64,000 nt of DNA from Leptolyngbya sp. KIOST-1 (GTDB taxonomy: Bacteria; Cyanobacteriota; Cyanobacteriia; Phormidesmidales; Phormidesmidaceae), in NCBI RefSeq assembly GCF_000763385.1, contig NZ_JQFA01000002.1:806001-870000 (forward strand), written 5' to 3'. Position numbers and translations under genes: made by a program. Position 1 is the first letter of the stretch, and each line of letters starts with the position of its first letter. Shown here piece by piece: positions 1 to 64,000 of the stretch. Under the pieces are notes generated by a model. It had not been told where the DNA came from and did not search any database. It was given only the letters and a program-made list of their open reading frames with translations.

Positions 1-413
1 ATTGCGGTAAATAGCTGCCCCCGCCGAGCCTGCATCTCCACCGCAATGGCCCCGTCAGCCTTCCCCTGGGATTGACTGGGCCCCTGGGATTGACTGGAAA
101 GGTCCTTGAGGGCGCGCTGGGCCACCGCCGCCAGACTCGACACCCCAAATAGCGGGATCTCCAGCTGCTGGGCCAGGGTGCGCGCCGTCACCACCCCAAT
201 CCGGGTGCCCGTAAACCCCCCCGGCCCCTGGGCTACCGCCAAAAACGAGAAATCGGACCAGGGGTGGGGAGCGACAAACTCGATCAGCAGAGGGTGCAGC
301 TGGGTTGAAAGATCGCGGCCCAGGGGCCAGGTCTGCTGGCGGATCTCGCCCTCAAAATTGCCCAGAGCCAGCCCCAGAGCGGGGCCGCAGGTGTGAATCG
401 CTAGACCTAGCAT
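1..413 (-). CDS. tsaB: TsaB, tRNA threonylcarbamoyladenosine biosynthesis protein (5' part, cut by window edge)
   Basis: The reverse strand from the ATG at 413 reads MLGLAIHTCGPALGLALGN and continues open for 137 codons to the window edge. The segment AQGPGGFTGTRIG (from about residue 60) is the glycine-rich motif of the ASKHA-fold TsaB/YeaZ family. TsaB is the non-catalytic partner of TsaD in making t6A37 on ANN-decoding tRNAs in the cytoplasm. The family is usually about 200-230 residues, so roughly the last third lies outside the window. A short repeat in the coding sequence (the 'ccctgggattgactgg' unit twice near 62-98) gives a local SQSQGPSQSQG stretch. The identification rests on the motif and length only. 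Confidence 0.82.
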   Translation of the reverse strand, partial: MLGLAIHTCGPALGLALGNFEGEIRQQTWPLGRDLSTQLHPLLIEFVAPHPWSDFSFLAVAQGPGGFTGTRIGVVTARTLAQQLEIPLFGVSSLAAVAQRALKDLSSQSQGPSQSQGKADGAIAVEMQARRGQLFTA

Positions 414-585
414 GACCTTCTGTTCGTATCCAAATTCCTGAAGCTTAAGGATACAGGAGGGCAGGAGCTGCGATCGGTGGCTGCCCACAGCTGGGGTGGA
501 CGTATTGGGTTCGAAATTCTCAACTATTTCTAAAATCTATCTCTATCGGTAGATGCTTGCGGTAAGTTAATTAAATTCGCGTCGG

Positions 586-716
586 TAGGGCGTGTCCATC
601 AATTGTGGCCGAAAGCCCGGTGCATCAGGCTTTGCCACGCCCGACCCAAACGACAGGCTAGGGGCTGTAACCCTTGTTTTTTGGAGCGGTTAGCAGCTAA
701 TTGATGACAGCCCCTA
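586..716 (+). mobile_element. MITE-like element, family 1, copy A
   Basis: This is a 131-bp non-coding element with imperfect terminal inverted repeats: the left end reads TAGGGCGTGTCCATCAATT and the right end AATTGATGACAGCCCCTA. Both ends carry a TA dinucleotide, as expected for an IS630/Tc1-type target site. The interior (GCCACGCCCGACCCAAACGACAGG and the GGCTAGGGGCTGTAACCC segment) recurs at 26461-26552 and, inverted, at 50839-50967. It ends 38 bp before the tamB-like start, so it forms most of that gene's upstream region and may carry or disturb its promoter. No transposase is encoded, so mobilisation would need an element elsewhere. Confidence 0.75.
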
Positions 717-754
717 GGGCTGTGCCAGGCCATTTTTCCAGCGGTTGAGTTGCT

Positions 755-3700
755 ATGGCTCTCGAAGCTTCCCCCAATTTTGACGGCCAGACCAGCCCGC
801 CCAGACGACGCTGGCCCAAGCGGTTGGCCCTGGTGGGTGGGGCCCTGGCCCTGGGCGGTGGGGCCCTGGGCTGGTGGGGATACAGCCTGGCGCGGCGAGA
901 AATTCCCCCATTTTTGCAGCGCAACCTCAGCGATGCCCTGGGCCGGCCCATCAAAGTGGGCGAGTTTGAGCGGTTTAGCCCCACGGGAGTGCGGCTGGGA
1001 CCATCGATCGTGCCCCCCACCGAAGACAACTTTTCCTGGGTGCGGTCCAGGGCGCTGGAGGTCAACTTCAACCCGCTGGAGCTGCTGTTTAGACGCACTC
1101 TGCGCCCCAGCCTGATCTTTATCGAACCGCAGGTTTCCCTCAAGCAGGGGTTTGACGGCGAGTGGCGGGTCGAGCCGCCACAGTCGGTGGGAGAGGAAGG
1201 CTTTTTTAGAACCGAGCTGCACAGTCTGCAAATTCGCAATGCCGAGCTGGCGATTGGCCCCCTGTCGCGTACCTCCATCGTGGAACTGCCTGAGGGGGTC
1301 ACCAGCGCCACCCTGATTCTGTTGCAAAACGTCAACCTGCGGGTGCGCTTCAGCGGCCCCGACAACCAGACGGTCGCCCTGGTAGTGGGCGGGCGGCTCA
1401 ACAATGGGGCCTTTCAAGTGCGCGGTGAAGGTCAGCTGGACACCCGCCAGGTCAATCTGGCCGTGCAGGCCCAGCAATTGCCAATTGAGTCGATCAATCC
1501 GCTCCTAGGCGGGCAGCTGTTTCTGCGCAACGGGCTGCTGTCCTCCAACCTCGACCTCAGGTATCGCCCCGATGCCGCCGACCGGCTCACCGTCAAAGGC
1601 ACCGCTCGCCTCCGCAACGGTGACATTGTGCTCAGCAAGTTGCCCTCGGCCCTGCACGACATCAACGGTACGGCTGTGTTCGATGGTGTGGGCGGACGCC
1701 TGGAGAATAGCTCCCTCAAGTTTGGCCCCATTCTGGTCAAGGCGGCGGGCCGCATCGATCGCAAAACGGGCCATGACCTGGCCATCGCCATCCCCGATGT
1801 CAGCCTGGATCAAGTGGTTGAGGCCCTAGCCCAAACCCTGCCCATCGAGGCCGAAGGGCGGTTTCAGCTCAATTCCACCGTCACCGGGCCGCTGGAGGAT
1901 CCTCAGGTAGTGGGAGAACTGACCAATCTGGGTCAGGTGCAGATCGATCGCCTCGGCTTTGAGAGCCTTACGGCCCGCTTTGGGGCCAACCTCGAGGGGG
2001 CGACCCTGCACCAGGCCACCCTGCGCCCTGCCACGGGCGGCACCGTGACCGCCCAGGGAAACATCCTGCTGGGCAAAGCGCTGCGCCAAGCACTGCAGGA
2101 AGCCCGGCGGCGGGGCGATCGCCCCCGGACCGATCGCCACCGCCCCACTCCCGCCCAGCCCGTCCCCCCAGCCCTCACCCTCACCGCCCAAACCGACCTC
2201 CCCCTCGACGGCCTAGCCGCCCTCTACGGTCTACCCCTGCCGGATACCTGGCGGCTGGGGCCCCTGCTGGCCGAAGCCCGGCTTGTTGGCACCGTGCCCA
2301 ACCTGCAGGACGCCGATCTGCGGGGCGAAGCAACCTGGCAACTGCCCCAATCCACTTTCCCTGGGCGAGGGGAGATCCGCTACGCCGATGGCCTGATTTC
2401 AGCTCAAGAAACGGTGTTTCAAGTCGGGGAGGGCAGGCTGCAGGCCGAGGCGATCGCCGACCTGAACCGCCGCGACTGGCAGGCCCAGGTGACCGGCAAC
2501 GCCCTGGGCCTGGGCCGGGTCTCGCCCCAGCTGCGCGGCACCCTCGACACCGACCTGCAGGCCTCGGGTTCCCTCCTGGCCCTGACCCCAGAGAGCGTCC
2601 GCGCCGAGGGGCGGGCCGCCTTCTCCCACGCCATTCCCCTGGCCCCCGCTGGCCTCAGCCTGGCCAACCTCAATTTGGCCAAAATCGACCAGGTGCTGCC
2701 CGGCTCCCTCCGCACCCGCTTTGCCTGGACAGGCCAGCGGCTCGAGATTGCCGAGGCCATCACCCCCAACCTCTCCGCCTCTGGCGGCATCAATATTCGC
2801 TTTTTGCCCCAGGGCAGGCGGCCCCAGGTGGGCCGTTTTGACCTGGCCGCCCGCCTGAGGGATCTCAAGTTGGGCGAGGCTTACGGTCTACTCGGGGGCC
2901 CCGCCTGGCTCCAGCCCAGAGGGAGTCTAGATTTTAATGGCACCCTGCGCGGCAGCCTGGACAATCCTCAACTGGAGGGCACTATGGGGCTGCACCAGGT
3001 GGGAATCAACGATGTGGCTCTGGCCGCAGGCGTCTCGGGACCGATCCGGGCCTCCCGCACTGGCGGGGCCACGATCGCCCTGCGTGGGCCGACTGAAGAA
3101 ATTTCTGCCCGCCTCGACCCCGACCTGCGCCCCAGGAGCTTTCGGCTGGCCAACGGGGAGTGGATGGCCAGCGGCCAGCGGCGCGGCAACAGCCTGGATA
3201 CCGAAATTCGCAACTTTGATCTAGCCGCTCTGGGGCTGCGGCCTGTGCCTCGCCCTGACCTGGGGCTGCTGGGGGGCACGCTCAGCGCCACCGCCAGCCT
3301 GGATCTGGCTGACTGGCTAAACCCGGCCGCCGTGGCCAGCTTTACCCTCGATCGCCTGGCCCTGGGCCCAATGCACAGCGATCGCCTCACCGGCCAGTTG
3401 CAGTACCGCGAGGGCCTGGCCCTGCTGACCGGCGGGGTGCTTCAGCTCAGCCCCGGCACCGAGTTTCAAATTGTTGGCAGCGGCCGACTGTGGCCCCAGT
3501 GGCAGGGACAGGCCGAAATCACCACCGCTGGAGCCGATTTTCAAGCCCTGCTGGCCGCCCTCAACCTCTACAGCTACGCCGACCTGGGTCGAGTGCTGGC
3601 TCCCCTGGGGCTGGGAACGGCTGCCGACCTGGTGGTGACCCCGGTGGGGGACGCCACGGCCTCCCTGCGGGAGCAGGCCGAGCTGGCCCAGGTGCTCAGG

Positions 3701-5734
3701 CAGCTCCGGGCAGCGCGCATTGACGCCCGAGCCACCGCCCTGCTCCCGGCCCTGAACCAGCTTGAGGGGCAGGTGGCTGGCACCCTGGGGGTTAAGGCCT
3801 CGGCCACCGAGGGACTAGACGCCGCCTTTGAATTCACCGGCCAAAACTGGGCCTGGGGACGCTACGACTTTGACAATCGGTTTTTGGCCCGGGGGCAGCT
3901 GCGCGGTCAAACCCTCTCCCTGGACCCGGTCGAGTTTCTCGCCGCAGACACACGCCTCAGCCTGGTGGGCGATCTCTCCCCCCAAGCGTCCAATCTGGCT
4001 GTGGTGGCCGCAGGTTTGCCCCTCACCGCCGCCGCTACCCTGCTTGAGAGCCCCGTTGCCGTCACCGGCCTGCTCAATCTCAGCGCCCAGCTCACCGGCC
4101 CTTACACCAACCCCACCCTGGCTGGCCAACTCGATGTCGCCGAGGCCAGCGTGAACCAACAGCCCATCACCGAAATCAGCAGTGGGTTCCAGTACCAAAA
4201 CGCCCTCCTCAGCGTCAATGGCCGCATCCTCGGCTCAGCCCCAGAACCTCTCACCTTCGCGGGCCACATTCCCTACGCGCTGCCGTTTATGACGGTGCGC
4301 CCCGCCAGCGACCAGATCGCCCTGCGGGCCACCCTCAAAGATGACGCCTTCGCACTGGTTAACCTGCTCACCCCGGCCCTGGCCTGGGGCGGCGGCAATG
4401 CCACCGTCGATGTGCGGCTGGAGGGCACCCCGCGACAGCCCCTCCTGTGGGGCCTGGTTGACTTCGATGACGCCCGCTTTCTCAGCCCCTGGCTGGGAGC
4501 TTCGTTGGAGAATCTCACGGGCACTATCCAGCTCCAGGGCAATCAAATTCAGGTCAACGAGCTGACCGGCAGCTTGTTTGATGGTCGCTTCACCCTGGCC
4601 GGACAGATTCCTCTACTGGGCCAGCTGGGCCCTGCCGCCCCGGGTCTGCGCCTGGCCTTCTCCGATCTTGACGTCAACTACGCCAACGAAGTGCGCAGCC
4701 AGGTCCACGGCGACCTCTCCTTCTCCCAGGCCCTGCTGACTCCGGTTCTGGGCGGTGAGGTGCGCCTGCAAAATACTCAGGTCGCCGTGGGGCGGGCGCT
4801 GCTCACCCAGGCCAATGCCGTTTTGAACAACAAGGCTCGGCTCAGCGCGTGGAGAAACTCCCTGGCCAGAGCGGCCCCTCCCATGGCCATACAGCTAGAC
4901 AACCTGCGCATTTCCCTCGAGCCGGCTCGGATCAAGGTGCTGCCGCTGCTCTCCCTTGGCCTCAACGGCGATATCGCCCTCAATGGACCTATTCCAGGGC
5001 TAGCTGCCGACGGCGATATCAACCTCACCGAGGGCTGGCTCAACACCGTTACCACAGAGTTTTTCCTGGAACCGGGGCACACCAATCAAGTTCAATTCAG
5101 GCCGGAAAATGGCCTAGACCCCTACTTAGACGTGGTTCTGTCGGCTAACGTACCGCTACAGCGGCAGTACGCCATCAACACCCTCAACACCACCACTGGA
5201 GCTGCAGAGGTACCCATCTTCGATCCGCTGGCTAGCACCACCATCTTCGACGAGCTGCATATTGAAGCACGGGTGCAGGGCCAAGCCAGTCGCCTAATCA
5301 ATAACGTTAGTGCTTTGAGCTTGACCAGCAGCTATGCCTACTCCCAAAACCAGCTCCTGGGAATGGTCACGGGGGGCTACCTGACGGGTCTGGGGGGTGC
5401 AGAACCTGGCTTAGCCTTGGGGTCCAACCTGCTGTCAGCCTTGACGGCGGATAGTCAGGACGCGATCGCGCGGTCCCTGGGACTACGGCGGCTGCGGCTG
5501 GTGGCGACCACGGTGCTGCCCACCACCAACAAAGACACCCTGGGGCTTGGGGTGGGGGCGACCGCCGGCATCACCCAGAACCTCTCCGCCAGTTTGGTTC
5601 AGGTGCTCAACCAAAGTCAGCCCTGGGCGCTCAACGTTCGCTATCGCCTGAATCAGAACTGGAGCCTAAGCGGCTCGACCAATGCCAACAACGCCGGGCG
5701 AGCCTTCGTCGAGTACCAGCTAAATTTTGAGTAA
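755..5734 (+). CDS. TamB/Tic236-type translocation and assembly module protein (DUF490)
   Basis: This 1659-residue protein has an Arg-rich N-terminus (PPRRRWPKR), one membrane segment at about residues 23-46, a very long repetitive stretch rich in beta-prone LxGxLxxP units, and a C-terminal region from about residue 1270 ending in an amphipathic beta pattern and a terminal FE. This is the layout of TamB/DUF490 proteins, including the plant plastid relative Tic236, which bridge the inner and outer membranes and help lipid transport or outer-membrane protein assembly. In cyanobacteria the gene often stands alone or near an Omp85 gene; none is visible here. The ATG at 755 gives a sensible signal-anchor start. 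A MITE-like repeat lies directly upstream. Confidence 0.85.
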   Translation: MALEASPNFDGQTSPPRRRWPKRLALVGGALALGGGALGWWGYSLARREIPPFLQRNLSDALGRPIKVGEFERFSPTGVRLGPSIVPPTEDNFSWVRSRALEVNFNPLELLFRRTLRPSLIFIEPQVSLKQGFDGEWRVEPPQSVGEEGFFRTELHSLQIRNAELAIGPLSRTSIVELPEGVTSATLILLQNVNLRVRFSGPDNQTVALVVGGRLNNGAFQVRGEGQLDTRQVNLAVQAQQLPIESINPLLGGQLFLRNGLLSSNLDLRYRPDAADRLTVKGTARLRNGDIVLSKLPSALHDINGTAVFDGVGGRLENSSLKFGPILVKAAGRIDRKTGHDLAIAIPDVSLDQVVEALAQTLPIEAEGRFQLNSTVTGPLEDPQVVGELTNLGQVQIDRLGFESLTARFGANLEGATLHQATLRPATGGTVTAQGNILLGKALRQALQEARRRGDRPRTDRHRPTPAQPVPPALTLTAQTDLPLDGLAALYGLPLPDTWRLGPLLAEARLVGTVPNLQDADLRGEATWQLPQSTFPGRGEIRYADGLISAQETVFQVGEGRLQAEAIADLNRRDWQAQVTGNALGLGRVSPQLRGTLDTDLQASGSLLALTPESVRAEGRAAFSHAIPLAPAGLSLANLNLAKIDQVLPGSLRTRFAWTGQRLEIAEAITPNLSASGGINIRFLPQGRRPQVGRFDLAARLRDLKLGEAYGLLGGPAWLQPRGSLDFNGTLRGSLDNPQLEGTMGLHQVGINDVALAAGVSGPIRASRTGGATIALRGPTEEISARLDPDLRPRSFRLANGEWMASGQRRGNSLDTEIRNFDLAALGLRPVPRPDLGLLGGTLSATASLDLADWLNPAAVASFTLDRLALGPMHSDRLTGQLQYREGLALLTGGVLQLSPGTEFQIVGSGRLWPQWQGQAEITTAGADFQALLAALNLYSYADLGRVLAPLGLGTAADLVVTPVGDATASLREQAELAQVLRQLRAARIDARATALLPALNQLEGQVAGTLGVKASATEGLDAAFEFTGQNWAWGRYDFDNRFLARGQLRGQTLSLDPVEFLAADTRLSLVGDLSPQASNLAVVAAGLPLTAAATLLESPVAVTGLLNLSAQLTGPYTNPTLAGQLDVAEASVNQQPITEISSGFQYQNALLSVNGRILGSAPEPLTFAGHIPYALPFMTVRPASDQIALRATLKDDAFALVNLLTPALAWGGGNATVDVRLEGTPRQPLLWGLVDFDDARFLSPWLGASLENLTGTIQLQGNQIQVNELTGSLFDGRFTLAGQIPLLGQLGPAAPGLRLAFSDLDVNYANEVRSQVHGDLSFSQALLTPVLGGEVRLQNTQVAVGRALLTQANAVLNNKARLSAWRNSLARAAPPMAIQLDNLRISLEPARIKVLPLLSLGLNGDIALNGPIPGLAADGDINLTEGWLNTVTTEFFLEPGHTNQVQFRPENGLDPYLDVVLSANVPLQRQYAINTLNTTTGAAEVPIFDPLASTTIFDELHIEARVQGQASRLINNVSALSLTSSYAYSQNQLLGMVTGGYLTGLGGAEPGLALGSNLLSALTADSQDAIARSLGLRRLRLVATTVLPTTNKDTLGLGVGATAGITQNLSASLVQVLNQSQPWALNVRYRLNQNWSLSGSTNANNAGRAFVEYQLNFE

Positions 5735-5753
5735 ATGCTGTACTCCCTGCTTC

Positions 5754-5800
5754 GGCGCTAAAAAATCTTGGATGCCTGGCGGCAAAACCCACAGAATCCT
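5754..5800. repeat. Short dispersed repeat R3, copy 1
   Basis: About 47 bp here (AAAAATCTTGGATGCCTGGC followed by GGCAAAACCCA) closely resemble 19257-19305 in the same orientation. Both copies start within 20-25 bp after the stop codon of a plus-strand gene. No inverted ends or coding capacity are seen. The repeat could be a 3'-end or transcription-termination element, or a fragment of a larger mobile sequence. Confidence 0.5.
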
Positions 5801-5861
5801 ATGAAATCTTTCTTGACTACCCCTGATTTCCTGGGGCGAACAACCGTAAGGCCTCAGGCTA

Positions 5862-5878
5862 GGCAAACGGCGTTTGCC
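5862..5878. repeat. Dispersed palindrome of the GGCAAAC/GTTTGCC type
   Basis: GGCAAACGGCGTTTGCC is a near-perfect 17-bp palindrome. Longer forms of the same core occur at 31668-31689, 41041-41068 and 54510-54531, always between genes. It resembles REP-type palindromes; a role as a 3' mRNA stabiliser or terminator hairpin is inferred. Confidence 0.5.
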
Positions 5879-5923
5879 CGGCCCAACCGAGGGTAACCAA
5901 AGCAGAGTCAGCTTGAACAATTC

Positions 5924-6050
5924 ATAGCGATGGCCATTGCGCTCAGGATATTGGCCTCTTCCAAAGGCAAAAACTTGGGCGGCGCAATGGTGTATAGCCA
6001 TCGCTTCAGGGGCATTGGTCATGTCCTAACGGTTCTGGCGATGGCTATAC
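5924..6050 (+). mobile_element. MITE-like element, family 2, copy 1
   Basis: About 127 bp bounded by imperfect inverted repeats: the left end reads ATAGCGATGGCCATTGCGCT then CAGGATATTGG, and the right end, read inverted, TATAGCCATCGCCAGAACCG then TTAGGACATG. A related copy lies inverted at 26325-26460. The right end stops 1 bp before the stop codon (6052-6054) of the convergent K+ channel gene. No open frame is present. Confidence 0.65.
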
Positions 6051-6051
6051 A

Positions 6052-6747
6052 TCAGTCTTTTAGAAACTTGCCCACCAGCACAGCGACCAAAACCGTGAGA
6101 TAAATCTGCCCGGTCAGGCCAACCGCCAGGGATACAGAACGAGCCATAGGAGCAACTGGTGTGATATCGCCATAACCAATGGTGGAAAGACTCACCATGC
6201 TGTAGTAAATCAACTCATCCGCTAACCCCTCCCGACTGAGTGGTTCACCACCCAGCAAAAAAGCACCCGGATGCAGAGTTTCTATAAGTAAAGCAACAAA
6301 TGCCCCAGAAAGACCAATGAGCAAATATCCGGCAATGGATCCACAGATAATATTGGCTGTCACCTGAGGACTTCTAAGGATGGCCAAAATAATGGCCACT
6401 GTGATTAAGCCCATCACTAGAGCATATAGAGCAAAAATAAACAGTTCAAGTTTTGGCAAATAGTTATGGGCCAAAAACCCAATCCAGTCAAGGGCAACCA
6501 CAAAAATTCCGATAAATGTGATCTGGCGAATAATTTGTCTTTCATCGCTGGCGGCCAAAATCCCTGACAGAATAACAAACAACAACAAGAGGTGGAAAAT
6601 ATAGCTGCCCCAGCCGTGACTTGGCAGAAAAGGGCTAAACAAAATCAGCATGAAAACAGCGATCAGAATCCATACAAACTTGGATTCCGATCGCTGAAAA
6701 GCCAGAAGCTTTGACGCAAAAGACTTAACCGTAGTCTTCAGGCCCAT
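6052..6747 (-). CDS. Potassium channel with a single pore domain (Ion_trans_2 type)
   Basis: This 231-residue integral membrane protein has about six hydrophobic segments and the K+ selectivity filter TIGYGD at residues 189-194, preceded by the pore helix ELIYYSMVSLS. There is no charged S4-like voltage sensor and no C-terminal RCK/TrkA_N domain, because the protein ends right after the last helix (LVGKFLKD). It should conduct K+ across the plasma or thylakoid membrane; its gating signal cannot be read from the sequence. Before the IS66 insertion, a 79-codon gene ended only 11 bp upstream of this start on the same strand, so the two were probably co-transcribed. The insertion at 6888 may now disturb expression. 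Confidence 0.85.
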   Translation of the reverse strand: MGLKTTVKSFASKLLAFQRSESKFVWILIAVFMLILFSPFLPSHGWGSYIFHLLLLFVILSGILAASDERQIIRQITFIGIFVVALDWIGFLAHNYLPKLELFIFALYALVMGLITVAIILAILRSPQVTANIICGSIAGYLLIGLSGAFVALLIETLHPGAFLLGGEPLSREGLADELIYYSMVSLSTIGYGDITPVAPMARSVSLAVGLTGQIYLTVLVAVLVGKFLKD

Positions 6748-6757
6748 GAGGTACTTC

Positions 6758-6887
6758 CTACTCCCAGTTGAACTCTACGGTTGCCTCTCCCAACATTGCT
6801 CGAACCGTTGTTTTAATGGTTCGCAACTCATCTGCCGTAACTTTGTGATCGGCGTTGATAAAGGATTTGATGGATTGAAGTTCACTC
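6758..6887 (-). pseudogene. 3' half of a 79-codon gene interrupted by the IS66 element
   Basis: On the minus strand this reads LQSIKSFINADHKVTADELR and ends in MLGEATVEFNWE with a TAG at 6758-6760. It has no start codon of its own. If the element at 6888-8757 and one copy of the 8-bp duplication are removed, the frame joins exactly to the 5' half at 8766-8875. The acidic helical pattern (ADGRLSQSEL and ADHKVTADEL) looks like two related helix-loop-helix units, but the family is not recognised. It lies 11 bp before the K+ channel gene. Confidence 0.75.
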
Positions 6888-7004
6888 GTAAGCGTCCCTC
6901 ATCGAACTTTCTAAGCTAGAGAGAGAGGCTGACCATGAGCCTCCAGAGAGTCCTCCTGCTCGGGCTCAAATTGAGGAAGTAAAGATGGTAGCCCACCTGG
7001 ACGG

Positions 7005-7125
7005 CACTGAGCAGGTCGATCGTCTGATTGACCAGGGCGGTGGCCAGATCGGCGTCTAGCTGCTCAAATCCCAACTTCTGCAGCATGCGCTGCCGGTAGT
7101 AGGTCTCGTAGCGATCCTTGAAGGG
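7005..7125 (-). pseudogene. Fragment resembling SelO/YdiU protein adenylyltransferase (C-terminal part)
   Basis: The minus strand reads FKDRYETYYRQRMLQKLGF followed by LDADLATALVNQTIDLLSAV. The pattern YxxxYxxxMxxKLGL followed by an acidic helix is typical of the region near the end of SelO proteins, which AMPylate target proteins. There is no start or stop: the piece is cut at about 7125 by plus-strand sequence and at about 7005 by the returning IS66 end, where another frame reads PSLLPQFEPEQ and looks like the transposase C-terminus. The exact left edge is uncertain because both frames stay open there. Confidence 0.5.
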
Positions 7126-7129
7126 TTCT

Positions 7130-7228
7130 CTGGAGCAGCCCGCCGCCTACCCCGTCGCCCTCTCCGATGCCCTAGCCGAGCTGACGGCGCGCACCCGTCG
7201 CGGCCCGCAGCCCCAGTCCCAGTCCTGA
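7130..7228 (+). pseudogene. 3' tail of an upstream NAD-pathway gene, possibly nicotinate phosphoribosyltransferase
   Basis: The plus frame reads EQPAAYPVALSDALAELTAR and ends with a TGA at 7226-7228, 2 bp before the nadD-like ATG. The YPV-LS-AL-L pattern resembles the end of PncB proteins, and a tight pncB-nadD pair would make metabolic sense. The fragment is short, so the name is tentative. It shows that a contiguous piece spanning two genes was captured. Confidence 0.4.
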
Positions 7229-7230
7229 GG

Positions 7231-7588
7231 ATGGCCGCCATGACCTCACCGGAACGTTCCACCGATCGCGCCACCGGGCTCCACGTTGCCCTGTTTGGCA
7301 CCAGCGCCGACCCGCCCCATCGGGGACACGCAGCCATTTTGGCCTGGCTGGCCACCCAGTTTGACCACGTGGCGGTGTGGACGGCCAACAACCCGTTTAA
7401 AGCCCACCAGACCGACCTGGGCGATCGCTTTCGCATGCTGGAGCTGCTGATTGACGAGCTAGACGCCCCGCCCCAGCGGGTGCAGGTGCACCCCGAACTC
7501 AGCCACCGGCGCACCGTCGTCACCCTGGAGCGGGCGCGGCAAATTTGGCCGGGGGCCAGGTTTGCGCTGGTGGTCGGGGCCGACCTGT
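7231..7588 (+). pseudogene. nadD: nadD 5' fragment (nicotinate-nucleotide adenylyltransferase)
   Basis: From the ATG at 7231 or 7240 the frame reads VALFGTSADPPHRGHAAIL, the nucleotidyltransferase (T/H)xGH-type motif, then VWTANNPFKAH, and reaches LVVGADL at about residue 119, where the similarity stops. NadD normally runs to about 190-200 residues; here it crosses into antisense IS66 transposase sequence at about 7588. The piece lacks the C-terminal catalytic part (the ISxTxxR motif) and cannot be a working NaMN adenylyltransferase. A functional nadD should exist elsewhere because the enzyme is usually essential. Confidence 0.8.
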
Positions 7589-8690
7589 TAAAGCCAGCCC
7601 GCAAGGGTTTGACGAACTCGATAAAGTCGGAGCGTACCAAGGTGCCATCACGCACCCGGTGCCACCAGCGAAATAATCGCCGCTGCCGCCTCAGCAGCGC
7701 CTCGCCAATCTCACGCGAGACGCCGCTACGGTCTGCCATGGCGGTGAAGTCTCGCTTCAGATGCGCCCAGCACACCTGCCATCGGGTCACCTCAATCCAC
7801 CGGTAGGCGCTGTAGCGGTCAGAGGTGACAATTCCTGAAAACTCTTCACCAATCAGGGCTTTAGCAGTCGCCTGTGACCGACTGAGCACCACCTCGAAAA
7901 AACTCACCAGCGGCGTCACCAGCACCCATAGCCAGCCTTTAGTGCGCTGGGGATTTCCCCCGTCTCGATTGCCTTGGGGGTAACTGGTTTCATCACTATG
8001 CATCACGGGTTGGCTCTGCACGTAGGCCTTGGCCTCCTCCACCGCCGGACTCACCGCGTCACTGATTTCTTGCCGCAAACGCCCGATGCCACCACGAGAG
8101 AGGCGCACCCCGAAGAGGTCGTCCATCACCGCACACACCTGCCGATAGCTCAGCCGGTACCCCCCACTCAGCAAGGCCACCATCGCCGTCAGTCGTTCAC
8201 CATAGCCCAGGGCAGAGACCCCCGACGGCAGCTCGGCGCGGGTTACCGTGTCGCAGCACGGGCACCTCAGGCCATGCAATCGATACTCCACCACCTCGGG
8301 TTTAACCGGTGGCACTTCTATCACTTGATGGCGGTGAGGATGAGAATCGTGGCCTGATAAGCTAGCTCCACAGGCGTCGCAGGCCGGGGGAATCACCTCA
8401 TGGACGGCTCGACAATCTTCGGCGGGATATAGTTTTCGAGCTTCGCGAGGAGCAGTTTTCCCGCTCTGCTCTCGCGGGGCTTTCTTGCCTTTCCCTTTGG
8501 CTTTAACACCTTTGCCAAAGCCATCCGTTGACGGTGGTTTTGATGAATTCTGTGAATTCTGATTGACTTTCTCTTCCAACGCCATCAGCCGCTCACTCAG
8601 AACCCGCACTAACATTTGGATGCTAGCGGGGGTCGCTTCCCAGTCGGCCCTCGGAACTCGGATTCCAGCTATCTCGATCTCGTCGCTCAT
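7588..8690 (-). pseudogene. IS66-family transposase, C-terminally truncated
   Basis: From the ATG at 8690 the protein begins MSDEIEIAGIRVPRADWEAT and carries the coiled N-terminal region, the NSSKPPSTDGFGK motif, a zinc-finger-like set (CDACG, CPCCD) and DDE-type core segments (HSDETSYP, TSDRYSAYR, CWAHLKRDF), as in single-gene IS66 elements. At about residue 367 (FVKPLRAGF) the sequence changes to antisense nadD; the glutamate of the catalytic triad and the C-terminal region should lie beyond this point. The frame stays open to 7056 by chance. A C-terminal remnant may survive at 6910-7005. The element is probably non-autonomous. Confidence 0.85.
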
Positions 8691-8757
8691 CGCTTCACCT
8701 TACCGGGACTCCTAGCCCAAAATCCCTAAGCCTTCGTTAAATTCCTGGGACGGTTAC

Positions 8758-8875
8758 GTTCACTCTGAGACAACCGGCCATCGGCCAGGGCATCTTCGAC
8801 CAACTGTTTGAGCTTAGCCAGATGGGCCTGTTCTTCAGGGGTCAGGTCTTGTTGGTCAGAACGTTCTACTTTCAT
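8758..8875 (-). pseudogene. 5' half of the 79-codon gene interrupted by the IS66 element
   Basis: From the ATG at 8875 the minus strand reads MKVERSDQQDLTPEEQAHLA and reaches ADGRLSQSE before the 8-bp duplication, then runs into the element and stops at 8726. Joining it to 6758-6879 restores an unbroken 79-residue acidic protein. No signal peptide or membrane segment is visible. The family is not recognised; the two acidic helix-turn units resemble TerB- or EF-hand-like repeats only loosely. Confidence 0.75.
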
Positions 8876-8970
8876 GGGTTTTACCTTTTAATTGAATAGC
8901 GGGGACTGTAAACCAGAAAATATTTATTCATCAAGCGATGGATTCTTCAGAACAGTGGCAACTTCTTTCT

Positions 8971-11004
8971 TCAAGCTCCACTCTGAATTGACACCAGCCC
9001 TTCTGCTTGCATGTCTTTGACCACTTTGGCGCGGGTTCTTTGGGTTACCTGCTCCAGAGTATTGCGTAGAAACATCTGCCCGATCGCAGGATTTTCTGCG
9101 GCAATGCGTTCCAGTTCGGCCAGAGCTTCGGTACGGCTTTGCTGGTAGGCCTCCAGACAGGATTGCAGCAAATCATCGGGGATTTTGGCGGCGGTGGCGA
9201 TGTACTGCATCTCTCGGTAAACCTGTTGAGCGGCATAAAGTTGTACGGCATGGTAGGCATACTGGGCGGTGAGGAGATGCGATCGCATATCTTGCAAAGC
9301 CTTACTATTGGGGAAATACCGCTCCGTCAGTCGATAGCGCAGATTTTGTAACCGCAACTCCACCGGGTCAATATAGTTTAGGTCTGGCGGCATGGCTCCC
9401 CGCTTCACCGCATCGGATTTGAGGGCCACCAGCAGGTTCATCTGGTTCAGCACGTTGGGGGCAACCAGACCGGCATCGTAGACCCGGCGATAAAACGCCT
9501 TTTCTGCCGAGAGGGCAATCAACCCAACCAGCTGCTTCACCTGGTTGGGCTCCAGATCTAAGCGCTGAGCTAACTCCCGCAGAGACTGCTGAGACTGCTC
9601 CAAGGTTTGTCGCTGCTCCACTTCCATCTGGTCAATCGGCTCGGCAAACAAGACGTCTGCACCAGCTTTCATGGCGGCCAGATCCTGAAGGGCTTGCTGG
9701 TCGGCCACGATGCGCCCCAGGTGCAGCTTCACCTGCTCTAGAATGGGCGGCTGATCCAGCCCCAGCCCCTGCATCAGGCGGGAGATGGTGGTGCCCGGTA
9801 GGAACAGGGTAAACAGGGCCACGCCCAGGGTGAGCAGCACCATCAGGTCGCGGTTAGGAAACTGGGGATCGAAACTCAGGGCCAGGGCCAGACAGACAGC
9901 CCCCCGCAGACCGCCCCAGTAACTCACCACCTGAAAGGGCCAGCTCACCCGGTTGTGGGGCTGAAACCTATTGATCAGAGGGGTCAGGCCAAAGACTACC
10001 ACCGCCCGCGAGACCAGGATGGCCAGCACCGCTACTCCCAGTTCTGCCAGCAGTGCACCTGCCTCGGTGAGCTGAGACACAATATCAAACCCAGCGGCGG
10101 TAATGCCTACCAGCAAAAAGATCAGGCTATTGGCTAGAAATGCCACGTATTCCCAGAACTCTTTGCCAAAGGCTTTAACGTCGGGGTCGAGATACCTATT
10201 GGCCAGCCAGCCCACCACCAGCCCCGCGCTGACGATGGCAATCACCCCCGACACGCCAAACACCTCTTCCGCCAGCAGGAAAGTGCCGTAGGCAAACACC
10301 AGGGACAGGGTAGACAGCACCAGTCGATTTTCCCGCGCCCACCGCAGGGGAAACTGCCCCAAAAAGCCCAGAACGGCCCCCACGACCAGCCCCCCTGCGA
10401 AGGCCACCAAAAAGCTGAATCCCCCTTGCACCAGGGTATCGCCGCTGAGGGGAGCCCCCGACAGCACCAGGGCCAGAATGATATTGAAGGTGACGATGGC
10501 GGTGGCATCGTTGAACAGGCTTTCGCCTTCCACTAGCACGGAAAGCTGCTTCGGAGCCCCCAGTTCTTTGAACAGGGCAATCACCGCAACGGGGTCGGTG
10601 GCGGAAATTAAGCTGCCAAACAGCAGCGCCTGCCCCAGGGTAAGGGGGGTGCCCCAGGCGACGATGGCCCCCACGATCGCCGTCGAGATCAGCAACCCCG
10701 GCCCCGCCAAGACCAGCACCGGAAGCAAGTTCCGCAGCAGCAGGCGACCGTCCAGGTTGATAGCCGACTCAAAAATTAGGGGCGGTACGAAGACGAACAA
10801 AATCAGATCGTGGGACAGGTTGAAGGTATTCAGTACCGCCAGGGCAGGAAACCAGTCGGCCAGTCCCCCCAGGAGTAGGCCCAGCAGAACCAGTCCCACG
10901 GTGTAGGGGAATTGCACCCGCGTCAAGGTGACGGCGGCCAGACTGGCGAGCAGCAGCAGAATCAGCAGGTCGACCTGGATGGTCAGTAGGGGATTATGCT
11001 CCAT
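8971..11004 (-). CDS. CPA1-family Na+/H+ antiporter
   Basis: This 677-residue protein has about 12 hydrophobic segments in its first 410 residues, followed by a 260-residue helical, charged cytoplasmic tail. The CPA1/NhaP motifs are clear: VPPLIFESAI near residue 74, SATDPVAVIALF with Asp137, and EGESLFNDATAI with the Asn-Asp pair at 165-166. It should exchange Na+ (or K+) for H+ across the plasma membrane in salt or pH homeostasis. The 81-residue membrane protein starting at 11294 on the same strand precedes it by 44 bp and may be co-transcribed. The long tail suggests regulation, but no ligand-binding domain is recognised. Confidence 0.9.
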   Translation of the reverse strand: MEHNPLLTIQVDLLILLLLASLAAVTLTRVQFPYTVGLVLLGLLLGGLADWFPALAVLNTFNLSHDLILFVFVPPLIFESAINLDGRLLLRNLLPVLVLAGPGLLISTAIVGAIVAWGTPLTLGQALLFGSLISATDPVAVIALFKELGAPKQLSVLVEGESLFNDATAIVTFNIILALVLSGAPLSGDTLVQGGFSFLVAFAGGLVVGAVLGFLGQFPLRWARENRLVLSTLSLVFAYGTFLLAEEVFGVSGVIAIVSAGLVVGWLANRYLDPDVKAFGKEFWEYVAFLANSLIFLLVGITAAGFDIVSQLTEAGALLAELGVAVLAILVSRAVVVFGLTPLINRFQPHNRVSWPFQVVSYWGGLRGAVCLALALSFDPQFPNRDLMVLLTLGVALFTLFLPGTTISRLMQGLGLDQPPILEQVKLHLGRIVADQQALQDLAAMKAGADVLFAEPIDQMEVEQRQTLEQSQQSLRELAQRLDLEPNQVKQLVGLIALSAEKAFYRRVYDAGLVAPNVLNQMNLLVALKSDAVKRGAMPPDLNYIDPVELRLQNLRYRLTERYFPNSKALQDMRSHLLTAQYAYHAVQLYAAQQVYREMQYIATAAKIPDDLLQSCLEAYQQSRTEALAELERIAAENPAIGQMFLRNTLEQVTQRTRAKVVKDMQAEGLVSIQSGA

Positions 11005-11048
11005 GGGATTTTCCCTTTAATTTTGCTTTTGGATTTCCCGTAGCGGTA

Positions 11049-11294
11049 CTAGGATTTCCCTGGCGGTCGCTGACTCTCTTCCAGATCGCGCTTAGTCTTC
11101 AACTGGCGCAAGCCCTCCCAGCTCCAGCCGAGGGCAAAGCCGCCCACCCCACCCACGGTCATATAAATCCTGTCCAGATTGCGATAGGCCGGGCTGGTAT
11201 AGGGAGACTCCACCAGCTTGCCGAGCACTAGCCCCAAGCCAATGCCCACCACGGTATTCACCAGACCGGTGTAAAACATTCTGCGCCAGTTCAA
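11049..11294 (-). CDS. Small hypothetical membrane protein
   Basis: The 81-residue protein has two hydrophobic stretches (GLVNTVVGIGLGLVLGKL near residues 10-27 and a glycine-rich segment TVGGVGGFALGW near 46-58) and a charged C-terminal tail. It lies 44 bp upstream of the antiporter gene on the same strand. No family is recognised. Its position between the RND pair and the antiporter suggests a membrane accessory role, which is only an inference. Confidence 0.55.
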   Translation of the reverse strand: MNWRRMFYTGLVNTVVGIGLGLVLGKLVESPYTSPAYRNLDRIYMTVGGVGGFALGWSWEGLRQLKTKRDLEESQRPPGKS

Positions 11295-11300
11295 GATTCA

Positions 11301-11363
11301 CCTCCCCTAGGGTGAGCACCGCCCACCAGCAACCTCCCGTAGGGTGGGCACCGCCCACCAGCA
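11301..11363. repeat. Two-copy direct repeat of about 31 bp between genes
   Basis: CCTCCC-TAGGGTG-GCACCGCCCACCAGCA occurs twice head to tail, at 11301-11331 and 11333-11363. It contains the small inverted pair GGTGGGC/GCCCACC. It fills the gap between the RND permease stop and the small membrane protein and could be a tandem hairpin array. Confidence 0.6.
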
Positions 11364-11376
11364 GTCATAAACAGCT

Positions 11377-14300
11377 TTAAGCCGGATTTTCCCCTTCCTG
11401 AAACGGCTGATGCACGGGCTTTTCTGCCTCTGGATAGACCGGTCCTGTTTCGGGCTCTGGATAGACCAATCCTGTTTCGGGTTCTAGATAGACCAGACCG
11501 GCTTCGGGTATAAACTCGCCATCATCTCCCTTAAAGCCATTGCCAGCGCTGTCGTCATCGCTGGGTGGCGGCGGCGTTTTCGAGCCCAGAAAATGCATTG
11601 CCAGGCTTTTGATCACCACATAGAGCACCGGCACAATCAAGAAGCTGAGCACCGTCGCCACCAGCAGCCCGCCAAACAGGGCGCTGCCGATCGCCCAGCG
11701 GGAGGCAGACCCGGCCCCGGTGGCAATCACCAGCGGGAAGAAACCCACCAGGGAGGAAATTGCCGTCATCAAAATCGGGCGGAACCGTTCCTCGGCGGCT
11801 CGTTGGGCCGACTGCACCAGGGTCAACCCCTCGGCCCGGGACTGGTTGGCAAACTCCACAATTAGAATGGCGTTTTTGCTGGCGAGGCCAATCAGCATCA
11901 CCAGGGCCACCTGCACATACACGTCGTTGTTCAGCCCCCGCAGGGCAATGAACCCCAAGGCACCCAGCATGGCCAGCGGCACCGTCAGCAGAATGATGAT
12001 GGGGTCAATGTAGCTTTCGTACTGGGCAGCCAGGGTAAGGAACACCATGATGATGCCGAATAGGAACACCAGGGCGCCCAGATTTCCGGCGGCCAGTTGC
12101 TCCTTGGCCAGACCAATCCAGTCGCTGCCCAGACCGGGGATCGCGGCCTCTTTAACCGCTGCATCCATTGCCGCGATCGCCTGGCTGCTAGAGTAGCCCT
12201 CGGCTTCCCTAAACTGGAGCCGAATCGAGCGATAGCCATTGAAGTGGGGAATAATCTGCGGCCCGGTGATGGGGCTGATGGTGGCCAGTTGGCCCAGGGG
12301 GATCATCTGCCCGGTGCGCGATCGCACGTATAGATTTTCCAGGTCATCGGGGCTGTTGCGGTAGTCGCCTTGGGCCTGTACAAACACCTTATAGCTGCGG
12401 GTGCCAAGGGTGAAGTCGTTGACATACTGGGACCCCACCGAAGCGCCGATGGTTTGCAACGCCTGCTGGAAATCGACATCGAGCGCTTCGAGCTGGTTGC
12501 GATCAAGATCGATCTGGAGTTGAGGGGTGCCGGTGGTGAATTGGGTACGAGCCGTGCCATTGATGGCAGGCTTTGCGTTGGCTGCCGTCAGGATATCCTG
12601 CGCCGCCCCCAAGAAGTCATCCATCGTCAAGCGGCCACCGCTGCGATCCTGCAACTCCAGTTCTGACTCCCCCGTGGCGCTAAAGCCGGGAATGGGGGGC
12701 GGGTTAAAGGCCACAATGCGCGCCTGCCGATTTTGGAAAAACCGTTGATTGAGCCGTCGGAGAATGCTATTGACATCCTGCCCGGGGCCGGTGCGATCAT
12801 CCCAGTGGGTGAGTTTGGCAAAAAAGAGACCCTGGTTAGGGCCGCTACCCTGCAACCCGGCACCGCTAGCGACAAAATAGGACTCGACTTCGGGAATTTC
12901 CCGCAGGCTGGTTTCCACAAAGCGCATCACCTGATCGGTATAGCTAACCGAGACCCCGTCCGGGCCCTGCACCGTGCCCAGCACAATGCCCTGGTCCTCC
13001 GAGGGCACAAAGCCCCCCGGCACAGCCATAAACATGTAGTAGGTGGCCACCAGACCCGCCACAAACACGGCCATCACCACGTAGCGCAGGCGAATCAGGT
13101 AGGCGACCGCAGCTTTGTACTGGGCAGAAATCCAGGCCAAGGCCTGGTTAAACTTGTCGAAGAACCAGCGCAGGGGGCCCCCAGAGTCGGCATCGGCGGC
13201 CATTTCCGCCTGGGAACGGAGCAAAATAGCTGCCATCGACGGGCTAAAGCTGAGGGCGTTAAAGGTCGAAACCACCACGGAAAAGGCAATAATCAGGGCG
13301 AACTGCTGGTACAACTGCCCCGTCGTCCCCGGAAAAAACGCCACGGGAATAAACACCGCCATCAGCACCAGGGAGGTGGAGACTACCGCCCCGGAAATCT
13401 CCTCCATCACAGCGACAGAGGCCTGTTTGGGAGTCATGCCCTCCGAGATTTTGGTGGTCACCGCCTCCACAATCACGATCGCATCGTCCACCACTAGTCC
13501 CGTAGCCAAAATGAGGCCGAACAGGGTCAGACTGTTGAGGGAGAAGCCAAACGCAAAGGCAAAGGCCAGCGCGCCTATCAGCGCCACCGGAATAGCAACA
13601 GCCGGAATGACGGTGGTGCGCCAGTCTTGCAGAAAGATGAAGATGACCAGAATCACCAAGCCGATCGCCTGGAGCAGGGTAATGAAGACCTCCTGAATCG
13701 ACACCCGAATAAAATCGGTGGTGTCATAGACAATCGAGGAGGTGAGCCCCGGCGGAAAACTCTGGCTCAGGGTTTCCATCTCGGCTGTGATGTTAGCGCC
13801 TACATCGAGGGCATTACTGCCGGGTAGCTGGTAAATGGCAATACCCACCCCAGGCTGACCATTGACCTGGGCGTTGCTGACGTAGTTTTCAGCCCCTAAC
13901 TCCGCATAGCCCACGTCTTTTAGGCGCACGAGGGTGCCGTTGGGTAGGGTTTTGATGACTAAATTCTCAAACTCGGCGGCGCTTTCGAGACGCCCCTGGA
14001 TGCGAATGGGGAGTTCAAAGCTCTGCCCCTCCGGCACCGGCTCCTGGCCAATCGATCCAGCCCCCACAACTACGTTTTGCGATCGCAGCGCATTGCTCAC
14101 ATCCAGCATCGTCAGCTGGCGGGCCGTCAGCTTCTGAGGGTCGAGCCAGAGGCGCATGGCGTTTTGCTTCAGGCCAAACACCGAGACATCCCCCACCCCG
14201 GGCACCCGCTTGAGCACATCGGTGATGTTCAGGTCGACATAGTTGCTGATGAAAATGTCATCGTACTCGCCGTTTTCAGCATAAATGCCTAAAATCAGCA

Positions 14301-14721
14301 AAATACTGCTGGATGACGCTCGGGTAGATACCCCCAGTTGCTGCACCGGGCTGGGCAGTTGGGGCAGGGCCTGGGCCACCCGGTTTTGCACATTCACCTG
14401 GCTGATATTTTTATCCACCCCGGTGGGAAACAGCACCGAAATACTGCTGGTCCCGGCAAAGGTTTGGGAAGCCATGGACTCCATGCCCTCCACTCCGTTA
14501 ATGTTGCGCTCGAGAATAGTGGTGACGGTATTCTCCACGGTTTCCACGTCTGCGCCCGTGTAGGAACTCCGCACCTGAATTTGAGTGGGGGAAATATCCG
14601 GTAGGTAGTTGATCGGCAACAGTGGAATACAAACCGCCCCAACCAGCAGAATCACGATGGTACAGACGGTGGTCAGGACGGGGCGCTTGATGAAATTAGT
14701 GGCGATCGAAAAAAGAGCCAT
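11377..14721 (-). CDS. RND multidrug efflux permease (HAE1/AcrB type)
   Basis: This 1114-residue protein begins MALFSIATNFIKRPVLTT, a typical RND first helix. It has two large periplasmic loops, a helix bundle with the proton-relay motif GLVVDDAIVIVE near residue 410, and the second half-repeat ending around VLYVVIKSLA. It should export lipophilic or drug-like substrates using the proton gradient, together with the adaptor encoded 9 bp upstream and an outer-membrane channel not found here. The C-terminal tail is unusual: after an Asp-rich linker there are three 9-residue units (GLVYLEPET, GLVYPEPET, GPVYPEAEK) encoded by a 27-bp tandem repeat near 11425-11505. Confidence 0.93.
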   Translation of the reverse strand: MALFSIATNFIKRPVLTTVCTIVILLVGAVCIPLLPINYLPDISPTQIQVRSSYTGADVETVENTVTTILERNINGVEGMESMASQTFAGTSSISVLFPTGVDKNISQVNVQNRVAQALPQLPSPVQQLGVSTRASSSSILLILGIYAENGEYDDIFISNYVDLNITDVLKRVPGVGDVSVFGLKQNAMRLWLDPQKLTARQLTMLDVSNALRSQNVVVGAGSIGQEPVPEGQSFELPIRIQGRLESAAEFENLVIKTLPNGTLVRLKDVGYAELGAENYVSNAQVNGQPGVGIAIYQLPGSNALDVGANITAEMETLSQSFPPGLTSSIVYDTTDFIRVSIQEVFITLLQAIGLVILVIFIFLQDWRTTVIPAVAIPVALIGALAFAFAFGFSLNSLTLFGLILATGLVVDDAIVIVEAVTTKISEGMTPKQASVAVMEEISGAVVSTSLVLMAVFIPVAFFPGTTGQLYQQFALIIAFSVVVSTFNALSFSPSMAAILLRSQAEMAADADSGGPLRWFFDKFNQALAWISAQYKAAVAYLIRLRYVVMAVFVAGLVATYYMFMAVPGGFVPSEDQGIVLGTVQGPDGVSVSYTDQVMRFVETSLREIPEVESYFVASGAGLQGSGPNQGLFFAKLTHWDDRTGPGQDVNSILRRLNQRFFQNRQARIVAFNPPPIPGFSATGESELELQDRSGGRLTMDDFLGAAQDILTAANAKPAINGTARTQFTTGTPQLQIDLDRNQLEALDVDFQQALQTIGASVGSQYVNDFTLGTRSYKVFVQAQGDYRNSPDDLENLYVRSRTGQMIPLGQLATISPITGPQIIPHFNGYRSIRLQFREAEGYSSSQAIAAMDAAVKEAAIPGLGSDWIGLAKEQLAAGNLGALVFLFGIIMVFLTLAAQYESYIDPIIILLTVPLAMLGALGFIALRGLNNDVYVQVALVMLIGLASKNAILIVEFANQSRAEGLTLVQSAQRAAEERFRPILMTAISSLVGFFPLVIATGAGSASRWAIGSALFGGLLVATVLSFLIVPVLYVVIKSLAMHFLGSKTPPPPSDDDSAGNGFKGDDGEFIPEAGLVYLEPETGLVYPEPETGPVYPEAEKPVHQPFQEGENPA

Positions 14722-14730
14722 GCTGCCTCC

Positions 14731-15993
14731 CTACAGTCCTGACTGGGGCGCACTGGACTCGGGCGCAATGGCCACACCATCGTTGAGCCGCAAAATGTTA
14801 GATACAGCAATCCGGTCTCCCTGATCGAGACCCGACAGCACCTGGTAGCGATCGCCCTGAATCGCCCCTAAGTCAACGGGCTGAAGGGTGACAAATTCCT
14901 GGCCGTTTTCGTTGGGTTGCTCGGCCACCAAAAACACGAAATCCTTGCCCCCTAACCGCGAGATTGCCGTGGTCGGCACCAAAATTCCCGGTTGAGTTTG
15001 CCAGATAATGCGCGCCGCCACAAACTGACCATCCCGCAAACGCCCCTCCACATTCTGAAACTGGGCTCGGGTTAAAATGCTCTGGGAACTAGCGTTTACC
15101 GTAGGGGCAACAAAGATTAAATTGCCGGTCGCCAATTGCTGTTTGCTGTTGGGATCGAGCAACTCCACCGTCAGCCCCGTTCTGAGTTGGTTGGCCCGTT
15201 CTGGCGGCACCTCAATATTTAAAAATAGACTCTCGACCTGGGCAATTCGAGTGATGGCCTGACCAACGCTGACGAAATCGCCGACGTTGACCGTCAGATT
15301 GTCGAGGACACCAGCCACCGGCGCGACTACATTGCGGAAGCTAACACTGACCTGGGAGGCATCGGCCTGGGCCTGGGCCTGACGAATCTGGGCTTCGGCC
15401 TGCTGGACCGCCACTTCGGCGGCCGCGACCTGCTTGTTGGCGGCAATCAGTTGATTTTGTGAGGCTTCTAGTTTGGACTGGGCTTCATCCAAACGAATTT
15501 GGGCCAGCCCCCCCGCCGCCACTAGTTTTTGGGCCCGGTCCACGTTGGCCCGATCAAAATTTAAGGTGGACTGAACGGTGTCTCGCTGGGCTTTGGCGAT
15601 GTCCAGGGACTTCTGGGCATTATCCCGCTGACCCATGGCTACATCTACTCCAGCGATCGCCCCCTGGAACTGCGGCTCAGCCTGGTCGGGCCGCAGGACT
15701 AGAAGAGACTGACCCGCCGCGACTTCCTGTCCCGGAGTCACCAGGATGCGCTCGATTCGTCCTTGGGTTTCAGTCCGTACCTCGGCGATTTGGGTAGCTT
15801 CGAGTTGGCCCACAAATTCGGTGCTGGTTTTAACGGTGCCGGTCTGGAGGGTTTCCACATCGACGGGTACAACCGGCGCAGCGGCACTGGCTTCGGGCGT
15901 GGGCCGACAGCTAGTGGCCAGCACGGACAGGGATAGCGCTGTCCCCATCAGCAGGGGAGACAGGCGGCTCAGCAGGGGTGTTCTGAGTTCCAT
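14731..15993 (-). CDS. RND efflux periplasmic adaptor (membrane fusion protein)
   Basis: From the ATG at 15993 the protein has a signal segment (LLMGTALSLSVLATSC) with a possible but weak lipoprotein cysteine. It is followed by a biotinyl-lipoyl-like half (GRIERILVTPGQEVAAGQSL), a long Ala/Gln-rich coiled-coil hairpin (about residues 110-215), the second lipoyl half (NVVAPVAGVLDNLTVNVGDF) and beta-barrel segments. This is the AcrA/HlyD-type adaptor layout, about 420 residues. It is read just before the RND permease and surely forms an operon with it. A TTG at 16020 would add nine residues; the ATG better fits a signal peptide. Confidence 0.9.
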   Translation of the reverse strand: MELRTPLLSRLSPLLMGTALSLSVLATSCRPTPEASAAAPVVPVDVETLQTGTVKTSTEFVGQLEATQIAEVRTETQGRIERILVTPGQEVAAGQSLLVLRPDQAEPQFQGAIAGVDVAMGQRDNAQKSLDIAKAQRDTVQSTLNFDRANVDRAQKLVAAGGLAQIRLDEAQSKLEASQNQLIAANKQVAAAEVAVQQAEAQIRQAQAQADASQVSVSFRNVVAPVAGVLDNLTVNVGDFVSVGQAITRIAQVESLFLNIEVPPERANQLRTGLTVELLDPNSKQQLATGNLIFVAPTVNASSQSILTRAQFQNVEGRLRDGQFVAARIIWQTQPGILVPTTAISRLGGKDFVFLVAEQPNENGQEFVTLQPVDLGAIQGDRYQVLSGLDQGDRIAVSNILRLNDGVAIAPESSAPQSGL

Positions 15994-16321
15994 GGGCGTA
16001 CCAAAAAGTCCATCTGTCAAAGGGAGGATTTCCCTGGAGATTATAAGGCCGAGTTAGAGTTTTTTTGGGGTAGTTAAAGATGTTCTAAGTATTTCAAAAA
16101 TCAACGTTCTATGGCCTTGGGTTGTCCAGAAAGGTCTTAGGCCTCTAGGTGCCTTCCCGGTATGCTCCTGATGTCTGAAGGGCTAGAAATGATACCCAGG
16201 AAAAGTGAAAAATTTGTGTAGTGGATTCATGGAATGGGGATCTTTCGAAGGGATTAGAGATGAAATTCCTATCATTAAAGACAGCCAGAAATTGACAACC
16301 TTGAATTCAGGGCAGCCTATG
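15994..16321. other. Intergenic region upstream of the efflux operon
   Basis: This 328-bp gap separates the adaptor start from the end of a small secreted-protein gene on the same strand, so it should hold the efflux promoter. It is AT-richer than its neighbours. No clear repressor palindrome or coding frame was found. Confidence 0.4.
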
Positions 16322-16603
16322 CTAATTAAAAATGGCATCGATCGCTCTTATCCGATTTCTGCCCCGACGAATACCATCGCGAAACTGATCAATATCGTCT
16401 AGGGTGTTGCAGAGATCGGGGTCGCGGTTTCGGTCTGCCCTGCGATCGCAAATATCCCGGCGCACGGTGTCGCGAATGTCATCTCGAATTTCGTCACGGA
16501 TACTGTCACGAATGACATTCCCCAAACTCTCATCGGCCAGGGCCGCTGAATAGATCGTGGGCAGGGTCGCGATCGCGAGGAGTAGGCTGTAAATGGGTTT
16601 CAT
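16322..16603 (-). CDS. Small secreted protein with repeated IRD units
   Basis: From the ATG at 16603 the 93-residue product begins MKPIYSLLLAIATLPTIYSA with a signal-peptide cleavage site near ALA-DE. The mature part is highly charged and built on a short repeat: VIRDSIRDEIRDDIRDTV, then RRDICDRRADRNRD. Two cysteines may form a disulfide. It is the last gene of a minus-strand run of three genes that each encode a signal sequence. The family is not recognised. The in-frame ATG at 16612 is an alternative start. Confidence 0.6.
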   Translation of the reverse strand: MKPIYSLLLAIATLPTIYSAALADESLGNVIRDSIRDEIRDDIRDTVRRDICDRRADRNRDPDLCNTLDDIDQFRDGIRRGRNRIRAIDAIFN

Positions 16604-16612
16604 GGATGGCAT

Positions 16613-17199
16613 TTAAGGAATAAGAGAGAAAGACTCGAAAAAATGCTCGAAGTTGGCCTGGTCGTCATCAATGGCCAGCACCAGGTAAAGGCGATCGCCG
16701 GTAGTGCTGAGGGTTGCAACCAAAAATTGCCCTAATCCCTCGGCCGTCATCAGTCGAGCCGGAAGTCCCTGAAAAGCAATGGCTTCAATGGCCAAGGTTG
16801 TGCTCAATTGCTCATCTTGAATGTCACTGACCACAGCCCTTGCCGCAGCCTCTAACACCTCTTTTTGAGGGAACTCGTAGCGTAGCCTCCGGGGATATCG
16901 GCATAGGCCACCAGGTAGTACTCAAACAAATCAATCTCATCCACCGCTGGCCGCGTCACGGAACGCATATGCCAGCGCAGTTCGTGATTCAGCAGGGTAC
17001 TGGTACCGGTTTGTTCTACGGGAGTTCCTGGCAAATCTACCAGGTAGCGGCCCGAGATAGGAGAAGACGGTTGCCAGGGCAACGCTTGACTATTTTCGGC
17101 GCTTTCCTGTTGGGCCAGAACCGGTTGTTCAGCCCTTGCCGCTGGAAGAAAAGACAGAATAGAACCGAGCAGAAATAGGGTGAACAGGATTGATTTCAT
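16613..17199 (-). pseudogene. Secreted protein gene broken by a frameshift
   Basis: The first part (17199-16852) has a signal peptide (FTLFLLGSILSFLPAARA) and a mature part ending EYYLVAYADIPGGYATSSL. A second frame (16858-16613) reads EAAARAVVSDIQDEQLSTTL and ends DQANFEHFFESFSLIP. The two overlap at a run of five A on the coding strand at about 16862-16866. Adding one A joins them as SSLKKEVLEAAARAVVSD, giving about 195 residues. The break is either real decay, a sequencing error or slippage in the A run. The family is not recognised. Confidence 0.65.
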
Positions 17200-17217
17200 C
17201 TTGGTCAGCAGTAGTAA

Positions 17218-17659
17218 TTAGAGATTTGACCGGAAGTCCTGACTGGCCTCCAGAATGCCATCATTGGAAACCGCAGTAATCAGAAACACACCAAACGGCT
17301 GATCGCAGCTCAAATAGTCCGCATAGACGGCCTGTAGACAGGGTTGAAAGGCCCATTCTGAGATAGCTCATCCTCATCGTAGGTGCCCGCCGCCAACAAA
17401 ATGACCCATTTTTGCCGTGCCCCGGTCTGAATAGAGTTGCCAAAGAGGACTTCAGTTCTGGGCTGCCTTCCCCCATCTGGGCGAAGGCCTCCAGCGCCTT
17501 GACGGGCAAAGAGCGGGAGACAAAACCGTAGTCAAAAAAGATAGTTTCTGCCGCCTTGACTGGAATAGCGATTAGCAGAGACAGCTCAATTCCAACCGCC
17601 AACCCTAAACGATGCTGAATGCGACTAAACAAACTCACGCTCAACCTCTGACGAGACAC
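17218..17659 (-). pseudogene. Decayed secreted-protein gene with a DUF1400-like start
   Basis: From the ATG at 17659 there is a signal sequence (LAVGIELSLLIAIPVKAAE) followed by TIFFDYGFVSRSLPVKALEA, which resembles the N-terminal DUF1400 segment of cyanobacterial lipase-like hydrolases. After ELKSSLATL the sensible reading moves to a second frame (IQTGARQKWVILLAAGTYDE) and then to a third (FQPCLQAVYADYLSCDQPFG) that ends at a TAA at 17218-17220. At least two frameshifts in about 250 bp argue for a pseudogene. It starts a run of three signal-peptide genes. Confidence 0.5.
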
Positions 17660-17879
17660 GACACAGTAGAAGAGGCACTCACCTCATCCAAGCCAGGGCT
17701 ATTCAGAATTGATAAAGGGTCAACGTTGGGCACTGAAAATCAGGATGAACTGATGCTAGAGAACTCACGCACACCATCATTGAGAAGCCTCTATTGCAGG
17801 CAGGGAGGTCGTCATAGCCGGATACCGAATCGCGCCGACAAGATCCAAACAGGCGAAACCATGGCATTACTTTAGAAAA

Positions 17880-17917
17880 AAGACTGTAGGGGAAAGACTG
17901 TAGGGAGAAGACTGTGG
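17880..17917. promoter_or_regulatory. Triple AAGACTGTAGGG-type repeat upstream of the response-regulator gene
   Basis: Three near-identical units (AGACTGTAGGGG, AGACTGTAGGGA, AGACTGTGGC) follow each other with a 13-14 bp period, about 100 bp before the regulator start. Direct repeats of this kind are typical binding arrays for OmpR-type winged-helix regulators, so autoregulation is possible. The rest of the 356-bp gap (17660-18015) shows no gene. Confidence 0.35.
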
Positions 17918-18015
17918 CATTTTGTGTGAAAGTAAGGATCGCATCAAAAGGTAAAAAGTTCGTGTAATATCAACACTATTCTCATTGGATTGCTTTAATC
18001 CATCCCCATTAGTTG

Positions 18016-19242
18016 ATGAAAATTCTGCTGGTTTCATCCGATAACGTTTTGCAACATCAGCTGCAGCAATCGCTGTGTCACCACAATTTGATTACTGACG
18101 CTGCCAGCGATGGGCAAGAGGCCTGGGATTTGCTGCAAGCCTTTGTGTATGACGTGGTCTTGCTGGAAGCCCAGTTACCTGGGGTGGACGGGCTCAGTCT
18201 GTGCCGGCATTTGCGCGATGCGGGCAATCCGGTGCTGATTGTACTGATCATCGAGCCCGCCGTTTCCGAAGCTTGCCTCCAGGGCTTAGATAGCGGTGCC
18301 GACGCCTGTCTCCCCAAACCCATTCCCGTACCTGAACTGCTGGCCCACCTGCGCGCGCTCGCTCGACGAGGCGGGCGTCGCGCCAACCCCAAGTTAACCT
18401 GGGGGCCGCTGTTGCTCGACCCCGTCGCCCAGCGAATTACCTGCCAGGGCCAGGATTTAAAGCTAAATCGGAAAGAGTACCAACTGCTGGAATTGTTTCT
18501 GAGCCATCCCCGGCAGATGTTTCCCCGCAGCGAAATTGGCGATCGCCTGTGGACCCTAGATGACGACATTCCCAGTGACGCAACGGTCAAAAGCCACATC
18601 CGCAGCATTCGCCGCAAGCTAGAACAGGTGGGTGCTGACGATGTGATTCAAACCCACTACGGGCAGGGCTACTGCTTGAACCCGGTCTACGACCCTGTCG
18701 TCCGCTCAGCTCAGGGTAAAACACCCAAGCCAGAACTGCCGTTGGACGGTATTACCGCCAACATCTGGCAGGAGTTGATGACGGCCAATGCGCGCCTACA
18801 GCAGGAAATTGAGTACCGCCGACAGGTTGAGTCTCAGCTGAGACGTTCAGAATTGATGCTGCGCACCGCTCAGCGGGTCGCGCAAATTGGCTGCTGGGAG
18901 GTGGACCTTCACACGCGAGAAATCTACTGGACTGAGGAGTTATTTCTGATCCACGGTCTCTCTCCCGAGGGGCCAACCCCCAGTTACGAAGAATCCTTAA
19001 CCCTGATCCATCCCGATGACCGACAACTCCATGCAGAGGCCATCTATGGCCCGGCCAGTCGAGGCGAAGCCTTTGAAGCCAACCTGCGGATTGTTCGGGC
19101 CAACGATGGTCAGGTTCGCTACATCAACGCCCGAGGGGGGCCGCTTTTCGATGCAGACGGAAAAGTGATCAAGCTAACAGGAACAACCTTTGATATAACT
19201 CGGTGGGTTGTTGACAAAAAATTGCCGTCACAAACGCTTTGA
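18016..19242 (+). CDS. REC-wHTH-PAS regulator with a degenerate receiver
   Basis: From the ATG at 18016 (a TTG lies one codon upstream) the 408-residue protein has a receiver domain (about 1-118), an OmpR-type DNA-binding domain (about 125-225, ending in HIRSIRRKLEQ and THYGQGYCL), a short coiled linker and a PAS/PAC domain (about 270-400). In the receiver the phospho-accepting Asp is replaced by Glu51 (VVLLEAQLPGVDG), the first acidic-pair residue is Ser (LVSSDN), and the Thr/Ser before the fourth helix is missing, while Lys101 remains. It may therefore act without phosphorylation. A C-terminal PAS on an OmpR-type regulator is uncommon, and a kinase part may have been lost, because the gene ends right after PAC. 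Confidence 0.85.
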   Translation: MKILLVSSDNVLQHQLQQSLCHHNLITDAASDGQEAWDLLQAFVYDVVLLEAQLPGVDGLSLCRHLRDAGNPVLIVLIIEPAVSEACLQGLDSGADACLPKPIPVPELLAHLRALARRGGRRANPKLTWGPLLLDPVAQRITCQGQDLKLNRKEYQLLELFLSHPRQMFPRSEIGDRLWTLDDDIPSDATVKSHIRSIRRKLEQVGADDVIQTHYGQGYCLNPVYDPVVRSAQGKTPKPELPLDGITANIWQELMTANARLQQEIEYRRQVESQLRRSELMLRTAQRVAQIGCWEVDLHTREIYWTEELFLIHGLSPEGPTPSYEESLTLIHPDDRQLHAEAIYGPASRGEAFEANLRIVRANDGQVRYINARGGPLFDADGKVIKLTGTTFDITRWVVDKKLPSQTL

Positions 19243-19256
19243 TTGAATTCGTTTTT

Positions 19257-19305
19257 TGGCTTTCAAAAAAAATCTGGATACCTGGCCTCAAAACCCATAA
19301 AATTA
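19257..19305. repeat. Short dispersed repeat R3, copy 2
   Basis: This segment (AAAAATCTGGATACCTGGCC then TCAAAACCCA) matches 5754-5800 in the same orientation. It starts 15 bp after the regulator's stop codon, as copy 1 starts shortly after the tamB-like gene. Confidence 0.5.
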
Positions 19306-19364
19306 AACCAGTGTGTTGGCTGAGGTCTGCCCTCCAGCCGATGCCTGCTGCTCCAGGTTCCCCC

Positions 19365-19556
19365 ATGAAAAAGCGCTGTCTTCCCACCTACCTCATTCTC
19401 AGGAACATCGTATTAATCCTGGTCGGGGTAGCGAGTAGCGTAGTGGTTACCGCAGAACTTCACGTCTCAGCCAACCAGCAGCAGGAGGAAACGGCTGCGC
19501 TGCGTCGCCTGTTTGTGTATCAAATTTTGATCAGTGTTGGACAGCAGACACAGTAG
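19365..19556 (+). CDS. Small membrane protein, possibly truncated
   Basis: The 63-residue frame from the ATG at 19365 begins MKKRCLPTYLILRNIVLILV and has one membrane segment (about 10-30) and a Gln/Glu-rich tail ending SVGQQTQ. Its last codons overlap the start of a tfoX-like remnant, so its natural C-terminus may be lost. No family is recognised. Confidence 0.35.
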   Translation: MKKRCLPTYLILRNIVLILVGVASSVVVTAELHVSANQQQEETAALRRLFVYQILISVGQQTQ

Positions 19557-19708
19557 CCAGACGTTCAAAGATGTCGTAGTTCACCGATTGAACCAGGTGG
19601 CCCCGGTCACGGCGCGGGCCATGTTTGGCGGCTGACGACCTGGAGCAGCTCCACGAGTGGGTCGAAGTCTCCGTTGCGGTTGCCCGCCGGGACATACGGA
19701 AACGATAG
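19552..19708 (+). pseudogene. TfoX N-terminal-domain protein remnant with internal deletion
   Basis: One frame reads SSQTFKDVVVHRLNQVAPVT then ARAMFGG, the start of the TfoX/Sxy N-terminal domain. At about 19630 it hits a stop, and an overlapping frame reads ADDLEQLHEWVEVSVAVARR, the end of the same domain. The middle 50-60 residues are missing, and no start codon precedes the first piece. TfoX-like proteins are linked to competence regulation in other bacteria. This copy cannot make the normal product. Confidence 0.7.
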
Positions 19709-19732
19709 CCCAGCCCGGTTGGATGCTCCTGG

Positions 19733-21292
19733 CTAGGCTCCGATCGCCGAGGGGACCGGGTCTTTCTTCGCCTTTTTGGGTCGATTGATCGGGTCCATGT
19801 AGACCTCCAGGCGCTTAAACACCAGCGAGGCCAGGGAGGTCATCACCAGGTAGACGATCGCCACCGCCAGATACACCTCAAAGGCACGGTAGGTGGTGGC
19901 CACCGTCAGCTGCCCCTGGCGAAACAGCTCCTCAAAGCCGATCACCGCCGCCAAACTGGTGTCTTTGATCAGGGTGATGAACTCATTGCCCAGGGGGGGC
20001 AAAATGCGCCGAAAGGCCTGGGGAAAGATCACGTAGCGCATGGTCTCAACTGGGTTCATGGCCAGGGATTCGCCCGCCTCCCACTGGCCGCGATCGATCG
20101 ACTGAATGCCGCCCCGCAAAATCTCGGCCAGGTAGGCCGCCACATTCAGGCTGAGGGCCAAAACCGCGGCAAAGATACGGTTAAAGCTGAACTCAAAGCC
20201 CAGATTCTGGAACAGGGCGGGCAGGCCGAAGTAAATCATAAACAGCTGCACCAGCATGGGCGTGCCGCGAAAGAAATCGACGTAGATGCGGCAGAGCCAG
20301 CGCAGTGGCTTGATCGGCGAGATCATGGCAAAGGCCACCAGCGCCCCGCCAATCAGGCCCAAGAAGAACGAAAACGCCGTCAGCAGAATGGTGATCCACG
20401 CCCCCCGGATCAGGTTTTGGAACAGGCGGCCCCAAGCCAGGCCCGTGGCGGTACCGGCCTGGGCCAAAGCCGGGGCCACAGCGGGCAGTTCTGGCGGCTC
20501 GGCGGAGAACCAGCGCCGGTAGATCTCGGCGTAGGTGCCGTCCTGTAGCAGGGTGTCGAGGGCGGTGTTGATGTCGGCCAGGGCGGGGGAATTTTTCGGC
20601 AGGGCGATGCCGTAGTACTCCTCGGTGACCAGCTCGCCGACAATTTTAATCCCCTGCAGATTGGCCTCGTTGATGGCGTAGAGCGTCACGGGCAGGTCGT
20701 TGACCACCGCATCGACCCGGCCATTCAGCAGCTCCTGCAGGGCCAGGGGGGCACTGTCGAAGGTGCTAATGGCTGCACCCTCCACCTGGGCCGCCTGCTC
20801 CGCTCCGGTGGTACCAATCTGAACGGCAATCCGCTGGCCCGCCAGGTCCTCCAGGGAGTTGATGCTGTCGTTGCTCTCCCGGACCGCGATCGCCAGGCCC
20901 GCCTCAAAGTAGGGCCGCGAAAAGTCAATCGTCTGCGCCCGTTCGGCGGTGATGGTCATACCGCTGATGGCGGCATCGATGGTGTTGGACTGCAGGGCGG
21001 GCACCAGGCCGTCGAAGGGCAGACTGACAAAGCGTACCTCGCGCCCGGCGGTCTCACCGATCGCCTGCATCAGCTCAATATCGAAGCCAGTCAGGTTACC
21101 AGTGGCGTCGTCCCGCATTTCAAAGGGGGGAAAGGCAGGTTCGGTGCCCACCTCCCACACCGTGGGGGGAGCCTGGGCCACCCCGGCAAGCTGAGCCGCC
21201 CCCAGCCCCAACACCAGACCGAGCAGGAGGCTCAGCACCCGCTTCCACCACCGATTAGCCAAGAACCGATTAGCCAAGATACGAGGAACCAT
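19733..21292 (-). CDS. Polar amino-acid ABC transporter, fused substrate-binding protein and permease
   Basis: This 519-residue fusion (ATG at 21292; a TTG at 21310 is possible) has a signal-anchor (LSLLLGLVLGLGAAQLAG), a periplasmic SBP_bac_3 domain (about 45-275, with FDIELMQAIGE and ISGMTITAERAQTIDFSRPY) and a HisM/GlnP-type permease (about 295-510, with the EAA-type loop ESLAMNPVETMRYVIFPQAF). Such fusions serve glutamine, glutamate or other polar amino acids in cyanobacteria. The ATPase is encoded divergently at 21586. A short duplication at the start encodes NRFLANRWW. The true substrate is not readable. Confidence 0.9.
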   Translation of the reverse strand: MVPRILANRFLANRWWKRVLSLLLGLVLGLGAAQLAGVAQAPPTVWEVGTEPAFPPFEMRDDATGNLTGFDIELMQAIGETAGREVRFVSLPFDGLVPALQSNTIDAAISGMTITAERAQTIDFSRPYFEAGLAIAVRESNDSINSLEDLAGQRIAVQIGTTGAEQAAQVEGAAISTFDSAPLALQELLNGRVDAVVNDLPVTLYAINEANLQGIKIVGELVTEEYYGIALPKNSPALADINTALDTLLQDGTYAEIYRRWFSAEPPELPAVAPALAQAGTATGLAWGRLFQNLIRGAWITILLTAFSFFLGLIGGALVAFAMISPIKPLRWLCRIYVDFFRGTPMLVQLFMIYFGLPALFQNLGFEFSFNRIFAAVLALSLNVAAYLAEILRGGIQSIDRGQWEAGESLAMNPVETMRYVIFPQAFRRILPPLGNEFITLIKDTSLAAVIGFEELFRQGQLTVATTYRAFEVYLAVAIVYLVMTSLASLVFKRLEVYMDPINRPKKAKKDPVPSAIGA

Positions 21293-21585
21293 GGGCCGCA
21301 ACCACCTCAATGATCAAACAGAATAAGCGATTCAGGCAGCAAACTGTGCAGACCTCAAACCCTACTTAACAGCGCCAGGTACAGCGCCAGGTTTGAGGCA
21401 CCATAGTCAATTCTGCTCCGGCAAAAATGTTTTTTACGATACAGATCCCCTGAAGGGCCAGTGATTCTCTGTAATATAGAAATCTCATCCAAGTCCAGAG
21501 GTGGGGGTTTACCTGGAGAAACTCCAGAACCTGAGCTGGATTTGGTCCATCCGCCATTCAGCTATCCCCTTTTGGCACAGTCTCT
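21293..21585. promoter_or_regulatory. Divergent promoter region of the amino-acid transporter
   Basis: The 293-bp gap lies between the start of the binding protein/permease and that of the ATPase, so it should drive both. It contains two overlapping copies of AGCGCCAGGT near 21371-21392. No GTA-N8-TAC box that would point to NtcA was found. Confidence 0.4.
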
Positions 21586-22356
21586 ATGACCGCTACCCTG
21601 CCTGCGATCGACACCCCGGTGATTGCCTGCGAAAACCTGCACAAGAGCTACGGTCCCATCGAGGTGCTCAAGGGAGTTAGCACCGCCTTTACTAAGGGCG
21701 ATGTGGTGTCAATCATTGGCCCGTCGGGCTGCGGCAAGAGCACCTTCCTGCGCTGCCTAAATCGGCTAGAGGCCATCAACCAGGGTCACCTGGAGGTGAT
21801 GGGGCAGGACGTGTCGGCCCCTAAGCTGCCCCGGCAGGCGCTCTACCACCTGCGCAGCCAGGTGAGCATGGTGTTTCAGCACTTCAACCTGTTCCCTCAC
21901 CTGACGGTGCTGGAAAATTTGATGCTGGCCCCGCGCAAGGTACTCAAGTTTCCGGCCGGCGACTGTCAGGACCTGGCCGCCCACTACCTGGCCAAAGTGG
22001 GCCTCAGCGATCGCGCCGAGGCCTATCCCGAGCAGCTTTCCGGTGGCCAAAAGCAGCGGGTGGCGATCGCCCGCAGCCTCTGTATGAAGCCCGTCGCCAT
22101 CCTGTTTGACGAGCCCACCAGCGCCCTTGACCCCGAACTCGTCGGCGAGGTACTGGGGGTGATGCGCCAGCTGGCCGAGGAGGGCATGACCATGGTGGTG
22201 GTCACCCACGAAATGCAGTTTGCCCGCGAAGTCTCCAACCGGGTGCTGTTTTTCAACGACGGCGTCATCGAAGAAGAAGGCAGGCCGGGAGAGGTGTTTA
22301 GCCATCCCCGCAGCGATCGCCTGAGGGCGTTTCTCAGCCGCCTGAGCCAGAATTAG
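21586..22356 (+). CDS. Polar amino-acid ABC transporter ATPase (GlnQ type)
   Basis: This 256-residue ABC ATPase carries Walker [10 protein letters not shown] near residue 46, the Q-loop [16 protein letters not shown], the signature [15 protein letters not shown], Walker [15 protein letters not shown] and the H-loop VTHEM. The QHFNLFPH and '[18 protein letters not shown]' forms are typical of glutamine/polar amino-acid importers. It should power the fused binding protein/permease encoded divergently, giving a complete importer from two genes. The long frame on the opposite strand is a shadow. Confidence 0.93.
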
Positions 22357-22516
22357 GGAGTCGGGGAGTGGGTAAGTAGATGGGTGCATGGGGGCATGGG
22401 TGCCCAAAACCCAAAACCCGATACCCAAATCCCAAATCCCCCCACAAACCATTGATCTTATCGTGCATCAACGCTAAGATTAGAATCTTTGGAAAATGTT
22501 CGGAGAGTAAACGTTT

Positions 22517-23125
22517 ATGGCGCGATACAGAGGCGCTCGCCTGCGGGTTGTACGCCGCCTGGGTGAGCTACCGGGTCTGTCCCGCAAATCCCCCCGCAAG
22601 GCCTATCCCCCTGGGCAGCACGGCCAGGACCGCAAGAAAAAGTCTGAATATGCGGTGCGGCTCGAAGAAAAGCAAAAGCTGCGCTTCAACTACGGCCTGA
22701 CCGAGAAGCAGCTGCTGCGCTACGTGAAGAAAGCCCGTCGGGCCGGTGGTTCGACCGGGCTGGTGATCCTACAGCTGCTCGAAATGCGGCTCGACAACAC
22801 TGTCTTTCGGCTTGGCTTTGGGCCCACCATTCCCTCGGCCCGTCAGGTAGTCAACCACGGCCACATCTGCGTCAACGGTCGGGTGGTGTCAATTCCCAGC
22901 TACCAGTGCCGCCCCGGTGATGTGATCACCGTGCGCGATCGCGATGCCTCCAAGAAACTGGTTGAAGCCAACCTGGAGTTTCCCGGTCTGGCCAACGTGC
23001 CCAGCCATCTCGAACTGGACAAAGCCAAGCTGACCGCCAAGGTCAACGGCATCATTGAGCGCGAGTGGGTGGCCCTCAACATCAACGAACTGCTGGTGGT
23101 TGAGTACTACTCCCGTAAGGCCTAA
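22517..23125 (+). CDS. rpsD: 30S ribosomal protein S4
   Basis: The 202-residue protein begins [20 protein letters not shown] and contains an S4 RNA-binding domain ([38 protein letters not shown]). S4 nucleates 30S assembly on 16S rRNA. The length and N-terminus match cyanobacterial and plastid S4. A GGAGAG ribosome-binding site lies 10 bp upstream. The gene stands alone, as in other cyanobacteria, and is followed by a strong terminator at 23216. Confidence 0.98.
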
Positions 23126-23215
23126 GGCTGCAGGCCCTTACTGGATTTGGTTTTGCTGGCCGATGAGGCTTTTCGCTTACCGCCCATAACACATTACTCT
23201 GAATAGATTATTCTT

Positions 23216-23251
23216 TGGTCCCTGGCCCGTCAGCCAGGGACCATTTATTTT
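23216..23251 (+). terminator. Rho-independent terminator after rpsD
   Basis: An 11-bp perfect stem TGGTCCCTGGC/GCCAGGGACCA with a 6-base loop is followed by TTTATTTT. It lies 90 bp after the rpsD stop and 38 bp before the next plus-strand gene. Confidence 0.85.
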
Positions 23252-23288
23252 GGCGACTCAGAGGTGAATTGGCCAGAATAGAGGAGTC

Positions 23289-23585
23289 ATGTCTGTAGCC
23301 AAGCCAGTGCCCATGCCCTGCCAGCTGTGCCATCGTCCGGTGGCCGATCTGACTGAACATCACCTGGTGCCCCGCCAGTACACCCGCAGGCGCAAGCTCC
23401 CCACCAGTGACACGGTGCTGCTGTGCCGCCCCTGCCACAAACACATTCATACCCTGTTCGACAACCACACCCTGGCCCGCGAGTTCAACACTTTAGAACG
23501 CCTGCAGGCTGAACCCAGGCTACAACGGTTTGTCGCCTGGGTGAGCAAGCAGCAGCTAGACAAGCGGGTCAGGAGCTATCGGTAG
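23289..23585 (+). CDS. Small HNH-type nuclease-like protein
   Basis: The 98-residue protein has two zinc-binding pairs, Cys11-x2-Cys14 and Cys46-x2-Cys49, with EHHLVPRQY at residues 23-31 and CRPCHKHIH at 46-54, the layout of a compact HNH fold. It has no further domain. Similar small HNH proteins are common in cyanobacteria with unknown targets. It follows rpsD after a terminator, so it needs its own promoter. Its stop is 5 bp from that of the convergent universal stress gene. Confidence 0.75.
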   Translation: MSVAKPVPMPCQLCHRPVADLTEHHLVPRQYTRRRKLPTSDTVLLCRPCHKHIHTLFDNHTLAREFNTLERLQAEPRLQRFVAWVSKQQLDKRVRSYR

Positions 23586-23590
23586 CGGCC

Positions 23591-24118
23591 CTAGGCCGTG
23601 GCGCTGGCCGTGGCGGGGGCGGGGGTGCTAGCGGCGTCAGTCGTTGGATGCACCACCAGCACTGAGCAGGTGGCCCGGTGCATGACGTAGTTGCTGACGC
23701 TGCCCAGCAGCAGTTCGCTGAGGCCCCGCCGACCGTGGCTTCCCACCATAATCAGGTCGGCCTGCCACGAGTCGGCCACGTTGCAGATCATGGCGGCGGG
23801 TTCCCCGGTCACCTGGGTAAATTCAGCGGTGACCCCGGCGGCGGCGGCAATTTCCTGCTCCTGGCGCAGTTGGGCAATGCCCTGGGCTTCAAACTCCTCC
23901 CACCGCTGCTGGTACAGCCGCCAGGTGGAGTCTTCGAGCACTGGATAGTAGGCCTGGTAGGAGCGAATGGGAATGCCGGGGCTGCCATCTTCGTAGGCGG
24001 AGAGCACATGGCAGAGCATGAGCTGAGCTTGGGTAGCGCGGGCGAGGTCCAGCGCTTTTTCAAACACGGCTTCGCGATGGGGTGAGTTATCGAGAGCAAC
24101 CAAGATTTTCTTAAACAT
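23591..24118 (-). CDS. Universal stress protein (UspA family)
   Basis: This 175-residue single-domain Usp begins MFKKILVALDNSPHREAVFE and ends with the ATP-binding motif GSHGRRGLSELLLGSVS (G-x2-G-x9-G-S) and SVLVVHP. These motifs place it with ATP-binding, cytoplasmic Usp dimers used in stress survival. The Ala/Thr/Pro-rich C-terminal tail (TTDAASTPAPATASATA) is probably disordered. It stands alone. Confidence 0.92.
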   Translation of the reverse strand: MFKKILVALDNSPHREAVFEKALDLARATQAQLMLCHVLSAYEDGSPGIPIRSYQAYYPVLEDSTWRLYQQRWEEFEAQGIAQLRQEQEIAAAAGVTAEFTQVTGEPAAMICNVADSWQADLIMVGSHGRRGLSELLLGSVSNYVMHRATCSVLVVHPTTDAASTPAPATASATA

Positions 24119-24353
24119 GGCGGTTTGTCTCCTGGATACAGGCCCGCGTTTTAGGCTCTCTGGAAGTGCAGCGCTAGAGACAGTGGAGGAGCCAGGCCAG
24201 CGGCGTTCGGCTACACCTCAATTATAGAAAGCCGGACCGCTCAATCCCCGCAGCCGTAACAATGCCTTACGGTACCAGTTCAAAGGACTAAACCCTGACG
24301 GGCGCACGGGGTCTGCGGGGGCTGAGCGCTGGGGTCAACGGCAGCTCGCAAAC

Positions 24354-25454
24354 CTACAGGGGGGCACTGGCGCGATCGCACTCTCCCCCCAGAGCCGACA
24401 CAATCGTGCAGGTGTTGGCCACCAGCATGGCCTGTACGGTTTCGGCATCGCTGCCCCGCTCCCCTGGACCTTCGACGAGCAGCGGCTGCTCGGCTACGCT
24501 CACCCCGGCATCGTTGGCCACCGATTCGATCAGCTGCGGGTTGGTGGTGTCTTCGGCAAAGATGGCGGGCACCTGGGCGGCCTTCACCTGATCGACCAGG
24601 GCCCTCATCGCCCCAGGGGTGGGCCTTTCCTCAGTACTCAACCCGCTGAGTGCCCCCTTCACCTCAAAGCCATAGGCAGCGGCAAAGTAGTTAAACGCCT
24701 CGTGGGTGGTGACCAACTGTCGCTGGTCGGCGGGCACCGTTGTCACCTGGGCCTGAATCCAACGATCGATTTCGGCGAACTGGCTGGCCAGGCGATCGGC
24801 GTTTTCTGCATAGAAATCGGCCTGGTCGGGGTTGATCTGCGCCAGCGAGTCAGCAATGACGCTCACCATGGCGGCGTTGTGGATGGGATTGTGCCAGACG
24901 TGGGGATCGGGCACTAGCTCACCGTCCGCCGTAGCGCCGTGGTCATGGTCGTGGTCGTGGCCGTGGTCGTGGTCATGGTCATGACCGTGGTCGTGGCTGT
25001 GATCATGGCCGTGGTCGTGACTGTGGTCATGGGCTGCCCCCAAAAGCGGATCGGGCACCGCCACTTCAAAAACCGCTACCCGTTCGGCAGCGGTGGTGCT
25101 GTTTTCGACCACAGCAATCAGGCTGGGCGCTGCGTTGTAGCCGTCGTAGAGAATCAGATCGGCCTGCTCAATCGCCTGGCGATCGGAGGGCCGGACCTGG
25201 TAGGTGTGGGGATCGACGCCGGGCTCGAGCAGACAGGTGAGCGCTACCGTTGTCTCTGCAATCTGCTCGGTCAAATCGCAGATTACGCTGGTAGTCGCCA
25301 CCACCACCGGACTTTCAGCCTCAGCAGCGGCGGCATCGTCGGGGGATGTCACCGCAACATCGTCACCGCTGCAGCCGACTAAACCGAGGGCCAGCACCAG
25401 GCCCAGGCGTCCCGACCAGCGAACCACCGTCGCCGTCCCTGGATTGAAAACCAT
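24354..25454 (-). CDS. znuA: Zinc ABC transporter substrate-binding lipoprotein (ZnuA type)
   Basis: The 366-residue protein has a lipoprotein signal (LVLALGLVGC-SG, Cys28), a cluster A-1 binding-protein fold (VVATTSVICDLTEQIAETTV, LLEPGVDPHTYQVRPSD, DPHVWHNP, FAEDTTNPQLIESVANDAG) and a long His/Asp loop (about 140-175) made of HDHDHDHG-type repeats between the first metal His and the core. Such a loop is typical of zinc rather than manganese binding proteins. It diverges from the ATPase gene around a Zur-like box. No permease gene lies nearby. Confidence 0.93.
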   Translation of the reverse strand: MVFNPGTATVVRWSGRLGLVLALGLVGCSGDDVAVTSPDDAAAAEAESPVVVATTSVICDLTEQIAETTVALTCLLEPGVDPHTYQVRPSDRQAIEQADLILYDGYNAAPSLIAVVENSTTAAERVAVFEVAVPDPLLGAAHDHSHDHGHDHSHDHGHDHDHDHGHDHDHDHGATADGELVPDPHVWHNPIHNAAMVSVIADSLAQINPDQADFYAENADRLASQFAEIDRWIQAQVTTVPADQRQLVTTHEAFNYFAAAYGFEVKGALSGLSTEERPTPGAMRALVDQVKAAQVPAIFAEDTTNPQLIESVANDAGVSVAEQPLLVEGPGERGSDAETVQAMLVANTCTIVSALGGECDRASAPL

Positions 25455-25536
25455 TGCCTCTTCCTCCTAGAAATAATCCTCATCCCCGTTCAGGCCTGGA
25501 GATAGCCAGAAATGGATAACTCGACTATGATGAAAG

Positions 25537-25551
25537 TGATAATGGTTATCA
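25537..25551. promoter_or_regulatory. Zur-type operator between znuA and znuC
   Basis: TGATAATGGTTATCA is an inverted repeat that extends to GAAA at the left and TTTC at the right (25532-25555). It matches the known form of cyanobacterial Zur boxes (TGATAAT-NATTATCA-like). It ends only 13 bp before the ATG chosen for znuC and 82 bp before that of znuA, so one bound Zur dimer could repress both genes when zinc is ample. Confidence 0.8.
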
Positions 25552-25564
25552 TTTCATGGGTGCC

Positions 25565-26308
25565 ATGCTAGAGGTTCAAAACCTGTCTGTCAACTACCGG
25601 GGAGTGACGGCCCTGGAGGATGTTTCCCTATCGGTAGGGGCGGGGGAACTGGTGGGGTTGATTGGCCCCAACGGAGCAGGCAAAAGCACCCTGATTCAGG
25701 CCATGCTGGGGCTGGTGCCCAGCCGTGGGCAGGTGCTATTTCAGGGAATGCCGCTGCGGCGACGGCGGCGGTTGATCGCCTACGTGCCCCAGCGATCGCG
25801 CATCGACTGGAACTACCCGATTACCGCTGGGCAGGTGGCGATGATGGCCCAGTCCGCCCTGGCGGGCTGGTTTCGCCAACCCAGTCAGCGGGCCAAACAG
25901 CGGGTTACGGTAGCCCTGGAGCGGGTGGATATGCTGCACCTGTGCGATCGCCCCATCGGTCAGCTCTCCGGCGGTCAGCAGCAGCGCGTATTTCTGGCCC
26001 GCGCCCTGGCCCAGAACGCTGACCTGCTGCTTTTGGACGAACCCTTCACCGGCATCGACAAAAAAACCGAAGCCCTGATGCTGGGCATCTTTGCCGAACT
26101 CCAGGCCGAAGGCAAAACCCTGATGGTGTGCAACCACGAGTGGGGCGACGCGCTGCAGCGCTACGATCGCCTGCTGCTGCTCAACCGCCGCCTGCTTGCC
26201 GACGACACCCCCGCCGCCGTTATGACCTTTGACAACATTCAGCGAGCCTACGGTCAGGGACCCCAACTCAGCCACAGCCGCAGCGCCTACACCGACTTTT
26301 TTTGCTGA
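25565..26308 (+). CDS. znuC: Zinc ABC transporter ATPase (ZnuC type)
   Basis: From the ATG at 25565 the 247-residue ATPase has Walker A GPNGAGKST, the Q-loop AYVPQRSRIDWNYPITAGQV (the form seen in metal importers), signature LSGGQQQRVFLARAL, Walker B LLLLDEPFTGID and H-loop NHEW. It belongs to the Zn/Mn cluster A-1 family and should pair with the divergent ZnuA. The ATG at 25556 is also possible but sits directly on the operator. The expected permease gene znuB does not follow: two mobile repeats start soon after the stop. Confidence 0.88.
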   Translation: MLEVQNLSVNYRGVTALEDVSLSVGAGELVGLIGPNGAGKSTLIQAMLGLVPSRGQVLFQGMPLRRRRRLIAYVPQRSRIDWNYPITAGQVAMMAQSALAGWFRQPSQRAKQRVTVALERVDMLHLCDRPIGQLSGGQQQRVFLARALAQNADLLLLDEPFTGIDKKTEALMLGIFAELQAEGKTLMVCNHEWGDALQRYDRLLLLNRRLLADDTPAAVMTFDNIQRAYGQGPQLSHSRSAYTDFFC

Positions 26309-26324
26309 CTCATTAGCACCGTTA

Positions 26325-26460
26325 GAAGAACCGCTAGGACATGACCCATGTCCCTAAAGCGAGGGTTATACGCCATTGCACCGCCCCAGTTTTTGCCTTT
26401 GCCCCAGTTTTTGCCTTTGGAAGAGGCCAATGTCCTAAGCGCAATGGCCATCGCTATATA
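26325..26460 (-). mobile_element. MITE-like element, family 2, copy 2 (inverted, one end worn)
   Basis: Read on the minus strand from 26460 this gives TATAGCGATGGCCATTGCGC, TTAGGACATTGGCCTCTTCC and CAAAGGCAAAAAC, as in 5924-6050. It contains a duplicated CAAAGGCAAAAACTGGGG unit not present in copy 1. The far end keeps GGACATGACC-like and CGGTTCT-like segments but lacks the outer TATAGCCATCGCC. It adjoins family 1 copy B, so one may have inserted in or next to the other. Confidence 0.6.
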
Positions 26461-26552
26461 TCAGGCTTTGCTACGCCCAACTCAAACGACAGGCTAGGGG
26501 CTGTATCCCTTGATTTTTAAGCGATTAGCAGCTGGTTGATGACAGCCCCCAG
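26461..26552 (+). mobile_element. MITE-like element, family 1, copy B (left-truncated)
   Basis: This sequence runs ATCAGGCTTTGCTACGCCCA, ACGACAGGCTAGGGGCTGTA, and ends GGTTGATGACAGCCCCCAG, matching copy A from about position 624 onward. The left inverted repeat is missing where the family 2 element begins. Together they fill the 327-bp gap between znuC and the DUF2949 gene. Confidence 0.65.
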
Positions 26553-26635
26553 TGCAGCGTCAAAGCTAAAAATTAGGTTTTCCGTAGATTGGGTAAAGCG
26601 GAGCGTAACCCAACGGCAGTAAGCGCAGGGCGGCC

Positions 26636-26842
26636 TCAGGGCGCGGCGGGGCCGACATCCTCCAGCCAGTCAAAAATCTGGCTGAGCTGTTCGGTGGTGA
26701 CCAGACCGTACTGCCACAGGGCCATGGGTAACAGATTGGTGGTCTGTCCGGCTTTTCGCAGCCCCATGGCGATCGCCTCCGACGAAACGGCTAACTCCGT
26801 CTGGAGAAATTCAATCAGCTGTTTTTGACGTTGGGAGGGCAT
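26636..26842 (-). CDS. DUF2949 small protein
   Basis: The 68-residue protein reads LIEFLQTELAVSSEAIAMGL and LPMALWQYGLVTTEQLSQIF followed by DWLED. This is the pattern of DUF2949, a short helical family found mainly in cyanobacteria with no known function. It stands alone upstream of mobile repeats and has no signal or membrane segment. Confidence 0.8.
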   Translation of the reverse strand: MPSQRQKQLIEFLQTELAVSSEAIAMGLRKAGQTTNLLPMALWQYGLVTTEQLSQIFDWLEDVGPAAP

Positions 26843-26953
26843 AGTGGCAGAGCGGGTAACCAGCGATTAGCGATTACTATAACGACTCTGGGCAGACTTT
26901 GTCTCCGCCCTTGGGTCAGCCCGCTACTGCACCTCAGAGAGACCCCAGACGGC

Positions 26954-27376
26954 CTATCGGGGACGACTCTCCAGATAGGCGGTGAGACGAGTCAGGGTAT
27001 CGTTGAGCTTTTCTTCAATGGTGGGTTCTGGGTCGGCGGCGGCCTCCTTACGCTTCAAACGCTCAAAGGTGCGAATGATCAGGAACAGCACCAGGGCAAT
27101 GATCAAAAAGTCGATAATGGTGCCCAAAAAGCTGCCCAGGCGAATGCCAGGGCCAACCACCGCCTCGCGCCAGTCGGTGCCAGCCTCGGCCAGCAGCGGG
27201 TTAATGATGGCGGGCATCAGAATATCTTCGACCAGGGAGGTGATGATCGCCCCAAAGGCACCGCCGATAATAACCGCTACGGCCAGGTCAACCACATTCC
27301 CCTTGAGCGCAAAGGCTCTAAAGTCGTCCCAAAAGCTGCGCGCCCGGGCGCGACGCCCCCCTATACCGTTGGCCAT
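26954..27376 (-). CDS. mscL: Large-conductance mechanosensitive channel MscL
   Basis: From the ATG at 27376, with a GAGGAG ribosome-binding site, the 140-residue protein has the N-terminal amphipathic helix (SFWDDFRAFALKGNVVDLA), TM1 (VAVIIGGAFGAIITSLVEDI, with the MscL signature), a periplasmic loop and TM2 (IIDFLIIALVLFLIIRTFER), then a charged C-terminal bundle. It releases solutes during osmotic downshock. An upstream in-frame ATG at 27421 would add residues absent from the family. Confidence 0.95.
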   Translation of the reverse strand: MANGIGGRRARARSFWDDFRAFALKGNVVDLAVAVIIGGAFGAIITSLVEDILMPAIINPLLAEAGTDWREAVVGPGIRLGSFLGTIIDFLIIALVLFLIIRTFERLKRKEAAADPEPTIEEKLNDTLTRLTAYLESRPR

Positions 27377-27587
27377 GGATAAATACTCCTCTATAGATAG
27401 GTCGCGGTGCGACACATGCATTGCGACACATTATTACAGCAACCATAAGAAATTTATAAGAGCCGGGATGGAGATCGTCGTCGGTCAGTGGCGGCCAGTT
27501 TCGGAGGCAATTAGCTTAAGGTGTCGTTAATCTTATGGCCATGGCTGCGCTATAAAATTACGGCGGCCTGATCTGTACCCCTGACCC

Positions 27588-27956
27588 ATGCTAGAACCGA
27601 TTCAAGTCATTGAGCTGTTGGCCACAACCCCGAACCATCAGACCTATGGGGCTGGCGATACCATTTTTGAGATCGGCACCCCCGGCAACTACATGTATGG
27701 CGTGATGGAGGGCACCGTGGAGCTGTGGGTGGCAGGAGCCGTGGTGGAAACCATTTCTACGGGAGATGTCTTTGGCGAAGGCGCCCTGGTGCAAATTCCC
27801 CACGTGCGAGCCTCGACAGCGGTGGCCAAAACCGATTGTCGGCTAGCGCTGGTCGATGAAGCTCACTTTAAATTTTTGGTGCAGGAAACCCCGCTATTTG
27901 CCCTCGAAGTGATTCGCAGCCTCTCAACCCGTCTGCGAGCCTTCAAGGCCGGGTGA
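27588..27956 (+). CDS. Single-domain cyclic-nucleotide-binding (cNMP) protein
   Basis: The 122-residue protein is only a cNMP-binding beta-roll: DTIFEIGTPGNYMYGVMEGT, then GDVFGEGALVQIPHVRASTA with the phosphate-binding cassette position, then ETPLFALEVIRSLSTRL. There is no DNA-binding, kinase or membrane domain. It could be a ligand sensor acting by protein contact. The cassette GEGALVQIPHVRAST keeps the Glu and the Arg usually needed to bind cAMP or cGMP. Confidence 0.82.
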   Translation: MLEPIQVIELLATTPNHQTYGAGDTIFEIGTPGNYMYGVMEGTVELWVAGAVVETISTGDVFGEGALVQIPHVRASTAVAKTDCRLALVDEAHFKFLVQETPLFALEVIRSLSTRLRAFKAG

Positions 27957-28122
27957 GTAGGGCTGCAGCGGGTCAGAATAGCTCCAGAACGCAAAGTGGT
28001 TAATCTGGGCTCATGGATGGATAGGCGGTATGTTTAGCCACCCTTTTTGTCGGCGTCGCCGTCCTATTCTAAACTGCACCTCAGAACGTTAGTGAACACA
28101 GTTTAGACCGAGGAGTTACAGG

Positions 28123-29712
28123 ATGGATGCCGCCGCTCTCTGGCAACGCTACAAAGACTGGCTCTACTACCATGAGGGTCTGGGCTTTTACCTGGATGTT
28201 AGCCGCATGGGCTTTGACGATGCCTTTGTAGCGGCCATGCAGCCCCGCTTCGAAAAGGCCTTTGCGGACATGGCGGCGCTGGAGGCGGGGGCGATCGCCA
28301 ACCCCGACGAAAACCGCATGGTGGGCCACTACTGGCTGCGCGATGCCGACCTGGCCCCTACCCCCGAGCTGAAGCAGGACATTCTGGAGACCCTGACCAG
28401 CATTGAGCAGTTTGCCAGTCAGGTGCGCACCGGCAGCATTTACCCCCCGGGGCAAGAGCACTTCACCGACGTGCTCTCCATCGGCATCGGCGGTTCAGCC
28501 CTGGGTCCGCAGTTTGTGGCGCAGGCCCTGGGGCCAGACTTTCCGCCCCTGGCTATCCACTTCATCGACAACACCGATCCCGAGGGCATCGATCGCCTGC
28601 TGGCTCGCCTCGAAGACAAGCTGCCCACCACCCTGGTGATCGTCACCTCTAAGTCGGGGGGCACGGCCGAAACCCGCAACGGCATGGTCGAAGTCCGCAC
28701 CCGGTTTGAGCAGCGGGGGCTCAACTTTCCCAAGCAGGCCGTGGCCGTCACCGGACGGGGCAGCAAGCTGGAAAATCAGGCCCTCAGCGAGGGCTGGTTG
28801 GCCACCTTCCCCATGCGCGACTGGGTGGGGGGGCGCACCTCCGAGTTGTCGGCGGTGGGGCTGCTGCCCGCCGCTCTGCAGAGCATCAGCATTCGCTCAA
28901 TTTTGGGCGGGGCCAAGGAAATGGACGCCGCCACCCGCATCCCCGACCTGCGCCGCAACCCCGCCGCCCTGATTGCCCTGGCCTGGTACTACGCGGGCAA
29001 CGGCAAGGGCGAAAAGGACATGGTGGTGCTGCCCTACAAGGACAGTCTGCTGCTGTTTAGCCGCTACCTGCAGCAGCTGGTGATGGAGTCGCTGGGCAAG
29101 GAAAAAGACCTGGATGGCAACCTGGTCTACCAGGGCATCGCCGTCTATGGCAACAAAGGCTCCACCGACCAACACGCCTACGTGCAGCAGCTGCGCGAGG
29201 GGGTGGCCAGCTTCTTTGTCACCTTTATCGAGGTGCTGAAGGACCGGGCCGGAGACTCGGTGGAGATGGAGCCCGGTGCCACCAGCGGCGACTTTCTGTT
29301 TGGCTTTTTGCAGGGCACCCGCAAGGCGCTCTACGAAAACCAGCGCCAGTCGATTACCCTCACCATTCCCGAGGTCAACGCCCACACGGTTGGGGCCCTA
29401 ATTGCCCTCTACGAGCGGGCGGTGGGCTTCTACGCCTCGCTGGTGAATATCAACGCCTACCACCAGCCGGGGGTGGAGGCGGGCAAACAGGCCGCCGCTG
29501 GGGTGCTCGACCTGCAGCAGGCTATTGTCAGCACCCTGGCCCAGAGCGATCAGCCCCTCAGCCTGAGCGATCTGGCGACAAGGGCGGGGGCACCCGACCA
29601 GATCGAGACCATCTACGCGATCGCGCGACACCTCCACGCCAACCAGCGCAGCCTGGTGATCCACGGCAACCCCGGCCACCCCGAGGCGATCAAGATTGCG
29701 CTGCTGCGGTGA
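28123..29712 (+). CDS. pgi: Glucose-6-phosphate isomerase
   Basis: The 529-residue enzyme interconverts glucose-6-phosphate and fructose-6-phosphate in the cytoplasm. It carries [16 protein letters not shown] (phosphosugar-binding), [14 protein letters not shown] (SIS motif), the catalytic segment [18 protein letters not shown] with the conserved Asp-Gln-His, and [20 protein letters not shown] with the sugar-ring-opening His. The length fits the cyanobacterial form. An AGGAGTTACAGG-like site precedes the ATG. The gene stands alone and is followed by a tandem heptamer array. Confidence 0.96.
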
Positions 29713-29911
<199 letters not shown>

Positions 29912-29915
<4 letters not shown>

Positions 29916-30469
29916 TCTGGGATCCAGACGTAGGGGCTGCCCGAAACGGTTACCCCCTCGGCCTTGGAAAAGCGGATCACCACCAGGCGGGAGCTATCTC
30001 GCCCCAGGTCGAGGTAGCCGTTGGCCCAAACGTCGGAGCGGACCACGCCGGTAATTTCGAGCCGGTAGCCGCCGGGGGGCAGGTAGAGGGTTTTCTGGCG
30101 ATCGTGGTTGTGGGGGCGGTAGACCAGGCGATTGTTCAGGTAGACGGCCCCCCAGTCGCGGCCCCGGGCATCGAACTCAACTCTGACCTGTTCCTGCTGA
30201 GGGTTGGGGCGGGGGTAGGGCACGATGATGATCGGTGGCTGCCGAATAATCACCGGCGACTGGCGAATGATGACGCGACGGTTGGGGCGAATGACGCGAT
30301 CGGACTGAACCGGGGGACTCTCCTGGGCATGGGCCATCGGTGCCCCCAGCAGTGCGCCCACAACGACCATACCCAACAGGCGCTGACTCCAGCGCGGTAG
30401 AGGGTTCCCAGGGCGGCTCCACTGCGATCGCGCCCGTTCCTCCCTATCTCGGCCTCTGTCCATCGCCAT
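29912..30469 (-). CDS. Secreted hypothetical protein
   Basis: From the ATG at 30469, with an AAGGA site 4-5 bp upstream, the 185-residue product has a long N-terminal region, a signal segment (LLGMVVVGALLGAPMAHA-QE near residues 36-54), an Arg/Ile/Pro-rich stretch (VIIRQSPVIIRQPPIIIVPY) and a C-terminal beta-rich domain (GAVYLNNRLVYRPHNHDRQK ... PPGGYRLEITGV) like a small PEGA-type fold. It is probably periplasmic or surface-exposed. No family is certain. Confidence 0.6.
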
Positions 30470-30741
30470 CGTCCTTACCCTCGTGCGTGTGATCACAGGT
30501 ACTGGTAGCTGCCCCGGCCCAGTCGTCCTATCTTTTTTCTCTCCAACGGGTAGATATCCACACCCCAAGCCGCCTGCTCAATCCGACAAAGTTGACTAAA
30601 ATTCTAGTTAAGGAAAACAAATTTACCTGGGCTGAGCGGTTAAGCTAGCGTTCAGGTCTGTTTTAGCAGGCCATGCGATCGCCCGGCCTGAGGCACTTAC
30701 CTAATTTTGCCAAATCTACTTCGTCGTATGAGGATAGGGCT

Positions 30742-31467
30742 TTGAGTAATACCAGCAACTTTCGTGAAGCCATTAACAAGGCCAGGGGGCAGTCCCTAGT
30801 CGGCCCCAACGTTGTTAAAAATGCCCTGCCCTTTGTTGGTGGTGGCCTGATCTTAACCGCCCTGGGTTCCTTTGGCGGTTTGAGTGTGATGGCTAGCAAT
30901 CCGGCCATCTTTATGCCCACGTTTTGGGTCGCCCTGATTGCCCAACTGGTGCTCTTCTTTGTGGCCATGAACATCGCAGCCAAGGGCAACAATGGCACCG
31001 CCCTGCCCCTGCTGGCCACCTACAGCCTGCTGACGGGCTACACCCTGAGCGGTCTGCTGGCTGTGGCCCTGGGCACCGCCGGGGTTGGCATTATGGGCAT
31101 TGGGTCGGCGGCGCTGGCCTGCGGCGTGGTGTTCATTGCCGCCCGCCAGATTGGCTCCAATCTGTCTGAGGAAGACGGCTTTGCCCTGACCAAAACCATC
31201 GGCATCGGCGTTGTCGCCGTGCTGCTGGCGGTGGTCGGTCAGTTTATCTTTAGCCTGTTCGGCGGCCCCATTCCTCAGTTCCTGGACATTGCGATCTCTG
31301 GCCTGGGCGTACTCGTGTTCTGCGGCGCTTCGGTGGTGGACTTTTTCATCCTGCCCCGCACCTACAAAGACGAGCAGTATCTGTCGGCGGCCCTGTCGAT
31401 GTACCTCACCTACATCAACCTGTTTGTGTTCATTCTGCGCCTGCTGATCGCCATCAACCGTGACTAG
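30742..31467 (+). CDS. Bax inhibitor-1 / YccA-family membrane protein
   Basis: The 241-residue protein has seven hydrophobic segments and the family pattern ATYSLLTGYTLSGLLA, followed by a C-terminal half with DFFILPRTYKDEQYLSAALS and YINLFVFILRLL. BI-1/YccA proteins are leak channels or stress regulators in the inner membrane. The TTG at 30742, preceded by GAGGATAGGG, gives MSNTSNFREAINKA, the likely native start; the ATG at 30673 would add 23 residues. A strong terminator follows at 31533. Confidence 0.85.
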   Translation: MSNTSNFREAINKARGQSLVGPNVVKNALPFVGGGLILTALGSFGGLSVMASNPAIFMPTFWVALIAQLVLFFVAMNIAAKGNNGTALPLLATYSLLTGYTLSGLLAVALGTAGVGIMGIGSAALACGVVFIAARQIGSNLSEEDGFALTKTIGIGVVAVLLAVVGQFIFSLFGGPIPQFLDIAISGLGVLVFCGASVVDFFILPRTYKDEQYLSAALSMYLTYINLFVFILRLLIAINRD

Positions 31468-31532
31468 TCGCGCAAAACTGAGTTGGCAACACCTGGCCTG
31501 GGTTGAGCCAAATTAAGTGACCCTTTAATACC

Positions 31533-31572
31533 AAAGGCCCTGGAACGATTAAATTCCAGGGCCTTTCTTTTT
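31533..31572 (+). terminator. Rho-independent terminator after the BI-1 gene
   Basis: A 13-bp perfect stem AAAGGCCCTGGAA/TTCCAGGGCCTTT with an 8-base loop is followed by CTTTTT. It lies 65 bp after the stop codon. Confidence 0.85.
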
Positions 31573-31667
31573 GTGGGTTCTTTTTGTAGGGGCATTGCAC
31601 TGCAATGCCCCACGAAATCCCTGGTGTGGATGTTCAGGTTTAAAGCAAACCTGCAACACCTCTCGGT

Positions 31668-31689
31668 GGGGCAAACAGCTGTTTGCCCC
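31668..31689. repeat. Dispersed palindrome GGGGCAAAC-AGCT-GTTTGCCCC
   Basis: This is a perfect 22-bp palindrome of the same type as 5862, 41041 and 54510. It lies between convergent genes. About 80 bp to the left is another inverted pair (GGGGCATTGCA/TGCAATGCCCC) that could form a second hairpin. Confidence 0.6.
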
Positions 31690-31706
31690 GCCCCAACCTT
31701 CATACT

Positions 31707-33347
31707 TCAAGTCAGTCCCTGGACGGGTGAGTGAGGTTGCCGGCCCAGTTCCAAATGGGAGCCGGTTACAGGCGGCGAAGCGATCGCCCCATAGATAGCC
31801 GCCGCCGCCAGTCGCCCGGTCTGGGCGGCCCCGTTCATGTAGCCGTAGTACTCATCGCTGAACTGCTCCCCGGCAAAGGCCAGGTTGCCCACCGTCACCG
31901 TCTGGCGCACCGCCGGGTCGTCCGCCTCCACGTAGAGGTAGTCCTTGAACCGGGTGTACTGCCCCGGCCGGAAGGTGCTGTAGGCCCCGTCGAAGTCTGG
32001 GTCCTGAGCCCAGGCGGTGCGGGCATAGCGATCGCCCGCCGCCGCCGCCAGCTCCCGCAGGTAGGGCACTGTGCGCCGCACCAGCTCCCGTCCCCGCTCA
32101 GTCACCGGACCCTCGGCCCCGCCCAGCTCGTCGCCGCCCAAAAAGAAGGTCAGCACCCCCTGGTGGTGGTCGCGCTGGCGCTGGGTGTCGTCCCACAGGC
32201 CGCTGTAGCCCATGTCGCTCCAGGCTCCGCCGGTAAACCCCTGGGGCTGAAGCCAGGGGCGATGGGTGAACCCGGCAAAGATCTTCTCGTTGCGGCCTGG
32301 GCCACACTCGGCAATGAACTGGCCCAGGGTGGAGGGCAGATCCACCGCCAGATCTACCCGCCGCAGGGCCGGCAGCGGCAGGGCCAGCACCACATAATCG
32401 GCCTCCACGGTGCCCCGGTTGAACGCCAGGCAAAAACCCTGGCCCTGGGACCGGAGCGATCGCAGCCGCCAGCCCGTTTGCACCGGGGTTTGCAGCCGGG
32501 CCGCCAGGGCCTGGGGAATTTGCCCCGTCCCCCCCTGCACCAGAAACAGCTCGTCTGCCCCCAAGGGCTCGGCCCGGTGGTTGCGCACCTGGGGTAGGTT
32601 AAAGAGCAGCTGCAGCGCCGACGACTGGTGGGCCTCGACCCCGTACTCGGTGCGAATGGTGGCGCAGAGCAGCGAGCCCACGTACCGCTCGCTCAGCAGG
32701 TCGCGGTGCAGGGCCAGGTAGTCGGCCACCGACAGGGCATCGAACTGGGGCGCGTAGCGGTCAAAGTCCACCATCAGCAGGCCCGCATCCCGCCCGATCT
32801 GCCGGGCCAGGGGCGTCATCGCCGCCACCAGTTCGTCCTCGGCGATCGCCCGCCCCTCAAAGTAAAAGGCCGCCTCCGGAAAGGGCAGGGTGGCGGTCAG
32901 GCTGCGGCGATCGAACAGCTCCAGACCCAGCTCCTCCACCAGCGCCAGCATGTCGCGGTGGTCGGAGTTGATAAACGCTGCCCCCAGGTCATTCACCAAC
33001 CCCGGCATCACCAGCCCGGCCCGCGACTGAATGCGCCCGCCCACGTAGGGTTTGGCCTCGTAGACCGTAGCCGCCAGGCCCAGCTTTTGGAGGGTGTAGG
33101 CGGCATTGAGGCCCGCCAGGCCGCCGCCAACAATGGCGATGCGGGGCGATCGCCCCGCATCGCCCTGGGGCAGGTTGCCATCGATGGCCAGAGCCGCCGC
33201 CAGGGCCGAGCAGCGCAGCATCTGCCGCCGCGATAGGGTCACCCCCGCTGCCGGGTTAGTTGGTTTAAAGGGTTCAGCGTCGTCCTCAGCCGAAGAGGCC
33301 TTTGCAACGGCCTGTCGCAAAAGCTGAAATAACCGGGTGTGTGCCAT
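31707..33347 (-). CDS. Tat-exported flavin amine oxidase
   Basis: The 546-residue protein has a twin-arginine-type signal (SRRQMLRCSALAAALA near residues 39-54) followed by an FAD-binding Rossmann motif IAIVGGGLAGLNAAYTLQKL with the ribose-binding Glu (VYEAKPYVGGRIQS). The C-terminal FAD segment NLAFAGEQFSDEYYGYMNGA is typical of the amine oxidase family. It should oxidise an amine or amino acid with O2 in the periplasm; the substrate is not readable. It stands alone, transcribed away from gatA. Confidence 0.88.
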   Translation of the reverse strand: MAHTRLFQLLRQAVAKASSAEDDAEPFKPTNPAAGVTLSRRQMLRCSALAAALAIDGNLPQGDAGRSPRIAIVGGGLAGLNAAYTLQKLGLAATVYEAKPYVGGRIQSRAGLVMPGLVNDLGAAFINSDHRDMLALVEELGLELFDRRSLTATLPFPEAAFYFEGRAIAEDELVAAMTPLARQIGRDAGLLMVDFDRYAPQFDALSVADYLALHRDLLSERYVGSLLCATIRTEYGVEAHQSSALQLLFNLPQVRNHRAEPLGADELFLVQGGTGQIPQALAARLQTPVQTGWRLRSLRSQGQGFCLAFNRGTVEADYVVLALPLPALRRVDLAVDLPSTLGQFIAECGPGRNEKIFAGFTHRPWLQPQGFTGGAWSDMGYSGLWDDTQRQRDHHQGVLTFFLGGDELGGAEGPVTERGRELVRRTVPYLRELAAAAGDRYARTAWAQDPDFDGAYSTFRPGQYTRFKDYLYVEADDPAVRQTVTVGNLAFAGEQFSDEYYGYMNGAAQTGRLAAAAIYGAIASPPVTGSHLELGRQPHSPVQGLT

Positions 33348-33701
33348 AAAAGAGGCCGGACTTCACCGCCTGCCCCACCCTGGAAAGATGCGGGCCCCAG
33401 GCAGCAAACCGACGCAATGTAGGTGAATTGACGCTCCCTATTCTAGCTGCTGGGCCTTGCCCTTGAGAGTTCTCACCGTTGTCGAGGTAAATGGTTCTCG
33501 GCTTTGATGTCGCTCAGGGCCATAGCTGTAGCCGCTTTCTAAAGCCGATTGCAGTATCAAACGGTCACCTATGGCGTTTGGCACCCTGTCCCCTTTCACC
33601 TGGCCTGCGGACAATTGCGATGTCTGGGCGATGCCGTCACTCCTTATACTGGTACATTGGTGCCGTTGTTGCCGCCCCCAGATACGTTCTCAAGGAGTGC
33701 C
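33348..33701. other. Divergent intergenic region before gatA
   Basis: The 354-bp gap holds the promoters of the amine oxidase (leftward) and gatA (rightward). A possible -10 TATACT lies at 33646-33651, and an AAGGAG ribosome-binding site precedes the gatA ATG. Frames that extend gatA upstream lack family similarity. No other gene is seen. Confidence 0.4.
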
Positions 33702-35147
33702 ATGTCAGTCATTCGTAGCCTGCATCAGCAGTTGGTTAGCAAAGCGCAATCGGCGGTGGAGATCACCCAGGGCTACCTCGACCAGATCGCCGCCCTGGAA
33801 CCGACGATCCACAGCTACCTGACCGTCACTGGCGAGCAGGCCCTGGCCCAGGCGCAGGCGGTGGACGATCGCATTGCCGCCGGAGAAGACATTGGCCTGT
33901 TGACGGGTATTCCCATCGCCCTGAAGGACAACCTCTGCACCCAGGGCGTCCGCACCACCTGCGGCTCCAAGATTTTGGAGAACTTCGTGCCGCCCTACGA
34001 GTCCACCGTCACGGGGCGGCTGCGGGACGCGGGGGCGATCGCCCTGGGCAAGACCAACCTGGACGAGTTTGCGATGGGCAGCTCCACCGAAAACTCGGCC
34101 TACCAGATCACGGGCAACCCCTGGGATGTGAGCCGCGTCCCCGGTGGGTCCTCCGGGGGGTCGGCGGCGGCGGTGGCGGCTGGAGAGTGCGCCGTCGCCC
34201 TGGGGTCCGATACGGGCGGGTCCATTCGTCAGCCCGCCTCTTTTTGCGGCGTGGTGGGGCTGAAGCCCACCTATGGCTTGGTGTCGCGCTTTGGCCTGGT
34301 GGCCTACGCCTCCTCCCTCGATCAGATCGGTCCGCTGACCCGCACCGTGGAAGATGCTGCGATTTTGCTGGGGGGCATTGCCGGGTACGACTCTAACGAC
34401 TCCACCAGCCTGAATGTCAGCGTTCCCGACTATACCCAGTGCCTGAAAACCGACCTCAAGGGCCGCCGGGTGGGCATCATCACCGAAACCTTTGCCGCCG
34501 AGGGCATTGACCCCGCCGTGCGGGCCGCCACCGAAAAAGCGATCCAGCAGCTCAAGGATCTGGGGGCGGAGATTCAGGAGATTTCCTGCCCTCGCTTCCC
34601 CTACGGCCTACCCACCTACTACATCATTGCCCCCTCGGAGGCGTCCTCCAACCTGGCCCGCTACGACGGTGTCAAGTACGGCGTCCGCAAGGACACCGAC
34701 AGCCTGATGGACATGTACACCAAGACCCGCGCCGAGGGCTTTGGGGCCGAGGTAAAGCGGCGGATCATGATTGGCACCTATGCCCTGTCGGCAGGCTACT
34801 ACGACGCTTACTATCTCAAGGCTCAAAAGGTGCGGACTTTGATCAAGCAGGACTTTGAAACCGCCTTTGGCCGGGTGGATGTGCTGGTGTGCCCCACCGC
34901 CCCCACCACCGCCTTCAAAGCAGGCGAAAAAGTGGATGACCCGCTCAGCATGTACCTCTCCGACCTGATGACGATTCCGGTGAACCTGGCCGGGTTGCCG
35001 GGGCTGAGCCTGCCCTGCGGCTTTGACGACCAGGGACTGCCCATTGGCCTCCAGCTCATCGGCAATGCCCTGCGGGAGGACCTGCTGTTTGAGGTGGGCT
35101 ACGCCTACGAACAGGCGACGGAGTGGCATCGGCGGGTGCCGGGGTAG
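33702..35147 (+). CDS. gatA: Asp/Glu-tRNA(Asn/Gln) amidotransferase subunit A
   Basis: From the ATG at 33702 the 481-residue amidase carries the Lys-Ser-Ser catalytic set: [14 protein letters not shown] (Lys near 79), the loop [17 protein letters not shown] and [16 protein letters not shown]. GatA releases ammonia from glutamine, which GatB uses to amidate mischarged Glu-tRNA(Gln) or Asp-tRNA(Asn). gatB and gatC are not adjacent, as is usual in cyanobacteria. Confidence 0.96.
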
Positions 35148-35153
35148 GGTGAA

Positions 35154-35192
35154 GGGGTGGATGGGTGGATGGGTGGATGGGTGGATGGGTGG
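35154..35192. repeat. Short GGGTGGAT tandem repeat
   Basis: About five copies of the octamer GGGTGGAT start 7 bp after the gatA stop. They lie at the 3' end of a gene, like the array at 29713. Confidence 0.75.
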
Positions 35193-35332
35193 TAGACACG
35201 ATAGCGGCTTCCCGTTCGCGGAGCGGTTTCCTGCGGCGTGGGGGTGAAGGGGTAAAGAGGGTGGGAGGAGCCGATTGGCTGGGACTAAACCTTTAGTCAC
35301 CAAAAAATCGGCACAGGGGAGCATAGGGAATA

Positions 35333-36298
35333 TTGTCCAAATCCCCCATAATAGGGACAAACATTTGGGTGTTCCTGGCGTTGCTGACAGCTACAACTCT
35401 GCCTCTGTTTGACTACCTGCCGCCGCTGTCCCCCTACCTACCCGTAGCCCTGATCAAGGTTGTGGTGGGGGTTTTGGGTGTTGCAGGGGTTGTCTATCTT
35501 TCGCTGTGTGGGTGGCTGTGGGTGGCCCAGCGGCGGCTGATGTACCTGCCCAGTTCGACCATCGAGATGACTCCGGAGTCCTTTGGCCTGGCCTACAGCG
35601 ATGTCTGGATTCCGCTCGACGAGCCGGGCGCAAAACTGCACGGCTGGTGGCTACCCACCGACAGCGGCAACCCGCTGACGATTTTGTATCTCCACGGCAA
35701 TGCTGGCAATGTCTCCAGCAATCTGGGCAAGGCGATCCAGCTGCGATCGCTGGGGTTTTCTGTACTGGCGATCGACTACCGGGGCTTTGGCCTCAGCTCG
35801 GGGCCGTTCCCTAGCGAGCAGCGCCTCTACGAAGATGCCCTGGCGGCCTGGCGGTTTTTGGGCGATGAAAAACGAGTTGCTCCCCATCAGCTGGTGGTCT
35901 ACGGCCACTCCCTGGGCGGCGCGATCGCCATTGAGCTGGCCAGCCACATTCCCCACCTGGCGGGCCTGGTGGTGGAGGCGTCGTTTACCTCCATGGGCGA
36001 TATGGCCACCCTGTCCCCCTACAACCGCTGGTTTCCGGTGAGTCAGCTGCTCAACCAGCGGTTTGACTCCCTGGCCAAGGTCCGCCGATTGAAGGTGCCC
36101 GCCCTATATCTCCACGGCGAGGCCGATGCGTCGGTGCCAGCGGTCATGGGTGAAGCGCTGTACCACGCCAGCGGGGGACCAAAAGCCCTTTGGCTGGTGC
36201 CCAATGCCGACCACAACGACCTGACCACCTGGGCTGGCGACGAATTTGGCCAGCGGCTGCACCAGTTTTTCCAAGAGCACGTCTTAGTCAAGCCGTAA
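35333..36298 (+). CDS. Membrane-anchored alpha/beta hydrolase
   Basis: The 321-residue protein has N-terminal hydrophobic segments (about 12-65) and a serine-hydrolase core: LYLHGNAGN (oxyanion loop), the nucleophile elbow VYGHSLGGAIAIEL, acid EADASVP and the base His in PNADHNDLTTW. It resembles the BEM46/YfhR-like hydrolases of unknown substrate. The start is TTG at 35333; a later GTG (35369) is possible and would shorten the first hydrophobic segment. No operon partner is evident. Confidence 0.85.
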   Translation: MSKSPIIGTNIWVFLALLTATTLPLFDYLPPLSPYLPVALIKVVVGVLGVAGVVYLSLCGWLWVAQRRLMYLPSSTIEMTPESFGLAYSDVWIPLDEPGAKLHGWWLPTDSGNPLTILYLHGNAGNVSSNLGKAIQLRSLGFSVLAIDYRGFGLSSGPFPSEQRLYEDALAAWRFLGDEKRVAPHQLVVYGHSLGGAIAIELASHIPHLAGLVVEASFTSMGDMATLSPYNRWFPVSQLLNQRFDSLAKVRRLKVPALYLHGEADASVPAVMGEALYHASGGPKALWLVPNADHNDLTTWAGDEFGQRLHQFFQEHVLVKP

Positions 36299-36441
36299 TC
36301 ACTACACAGCTCTGCAAAGCTGGTGTGAACCCCCATCGCCCCACCGCTAGAGACGGTGCGCGGTTTGCTATGGTTAGGGCGTGCATCAAATCTGGCTAAG
36401 CCCTTTAATATCAGTATTTTTATTCCCCTATAGTTGCTTCT

Positions 36442-37056
36442 ATGGCGCGCCTTTCTACCGAACTTAACCGCTATTTTTTTGAAGAAGTCAGTACGACCCA
36501 GGTGAGCCTCAAAGAGATCTTGACCCTGGCTGGCGAGCGCACCTTTGGCTTTTTGTTTGTGCTGCTGGCCCTGCCCTCGGCACTGCCCGTGCCTGCCCCC
36601 GGCTACTCCGTCCCGTTTGGGATTGTGCTGTTTTTGCTGGCGGTGCAGCTGATTGTGGGCCGGACTCGCCCCTGGCTGCCGGAGAGCTGGAGCCACAAGC
36701 AGTTTGACCTGGGGACGGTACAAAAATTTGTCAAGGCCGGCACCCCCTGGCTGCGGCGGCTGGAGGCCGTTTCCCGGCCCCGGCTGACCCCCATTTGCGC
36801 CAGTCCCCCAGGGCGGGTGGTAATTGGCGTCGCCATCGCGCTGATGGCGGTTTCGATGATGCTGCCCATTCCGCTGACCAACACCCTGCCTGCGATCGGT
36901 ATCTTTGTGACCGGGTTTGGCCTGCTCGACGACGACGGAATGATCAGCGTGGCGGGTCTGGTGCTGTGCCTGATGGGGGGAACGCTGACCTCGCTGATTC
37001 TGCTGTTTGGCTACGAGGCGGTAAGAGCCGGGCTGGATCTTGTGCTACAGCGCTAG
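36442..37056 (+). CDS. ExoD-family exopolysaccharide synthesis membrane protein
   Basis: The 204-residue protein begins with a helical cytoplasmic segment (VSLKEILTLAGERTFGFLFV) and has four to five membrane helices, including PSALPVPAPGYSVPFGIVLF, the typical ExoD core. ExoD affects exopolysaccharide production and alkali sensitivity in rhizobia; the biochemical role is unknown. The hydrolase upstream ends 143 bp before it. Confidence 0.85.
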   Translation: MARLSTELNRYFFEEVSTTQVSLKEILTLAGERTFGFLFVLLALPSALPVPAPGYSVPFGIVLFLLAVQLIVGRTRPWLPESWSHKQFDLGTVQKFVKAGTPWLRRLEAVSRPRLTPICASPPGRVVIGVAIALMAVSMMLPIPLTNTLPAIGIFVTGFGLLDDDGMISVAGLVLCLMGGTLTSLILLFGYEAVRAGLDLVLQR

Positions 37057-37241
37057 ATCTTGAGTCTGCCACCGCAGGGTCTACCGATTCCTACCGATTC
37101 CCTGGCAAAACTGGGGTTTTACAGTTATCGTGCCAACGCTCCAGCGTTGACACCACTTGTCCGGACGCTCTTGAGTCTCCTCAGGACGGGGCGCAGGAGT
37201 GCCATTGGGGGCATTATACGCGAAGCGTAGGAACGATAGGG

Positions 37242-37258
37242 ATTGATGGCAGCCCCTA
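37242..37258 (-). repeat. Solo end of a family 1 MITE at the protease stop codon
   Basis: ATTGATGGCAGCCCCTA matches the right inverted repeat of family 1 (AATTGATGACAGCCCCTA) with one change. Its terminal CTA is the complement of the TAG stop of the S8 protease gene. The rest of the element is not recognisable to the left. It may be a remnant or a chance match. Confidence 0.4.
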
Positions 37259-39361
37259 GTTCACCCCCAGGGTGAGCGTCCAGCCCAGCAGGGTGCCGGT
37301 GGCTCCGGGGGCGCTGTCTACAACCCGCAGCCGCCAGGTGCCCTGGGCCGGTTGACCAATCAGCCGCACTAGGACTGGAGTGGTTGCCAGGCTGTAGGTC
37401 TGGCGCAGTTCCGTCTGTCGCCCCAGGGTCCGCCCCTGCAGCAACACGCTGCTGCCATCGGGTGCAATCAGCGTCAGGCTGAGGTCACCCAAAAACCCAT
37501 GGTCAACCCTGACCTCTACCTGAATATCGGTAACCGCGCCCGTGGCGGCGATCGCCACGCCGCTCTCCACCCCTCCGAGCTGGTGGTCAGGAATCGCCGC
37601 TGGCGTCTGGTTTTGCTGCTGCACCACCCGACCCAGCTGCCGCCCGGCAAAGGCCCGCCGCTGGGCCTCTCGCACCGCCGCCGCCGCATTCACCTTGCCG
37701 TAGCCAAACCACTGGGAATGGCCGCTGGCATTGTAGGTGCCGTACTGGAGGCCGAGCTGGGGGTCGGGGTTGCGATCGACAATTTTGTCGGCGGTGGCCT
37801 GCAGAATTTCGCGCACCTGTCGGGCGGTCAGATTGGGATTGACCGAGAGCACCAGCCCCGCCACCCCCGCCACCACCGGGCAGGAGCTGGAGGTGCCGCC
37901 AAAGGTATTGGTGTAGTCGTCGCTGGAGTAGCCCGCTCCCTGGGTGCGATCGCTGGTGACCATGCCCAACCCCGGCAGCGCCTGCCGCAGGGGCGGGCCG
38001 GTAGCCACATTCCCCACCTGGGGCAGGGTCATGCTGGGGGGGGCATTGTTGCTGGGGGCCGCCAGGGCAATGTGCTCACCCCAGTTGCTGTAAGCGGCTT
38101 TGGTGCCGAGGCTGGTGGAAGCCGATACCGCGATTACATCGGGGTGAATGGCAAAGCCGCTGAGCCACCGGGTGGGACCGCTCAGCACCGTCTGGGGCCA
38201 CTGGGTTTCGTTGATGGTGCCGCTGACCGGGCGGTTGGCGTTGCCCGCCGAAAACACAATCACGCAGCCCTTGCCATTGCGTCCGGTGGTGGCTGCCCGG
38301 GTGAGGGCATTGGTCTGGCGCAGGGTCAGCGGGAAGTAGGTCGACGCGGGTGACCAGCTACAGGCGATCACCGCCGCCCCCCGCCGCACCGCCTCGTCGA
38401 AAATCTGCTCGATCGCGCGATCGTCAATAAAGCCCGTCGTGCGAATGGGCATAAAGGCGCAGCCCGGGGCCACCCCCACAATGCCAATGGCGTTTTCCTC
38501 ACCGATGGCCAGCCCCGCCACTGCTGTGCCGTGGTTGTCGGTGGGTCGGGTGGGCAGCGGCACAGCGTCGTTGTCCTGCAAATCGAGGGGGGCCACCAGC
38601 TTGCCGGTGCCCTGCAGGTCGGGGTGGTTGAGATCAAAGCCATCGTCGCTGACGGCGATCACCACCGATCGCGCCCCGCGCGTAATATCCCAGGCGGCCT
38701 CCGCAGAGATGTGGGACCCCGGCGCCAGGCTGTTGCCGCCGCTGTGGGACAGGTGCCACTGCTGCCGGAAGCGATCGTCGGTGGGGCGGTAGAGGCTGTC
38801 GGTGGCGATCGCCAGGTTGGGCTCCGCCACCAGCACCCCGTCCAGGGAGACCAGGTGGTTGGCCAGTTTAATTGGGTTTTCAACGGCGGTAGGCGTGACC
38901 CGCACCACCCAGGCATTGGAAATACCCGCCAGCGGTTTTTCGATCGCCAGACCCAGACTGCCCAGGGTCGCCTCAATGGTTGCGGCCGCAGTCTCGGGGC
39001 TGAACTGCACCGTCAGCTGGTCGGTCAGGTAAACCCAGGTTTGGGGGCTATCGACCAGGCGATAGACATGGCTGGCAAACCGCACCGCTGGGTCGCGACG
39101 AACCAGGGCCAGGTCGTTTTCCAGATCGGTCGCTGCCACCTGCCACTCCACCAGTTCCCCCCCAGCTACCGTCCGCAGGGTCAAAGGGTTGAGGCGCTGC
39201 CGCAGCGCTGGGAGAGCGGTGGGGTCGTCCAGGCGGATTGTGAACCGGGTGGGCACCTTTTCGAGCCGCAGTTCTTCGCCACCGCGCTGCAAAATTTCGC
39301 CCCACAGCGCAGGGCGGGGGCCACCGCTAGGTTCGAGCGGATTGGCAGGGGAGGCGGACAT
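37256..39361 (-). CDS. S8 subtilisin-family protease with C-terminal P domain (PrcA-like)
   Basis: From the ATG at 39361 the 701-residue protein has a 220-residue N-terminal prodomain-like region and a subtilase core with Asp239 (AVSDDGFDLNHPDLQG), His277 (DNHGTAVAGLA), oxyanion Asn374 (SAGNAN) and Ser491 (GGTSSSCPVVAGVAGL). It ends with a proprotein-convertase P domain (about 600-701, VRVDHGFLGDLSLTLIAPDG). This is the layout of the calcium-dependent protease PrcA of Anabaena. No signal peptide is visible, which also fits PrcA. A TTG at 39367 would add two residues. Its stop codon lies in a MITE-like end. Confidence 0.88.
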   Translation of the reverse strand: MSASPANPLEPSGGPRPALWGEILQRGGEELRLEKVPTRFTIRLDDPTALPALRQRLNPLTLRTVAGGELVEWQVAATDLENDLALVRRDPAVRFASHVYRLVDSPQTWVYLTDQLTVQFSPETAAATIEATLGSLGLAIEKPLAGISNAWVVRVTPTAVENPIKLANHLVSLDGVLVAEPNLAIATDSLYRPTDDRFRQQWHLSHSGGNSLAPGSHISAEAAWDITRGARSVVIAVSDDGFDLNHPDLQGTGKLVAPLDLQDNDAVPLPTRPTDNHGTAVAGLAIGEENAIGIVGVAPGCAFMPIRTTGFIDDRAIEQIFDEAVRRGAAVIACSWSPASTYFPLTLRQTNALTRAATTGRNGKGCVIVFSAGNANRPVSGTINETQWPQTVLSGPTRWLSGFAIHPDVIAVSASTSLGTKAAYSNWGEHIALAAPSNNAPPSMTLPQVGNVATGPPLRQALPGLGMVTSDRTQGAGYSSDDYTNTFGGTSSSCPVVAGVAGLVLSVNPNLTARQVREILQATADKIVDRNPDPQLGLQYGTYNASGHSQWFGYGKVNAAAAVREAQRRAFAGRQLGRVVQQQNQTPAAIPDHQLGGVESGVAIAATGAVTDIQVEVRVDHGFLGDLSLTLIAPDGSSVLLQGRTLGRQTELRQTYSLATTPVLVRLIGQPAQGTWRLRVVDSAPGATGTLLGWTLTLGVN

Positions 39362-39545
39362 GGGCAATGGGCCAGCGGCGAGAACGGTTGCCCCCTAAAT
39401 TGGTCTGAGGCCGGGCGATGGCGTGACGGTAGTTCCCTTGGGTCAGTTGTCTGACTGGGCCACCCGATCGGTGCTACACCATACTGAGATGATAAGATAC
39501 CCCAGTAAATTCCTGTTCGGTTGTCCCTCACCCCCCTTGTAGTTC

Positions 39546-40130
39546 ATGGTCGCTTCTCCTAATTTTTTGCGTTACACCTTAGGCGGTTGGGCCGCTGCGG
39601 CATTGTCGATAGCCCTGGTTGGGGGGTTGTCTGGAACAGCGCTGGCTCAGGCGGGCAGTGCCGACCCGGTGCGTCCGCTCAATCAGGCTTCCAGCTCCCT
39701 GAGCATTGCCTCGGGGCAGCAGTTGATGACCGAAGCCAGCGCCGCGATCGCCGAGCAAAACTACACCCTGGCCGAAGAAAAACTGAGGCAGGCCCGCGAG
39801 AGCTTTAACCAGATCTCGACCTACTACCAGGAGCTGGCCCAGATGTTTGTCGGCATCGACACCCGAATCAACCGCAGCAATCGCGAAAGAGCTCTGGAAA
39901 CAGCTCAGCTGCGGGATCAGGCCTCCTACCAGCTGGCCCTGGTTCACCGCGCCCAGAACCAACCCAACCAGGCGGTGCCCCTGCTGATGGAGATTCTGCG
40001 CAGCCAGCAGCCAACTCGGGAACTGGGCCAGCGCGCCTATCAGCAGCTGTTTGAGCTTGGCTTCGTCGATGAGCCCTACGCCGGGCGCGCCGCCAACACC
40101 CCCGCCGCTCCTGCCACCCCCGCCGAGTAG
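39546..40130 (+). CDS. Periplasmic helical (TPR-like) hypothetical protein
   Basis: The 194-residue protein has a signal peptide (AAAALSIALVGGLSGTALA-QA, cleavage near residue 36) and an alpha-helical body with a TPR-like pattern (AAIAEQNYTLAEEKLRQARE, LALVHRAQNQPNQAVPLLME). The tail is rich in Ala/Pro/Thr. It is probably a periplasmic scaffold. No family name is certain. It diverges from the S8 protease gene across a 184-bp gap. Confidence 0.65.
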   Translation: MVASPNFLRYTLGGWAAAALSIALVGGLSGTALAQAGSADPVRPLNQASSSLSIASGQQLMTEASAAIAEQNYTLAEEKLRQARESFNQISTYYQELAQMFVGIDTRINRSNRERALETAQLRDQASYQLALVHRAQNQPNQAVPLLMEILRSQQPTRELGQRAYQQLFELGFVDEPYAGRAANTPAAPATPAE

Positions 40131-40269
40131 GCAGTTCGGGTCTTCATCTCTCTTGCTCATCCATAGCCAAATTCAATTCCTGCCGGGTTAAGTACTGGGC
40201 ATTTGACCTGGCAATATGGGTTTAGGGAATTTGAGTACCCCGCTACCTACCCTAAAAGGAAACCGTGCC

Positions 40270-40536
40270 ATGATTACTCCCGATCAGGTTAGCGCCATGA
40301 TTAAAGCTGGCCTTCCCGATGCCGACGTGCAGGTGCAAGATCTGACCGGCGGCGGCGACCACTACCAGGTGGTAGTGGTGTCGTCACAGTTTGAGGGGCG
40401 CAGCCTGGTGCAGCAGCACCAGCTGGTGTACGGGGCCGTACGCGAAGCCATGTCCTCCGAAGCCATCCATGCGCTAGCCTTGAAGACGTACACTCCAGGC
40501 GACTGGGCTGCTCAAGGTGCCGCTCAAAGCGCCTAA
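40270..40536 (+). CDS. BolA-family protein
   Basis: The 88-residue protein begins [20 protein letters not shown] and has the BolA class II KH-like core: [20 protein letters not shown] then [14 protein letters not shown] with conserved histidines. BolA proteins pair with CGFS glutaredoxins to bind a [2Fe-2S] cluster. The gene for such a glutaredoxin starts 115 bp downstream on the same strand, so the two probably form a functional pair and an operon. The ATG at 40270 is chosen because upstream frames lack similarity. Confidence 0.92.
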
Positions 40537-40651
40537 GTTCCCCGCTAAAACCACTCTGTAAGCTTTGGACTCAGGCAAAAGCCTGGTTTTTGAACAAGGT
40601 CTAGGCCCGGATTTCTTCAACCGTTCCCCATTCTGCAAAGGTATCGACGCC

Positions 40652-40975
40652 ATGGATTCGGCAACCAAAGAAAAACTCGACCAGCTGATTCAAAACAACA
40701 CCATCATGGTGTTTATGAAGGGCAACAAGCTAATGCCCCAGTGCGGGTTCTCCAACAACGTGGTGCAAATTCTCAACGTGCTGGGCGTTCCCTTCGAAAC
40801 GGTTGACGTGCTGGCCGATCCAGACATTCGCCAGGGCATCAAAGAGTATTCCAACTGGCCCACAATTCCCCAGGTGTACATCAACGGTGAGTTCATCGGC
40901 GGCTCCGACATCCTGATCGAGCTGTACCAGAACGGCAAGCTTCAGGAAATGGTCGAGATCGCCCTGGCATCCTAG
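40652..40975 (+). CDS. grxD: Monothiol CGFS glutaredoxin (Grx4/GrxD type)
   Basis: The 107-residue protein contains [12 protein letters not shown] with the CGFS active site, [20 protein letters not shown] (glutathione-binding TIPQ and GG motifs) and an N-terminal [24 protein letters not shown] glutaredoxins carry [2Fe-2S] clusters with glutathione and hand them to acceptors. The bolA gene lies just upstream. An in-frame TTG at 40565 would add 29 residues and is unlikely. Confidence 0.95.
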
Positions 40976-41040
40976 GGCGAGTCATCATTAGGAGTAAATA
41001 CGACCCGAGATGGCGTTGCTGAATCGCGGTATCGGTTTGG

Positions 41041-41068
41041 CTAGGGGCAAACGATCGTTTGCCCCTAG
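41041..41068. repeat. Dispersed 28-bp palindrome between convergent genes
   Basis: CTAGGGGCAAACGATCGTTTGCCCCTAG (given here as two 14-base halves: CTAGGGGCAAACGA / TCGTTTGCCCCTAG) is a perfect palindrome. It is the longest of four related copies and sits 66 bp after grxD and 36 bp after the end of the Rieske gene, so it could act as a shared terminator-like hairpin. Confidence 0.7.
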
Positions 41069-41103
41069 CTTTTGAAGGGGCTGGGTTTAACTCCTGCCAT
41101 CGG

Positions 41104-42132
41104 TCAAGCCGTGTAGATCGCGCCCAGACCGAGCGATCGCAGCCCCCGGCGGTAGGTAATAGACGTCTTATCGGCCCCGATGTGGGATTCTGCCGCCATA
41201 TCCAGGGGCAGGTCTTCGGGGTATTGGGCTTCTACCACTTCCTTGTCCTCCTCAAACACCTGGTAGTTAAACTCGTACACCGGCTCCAGGGGCATATCCT
41301 TGTCGAAGTTGCGGCAAATCGGCACAAACACGCGGGTTTTGCGGGCCGACACCGGGCTGGCCGCGTTTAGAATGCACAGCCGCCCCTGCCCCGGAAAGTG
41401 CACCGTGAGCCGCGCCGCAAAGGGCAGAAATACCTCAAACACCCGCAGCCACTTAAAGTCCGCCGGTGCCCGGTCCTGCATGGCCTTGGGGAAATTGCTC
41501 ACGGTGCTGAGGTATTCCGCCCGCAGCCCGTGCTCGGTCGCCACCACCTCGTAGCGGGGCACCACCGGATTGTTGATGTCGCCAAAGGTTTCGGTGTGCA
41601 CCCAGGCAAAGTGAGCCACGTCTAAAAAGCCCTCTATCTGCCGCCCCGCCGCCGCCTCGAGGTCCACCGCCTGGGGCAAAATTTGCTGATACTCGGGGTC
41701 GTCCCACTCGGGCAGGGCGGGCAGGGGGTACAGGTTGCCACCACTGAGGTTGGTCCAGATCAGGCCATAGGCCTCTTGCACCGGGTAGGTTTTCAGGCAC
41801 AGCTTTTTAGGAATACTGGCCTCGGGGTTGGCCGGCACCTTGACGCACTGCCCATCGGCGGAGTAGTGAAAGCCGTGGTACTTACACACCAGCTCATCCC
41901 CCGACACCCAGCCCAGGCTGAGGGGCACACCCCGATGCAGACAGATATCGTTGGCAACCGATAGGCCGCCGCTGGTGCGCCAGATCACCAGTCGCTGGTC
42001 CAGCAGGGTTGCGGTGACAGGCCGATCGCTGACATCGCGGCTAAAGGCAATCGGATACCAGAACGGGTAGAGGGCATCCCAATCGGACTCGGTAAAGGTG
42101 CATCCCCTGGGGTAAATCTGCTGATGGGCCAT
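41104..42132 (-). CDS. Rieske 2Fe-2S ring-hydroxylating oxygenase
   Basis: From the ATG at 42132 the 342-residue protein begins MAHQQIYPRGCTFTESDWDA. It has a Rieske centre (CLHRG ... CKYHGFHY, Cys-x-His and Cys-x2-His) within residues 60-95 and a mononuclear iron motif in DVAHFAWVHTETFGD. It belongs to the oxygenase alpha-subunit group that includes pheophorbide a oxygenase and vanillate demethylase. There is no C-terminal membrane helix or CxxC as in plant PaO, so a soluble enzyme is likely. The substrate and reductase are unknown. The gene stands alone. Confidence 0.85.
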   Translation of the reverse strand: MAHQQIYPRGCTFTESDWDALYPFWYPIAFSRDVSDRPVTATLLDQRLVIWRTSGGLSVANDICLHRGVPLSLGWVSGDELVCKYHGFHYSADGQCVKVPANPEASIPKKLCLKTYPVQEAYGLIWTNLSGGNLYPLPALPEWDDPEYQQILPQAVDLEAAAGRQIEGFLDVAHFAWVHTETFGDINNPVVPRYEVVATEHGLRAEYLSTVSNFPKAMQDRAPADFKWLRVFEVFLPFAARLTVHFPGQGRLCILNAASPVSARKTRVFVPICRNFDKDMPLEPVYEFNYQVFEEDKEVVEAQYPEDLPLDMAAESHIGADKTSITYRRGLRSLGLGAIYTA

Positions 42133-42282
42133 GGTCGTGCCTAAAGAACTCTGCGTCAGCAATAGCAGACCGCAAAACCGCACGTCTGACGCCAGCAATA
42201 CAGCCTGGGGGGAGTATTGCTAACGCCATAAGTTGCCGGGGCCAAAGCTTGCTAGGGTGAAGCCAAACCCATCGCCAACACC

Positions 42283-43788
42283 ATGCCTGCGCCTGCCTCC
42301 GCTTTACCCGCTGACTTTCAGCAGCGCCTCGATCGCTCCGCTATTACCCGCCCCATGGTGGTGCCGTGGCTGCTGGCCGCCAGCCTGATTGCCCTCGATG
42401 GGTTCGACTTTTTTATCATCGGGGTGGCGCTGCCCTTTTTACAGCGGGACTTCAGCCTGGGGCCAGCGGCGGTTGGCGCTGTGGCTTCGGCGGCGGTGGC
42501 CGGCTCGCTGGTGGGCTCCCTCACCCTCGGCCCCCTGACCGATCGGGTTGGCCGGCAGCCCATGCTGGTGGCGGATGTAGTGCTGTTTGTGGTGGCGACC
42601 GCTGGCACCGCCCTGGCCTGGAACCTGGCCTCCCTGGTGGCATTTCGCTTTCTGGTGGGGGTTGGCATTGGGGCCGACTACCCGATCAGCGTGGCCTATA
42701 TCGTGGAAAACGTGCCCAGCCGCCACCGCAACCGCCTGGTCATTGGCGCGTTTTCATTTCAGGCGGTGGGGGCCCTGGTGGGGGCGATCGCCGGGCTGCT
42801 GGTAATGCAGACATTCAACCGGGTCTACCCCGGCGATGAGCTGGTGGCGATTCACTACGCCTGGCGCTGGATCTCGGCGATCGGGGTGGCCCTGGCGATC
42901 GCGGTGGCCCTGCTGCGGCTCTGGATCCCCCTGGAAAGCCCGGCCTACCTGCTGGCCAAGGGAGACTACGCCAGGGCATCGGCGGCGGCGACTACCCTTC
43001 TGGGTACCCCCACAACCTTCCAGCCCGACCCAGCCACGCCCCCCGCCGCCGCTCGCCCCTCCTACCGCGATCTCTTTGCCCCGGCCTACCGCCGCCAGAC
43101 GATTCTGGCGGCGGTGCCGTGGTTTTTGCAGGATATTGCCACCTACGGGGTGGGCATTTTTACCCCAGTTATTCTGGGGGCGCTGGCGTTTGGTGGAGCG
43201 GCGGGCCTCATGCCCCAAACAATGGCTGCAGCCCAGGGCTCGGCTGTCGTCGACCTATTTTTGATCGGGGGCTTTTTGCTGGCGCTGCTGCTGGTGCAGC
43301 CCCTGGGGCCAATCGTGCTGCAAATTACGGGCTTTTTGGGGATGGCGGTAGGGCTGGGGTTGCTGGCGGCCTCCACCGGCCTGCCCCCAGGCAGCCCCAC
43401 GGCCCTGGGGCTGGTGTTTGGCGGCTTTTTGCTATTTAACCTGCTGATGAATGCTGGCCCCAACGCCACCACCTTTTTGCTTTCGGGGGCGGTTTTTCCA
43501 GCCCCCATTCGGGCCAGTGGGGCAGGCCTGGCCGCAGCGGTGGCCAAGGCCGGGGCTGTAGTGGGTACGCTGGGGCTGCCGATTTTGCAGCAGACCCTGG
43601 GGCTGGCTCCGATGCTGGAGCTGCTGGCGGGCCTGTGCGGGGTGGCGGCGCTGATCACCTTTGTCTTTCGGGTGGATACCAGTGCTGGGCAGCGGGGTGA
43701 CCTGCCGCATCAGCTGCCCCGACCGATCGCACCGCTCCTCAACGGTAGGAGGCTTTGGCCCAGGTGCCCAGCCCCTAGCCAGCGGTGA
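42283..43788 (+). CDS. MFS transporter (sugar or organic-acid H+ symporter type)
   Basis: The 501-residue protein has 12 predicted membrane segments. The signature loops are LGPLTDRVGRQPM after TM2 and FRFLVGVGIGADYPISVAYI with PSRHRNR after TM4. Those motifs place it in the MFS_1/sugar_tr group of anion, aromatic-acid or sugar symporters. Its last five codons overlap the end of the convergent RNase gene by 14 bp. The C-terminal tail is Pro-rich. The substrate cannot be read. Confidence 0.85.
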   Translation: MPAPASALPADFQQRLDRSAITRPMVVPWLLAASLIALDGFDFFIIGVALPFLQRDFSLGPAAVGAVASAAVAGSLVGSLTLGPLTDRVGRQPMLVADVVLFVVATAGTALAWNLASLVAFRFLVGVGIGADYPISVAYIVENVPSRHRNRLVIGAFSFQAVGALVGAIAGLLVMQTFNRVYPGDELVAIHYAWRWISAIGVALAIAVALLRLWIPLESPAYLLAKGDYARASAAATTLLGTPTTFQPDPATPPAAARPSYRDLFAPAYRRQTILAAVPWFLQDIATYGVGIFTPVILGALAFGGAAGLMPQTMAAAQGSAVVDLFLIGGFLLALLLVQPLGPIVLQITGFLGMAVGLGLLAASTGLPPGSPTALGLVFGGFLLFNLLMNAGPNATTFLLSGAVFPAPIRASGAGLAAAVAKAGAVVGTLGLPILQQTLGLAPMLELLAGLCGVAALITFVFRVDTSAGQRGDLPHQLPRPIAPLLNGRRLWPRCPAPSQR

Positions 43789-45811
43789 CCACCGCCGCCG
43801 ACTCCTCGCTTTCGGCCACCTCTTCAAAGCGAATTACGTCCTGGCGGGGGCTGGCGTGGCTGACCCGCACCTGGAGCTGTTCACCCAGGGCTACGGCCCG
43901 GTTGAAGCGCATCGCCAGCTCCAGCCCCAGGTCTTCGACCATGATTAGCCCTAGCCCCTCGTCCTCCCGCAGCCAGCGCAGCAGCATCACCTCCCAGACT
44001 CGATCCTGGTGGCGGCGCAGGTACTCCAGCGCCCAGTAGCGCTTGGTCTGTCGCTCGACCAGGGTGGCCTCGTAGGCGGCGGAGCTGGCCCCGATCGCCA
44101 GTTCGGTCACTTCGGTCGAGGAAAAGGGCAGCGGCTCGCCCCGCAGGTGGGCCTTGAGCTGAAAGTGGGTAACCAGGTCGAGGTAGCGGCGAATGGGGGA
44201 GGTCACCTGGCTGTAACTGTCCAGCCCCAGGGTGGCGTGGCGGCTGGGGGTGACGCCCACTTCGCTCCGGGTCATGCAGCGGCGAATGGCGGAGTCGCGC
44301 ACCCAGCCCGTGGGTAGCGAGATCAGCTCTTCGTCGGAGGGCAGCTCGGGCTGGGGCTGGCTGCGAAAGGGAATGGCCAGGGCATGGGTCTGACCGTAGC
44401 GGGCGGCGGCTTCCCCAGCCAGAATCATCATTTCGGCCACCATTTGCCGCGCCATCGAGTCGTTGAACACCTCGATCACAATGTCGTCGCCCGCCCCGGA
44501 CACCTTGATGCTGGACTCGGGCATGTTGATGTTGATAGCACCCTGGGTCAGCCGCCACTGGCCGCGCACCTTGGCCCAGTGGGCCAGCCCCTGCAGCTCC
44601 GGCTCGGCGGTAATGCCCAGCTCCAGCATTTCGTCCACATCGTCGTAGGTGAGACGGTAGGTGGGGCGAATCAGGGTGGGGTGAATGTGGTAGTCCTGAA
44701 TGTCCCCCTCAGGGCTGAGGGTGATGCCAAAGCTGAGGGCGCAGCAGGTTTGGCCCTGAAGCAGGCTCATGGCTCCGGTGGCCAGCTCCAGCGGAAACAT
44801 GGGAATCATGCCGGTGGGCAGGTAAACCGTGGTGCAGCGACGGCGGGCCTCCAGGTCGAGATCGTCCCCCGGCAGCAGCCAGCGGGTGGGGTCAGCGATG
44901 TGCACCCAGAGGCGCTGGCTGCCATCGGCCAGGGTTTCCAGGCTGAGCCCGTCGTCGATTTCCTGGGTGCTGGCGTCGTCTACCGTGTAGACCTTGAGGT
45001 CAGTGAGGTCTAGCCGCTGAGCGTCTGGGTCAGGGGGCGGAGACTGAAGCCGCTGCTGCGCCATGACAAGGGTTTCCTCAGAAAAGTGGCTGGGGACTTG
45101 GCTGCGGCGCAGGGCCAGATTTTCGTGGATGCTCCACAGTCCCAGTGCCACTAGGGTATCAAATGCGCCCGCCGCTGTCGGGGCCACACCCAGCGCGTTC
45201 AAAATTTCTGCCGCCTGGGTGCGCTGGCTGGACTCATCGCCAAAGAGGGCCAGACGTTCGAGGGTTTCGAGCCGGGGCCGATCGCCTTTTTCCCAGGCCA
45301 CGGTTTTGCCCGCCAGCCCCTGGCGAGCCTTGGTCATAAACGACTCCCACTCCTGCTGGCGCTGGGTTTCGCGCTCAATTTGCAGGCGCAGTTCCTCGAC
45401 CTGGGCCACAGGGCGGGGTTCGTAGCGATCGCCCTTCTGCTTAAAAAAAACTTTGTCTTCTGCCAACAGCCGGTGGGCCGCGTAGCAAAACGCGGGGCTT
45501 TGGTCTGAGAACAACAACTGCGCCAAAGCCGCCGGGTCGGCAGACTCCCCGGCTTCGCTCAAAAACTCCCAGGCAATTTCAAGGCTGGACGGATCGATGT
45601 ACGACTCAGCCTCGGCGACAAAGGGGCCGATATCGCCAGGTTTATAGGGACCGCCGCTGGCCTCATAGTTGAAGTCGCGCGGGTGCAGGGTGTGGGCTTG
45701 ACCACGCTCGTCGATAACCACCCAGTTTTTTTTGCCCTCGGGCCGGTCTACCACCCCTAAACGGGGCTGCCCCTGGTGCTTAAATTCGACTAGCGTTCCT
45801 TTGTCAACCAA
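43775..45811 (-). CDS. RNase II/R-family exoribonuclease
   Basis: The 678-residue protein has an N-terminal OB-like region, a helical linker, and an RNB catalytic domain from about residue 275: VDDASTQEIDDGLSLE and HIADPTRWLLPGDDLDLEA carry the Asp residues for metal binding. VTSPIRRYLDLVTHFQLKA is the C-terminal RNB signature. The protein should degrade RNA 3' to 5'. No S1 domain beyond a short C-terminal barrel is obvious. It is read in the same direction as rpmG and rpsR and begins 36 bp after rpsR, so it is probably in their operon. Confidence 0.92.
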   Translation of the reverse strand: MVDKGTLVEFKHQGQPRLGVVDRPEGKKNWVVIDERGQAHTLHPRDFNYEASGGPYKPGDIGPFVAEAESYIDPSSLEIAWEFLSEAGESADPAALAQLLFSDQSPAFCYAAHRLLAEDKVFFKQKGDRYEPRPVAQVEELRLQIERETQRQQEWESFMTKARQGLAGKTVAWEKGDRPRLETLERLALFGDESSQRTQAAEILNALGVAPTAAGAFDTLVALGLWSIHENLALRRSQVPSHFSEETLVMAQQRLQSPPPDPDAQRLDLTDLKVYTVDDASTQEIDDGLSLETLADGSQRLWVHIADPTRWLLPGDDLDLEARRRCTTVYLPTGMIPMFPLELATGAMSLLQGQTCCALSFGITLSPEGDIQDYHIHPTLIRPTYRLTYDDVDEMLELGITAEPELQGLAHWAKVRGQWRLTQGAININMPESSIKVSGAGDDIVIEVFNDSMARQMVAEMMILAGEAAARYGQTHALAIPFRSQPQPELPSDEELISLPTGWVRDSAIRRCMTRSEVGVTPSRHATLGLDSYSQVTSPIRRYLDLVTHFQLKAHLRGEPLPFSSTEVTELAIGASSAAYEATLVERQTKRYWALEYLRRHQDRVWEVMLLRWLREDEGLGLIMVEDLGLELAMRFNRAVALGEQLQVRVSHASPRQDVIRFEEVAESEESAAVVTAG

Positions 45812-45846
45812 GCCAACACCCTAGCGATCGCCATCTTTAGCCTAGC

Positions 45847-46062
45847 CTAGCCTTCCCCATTCACATAGGGCAGCAGGGCAATAATGCGGGCACGCTTGAT
45901 GGCGGTGGTGAGATCCCGCTGTTGCTTAGCGGTCAAGCCAGTGATGCGGCGAGGCAGAATTTTGCCCCGCTCGGTGATGAACTTGCGGAGCAAATCGACA
46001 TCTTTATAGTCAATTGGGTCTCCGGGCTTGATTGGAGATACTCGACGACGGAAGTAGGCCAT
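45847..46062 (-). CDS. rpsR: 30S ribosomal protein S18
   Basis: The 71-residue protein begins [20 protein letters not shown] and contains [20 protein letters not shown], the S18 signature. It sits 9 bp after rpmG and before the RNase gene, as in many cyanobacteria. Confidence 0.97.
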
Positions 46063-46071
46063 GGGTGATAA

Positions 46072-46260
46072 CTACTTAATTTCTTTGTGGACAGTGTGCT
46101 TGTTGCAGTGAGTGCAGAATTTCTTCAGCTCAATGCGGTTCGTCGTGTTGCGACGGTTTTTTTGAGTGGTGTAGCGCGATACACCGTTAGAGCGCTTGTC
46201 CGGGTTAGTCCGGCACTCCGTGCACTCCAGGGTAATGACGAGGCGGACGCCTTTAGCCAT
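46072..46260 (-). CDS. rpmG: 50S ribosomal protein L33
   Basis: The 62-residue protein begins [20 protein letters not shown] and has the zinc-type Cys pairs CTEC and CTHC. An AGGTGA site lies 5 bp before the ATG. It is the first gene of the rpmG-rpsR-RNase unit, whose promoter should lie within 46261-46472. Confidence 0.97.
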
Positions 46261-46472
46261 GACAGTTCACCTGAAAATAGGGCGGGCAAAAAAATAAGAC
46301 ACAGCCTTCTATTATTTCACAGCTGGCCAAAATTCGCCAATTGTGATTTAGCCAGGCTCTGGGCCGGTAGGCGATCGCCCCCGTCGCCTTCCCCGCTTGG
46401 GCGGTTGGGTCAGCCCATCGGCGCGATTCGGTCATGTCAGGGAAGGCTGGGTTTATGCCGTTGCTCTTTAGC

Positions 46473-46967
46473 TTAGGCGGAAGCCTGGGCGGAGGCGATC
46501 GCAATCTGAGCGCAGGCCTCGGCGTCGGAGAGGGCGTCGTGATGGTTGAGCGGAATGCCCAGGTAGTCGCACACGTTGGGCAGTTTGGTGGGGCGAATGT
46601 TCCAGGCCTGGCGGGCCAGTTTGACCGTACAGACAAACTCGGGGGCTGGCGGCACGATGTCGTAGGCGCGGCAGCAGGCGTAGAGTACGCCGCGATCGAA
46701 GGGGGCGTTGTGGGCGGCAAAGAACTCCGCTCCGGCCAGAACGGCCGCTATCTCAGGCCAGTGCTCGGCGAAGTTGGGCTGGTTGGCCACCTGGGCCCAG
46801 GTGATGCCGTGGATGTGGGTGAACTCAAATCGGCGGCGGGGCGGCCGAATCAGGTAGTGCACTCGCTTGACCACCTGCCCTGCCTCGACCCGCACCAGCC
46901 CAAGGGCGCAGGCGCTATCCGGGTAGCGATCGGCGGTTTCAAAGTCGAGGGCAACGAAGGTCGTCAT
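46473..46967 (-). CDS. DEDDh 3'-5' exonuclease (DnaQ/epsilon-like)
   Basis: The 164-residue single-domain protein has the three exonuclease motifs: ALDFETADRYPDSACALGLV (Exo I), AAHNAPFDRGVLYACCRAYD (Exo II) and HHDALSDAEACAQIAIASA (Exo III with His). It lacks the polymerase III binding tail. It could act in RNA or DNA end trimming. It lies 30 bp after the HAS-barrel gene on the same strand, so the two may be co-transcribed. Confidence 0.9.
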   Translation of the reverse strand: MTTFVALDFETADRYPDSACALGLVRVEAGQVVKRVHYLIRPPRRRFEFTHIHGITWAQVANQPNFAEHWPEIAAVLAGAEFFAAHNAPFDRGVLYACCRAYDIVPPAPEFVCTVKLARQAWNIRPTKLPNVCDYLGIPLNHHDALSDAEACAQIAIASAQASA

Positions 46968-46997
46968 GGCAAAATTTTTCAGAGCAGCGTTTTTTGC

Positions 46998-47630
46998 CTA
47001 TCGAATTGCTCCCAGGGTGTTCTTCCAGCTCAGCTCTTTGCCCAGCACCATCAGTGCCTTCTGGTCGGCTCCGGTGAACAATCCGCTCTCCACCAGTTCG
47101 GCCAGCACCTGCTGGGCCAGCTGAGCGGCGAACATCCCTCCCGAGCGGAGCAGGTGGCTGTAGTAGCTAAACTGAGTCTGCCCATCCTGGTTGCAGTGAA
47201 AACCGTGCACCTGCTCCGGCGACATTTTGTAGACGGAGGTGTTGGCGGGTACCACCACGGGCGGAATGCCCTGCTTGCCAAAGGTTCGCCCGCTTTCGGT
47301 GGATGCCATAGCCCCCACCAGAACCACCCCCAGCAGGGTGCGGGTCTCCTGCACTAGGTCGGGGGTAAACAAGGGGTCGGGTTCGCTGGAGAGGCGCGGC
47401 CCGGTATTTAGAAACAGCGGGTTGAACAGCTGCGAGTTATAAATTAGCCCTACCGCCCAGTGGCGATCGCTGTCAAAGCTGACAAACTGGCCAAAGCCGC
47501 AGTCCTCTGGCGAGGGCGGTGAGCAGACATCCTGGGCATCGTCAACCTGCACCACATAGTCACAGTGGGAGTTGGACTTCACCACTTTGCCCAGGCGGCA
47601 GGGGGGCTTACCGAATAAATCCAGATCCAT
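46998..47630 (-). CDS. HAS-barrel-type hypothetical protein
   Basis: The 210-residue protein starts MDLDLFGKPPCRLGKVVKSN, followed by a small beta-barrel (about 10-95, DYVVQVDD ... DCGFGQFVSFDSDRHWAVGL) like the HAS-barrel found at the start of HerA-type ATPases and ATP synthases. The rest is helical, with no ATPase motif. No signal or membrane segment is present. The assignment is based on pattern only. The exonuclease gene follows closely. Confidence 0.55.
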   Translation of the reverse strand: MDLDLFGKPPCRLGKVVKSNSHCDYVVQVDDAQDVCSPPSPEDCGFGQFVSFDSDRHWAVGLIYNSQLFNPLFLNTGPRLSSEPDPLFTPDLVQETRTLLGVVLVGAMASTESGRTFGKQGIPPVVVPANTSVYKMSPEQVHGFHCNQDGQTQFSYYSHLLRSGGMFAAQLAQQVLAELVESGLFTGADQKALMVLGKELSWKNTLGAIR

Positions 47631-47811
47631 AGGACGCTCTGGGGATGGAACATGGGTACTTATTGTAGACCGTGTCGCCCCAGATGGTAACGCCGATCTT
47701 CCTCCCGATGTAGGGCAAACGCATACTCGAGATGAGAATATTAAGACTCATTTCTAGGAAGTGAGTTATGTGTTCTGCCCAGCCCCTATCGCCGTTAATC
47801 GAGCATTTTCA

Positions 47812-48128
47812 ACCATAGTGAAGGGTTTGATCAGCCAGTTCACCGCCAGGGTGAGTAGCACGGGCCGGGGGGTTTGGGCCGCCCGCTTGGCCTGGGCAAA
47901 GTCGATCTTCACCATGATCGGGTACATCATGAAAAAGAGACAGATGGCGATCGGTACCGACACCTGGTAGATGCTCATGGCATCCAGGGCGATCGCCACC
48001 CCGGGCAGCAGCCGCCCCAGGGCAATGCCAGCCGCAATGCACAGCAGCACCCACAGGGTGAGGTAGCGCTCGAAAATGTTGAGCTGTCCCCCGGCGACTG
48101 GGGCAGCGGCAGGCTGTCTGGTGGACAT
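47812..48128 (-). pseudogene. acr3 arsenite efflux gene, 5' fragment
   Basis: From the ATG at 48128 the frame reads NIFERYLTLWVLLCIAAGIA, SVPIAICLFFMMYPIMVKID and LAVNWLIKPFTM, the first three helices of the Acr3 arsenite permease. At about 47812 (after KPFTM) the similarity ends, and the frame stops at 47766. The family is about 350-400 residues, so only a quarter remains. An ArsR-type operator lies 37 bp upstream. Confidence 0.8.
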
Positions 48129-48164
48129 AGAGGTTTGAAGCTAATGATTCTAGGGCCAGTATAC

Positions 48165-48180
48165 ATCAATAAAAATTGAT
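48165..48180. promoter_or_regulatory. ArsR/SmtB-type operator
   Basis: ATCAATAAAAATTGAT fits ATCAA-N6-TTGAT exactly, the operator form described for cyanobacterial ArsR in the Synechocystis arsBHC promoter. It lies 37 bp upstream of the acr3 fragment, so the arsenite-responsive control region outlived the gene it served. Confidence 0.7.
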
Positions 48181-48239
48181 ATATTGAGCAGTATCCTGTC
48201 CTAACGGTTATTACTCTGCAGCAGAAGTCAGTCGACTGT

Positions 48240-48383
48240 ACGGGGACGGTGGTGGCGGCCTGTCTGGTGCGGCTGGGCTACAGCGCTGAGGCGGCGATCG
48301 CCACGGTGCAGAGCGTCCACGCCGGGGCCCTTGGCGTAGTCGCCCAGCGGACCTTTATCCACGACTTTGCGGCCCAGACCTAG
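48240..48383 (+). pseudogene. Dual-specificity phosphatase-like gene, 3' fragment
   Basis: The plus frame reads TGTVVAACLVRLGYSAEAAI and ends IHDFAAQT with a TAG at 48381-48383. A TGTV-ACL-R-GYS pattern follows the P-loop of CDKN3-like dual-specificity phosphatases (CxxGxGRTG). The catalytic Cys loop and everything before it are missing. The fragment has no start. Its stop codon shares a CTAG with that of the convergent EamA fragment. Confidence 0.55.
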
Positions 48384-48732
48384 GGCGGGGCCTCCAGGCT
48401 CTTGTCGGGCAGGCTGGCCCAGAGGGTGGTGCCCAAAATAATCGCGCCGCCGACCAGGGTGCGGGGGACGGGCACTTCCCCCAGCAGCAGGGCCGCCAGG
48501 GCAATGCCGTAGACCGGCTCCAGGCCGCTGATCACGCTAGCGGTCTGGGCTCGCAGCACCGCCAAACTCTCAATAAATAATGTGTGGGCGACGGCGGTAC
48601 ACAGCACCCCCAGCACCAGCAGCAGGCCCAGGTCCTGGGGTGTCAGGGCCAGGCTGGCCAGGGGGGTGACCAGCAGCAGGCAGAGGAAGGCAAACAGGTC
48701 CTGGTAAAAGGCGATCGCCACTGCCCCATACC
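48380..48732 (-). pseudogene. EamA-family transporter, 3' fragment
   Basis: The minus frame reads AIAFYQDLFAFLCLLLVTPL, TAVAHTLFIESLAVLRAQTA, SVISGLEPVYGIALAALLLG, matching the second EamA repeat of drug/metabolite transporters, about 115 residues of an expected 290-300. The N-terminal half is replaced at about 48732 by an ISAs1 transposase fragment. Confidence 0.8.
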
Positions 48733-49149
48733 GCTTTCATCCGCCGCCACTGGTTGCTCGATGGGGTCGAGCACCTCATCAACGCTGAGCGCTGGGTTGG
48801 CTTAAAACGCGTTGGCCTCGTGGAGGCTGAACGCCGTATCCTCGGTCAACCCCCGACCATTGAGCAGCGCTACTATCTCGTTAGTTTTGACGGCGATGTC
48901 CAACGCTTTGCCCAAGGGGTGCGCAGCCACTGGGGTATTGAAAACCAGCTCCACTGGGTGCTCGATGTCGCCTTCCACGAAGATGCCTCTCGAATTCGTA
49001 AAGACCACGCCCCCGCTAATCTGGCCGTCGTCCGTCACATCGCCCTCAATCTGCTGCGTCAGGACGCTTTTGCCAAAGGGGGTATCAAGGCTAAACGCTT
49101 GCAAGCAGGATGGGATAATGACTACCTAATTCGGCTACTCTCCTCCTGA
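48733..49149 (+). pseudogene. ISAs1-family transposase, 3' fragment
   Basis: The plus frame reads IRRHWLLDGVEHLINAERWV, GVRSHWGIENQLHWVLDVAF, HEDASRIRKDHAPANLAVVR and ends AGWDNDYLIRLLSS with a TGA. The W-IEN-LHWVLDV and AGWDNDYL motifs are the C-terminal signature of ISAs1 transposases. About 140 of some 370 residues remain and no start survives. One IS end probably lies between 49150 and 49225. Confidence 0.85.
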
Positions 49150-49225
49150 GTATGCGTTTGCCCTACCTCCCGATGGGGATGAGTAGAGCGCCTAAGTAGC
49201 GAGCCTGAATGATTGAGGACCGGCC

Positions 49226-49918
49226 CTACAGCTCAAACCCTTCGTTAAATTCGCTGCGGGTCATGGGCTGGCTCACCTCCAGCCCCTCGCCGCCCAGCAG
49301 GGTCAGCGGTTTGCCGTCCACCGAAATCCAGACGGGGGCGCTGGGATCGAAGGCGGTGGCGGTGTAGATCACCTGGCCCAGGCGGCCCATCATGGCGGCG
49401 CTGCCGCCGCCCGATTCAAACTCACTGGACAGATCGACGTGGACACCGTCGGCCTCGACCGAGGCCTCGTTCAGCCGGGTTTGGGCGGGGATGGTGGTAA
49501 ACGCCTGCTGGCTGGGGTCGCCGGACTTGGAGAGCAGATTGCCAAAGACGGCGGCAATTTGCTCGGAGGGGGAAGCGTCAGCCGTAATGGAGACGGGCTG
49601 GGCCACCAGATCAAACCCTGTGCCCGTGTCCTTAAGCCAGTAGACCTGGCCAGTCACTTCGGCTGGAGCGGGCTGGGCCACCGGATCTTTGGGGGCTGTC
49701 TCGGTAGTGTTGGGCGTTGTCACCGGGGCGGAGACTTCGGGCAGAGCCAGCAGCGGGTCAGTTTCGATGTCGATGCTGGGAAATTCTGCCACCGGCGGAG
49801 CGGGGTTGAGCGCCCGCCAGGTAAACCAGGCCACAGACCCGCCCGAGGCCACTACCAAGGTCGCTACCCCGGCCACAACGGCGAGGGGAATTTGTCGTAG
49901 CTTGTTTCGATAGTGCAT
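49226..49918 (-). CDS. GerMN-domain membrane-anchored protein
   Basis: From the ATG at 49918 the 230-residue protein has an N-terminal membrane segment (IPLAVVAGVATLVVASGGSV, about residues 9-28), a Pro/Thr/Glu-rich linker and a GerMN domain (about 105-215, EQIAAVFGNLLSK, LNEASVEADGVHVDLSSEFE, SAAMMGRLGQVIYTATAFDP). GerMN domains occur in spore germination and cell-envelope proteins; here a periplasmic role is likely. The ATG at 49942 is an alternative. It lies 30 bp after the DUF2993 gene and may form an operon with it. Confidence 0.82.
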   Translation of the reverse strand: MHYRNKLRQIPLAVVAGVATLVVASGGSVAWFTWRALNPAPPVAEFPSIDIETDPLLALPEVSAPVTTPNTTETAPKDPVAQPAPAEVTGQVYWLKDTGTGFDLVAQPVSITADASPSEQIAAVFGNLLSKSGDPSQQAFTTIPAQTRLNEASVEADGVHVDLSSEFESGGGSAAMMGRLGQVIYTATAFDPSAPVWISVDGKPLTLLGGEGLEVSQPMTRSEFNEGFEL

Positions 49919-49971
49919 GGTGAAGTACCAAACAGGGGTCATAGGGTTAGCCTAGGTCACCCACGGCCTGG

Positions 49972-50808
49972 CTAGGGGGCGGGGGGGACAGCTGCTGGAG
50001 CTGGCTGCCGAGTTAACAGCGGTGAGTCTGGCTCTATTCTGGCAAAAATAGCAATATCCAACTCATTGTCACGGACTTTGAAGTTGATCACGCGGGCCAC
50101 CACGCCGAGGGCCTCCAGACGCCGCAGGGTGAGACGTTCCTGGGCCCCCTGCACAATGGACTCCAGCAGCTGGGGCGGAGTTTCTTCACCGTCCACAGTA
50201 ATGCTGGGATCGACCAGGGCAAAGCGATGGCCGTTGAGGGCCGTCAGCCCCAGGTTAACAACGATGGCGGTGTTTTCCTGGGTAACCCGGTCCTGGAGGT
50301 CAACCACAATGCGGAAGCGATCGCCCTCTAGAAACTCCAGCGAGGGGTTGGCCAGGCCGTAGCGGTTTTGCTCGCGACTGCCTACGGCTCCGGGCAGGCT
50401 GAATTGCAGCGTACCGAGCCAGCCCTGCACCAGGGCCGACTGCAGGAAGGCATTCAAATCCTCGTCTTTGAGACGCAGGCGCAGGGCGGCCTGGGCCGGT
50501 TCATCCAGCACCAGCTCGCCCTGCTGCAGCCGCCCCAGATCGACCGCCACCGGGTCGGCTTCAATGTCGATGGAGCTGATCCGCAGTCCCGGCAGCTGGC
50601 GGGTTTCTACCCCTCGGGCGGCAATCCGGGTGTGGTCGATGCGGCCGCGGGCCAGCTGATAGTTGGGCACATTGTCGATCCGCACCTGGAGAGTTTCGGC
50701 CCCGGCCAGCTGATCCCGCAGGGCCGCTGCGGCCAGGGTGTCGACCACGACGCCCCCGGTGGCCACGACCCCCAGCAGGGTCGAGAGAATGATGGTGATC
50801 AGTTCCAT
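49972..50808 (-). CDS. DUF2993 (LmeA-like) protein
   Basis: The 278-residue protein begins with a hydrophobic anchor (ITIILSTLLGVVATGGVVVD) followed by a DUF2993 domain with VRIDNVPNYQLARGRIDHTR, LRISSIDIEADPVAVDLGRL and a C-terminal RVINFKVRDNELDIAIFARI. DUF2993 proteins in actinobacteria and cyanobacteria are envelope-associated; LmeA acts in lipomannan elongation in mycobacteria. The gene diverges from nothing upstream: a MITE copy separates it from proS. Confidence 0.82.
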   Translation of the reverse strand: MELITIILSTLLGVVATGGVVVDTLAAAALRDQLAGAETLQVRIDNVPNYQLARGRIDHTRIAARGVETRQLPGLRISSIDIEADPVAVDLGRLQQGELVLDEPAQAALRLRLKDEDLNAFLQSALVQGWLGTLQFSLPGAVGSREQNRYGLANPSLEFLEGDRFRIVVDLQDRVTQENTAIVVNLGLTALNGHRFALVDPSITVDGEETPPQLLESIVQGAQERLTLRRLEALGVVARVINFKVRDNELDIAIFARIEPDSPLLTRQPAPAAVPPAP

Positions 50809-50838
50809 GGCCTGTCCTTCGCGTAGGGAGGGGCTGGC

Positions 50839-50967
50839 TAGGGGCTGTCATTAATTAACGTCTGATGGCCCGAGAATCAGCGGTTAAGCCCCTAGCCTGG
50901 TTTTTTGGGTCGGGCGTGGCAACCCTGATAGTATATGGATTGTAACCAGAATTGATGACACGCCCTA
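50839..50967 (-). mobile_element. MITE-like element, family 1, copy C
   Basis: The 129-bp element, inverted relative to copy A, has ends TAGGGGCTGTCATTAATT and AATTGATGACACGCCCTA, with TA at both borders. It shares the GCCACGCCCGACCCAAA and CAGGCTAGGGGCT core segments with copies A and B. The TA at its right border (50966-50967) is part of the TAG stop codon of proS, so it inserted at that codon. Confidence 0.8.
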
Positions 50968-52779
50968 ACGGCTGGCCAGCAGTTCTTCGTCGATCCAGCC
51001 CTTGACCAGGGCAACGACCTCGGCCAGGGCCACCTCCTGCACAATGCCGGTGGCCCGCTCGACCACCTCGACCTTGCCATCGCCCAGGGCCCGTCCGGTG
51101 ACAATGCGGTAGGGAATGCCGATCAGGTCGGCGTCTTTAAATTTGACTCCGGCCCGCTCGTCGCGATCGTCCAGCAGCGCCTCAACCCCCACCGCCAGCA
51201 GCTCTTTGTAGATCGCCTTGGCCGCTTCCACCTGGAGGTCGTCGCCCATGTTTGGGATCACCACGATCGCCTGGTAGGGGGCGATCGCCACCGGCCAGAC
51301 AATGCCATTTTTGTCGTAAGACTGCTCCACCGCCGCCTGGGCCAGGCGCGACACCCCCACCCCGTAGCAGCCCATCACCAGGGGCTGCTCGGCCCCGCTC
51401 TCGCTGGTATAGGTGGCCCCTAGGGCCTGGGAGTACTTGGTGCCAAGCTGAAAGATATGGCCGATCTCGATGCCTCGCGCCGTTTGCAGGGTTTGGCCGG
51501 GGTCGTGCAGGGCGCGATCGCCCGCCGCCGCCTTGCGCACATCCACCACGAGGTTGGGCCGGGTGAACTCCTGGCCCCAGTTGCCGCCCACGGTGTGGTA
51601 GCCCGATTCGTTGGAGCCGGTGACAAAGTTTTCCAGGTCGCTGGCTGTGCGATCGCACAGCCGCAGAAACTTGGGTTCCACCGCTTTGCCGCCTTCAATA
51701 TAGTCATCGCCCAGGTCAGGGGCGATGTAGCCTAAAGGCAGGGGCTTGGCGGCCCACTGGCGCTGGGCCTCCGGGTCGGGCACCTCCAGGGCGATCACGG
51801 CGGTGCCGCCGTAGTTGGCCGCTAGCTTGGTCAATTCGTTGGTAAGCTTCACCTCATTGACATCCTGGTCGCCGCGAATGCTGACCAGCACCAGCACCGT
51901 TTTCCCGTTGTCAAACACCGCCTGGTACAGCACGTTCTTGACGATCTGGGTGGGCGAGCATTTGAGGAACTGGGCCAGCGACTCGATCGTGGGGGTGTTG
52001 GGGGTGTCGAGTTTTTCAAACGTGCTAAAGGTGGAGGGCACCGCCTCGACCGGGTGGGACACCGCCTTCTCCACGTTGGCGGCGTACTGGCCGTCTTCGG
52101 TGTAGAGCACCTCGTCCTCGCCCGCCTCAGCCAGCACCATAAACTCGGTCGAGCCCGAGCCGCCGATCGCCCCCGAGTCGGCATCTACGGCCCGAAACTC
52201 CAGCCCGCAGCGGCGCAGAATGGCGCTGTAGGCGGTGTACATCTCCTGGTACGTTTCCTTCAGGCTGGCCTCGTCAGTGTGGAAGGAGTAACCGTCCTTC
52301 ATGATGAACTCGCGGCCGCGCAGGAGCCCAAAGCGGGGCCGAATCTCATCGCGAAATTTAGTCTGAATCTGGTAAAGGTGCAGGGGCAGCTGCCGGTAGG
52401 AGCGAATCATGTCGCGGGCGACGGCGGTGATCACCTCCTCGTGGGTGGGGCCAAGGCTGACCTCCTGCTGGCGGCGATCGACCAGGGAGAACATGATGCC
52501 CTCTGCCTTGGTGTAGGTGTCCCACCGGCCCGACTCCCGCCACAGCTCGGCGGGCTGGAGCTGGGGCAGCAGGCACTCCTGGGCTCCAGTGGCGTTCATT
52601 TCCTCGCGCACAATGTCGGAAATTTTGTTCAACACCCGCCACAGCAGCGGCAGGTAGGCGTAGACCCCGCTGGCAATGCGGCGCATATAGCCCGCCCGCA
52701 GCAGCAGCTTGTGGCTGGGAATTTCAGCCTCGGCTGGCTCTTCCCGCAGGGTGACAAACAGCATTTGGGATAGACGCAT
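50965..52779 (-). CDS. proS: Prolyl-tRNA synthetase (bacterial type with editing domain)
   Basis: From the ATG at 52779 ([20 protein letters not shown]) the 604-residue class II synthetase has motif 1 region [20 protein letters not shown], motif 2 [20 protein letters not shown], the editing (INS) domain (about 225-405, with [11 protein letters not shown] and [14 protein letters not shown]), motif 3 [20 protein letters not shown] and a C-terminal anticodon-binding domain. It charges tRNA(Pro) and clears Ala-tRNA(Pro). A longer frame from 52824 exists but lacks family support. Its stop codon is the target of a MITE insertion. Confidence 0.97.
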
Positions 52780-52824
52780 GGGGGGTCCAGAAAAGATCGA
52801 TCGGGCTCTATGGTAACGACTCAT

Positions 52825-53134
52825 AGGCCATAGTAAACGAGGACGGGTAGCCCTGAGCCAGCGATCGCCTCTGGTCCGCCTACGGGCAGTGTTCGCAGCC
52901 GGGTTCGGGAATGGTAAAGAAATCCGCTACAGTGTCTAAACAGCCATTCTAGAGTCGGTCGCGACCGCTGGTCGGTCTGGAGCCAATGCCCCTGGGCATG
53001 CAGAATTGTTGTACTGGCAGGGGACCGGCATCTACCAGAGCGTTCCTGAACATAGCCCGGCAGGGGGACTGGCGCTGCGATCGCAGGCTTGTGAGTCATC
53101 AGGTCGGGCCTACCGTCTCAACTGTTGCCCATCT
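52825..53134. other. Divergent intergenic region between proS and phoH2
   Basis: The 310-bp gap should contain the proS and phoH2 promoters. In-frame codons upstream of phoH2 from 53006 do not resemble the family. No repeat or RNA gene is recognised. Confidence 0.35.
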
Positions 53135-54460
53135 ATGAAAAAAGTATTCGTCCTCGATACCAACGTATTGCTTCACGATCCGATGGCAATATTCAGGTTT
53201 GAGGACAATGACGTGGTGCTGCCGATCACCATTATCGAAGAGCTGGACCGCTTCAAGAAAGGCACCGCCGACACCGGTCGCAACGCCCGCTACGTGTCGC
53301 GCACCCTCGATGAGCTGCGTCAGCGGGGTTCGCTGGTGCAGGGCATCGATCTGGAAAAAGGCGGCACGCTGAAAGTGGCCCTGTGCCACCGCGATACCCT
53401 GCGTCAGCTGCCGCCCGAACTGGAGGGCGACCAGGGGGACAACGCCATTCTGGCTGTGGCCATGGAGTACCGGCACCACCACGACCTGCCGGTGGTGCTG
53501 GTCAGCAAAGACACCAACCTGCGGATCAAGGCCGATGCCGTGGGACTGGTGGCCCAGGACTACGAAACCGACAAAGTCGATTTTGACGAGCTCTATACCG
53601 GCACCCTGGAGGTGATGACCTCCGCCGAGTCGATTAGCCACCTGTTTAGCGACGGCCACCTGAAGCTCGATGTGCCGCTGTACCCCAACCAGGCCGTCAC
53701 CCTGGTGGATGAGGCCAATCCCACCCACACCGCCCTGGCCCTGGTGCAGGGCAGCACCGGCAAGCTGGTACCCCTGGCCAAACTGCCCCACGCTGGGGTG
53801 TCGCGGGTGCAGCCCCGCAACCGGGAGCAGCGCTTCGCCTTTGAGCTGCTGCTGCAGGACTCGATTTCGATGGTGACCCTGGTGGGCAAGGCGGGCACCG
53901 GCAAAACCCTGCTGGCGATCGCCGCCGGAGTGCAGAAGGTAGCCGACGAACGCCTCTATTCGCGCCTGCTAATTGCCCGTCCCATCGTGCCTTTGGGCCG
54001 CGACATTGGCTATCTGCCCGGCGATATTCGCGAAAAGCTCAACCCCTGGATGCAGCCCCTCTACGATAACTTTGACCTGATCTTTGGCACCCAGGACATG
54101 CGCGGTCGACCCGAGCACTGGCGGCGCGGCCACGAAGAGATGATCGACCAGGGACTCCTGCAGATCGAGCCCCTGACCTACATTCGGGGGCGATCGATTC
54201 CGAAGCAGTTTTTGGTGGTGGACGAGGCTCAGAACCTCACCCCCCACGAGGTCAAAACCATCCTCACCCGCGCCGGAGAGGGCACCAAAATCATTCTGAC
54301 CGGCGACCCCGAGCAGATCGACAATCCCTACGTCGATGCCTCTAGCAACGGCCTCACCTACGTGGTCGAGCGCTTCAAGGGCGAAGCCCTGGCGGGGCAC
54401 ATCACCCTCACCAAAGGGGAGCGCTCGAGCCTGGCGGAGCGAGCGGCTGTGTTGCTGTAG
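53135..54460 (+). CDS. PhoH2: PIN-domain ribonuclease fused to PhoH ATPase
   Basis: From the ATG at 53135 the 441-residue protein has an N-terminal PIN domain (Asp8 in FVLDTNVLLHDP, later TADTGRNARY and GDQGDNAIL, DLPVVLVSKDTNLR), a linker, and a C-terminal PhoH P-loop ATPase with Walker A GKAGTGKT and Walker B KQFLVVDEAQNLTPHE. PhoH2 proteins unwind and cut RNA and are linked to toxin-antitoxin-like control in mycobacteria. No antitoxin partner is adjacent. The gene stands alone, transcribed away from proS. Confidence 0.92.
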   Translation: MKKVFVLDTNVLLHDPMAIFRFEDNDVVLPITIIEELDRFKKGTADTGRNARYVSRTLDELRQRGSLVQGIDLEKGGTLKVALCHRDTLRQLPPELEGDQGDNAILAVAMEYRHHHDLPVVLVSKDTNLRIKADAVGLVAQDYETDKVDFDELYTGTLEVMTSAESISHLFSDGHLKLDVPLYPNQAVTLVDEANPTHTALALVQGSTGKLVPLAKLPHAGVSRVQPRNREQRFAFELLLQDSISMVTLVGKAGTGKTLLAIAAGVQKVADERLYSRLLIARPIVPLGRDIGYLPGDIREKLNPWMQPLYDNFDLIFGTQDMRGRPEHWRRGHEEMIDQGLLQIEPLTYIRGRSIPKQFLVVDEAQNLTPHEVKTILTRAGEGTKIILTGDPEQIDNPYVDASSNGLTYVVERFKGEALAGHITLTKGERSSLAERAAVLL

Positions 54461-54509
54461 TCCCCTGTCGAAAAGCGCTTTCATCCTGAATCGAGGCATG
54501 AATTTGGTG

Positions 54510-54531
54510 GGGGCAAACAGCCGTTTGCCCC
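54510..54531. repeat. Dispersed palindrome after phoH2
   Basis: GGGGCAAACAGCCGTTTGCCCC is a near-perfect palindrome of the same family as 41041-41068. It lies 50 bp after the phoH2 stop within the 325-bp gap (54461-54785), whose AT-rich right half (ATATGCTCC, TTGAATAGAAATTAACC) should hold the promoter of the Host_attach gene. Confidence 0.6.
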
Positions 54532-54785
54532 ATCAGAGGCTTTGCTGTTTGATTCACATCCGTGTTCAGCAACGCATTTCGAGATTTGCCCTGAATTGCC
54601 TTCACGTTCATTCATAAAACGCTATTCAAATCAACACCAAATGGCATTGACGGAAACAGACGCTGCCCCCGTGAACACGCTTCTTTTAACTCTTCTTGAA
54701 TAGAAATTAACCTTTATATATGCTCCCCAACGCGTCCCAGGGAGTTGTTAGGATCGCCACCAAACCCAATAGCAACGGAGATCCT

Positions 54786-55298
54786 ATGACACGCTTCCTC
54801 GTCGCCGTAGTGGATGGTGCCAAAGCCCGGTTCTTAACCTTAGAACCCCTGGATGCCCCCGAGTTGGAGTCCGGTCCAGACCTGATCGAGCGTTGCGAGC
54901 TGTTCAATCCAGCCATAGAAATGGCGGGCCAGGACCTGTGGGCCAACACCAAGACCGGCCGCAACCGGGGCAGCGGCAGTCGGGGCCACAGCTACGACGA
55001 CCACCGGGGCAACCATCTGGTGGAATTTGAGCGCCGCTTTGCCCAGGCCATCGGGGCGCAGATGGATACGCTGGTGGCGACCTACGACCTCAACACTCTG
55101 ATCCTGGTGGCAGAACCGCAAATTTTAGGCCTGTTGCGCGACTGTCTGGCGGGGGTAAACGGGCGGCTGCAGGTGCAGGAACTGGCCAAAGACCTGTGCA
55201 AGCTGACGCCGCGTCAGCTGCAGGAGTACCTGGCCCAGCGGGGGCTGTTGCCGACCCGCCAGGTGGCGATCGCCGCTGGGCGCTCCAGACGGGCCTAG
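54786..55298 (+). CDS. Host_attach-family protein (archaeal-release-factor-like fold)
   Basis: The 170-residue protein begins MTRFLVAVVDGAKARFLTLE and has a conserved core: GRNRGSGSRGHSYDDHRGNH near residues 58-77, LVEFERRFAQAIGAQMD and LILVAEPQILGLLRDCL. It matches PF10116 (Host_attach), whose members are also grouped with bacterial relatives of eRF1 central domains. The real function is unknown despite the name. The ATG at 54786 has an ACGGAGAT site; an upstream ATG at 54720 is unlikely. Its stop codon lies in a hairpin shared with the convergent gene. Confidence 0.82.
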   Translation: MTRFLVAVVDGAKARFLTLEPLDAPELESGPDLIERCELFNPAIEMAGQDLWANTKTGRNRGSGSRGHSYDDHRGNHLVEFERRFAQAIGAQMDTLVATYDLNTLILVAEPQILGLLRDCLAGVNGRLQVQELAKDLCKLTPRQLQEYLAQRGLLPTRQVAIAAGRSRRA

Positions 55299-55318
55299 CC
55301 GAGCAACCCGGCTAGGCC
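55292..55318. repeat. Hairpin containing both stop codons of two convergent genes
   Basis: The 10-bp perfect stem GGCCTAGCCG/CGGCTAGGCC has a 7-base loop. The TAG of the Host_attach gene (55296-55298) lies in one arm and that of the EAL gene (55312-55314, minus strand) in the other. No T-run follows in either direction, so it is not a standard terminator. Confidence 0.7.
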
Positions 55319-56673
55319 AGGTGCAAAAAATTGGGCGCTAGCGACTGCCCCACCAGCGCTAGCGCTTCGTTGAACCGCAGCGGATGGCTAAACAAAAAGC
55401 CCTGGCCAATGGCACAGCCCATGGCTTGCAGGGCCTCCATCTGGGCCTGGGTTTCAATGCCTTCGGCGACGGTAGGCAGGCTCAGTTTGTGGGCGATATC
55501 GATAATTGATCCGACCAGAATTCTGGCCCGATCGCTGGTGCACAGCTTGTGAATAAACGACCTGTCGATTTTGAGACAGTCAATTTCACAGCGCTCCAGG
55601 TAGTTGAGGCTGGAGTAGCCGGTGCCAAAGTCGTCGAGGGACACCTCAAACCCGGCGGCCCGGCACTTGCCGATGGAGTCAATGGCGTCAATTTCATCTA
55701 GGTCTAAAAAGATCCGCTCAGTGACCTCCAGCTTGATTTGGTGGGCGCTGACCCCGTGGCGCTGGCTACAGGCCATCAGCCGATCAAAAAAGTCGGGCTG
55801 CTGAAACTGGCGCACCGAAATGTTGACGCTGACAAAAAAGTTTGTCTGGCTCTGGCCAATGCGATCGAGTTGGTCTTGAAACCGCCGCAAGCTGGCACAG
55901 GAATGCTCTAATATCCAGTCACCCATGGGCAAAATCAGCGAGGTTTCTTCCGCCAGGGCAATGAAATGCTGGGGGGTGATCAGCCCCCGCTGGGGACATT
56001 GCCACCGCAGCAGCGACTCAAACCCAATGATGCTCCGGGTGTTGAGATCTAGCAGCGGCTGATACATCAAGAACAGTTCGTCGTTGCCCACGGCATTTTG
56101 CAGATCCGACTCCAGCTTGATATCCTCTAAAATCTGCTGGTACTGCTGATTTTTAGCGTAGGTATTCTCGGTGACAGCGGGCTGGGGCAGACTGAGTTGA
56201 GGCCTGGCCAGGCTTTTAAGGTAGGTGTTGTAGGCGCGGTTGCGGTGTAGCGACATGGCAATCAACAGCCGCACCATCGGCGAGGAGGATTCAATTCTTT
56301 CGGCCACCAGCGCCGCCGATAGGACGATGCAGCGACAGGGGCCAATGGCTTTGGCCGATGCGGAGCGAGGGGAGGCATCGATAATTCCCATTTCGCCAAA
56401 AATGTCGCCCGGCCCCAGCACATTGAGCTGCAGCGAGTCGGCCCCAGCCCCCACAAAGATTTCGACGTATCCCGACTCGATAATATAGGCTCGGTCGGGA
56501 GCACTGCCTTCGGTAAAAATAGTCTCCCCACCATTAAAGAGTCGAATATTGCACTCTGGCGACACCGCCAGGTCGGCCACCAGGGCACTGCTGTCGGTGT
56601 CGGCTGGGAGCGCATCGGCAGTGGGTAGCCCTGGCCCTGACGAGGGGGCAGTCAGGGGAGTGACATCTTTCAT
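55312..56673 (-). CDS. cNMP-binding EAL-domain c-di-GMP phosphodiesterase
   Basis: The 453-residue protein has a cyclic-nucleotide-binding domain (about 38-150, FNGGETIFTEGSAPDRAYII and GDIFGEMGIIDASPRSASA) and a C-terminal EAL domain (about 190-440). The key EAL motifs are present: ESLLRW (as ESL rather than EAL), VNISVRQF, LEVTE, the DDFGTGYSSLNYLE loop, LKIDRSFI and TVAEGIET. It should cut c-di-GMP and be tuned by a bound cyclic nucleotide, a plausible cAMP-c-di-GMP link. There is no GGDEF domain. Confidence 0.9.
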   Translation of the reverse strand: MKDVTPLTAPSSGPGLPTADALPADTDSSALVADLAVSPECNIRLFNGGETIFTEGSAPDRAYIIESGYVEIFVGAGADSLQLNVLGPGDIFGEMGIIDASPRSASAKAIGPCRCIVLSAALVAERIESSSPMVRLLIAMSLHRNRAYNTYLKSLARPQLSLPQPAVTENTYAKNQQYQQILEDIKLESDLQNAVGNDELFLMYQPLLDLNTRSIIGFESLLRWQCPQRGLITPQHFIALAEETSLILPMGDWILEHSCASLRRFQDQLDRIGQSQTNFFVSVNISVRQFQQPDFFDRLMACSQRHGVSAHQIKLEVTERIFLDLDEIDAIDSIGKCRAAGFEVSLDDFGTGYSSLNYLERCEIDCLKIDRSFIHKLCTSDRARILVGSIIDIAHKLSLPTVAEGIETQAQMEALQAMGCAIGQGFLFSHPLRFNEALALVGQSLAPNFLHLA

Positions 56674-57059
56674 AACAGGAACGATTTCAGAGGCTTTGCC
56701 TTAAGCATCTCTTATTTTTCTCGGGTCACCTACGGCAGGTTTGTGAAGTGTCAGTAAGCATTTTTGAAAAATCTGGCCGGTCAGAAAAGGGGCGTCTAAG
56801 GGTCACCCTTGACCATGATCCAAATCACTTCGGTAGGGCTCCAGGCGACCAATTTCCGGTTTAGATCTGTAGTTTTCCCAAAGGTAGACCGTTAGTTCAG
56901 GACTTGGCGGTATTAATGGGGGCGATAGGGATTGGATTGATGCCTGCTGGCCTGGGGCGGTGCCGCTGCCGATGGGTTTGCTGCCTGGATGGCGGTACTG
57001 CGATCGCCCTCACCGCTGTCCAGCGTCCATACCTAGCGTTAACTAGTGTTTTGAATGCC
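56674..57059. other. Divergent intergenic region before mdh
   Basis: The 386-bp gap between the cNMP-EAL gene and mdh contains AAGGGTCACCCTTGACCATGA, with the inverted pair AAGGGT/ACCCTT at about 56796-56811. A frame open upstream of mdh from 56904 lacks similarity to the family. No gene is seen. Confidence 0.35.
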
Positions 57060-58028
57060 ATGAATGCCTCCCCCGCCGCCGTCGATCGCCCCCCCAGCCA
57101 GGTTACCGTGGTGGGGGCGGGCAACGTGGGCAGTACCCTGGCCCAGCGCCTGCTGGAGCACAACCTGGCCAACGTGGTGCTGATCGACATTGTGGCGGGG
57201 CGACCCCAGGGGGTGGCGCTGGATTTGGCCCAGGCGGCGGGCAGCGAGGGCCACAACCGCAGCATCGTCGGCACCAACGACTACCAGGACACCGCCCACT
57301 CCGACCTTGTGGTGATTACCGCCGGGCTACCCCGCCGCCCCGGCATGACCCGCGACGACCTCACCCAGACCAACGGCAAGATTGTGATCGAGACGGTGCG
57401 GCAGGCGCTGGCGGTGTCGCCGCTGGCCAGCATTATTGTGGTTACCAACCCGCTCGATGTGATGGCCTACCTGGCCTGGCGGGCCAGCGAACTGCCTCCC
57501 CAGCGGGTAGTGGGCATGGCCGGGGTGCTCGACTCGGCCCGGTTTCAGCGCTTCATTGCCTGGGAGCTGGGGGTGCCCCCCCAGGAGGTGTCGGCCATGG
57601 TGCTGGGCGGCCACGGCGATTTGATGGTGCCCCTGCCCCGCTACACCACCGTTGGCGGCATCCCGGTGGGTGAGCTGCTGAGCGCCGATCGCCTGGCAGA
57701 GCTGATCGATCGCACCCGCAACGGCGGCGCTGAAATTGTGCAGCTGCTGAAGCAGGGCGGTGCCTACTACGCCCCAGCCTCGTCCGCCTGCGTCATGGTG
57801 GAGGCGATACTGCGCCACCAGCGGCGCATTTTGCCCCTGGCGGCCCACCTGAGCGGTCAGTACGGCCTGGATGACCTTTACCTGGGGGTGCCCTGCCGGC
57901 TGGGGCGCGGGGGAGTGGAAGAGATTCTGGAACTGTCGCTGACCGCCGATGAGCAAGCAGCCCTGGCGCGATCGGCGGCCTCGGTTAAACAGCAGCTCCA
58001 GGGGGCCCTGGCGCTGCTGGAGGTCTAG
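57060..58028 (+). CDS. mdh: Malate dehydrogenase (LDH-like)
   Basis: From the ATG at 57060 the 322-residue enzyme has the NAD-binding [13 protein letters not shown], the catalytic loop with the malate-type [14 protein letters not shown] (Arg at the substrate-specificity position), [14 protein letters not shown], and the catalytic His in [13 protein letters not shown]. These point to an LDH-like malate dehydrogenase that interconverts malate and oxaloacetate. The upstream in-frame ATG at 56904 region has no family match. It stands alone upstream of valS. Confidence 0.93.
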
Positions 58029-58272
58029 TATTCTGCGGCATACGTTGGCCAACCATTCCTGATACCTGAGTTCAGCCATCCCAAAAATTCTGATTGCGCC
58101 AGTGTCGCCAACGTTCTGCCCAGCGGGTTGGCGTCTCTTGCTGGACTGGGGGTCGCGCTGGCACTGACTGGGATGGTTGCGGCGATCGCGGGGCCCTGCT
58201 CAACAGAGATTAAAATGGCAGAATCCATAGGTACACTGTCTGTTAGAACGGTTCCACGCTCCAGGTTTTACG

Positions 58273-61200
58273 ATGACGGCTTCCATTCCCACGCTTTCTG
58301 CCCAGTACGACCCCACTCAAACTGAGACCAAGTGGCAAACCCAGTGGGAATCAAACCAGGTCTTTAGGGCCGACCCCGACCACCCCGGTGCGCCCTTCTG
58401 CGTGGTGATTCCGCCACCGAACGTGACCGGCAGCCTGCACATGGGCCACGCCTTTGAGAGCGCCCTGATCGACACCCTGGTGCGCTACCAGCGGATGGCG
58501 GGGCGCAACACCCTCTGGCTGCCCGGCACCGACCACGCCAGCATTGCCGTGGCCACTATTCTCGATCGCCAGATGCAGGCCGAAGGCACCAGCAAAGAGG
58601 AGCTGGGGCGCGATCGCTACCTGGAGCGAGCCTGGGACTGGAAGGCCGAGTCCGGGGGCACCATCGTCAACCAGCTGCGCAAGCTGGGGGTCTCGGTAGA
58701 CTGGAGCCGCGAGCGCTTCACCATGGATGAGGGGCTGTCCCACGCGGTGCTGACCGCCTTTACCCAGCTCTACGACGAGGGGTTGATCTATCGGGGCAAC
58801 TACCTGGTCAACTGGTGCCCCGCCAGCCAGTCGGCGGTGTCGGATCTGGAGGTGGAGCAGCGCGAGGTTGATGGCCACCTGTGGCACTTCCGCTACCCCT
58901 TCACCGACGGCTCGGGCTACGTGGAAGTGGCCACCACCCGGCCCGAAACCATGCTGGGCGACACGGCGGTGGCGGTGAATCCCAACGACGATCGCTACCG
59001 GCACTTGGTCGGCAAAACCCTGACTTTGCCCCTGGTCAACCGCGAAATTCCGATCATCGCCGACGAGTACGTGGACGCGGCGTTTGGCACCGGCTGTGTC
59101 AAAGTCACCCCCGCCCACGACCCCAACGACTTTGCCATGGGCCAGCGCCACAACCTGCCCATGATCACCGTCATGAACAAAGACGGCACCATGAACGAAA
59201 ACACCGCCCACTTCCAGGGGCTGGATCGCTTCGAGGCCCGCAGCGCGGTGGTGCGTCAGCTCGATGACGAAGGGTTTCTGGTGCGAATTGAGGAGTACAG
59301 GCACACGGTGCCCTACAGCGATCGCGGCAAGGTGCCGGTCGAGCCGCTGCTCTCCACCCAGTGGTTTGTGAAAATTCGCCCCCTGGCCGACAATGCCCTG
59401 GACTACCTGGACCACCGCCGGTCGCCCAGGTTCGTGCCCGAGCGCTGGACCAAGGTGTACCGCGACTGGCTGGTGAATTTGAAGGACTGGTGTATCTCGC
59501 GCCAGCTGTGGTGGGGTCACCAGATCCCGGCCTGGTACGCCGTGAGCGAGACCGGCGGCGAAATCACCGACGACACGCCCTTTGTGGTGGCCGCGACAGA
59601 AGAGGAAGCCAAAGCCAAGGCCACCGAGCGGTTTGGCGAATGGGTGACCCTGACCCGCGACCCCGACGTGCTCGACACCTGGTTTTCCTCCGGGCTGTGG
59701 CCCTTCTCCACCATGGGCTGGCCCGATGAATCAGCCCAGGACTTTCAGACCTACTACCCCACCACCACCCTGGTCACGGGCTTCGACATCATCTTTTTCT
59801 GGGTGGCCCGCATGACCATGATGGCGGGCCACTTCACCGACACCATGCCCTTCGAGACCGTCTACATCCACGGCCTGGTGCGGGACGAGAACAACAAAAA
59901 AATGTCGAAGTCGGCCAACAACGGCATCGACCCGCTGGTGCTGATCAACAAGTACGGCACCGATGCCCTGCGCTACACCCTGATTCGCGAAGTCACCGGG
60001 GCGGGCCAGGACATTCGCCTGGAGTACGATCGCAGCACCGATGAGTCGGCCTCCGTGGAAGCCAGCCGCAACTTCACCAACAAGCTGTGGAACGCCTCCC
60101 GCTTCGTGATGATGAACCTGGGCGGGCAGTCGCCGCTAAGCCTGGGGGTGCCCGATCTAGATAGCCTGGAGCTGGCCGATCGCTGGATTTTGTCCCGCTT
60201 TAACCGGGTGGTAGCCAGCGTGCGCGACAACCTCGACGCCTACGGCATGGGCGAGGCCGCCAAGGAACTCTACGAGTTTGTCTGGGGCGATTTCTGCGAC
60301 TGGTATATCGAGCTGGTCAAGCCGCGCCTCCAGGGTGAGGGGTCGGCCAAGTTCACGGCCGCCCAGCAGACCCTCGCCTTTGTGCTGGACGGCATTCTCA
60401 AGCTGCTGCACCCGTTTATGCCCCACATCACCGAGGAGCTGTGGCACACCCTCAACCAGGTGGGCGACGACCAGTTTCTCGCCGTGCAGCCCTACCCCAC
60501 CCCCTTTGAGGGCCTGGTGGACGACGACCTGGAGCAGCAGTTTGCCCTGGTGTTTAACACCGTGCGCACCGTGCGCAACCTGCGGGCCGAGGCGGGGATC
60601 AAGCCTAGCCTGCGGATCGAAACCATTCTGGAGAGCGACAGCGCCACCGAGCGCCACATTCTGCACGCCACCGCCGACTACATCAAAGACCTGGGCAAGA
60701 TCGACACCCTGGTGATTTTGGGCGGTAAGCAGCCGGTTTCCACCGCCCACGCCGCCGAATCGGGCTCGCCCCCCAGCCCCCTGGCGAAGCTGGGCGACAA
60801 TCCGGTGGTGGCCGAGGTGCAGGACTTCTGGCACACCATGCTGCCGCTGTTTGAAGAGCCCCTGCACTTTGCGGGCGCGTTCTTTGAGGATGTTCGTCGC
60901 CCGGCCTTTACCCTGCTGTGGATTTTTGCCGGGGTGGTGTTGCTCAAGTTTGGCGGTGCCCTGGTCCATGCCGTCGACACCACGCCCATTTTTGGCACCC
61001 TGATGGAGCTGGTCGGCCTCTGGGTGGTGGTCAACTTCGTGCGGCAGAATCTGCTCACGGGGGGCGATCGCCAGCGCCTTACCCAAACCTACCAAACCTG
61101 GCGACGCCAGATCTTTGGCGACGACACCGCCGCTGCAAAAGCCAGGCCCCCAGCCCTGCGCCCTGTTGCCCCGCCCGCAGAAAATGGCAGCACCGCTGCC

Positions 61201-61488
61201 CCGACTGACGAAACCTCGGAGCCGTCCCAAAAGCTGTTCGCCGGGGTGACGGGCACCGTACAGGTGCTGATTCCCCTGACCGGAGTGGTGGATGTGGACG
61301 CCCTGCGGGCCAAGGTGGAAAAAGACCTGACCAAGGTCGAGGCCGAAATCAAGTCCCTCTCGGGCCGGTTGAGCAACCCCGGCTTTGTGGACAAAGCCCC
61401 CGCCGAGGTGGTGCAGGGGGCACGGGATGCCCTGGCCGAGGCCGAGGCCCAGGCGGCGATCCTGAAGTCTCGCCTGGCGATGCTGTAG
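58273..61488 (+). CDS. valS: Valyl-tRNA synthetase with inserted CAAD membrane domain
   Basis: The 1071-residue enzyme has HIGH (SLHMGHAFE) near residue 55, a CP1 editing domain, KMSKS ([10 protein letters not shown]) near residue 545 and an anticodon-binding domain to about 810. Residues about 843-945 are an extra domain with two membrane helices (877-901, [17 protein letters not shown]; 907-928, [14 protein letters not shown]) followed by [12 protein letters not shown]. This is the cyanobacterial aminoacyl-tRNA synthetase appended domain (CAAD), which anchors such enzymes to thylakoid membranes. The coiled-coil tRNA-binding arm (about 990-1071) follows after a Pro/Ala linker. A normal bacterial ValRS is about 880-950 residues. 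Confidence 0.95.
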
Positions 61489-61705
61489 GTAGAGGCGACG
61501 TCGGTTAGTCGCAACGACCTGCACCCCCAACGCTGTCCAGCTCGGTTGGGTGCTCAAGTCCCCCCTGGAATGCCTTTGATGCCTTTGGAAAGGCGGCAGG
61601 GTGAGCCTTGCGCAATGCAGAATGGGGAGAACAGGACTGGCCCAAAAGGCCGCTGCCGTAAGTAGCCCGATCGCTGGGGTCCCATATTTAGGGCATGATC
61701 TTTCG

Positions 61706-63106
61706 ATGCGTACATGGGTTAGATCGATTGCCCAAACTAAGAATGGCCTGGAAGTGCAGGCCTTTCTCGCCCTAGCCATACCGCTATCGGCGGCTCAGGT
61801 GGCCCAGGCGGCGGTGGGCTTTATCGACACGCTGATGATGGGGCGGCTGGGGGCGGAAACTTTGGCCGCCGGAGGGCTGGCGGCAATTAGCTTTCAGCTG
61901 CTGCTGGCGGTGGTAGGGGGGTTGGTGATGACGGTAGGGCCGCTGGTGGCCCAGGCCTACGGGGCCGGGCAAAAGGGGCAGGTTGAGGCGGTAACGCGGC
62001 AGGGATTTTGGCTGGTCCTGATCCTGAGTCTGCCGATGATGGCGGTGCTGAGCCAGCTCGACCGGGTGCTGCTGGGGCTGGGTCAGGATGCCGCGATTGC
62101 CGCCCTGACTGGCCCCTACTTCCAGTGGATCCTGTGGGGAGCGTTTCCGGCTTTGGCCTTTACCCTGCTGCGGAGCTACGCCTCGGCCCTGTCCCAGGCC
62201 CAGGTGGTGATTGTCATCGTGCTGGTGGGGACGGCCTTTAACATCGCCGGCAACTACGCCCTGGGCTTTGGTAAATGGGGGTTTCCAGCCCTCGGGCTGG
62301 GGGGGCTGGGGTTGGCCAGTGGCCTGAGCTACTGGCTAATGTTTGGCCTGTTTTTGCTGTATATTCTGGCCCACCCAACGCTTAAGACCTACCGATTTTG
62401 GCGGAGCTGGCAGCGGGTGCAGCCCCGGTTGATGGGCCGGATGACTGCCATGGGGGGGGAGATTGCTATGACCGTCGCCCTGGAGTTTGGCCTGTTTGGG
62501 GTAGTCACCATTCTGATGGGCATTCTCGGCCCCGAGGTGCTGGCGGCCCACCAGACCGTATACCAGACCATCTACGTGATTTTTATGGTGCCCCTGGGCA
62601 TGTCCTACGCGACCACGGCACGGGTGGGGCAGGCCCTGGGCCAGCAGGATCGGGCGCAGGTGCGGCGAGCGGGGTACGTGGCCATGGCGATCGCCGCAGC
62701 CTTCATGCTGCTGGCCACCCTGGGGTTGCTGCTGTTTCGCCCGGCGATTATTGGCCTGTATTTGGATTTGGCTGACCCAGCCAATGCACCGGTGCTGGCC
62801 CTGGCCATGCCCATGCTGCTGGTGGCGGCTCTGGTGCAGCTCAGTGACGGGGTGCAGCGGGTGGCCTCCGGAGCCCTCTACGGCCTGCAAGATACCCGCA
62901 CTCCAATGGTGCTGAGCGCAGTGGCATTTTGGGGTGTGGGCCTTGGGCTGGGCTACCTGCTGGGGTTTGTGCTCGGGCTGGGCGGGGTAGGACTCTGGAT
63001 TGGCCAGTCCACCGGAGTAGCCACCGCCGGGGCGATCTTTATCCTGCGATTTCACCGACTGACGCGATCGCCGCCCCTGTCGGGTCCGGTCAAGCCCAGT
63101 CCCTAG
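61706..63106 (+). CDS. MATE-family multidrug efflux transporter
   Basis: From the ATG at 61706 (MRTWVRSIAQTKNGLEVQAF) the 466-residue protein has 12 membrane segments in two six-helix MatE repeats. Typical pieces include PLSAAQVAQAAVGFIDTLMM near the start and the second-repeat equivalent TVALEFGLFGVVTILMGILG. It should export cationic drugs or metabolites using Na+ or H+. It follows valS by 217 bp. A GTG at 61601 is a less likely start. Confidence 0.9.
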   Translation: MRTWVRSIAQTKNGLEVQAFLALAIPLSAAQVAQAAVGFIDTLMMGRLGAETLAAGGLAAISFQLLLAVVGGLVMTVGPLVAQAYGAGQKGQVEAVTRQGFWLVLILSLPMMAVLSQLDRVLLGLGQDAAIAALTGPYFQWILWGAFPALAFTLLRSYASALSQAQVVIVIVLVGTAFNIAGNYALGFGKWGFPALGLGGLGLASGLSYWLMFGLFLLYILAHPTLKTYRFWRSWQRVQPRLMGRMTAMGGEIAMTVALEFGLFGVVTILMGILGPEVLAAHQTVYQTIYVIFMVPLGMSYATTARVGQALGQQDRAQVRRAGYVAMAIAAAFMLLATLGLLLFRPAIIGLYLDLADPANAPVLALAMPMLLVAALVQLSDGVQRVASGALYGLQDTRTPMVLSAVAFWGVGLGLGYLLGFVLGLGGVGLWIGQSTGVATAGAIFILRFHRLTRSPPLSGPVKPSP

Positions 63107-63170
63107 GAACATGGGTAAAGTGGGCCTAAAGGCCTGATATCGACAGCGCTACTCCACGGCAAACGGTAGC

Positions 63171-63669
63171 GTGACAATAGATATTAGGAGCGAATTATTG
63201 AGTAGTGCCACAATGGATTCACAAGGAGTGGGAGCGATTCCTGAACTGGTTATTATCCTGAGCATTACCCTCAAGCAAGGTGAGGTTCCTGCCGAGTGGC
63301 AAGAGCGGCCTCATAAGCTCGCGCAGAAAGATGTGGTCTCCCGATGGACGAAGAAAAATGGGACGTCCCACTACGGCTATAAAAACCACGTCAGTGATAG
63401 GCTTTGAGCCGCATATCAATGAGCGGGCGTATCGCAATCGCCCCTTGACTGAGGAACAGAGAACGGCCAACCGAGAGCGCTCCAAAACCCGCGCTAAAGT
63501 GGAGCATGTCTTCGGGGGTTTTGTCACTAGCATGGGAGGCAAGGCCGTGCGCAGCATTGGGTTAGCGCGTGCCCAAACTCAGTTGGGTTTGAAAAAGCTG
63601 GTGCACAACCTGAAGCGGCTTGTGTCTCTCGAAACCCAACCGGCAGCATCGGTTGACATGGCAGGATAA
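63171..63669 (+). pseudogene. IS5-type transposase remnant with deletion and frameshift
   Basis: The first frame reads QERPHKLAQKDVVSRWTKKN then GTSHYGYKNHVSD, the central IS5 motif (DxDARWTKK-G-YGYKNH). It then joins in another frame to GFEPHINERAYRNRPLTEEQ, TANRERSKTRAKVEHVFGGF and ARAQTQLGLKKLVHNLKRLV, the C-terminal IS5 motif with the catalytic Glu region. The middle part, including the second catalytic Asp, is missing. It cannot be active. It lies just after the MATE gene. Confidence 0.8.
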
Positions 63670-64000
63670 TCAGGGCTGAAGCCGAGCAATGAACTTAAAT
63701 GCGCTCTTTCAACCCTATTTTAATGTCAAGATAGGGAGCCCTGCCTGTTGGGATGTCACGGAATCTCTCTGAAGCAACCCGACTGTCTCAAATGAGACGC
63801 CGCTGCTCAAGAAACTCAATTAATCGAGGTTCCCTTAAAGCAATCGCAGGAATTATACAATACATAAAACCATTGTATAATTTCATCATTCCAAGGACTG
63901 ACTTTACCATTTGCTTGCAATTTGGCCACGCACTGCCCTTTAAACCCATGTAATATAGATGTAAGACTTTTCAAAAAACTATATTTACCTTTAAAACCAA
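63670..64000. other. AT-rich right end, with one doubtful small frame
   Basis: This 331-bp stretch is clearly more AT-rich than the rest of the window. A minus-strand frame of 53 codons (63949-63788) reads MKLYNGFMYCIIPAIALREP followed by RLIEFLEQRRLI. It has no clear ribosome-binding site or family. Foreign DNA bordered by the IS5 remnant is possible. Confidence 0.4.

Follow-up and report, generated by a model that had tools for sequence, protein, structure and literature searches.

A pseudo-receiver regulator of OmpR/PhoB type with a C-terminal PAS domain and a conserved upstream site in cyanobacteria

The stretch of DNA analysed here (the window) comprises 64,000 nucleotides of the 6.3-Mb genome of Leptolyngbya sp. 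KIOST-1. It carries an intact open reading frame (18016-19242, plus strand) that is a real gene and encodes a regulator of 408 amino acids. All parts of the protein lie on the plus strand: a pseudo-receiver (residues 3-112; 18022-18351), an OmpR/PhoB-type winged helix DNA-binding domain (residues 145-221; 18448-18678), a predicted long linker helix (residues 245-289; 18748-18882) and a PAS_3 domain (residues 303-390; 18922-19185). The Pfam matches exceeded their cut-offs for Response_reg (PF00072, E = 3.9e-17), Trans_reg_C (PF00486, E = 5.8e-20, 71.6 bits versus 26.2) and PAS_3 (E = 5e-15, 56 bits versus 25.6). With a Trans_reg_C winged helix C-terminal to the receiver, the protein belongs to the OmpR/PhoB type. 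Its AlphaFold model (mean pLDDT 66.8, pTM 0.35) is usable for the receiver and poor for the PAS domain, where segments 350-363 and 365-408 fall below a pLDDT of 50; the linker helix leading into the PAS domain is an uncertain prediction (block pLDDT 40 to 78). A plasmid search of positions 15900-19300 gave no match.

Elsewhere in the window, an IS66-type transposase gene (7056-8690, minus strand) overlaps an open reading frame (7231-7806, plus strand) that by eye resembles a truncated nucleotide adenylyltransferase. Also by eye, 24354-25454 (minus strand) resembles a metal-binding protein with a long His/Asp-rich repeat, and 58273-61488 (plus strand) a valyl-tRNA synthetase into which a hydrophobic segment is inserted close to the C-terminal part, similar to the CAAD domains of cyanobacteria.

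In order to assess the phosphorylation pocket, the receiver was aligned with 16 canonical relatives, in which the acidic pair occupies positions 7 and 8 (E/D and D, respectively). In the window receiver this pair is replaced by S7 and S8, with D9 falling outside it, while Glu51 stands in place of the phospho-Asp, Ile79 in place of the switch Thr and Cys98 in place of the Tyr three residues before the Lys (K-3); the residue after the switch position (T+1) is Glu80. Lys101 is the sole survivor among the five pocket residues. A preliminary description of this gene had correctly recognized the Glu51 substitution, the lost Thr/Ser switch and the retained Lys, but had counted only one acidic residue as lost where both are Ser, and had passed over Cys98 and Glu80. 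With both acidic residues, the Asp and the Thr missing from its PF00072 domain, the protein contains a pseudo-receiver, defined in PMC12632262 as a receiver that is short of at least one of the five pocket residues. It likewise counts as an aspartate-less receiver (ALR), Glu51 having replaced the phospho-Asp, and not as a canonical two-component response regulator, as four of five residues of a complete pocket are gone.

The same changes run through the family, for which we identified 16 members in 14 cyanobacterial genomes. Position 7 is occupied by S (12), E (2), I (1) or A (1), and position 8 by P (6), A (5), S (3), T (1) or C (1), so that the second site is non-acidic in every member and the first in 14. 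Position 51 holds E in 13, D in two and A in one; position 79 holds L in nine, V in four, T in two (L069 and L106) and I in one, and is followed at position 80 by E (12), D (2), P (1) or A (1). Thus, 14/16 members lack the Asp and equally many the Thr. The Tyr/Phe at K-3 has been lost throughout (position 98: C 14, W 1, A 1), and position 101 is K in 12, H in two, Q in one and P in one. In comparison, the 16 canonical relatives all keep an acidic first residue, the second acidic residue, the Asp, the Tyr and the Lys, and 15 of them the Thr. Glu51 might mimic phosphorylation, a property of Glu mentioned in the preliminary description. Residues 51 and 101 covary (E/K 12, D/H 2, E/Q 1, A/P 1), which suits a charge pair without proving one. 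Both members with Asp51 carry S7, S8, C98 and H101 and are placed inside the group of Glu members.

Two genomes (G000 and G002) contain two copies each, and single copies occur in G013, G025, G165, G261, G349, G372, G456, G495, G534, G576, G600 and UBA8402; close relatives were found in Leptolyngbyaceae cyanobacterium SM2_5_2, Phormidium sp. FACHB-1136, Pseudanabaena sp. ULC068bin1 and Planktothrix sp. UBA8402. In one orthologue (L109, genome G165), a transposase-like open reading frame (L109:8199-9740, minus strand) is inserted between receiver and winged helix; its receiver was counted in the residue frequencies above, while the tree and the mean identities were computed without this protein. 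In a class-wide draw, the regulator was detected in 7/388 genomes at E-values of 1.6e-145 or better; 14 other genomes listed there gave only matches no better than 5.8e-86, and Asp51 is encoded at all 16 of these weaker loci that were read. By order, carriers amounted to 4/63 in the regulator's own order and to 1/38, 7/291, 1/42 and 5/243 in others, the last two large draws overlapping. From one homologue search, 28 of 32 loci were excluded from the family as distant receiver-winged helix or single-domain matches, and one alignment combined five family rows (the window and L035-L038) with five distant receiver-winged helix rows.

A midpoint-rooted tree of 36 rows (15 members without L109, 21 canonical rows) placed all 15 members on a single branch with support of 100/100. 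Closest to the family among the canonical rows is L078, whose pocket is intact and which joins the family branch at 98/95. L106 and L068, both with Glu51, are the first to branch within the family, and the two Asp51 members sit in the remaining 13-row group (97/94), which suggests that Asp probably came back in these two without the rest of the pocket. As the members form one branch next to a protein with an intact pocket, the loss is old. The alignment with cyanobacterial OmpR homologues proposed in the preliminary description found orthologues that are degenerate as well and group together. Recent decay, which it had named as refuting its reading if homologues had a canonical Asp in an otherwise intact protein, is rejected on the tree and on the pocket loss common to the orthologues. 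Since relatives in other cyanobacteria have the same changes, the gene seems not to be decaying but to encode a stable and self-contained signalling protein.

In six pairs that have members in common, dN/dS was 0.19-0.29 for the receiver, 0.04-0.27 for the winged helix and 0.06-0.34 for the PAS domain (one PAS value saturated), by which measure the receiver is under purifying selection. Between the window copy and its 72% paralogue, the ratio was 0.19 for the receiver and 0.12 for the winged helix, the PAS value being saturated. Regarding dimerization, we compared four residue pairs of the PhoB dimer face (D100/R122, D101/R115, R91 with its partner, and E96/K117). D100/R122 is kept in 16/16 members and E96/K117 is variable among them. 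In most members, both residues of D101/R115 have been replaced (first position A 14, T 1, E 1; second position H 8, Q 6, Y 1, R 1). The R91 position is Cys in 11 members, and its partner stays acidic in 13. Since two of the four pairs are altered, the usual dimer would not be assured.

Upstream of the regulator lies a conserved 22-bp site, AAAGGTAAAAAGTTCGTGTAAT (17947-17968, plus strand), which ends 47 bp before the ATG and is a candidate autoregulatory operator or core promoter. The corresponding element AAARGTRAAAARTTYGTGTAAT was found upstream of 14/16 members at no more than two mismatches (none in nine members, among them the window copy; one in two; two in three), whereas L068 and L070 have only weak forms with six and five mismatches, respectively. 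Its distance to the ATG is 30-47 bp in 12 members and approximately 200 bp in L101 and L107. Over nine members, mean pairwise identity was 0.88 within the site and 0.29-0.52 in the flanks; TGACA stands just 5' of it in several members, and the end TGTAA is found in all. In the 388 genomes, matches with at most one mismatch numbered seven in five genomes, all five of them family carriers, against none in the reversed control; six immediately precede a family gene and the seventh is at position 16201 of the window, while the carriers G013 and G349 had no match at this threshold. At up to three mismatches, the window's own genome contained three sites versus two in the reversed control, and 12 other carrier genomes contained 29 versus 20. 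The site was present at the regulator in 11 of these 12, the exception being G013 with a single three-mismatch site away from the regulator, and matches elsewhere did not exceed chance. At three mismatches, 100 shuffles of the window yielded no match.

Judged from its sequence, the element could be a core promoter instead of an operator. We considered a tandem direct repeat within it, but a shift of 11 agrees at 5/11 positions, no better than shifts of 7-9 with 6 of 13 to 15, and the usual OmpR-type repeat is thus unsupported. An HLR1/RpaB site was ruled out by eye against the published form. The preliminary description had instead proposed repeats of AAGACTGTAGGG at 17880-17917 (plus strand) as the binding site. 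These repeats exist, with two exact copies at 17880 and 17894 and a third copy, AAGACTGT, at a spacing of 14 bp, but among the 16 members they occur only at the window locus; for the other 15, no copy of AAGACTGTAGGG with two or fewer mismatches lies in the 500 bp before the gene. Being upstream of just 1/16 members, they were rejected as the operator, the conserved site being a different one.

Genes for a small membrane protein (~164 amino acids) and short-chain dehydrogenases (SDRs) are divergent from the regulator at 10/16 loci (L031 is cut by the contig end), and L068 and L070 have another SDR in the divergent place, with a twin-arginine-like start by eye. No divergent SDR was seen in the window, L101, L106 and L107, the latter two lying on short contigs. 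At the paralogue locus, the first SDR passes the NCBIfam cut-off for 7-alpha-hydroxysteroid dehydrogenase (458.5 versus 367), and the second passes none among the 25 NCBIfam families shown. The same block includes an outer-membrane barrel gene, which matches Alginate_exp in L067 and L070; L069 and L108 contain relatives of this gene. The membrane protein was present in 7/388 genomes, five of them regulator carriers (Fisher p = 6e-9, a value that overstates the association as related genomes are treated as independent). The other two genomes (G190 and G289) have the cassette without the regulator; a four-mismatch copy of the 22-bp site precedes the membrane protein gene by 57 bp in G190, and none was found at four mismatches in G289. 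Such cassettes of membrane protein and two SDRs were located at L149:2816-3310 (minus strand), where a four-mismatch site is kept, and at L150:5599-6153 (plus strand). A crude ATPase pattern for a partner histidine kinase next door, run without positive control, matched no open reading frame in 17 stretches (some short) covering the 16 loci; a partner encoded farther away may exist.

The window retains two later genes of the paralogue's block, one of them frameshifted, beside a DUF1400 fragment. The conserved neighbour protein of ~200 amino acids (16613-17199, minus strand) is split by a frameshift near 16891, and the alpha/beta hydrolase fragment of DUF1400 (17261-17659, minus strand) has a full-length relative that adjoins the regulator in L068. 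A second copy of the 22-bp site with one mismatch (16201-16222, plus strand) lies between the gene at 16322-16612 and a gene for an RND efflux periplasmic adaptor (14731-15993, minus strand; TIGR01730, 191.7 bits versus 94.9) and is a candidate target site. The adaptor and the RND efflux permease (11377-14721, minus strand; TIGR00915, 1107.6 versus 940.35) are candidate target genes. This copy is one occurrence in one genome, ~207 bp from the adaptor start, which was picked by eye (the list of open reading frames starts at a TTG at 16020).

With four of five phosphorylation residues absent from the receiver, the PAS domain is the obvious candidate input left, in line with the preliminary description. 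Its best matches among solved structures were the FixL PAS (8js5, E = 1.9e-9) and, at 1.7e-8, a GGDEF protein (3nja), followed by sensory kinases. A light or redox signal, as raised in the preliminary description, may be the input: blue-light-activated histidine kinases matched more weakly (7e-4 to 2.7e-3), as did a putative kinase for light and redox sensing (0.006). Over 15 members, mean pairwise identity was 68.0% for the PAS domain (minimum 55.4%) and 61.7% for the receiver (minimum 47.5%). Conservation above that of the receiver would fit a working sensor and would also suit a structural part.

Together, the domain layout, pocket loss, shared ancestry, conserved site and gene neighbourhoods incline us, on balance, towards a pseudo-receiver turned one-component regulator that takes its input through the PAS domain and acts on itself and a few neighbours. 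From these features we infer a phosphorylation-independent transcription regulator whose ancestor was a canonical response regulator of OmpR type. Its receiver, in which both metal-binding acids, Asp, Thr and coupling Tyr were replaced, may have been retained as a dimerization scaffold, and the C-terminal PAS domain on its long helix, the probable input, would shift how the pair of winged helices is seated on DNA. At its own promoter, the regulator would most likely bind the conserved 22-bp site, and in the commonest layout this site would be shared with the divergent operon that encodes a small membrane protein and two SDRs. For the window copy, which is without the SDR operon, the second site would make the adjacent RND efflux operon the likely target. 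A more far-reaching version, which we regard as possible but doubtful, is that the lineage gave up phosphorylation and remodelled its receiver, with E51, E80 and K101 as a fixed cluster of charges and cysteines lining the dimer face, and gained the PAS domain behind the DNA-binding domain. The result would be a single-protein switch made from a two-component part, which cyanobacteria carry patchily as a module together with its operator and dehydrogenase cassette and which, after duplication, was redirected towards an efflux pump.

An unlikely alternative is a constitutive regulator resembling ChxR, whose pseudo-receiver forms a permanent dimer, with the PAS domain structural or dimerizing only and output set by the amount of protein through the conserved promoter site. 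Varying expression of a constitutively active pseudo-receiver is one model named in a review of pseudo-receivers (PMC12632262). ChxR itself carries Glu at the Asp position (PMC4395418), and as described in PMC3960148 it lacks the Asp, is a stable dimer, is active unphosphorylated and binds sites in its own promoter, in keeping with a conserved site at the start of our regulator. However, the higher identity of the PAS domain suits a sensor, even if it also suits a structural part.

Less probable still is a redox-switched pseudo-receiver in which the family gained cysteines and disulphide formation sets activity, as in RitR or HP1021. Cysteines are present at position 98 in 14/16, at 143 in 16/16 and at 87 in 11/16 members, where the canonical relatives have Y (16/16), Y/F (15/16) and K/R (16/16), respectively; by analogy with PhoB, two of the three would lie on the dimer face from helix 4 to strand 5. 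Nevertheless, C87 is missing in L031, L068, L070, L106 and L109 and C98 in L106 and L108, Cys at 143 is seen in one canonical relative too, and the cysteines may simply occupy the room left by Lys and Tyr. Pseudo-receivers of the RitR and HP1021 type are redox regulated through Cys, but at other positions (PMC12632262). That the window copy is a degenerating, functionless paralogue seems very improbable: its surroundings are a broken copy of the paralogue's block, with frameshifted neighbour, fragment and missing SDR cassette, and one orthologue is interrupted, but its reading frame is intact, its dN/dS against the paralogue is low, its 22-bp site is free of mismatches and its pocket loss is common to the orthologues.

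The preferred reading, a one-component regulator with PAS input, would illustrate how two-component parts are rebuilt. The family offers a small testable case that combines pseudo-receiver and PAS domain with defined neighbours and a 22-bp site (at up to one mismatch) confined to carriers among 388 genomes, and it provides natural variants with Glu, Asp or Ala at position 51 and Lys, Gln, Pro or His at position 101.

Among known regulators, RppA (NF041734) was the best NCBIfam match (residues 1-222), but with 170.8 bits against a cut-off of 250 the protein is not a member; nor is it one of RpaB, another OmpR-type cyanobacterial regulator (96.5 versus 330 bits), and the NblR equivalog score also stayed below its cut-off (104.6 versus 300). 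The nearest tree rows are canonical cyanobacterial receiver-winged helix regulators with C-terminal extensions (L078 and others), which differ by their intact pocket; the extension of L078 is by eye Hpt-like and not a PAS domain. In published surveys, pseudo-receivers make up ~6% in a representative set of bacterial receivers (PMC12632262). Among proteins with the OmpR-type layout, ALRs accounted for 609 sequences (2%); ALRs most often have Glu in place of the Asp (26%), and they are enriched in cyanobacteria, among other groups (PMC4395418). Glu51 alone is therefore ordinary. For a receiver-winged helix protein with a C-terminal PAS domain, we found no account in the open-access literature searched, and we claim no absence from print. 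In its receiver-winged helix architecture with a replaced pocket, the regulator resembles the pseudo-receiver/ALR proteins ChxR, RitR, HP1043 and GlnR of the OmpR/PhoB type. Unlike these, it has a PAS domain C-terminal to the DNA-binding domain and has gained Glu at T+1; the two metal-binding acids are also gone, as is the Tyr/Thr coupling pair. The regulator is of a known kind in an uncommon layout. What is less ordinary is that this layout with a C-terminal PAS domain is conserved, that nearly all pocket and coupling residues are lost, and that a family-specific site and a gene module accompany the regulator.
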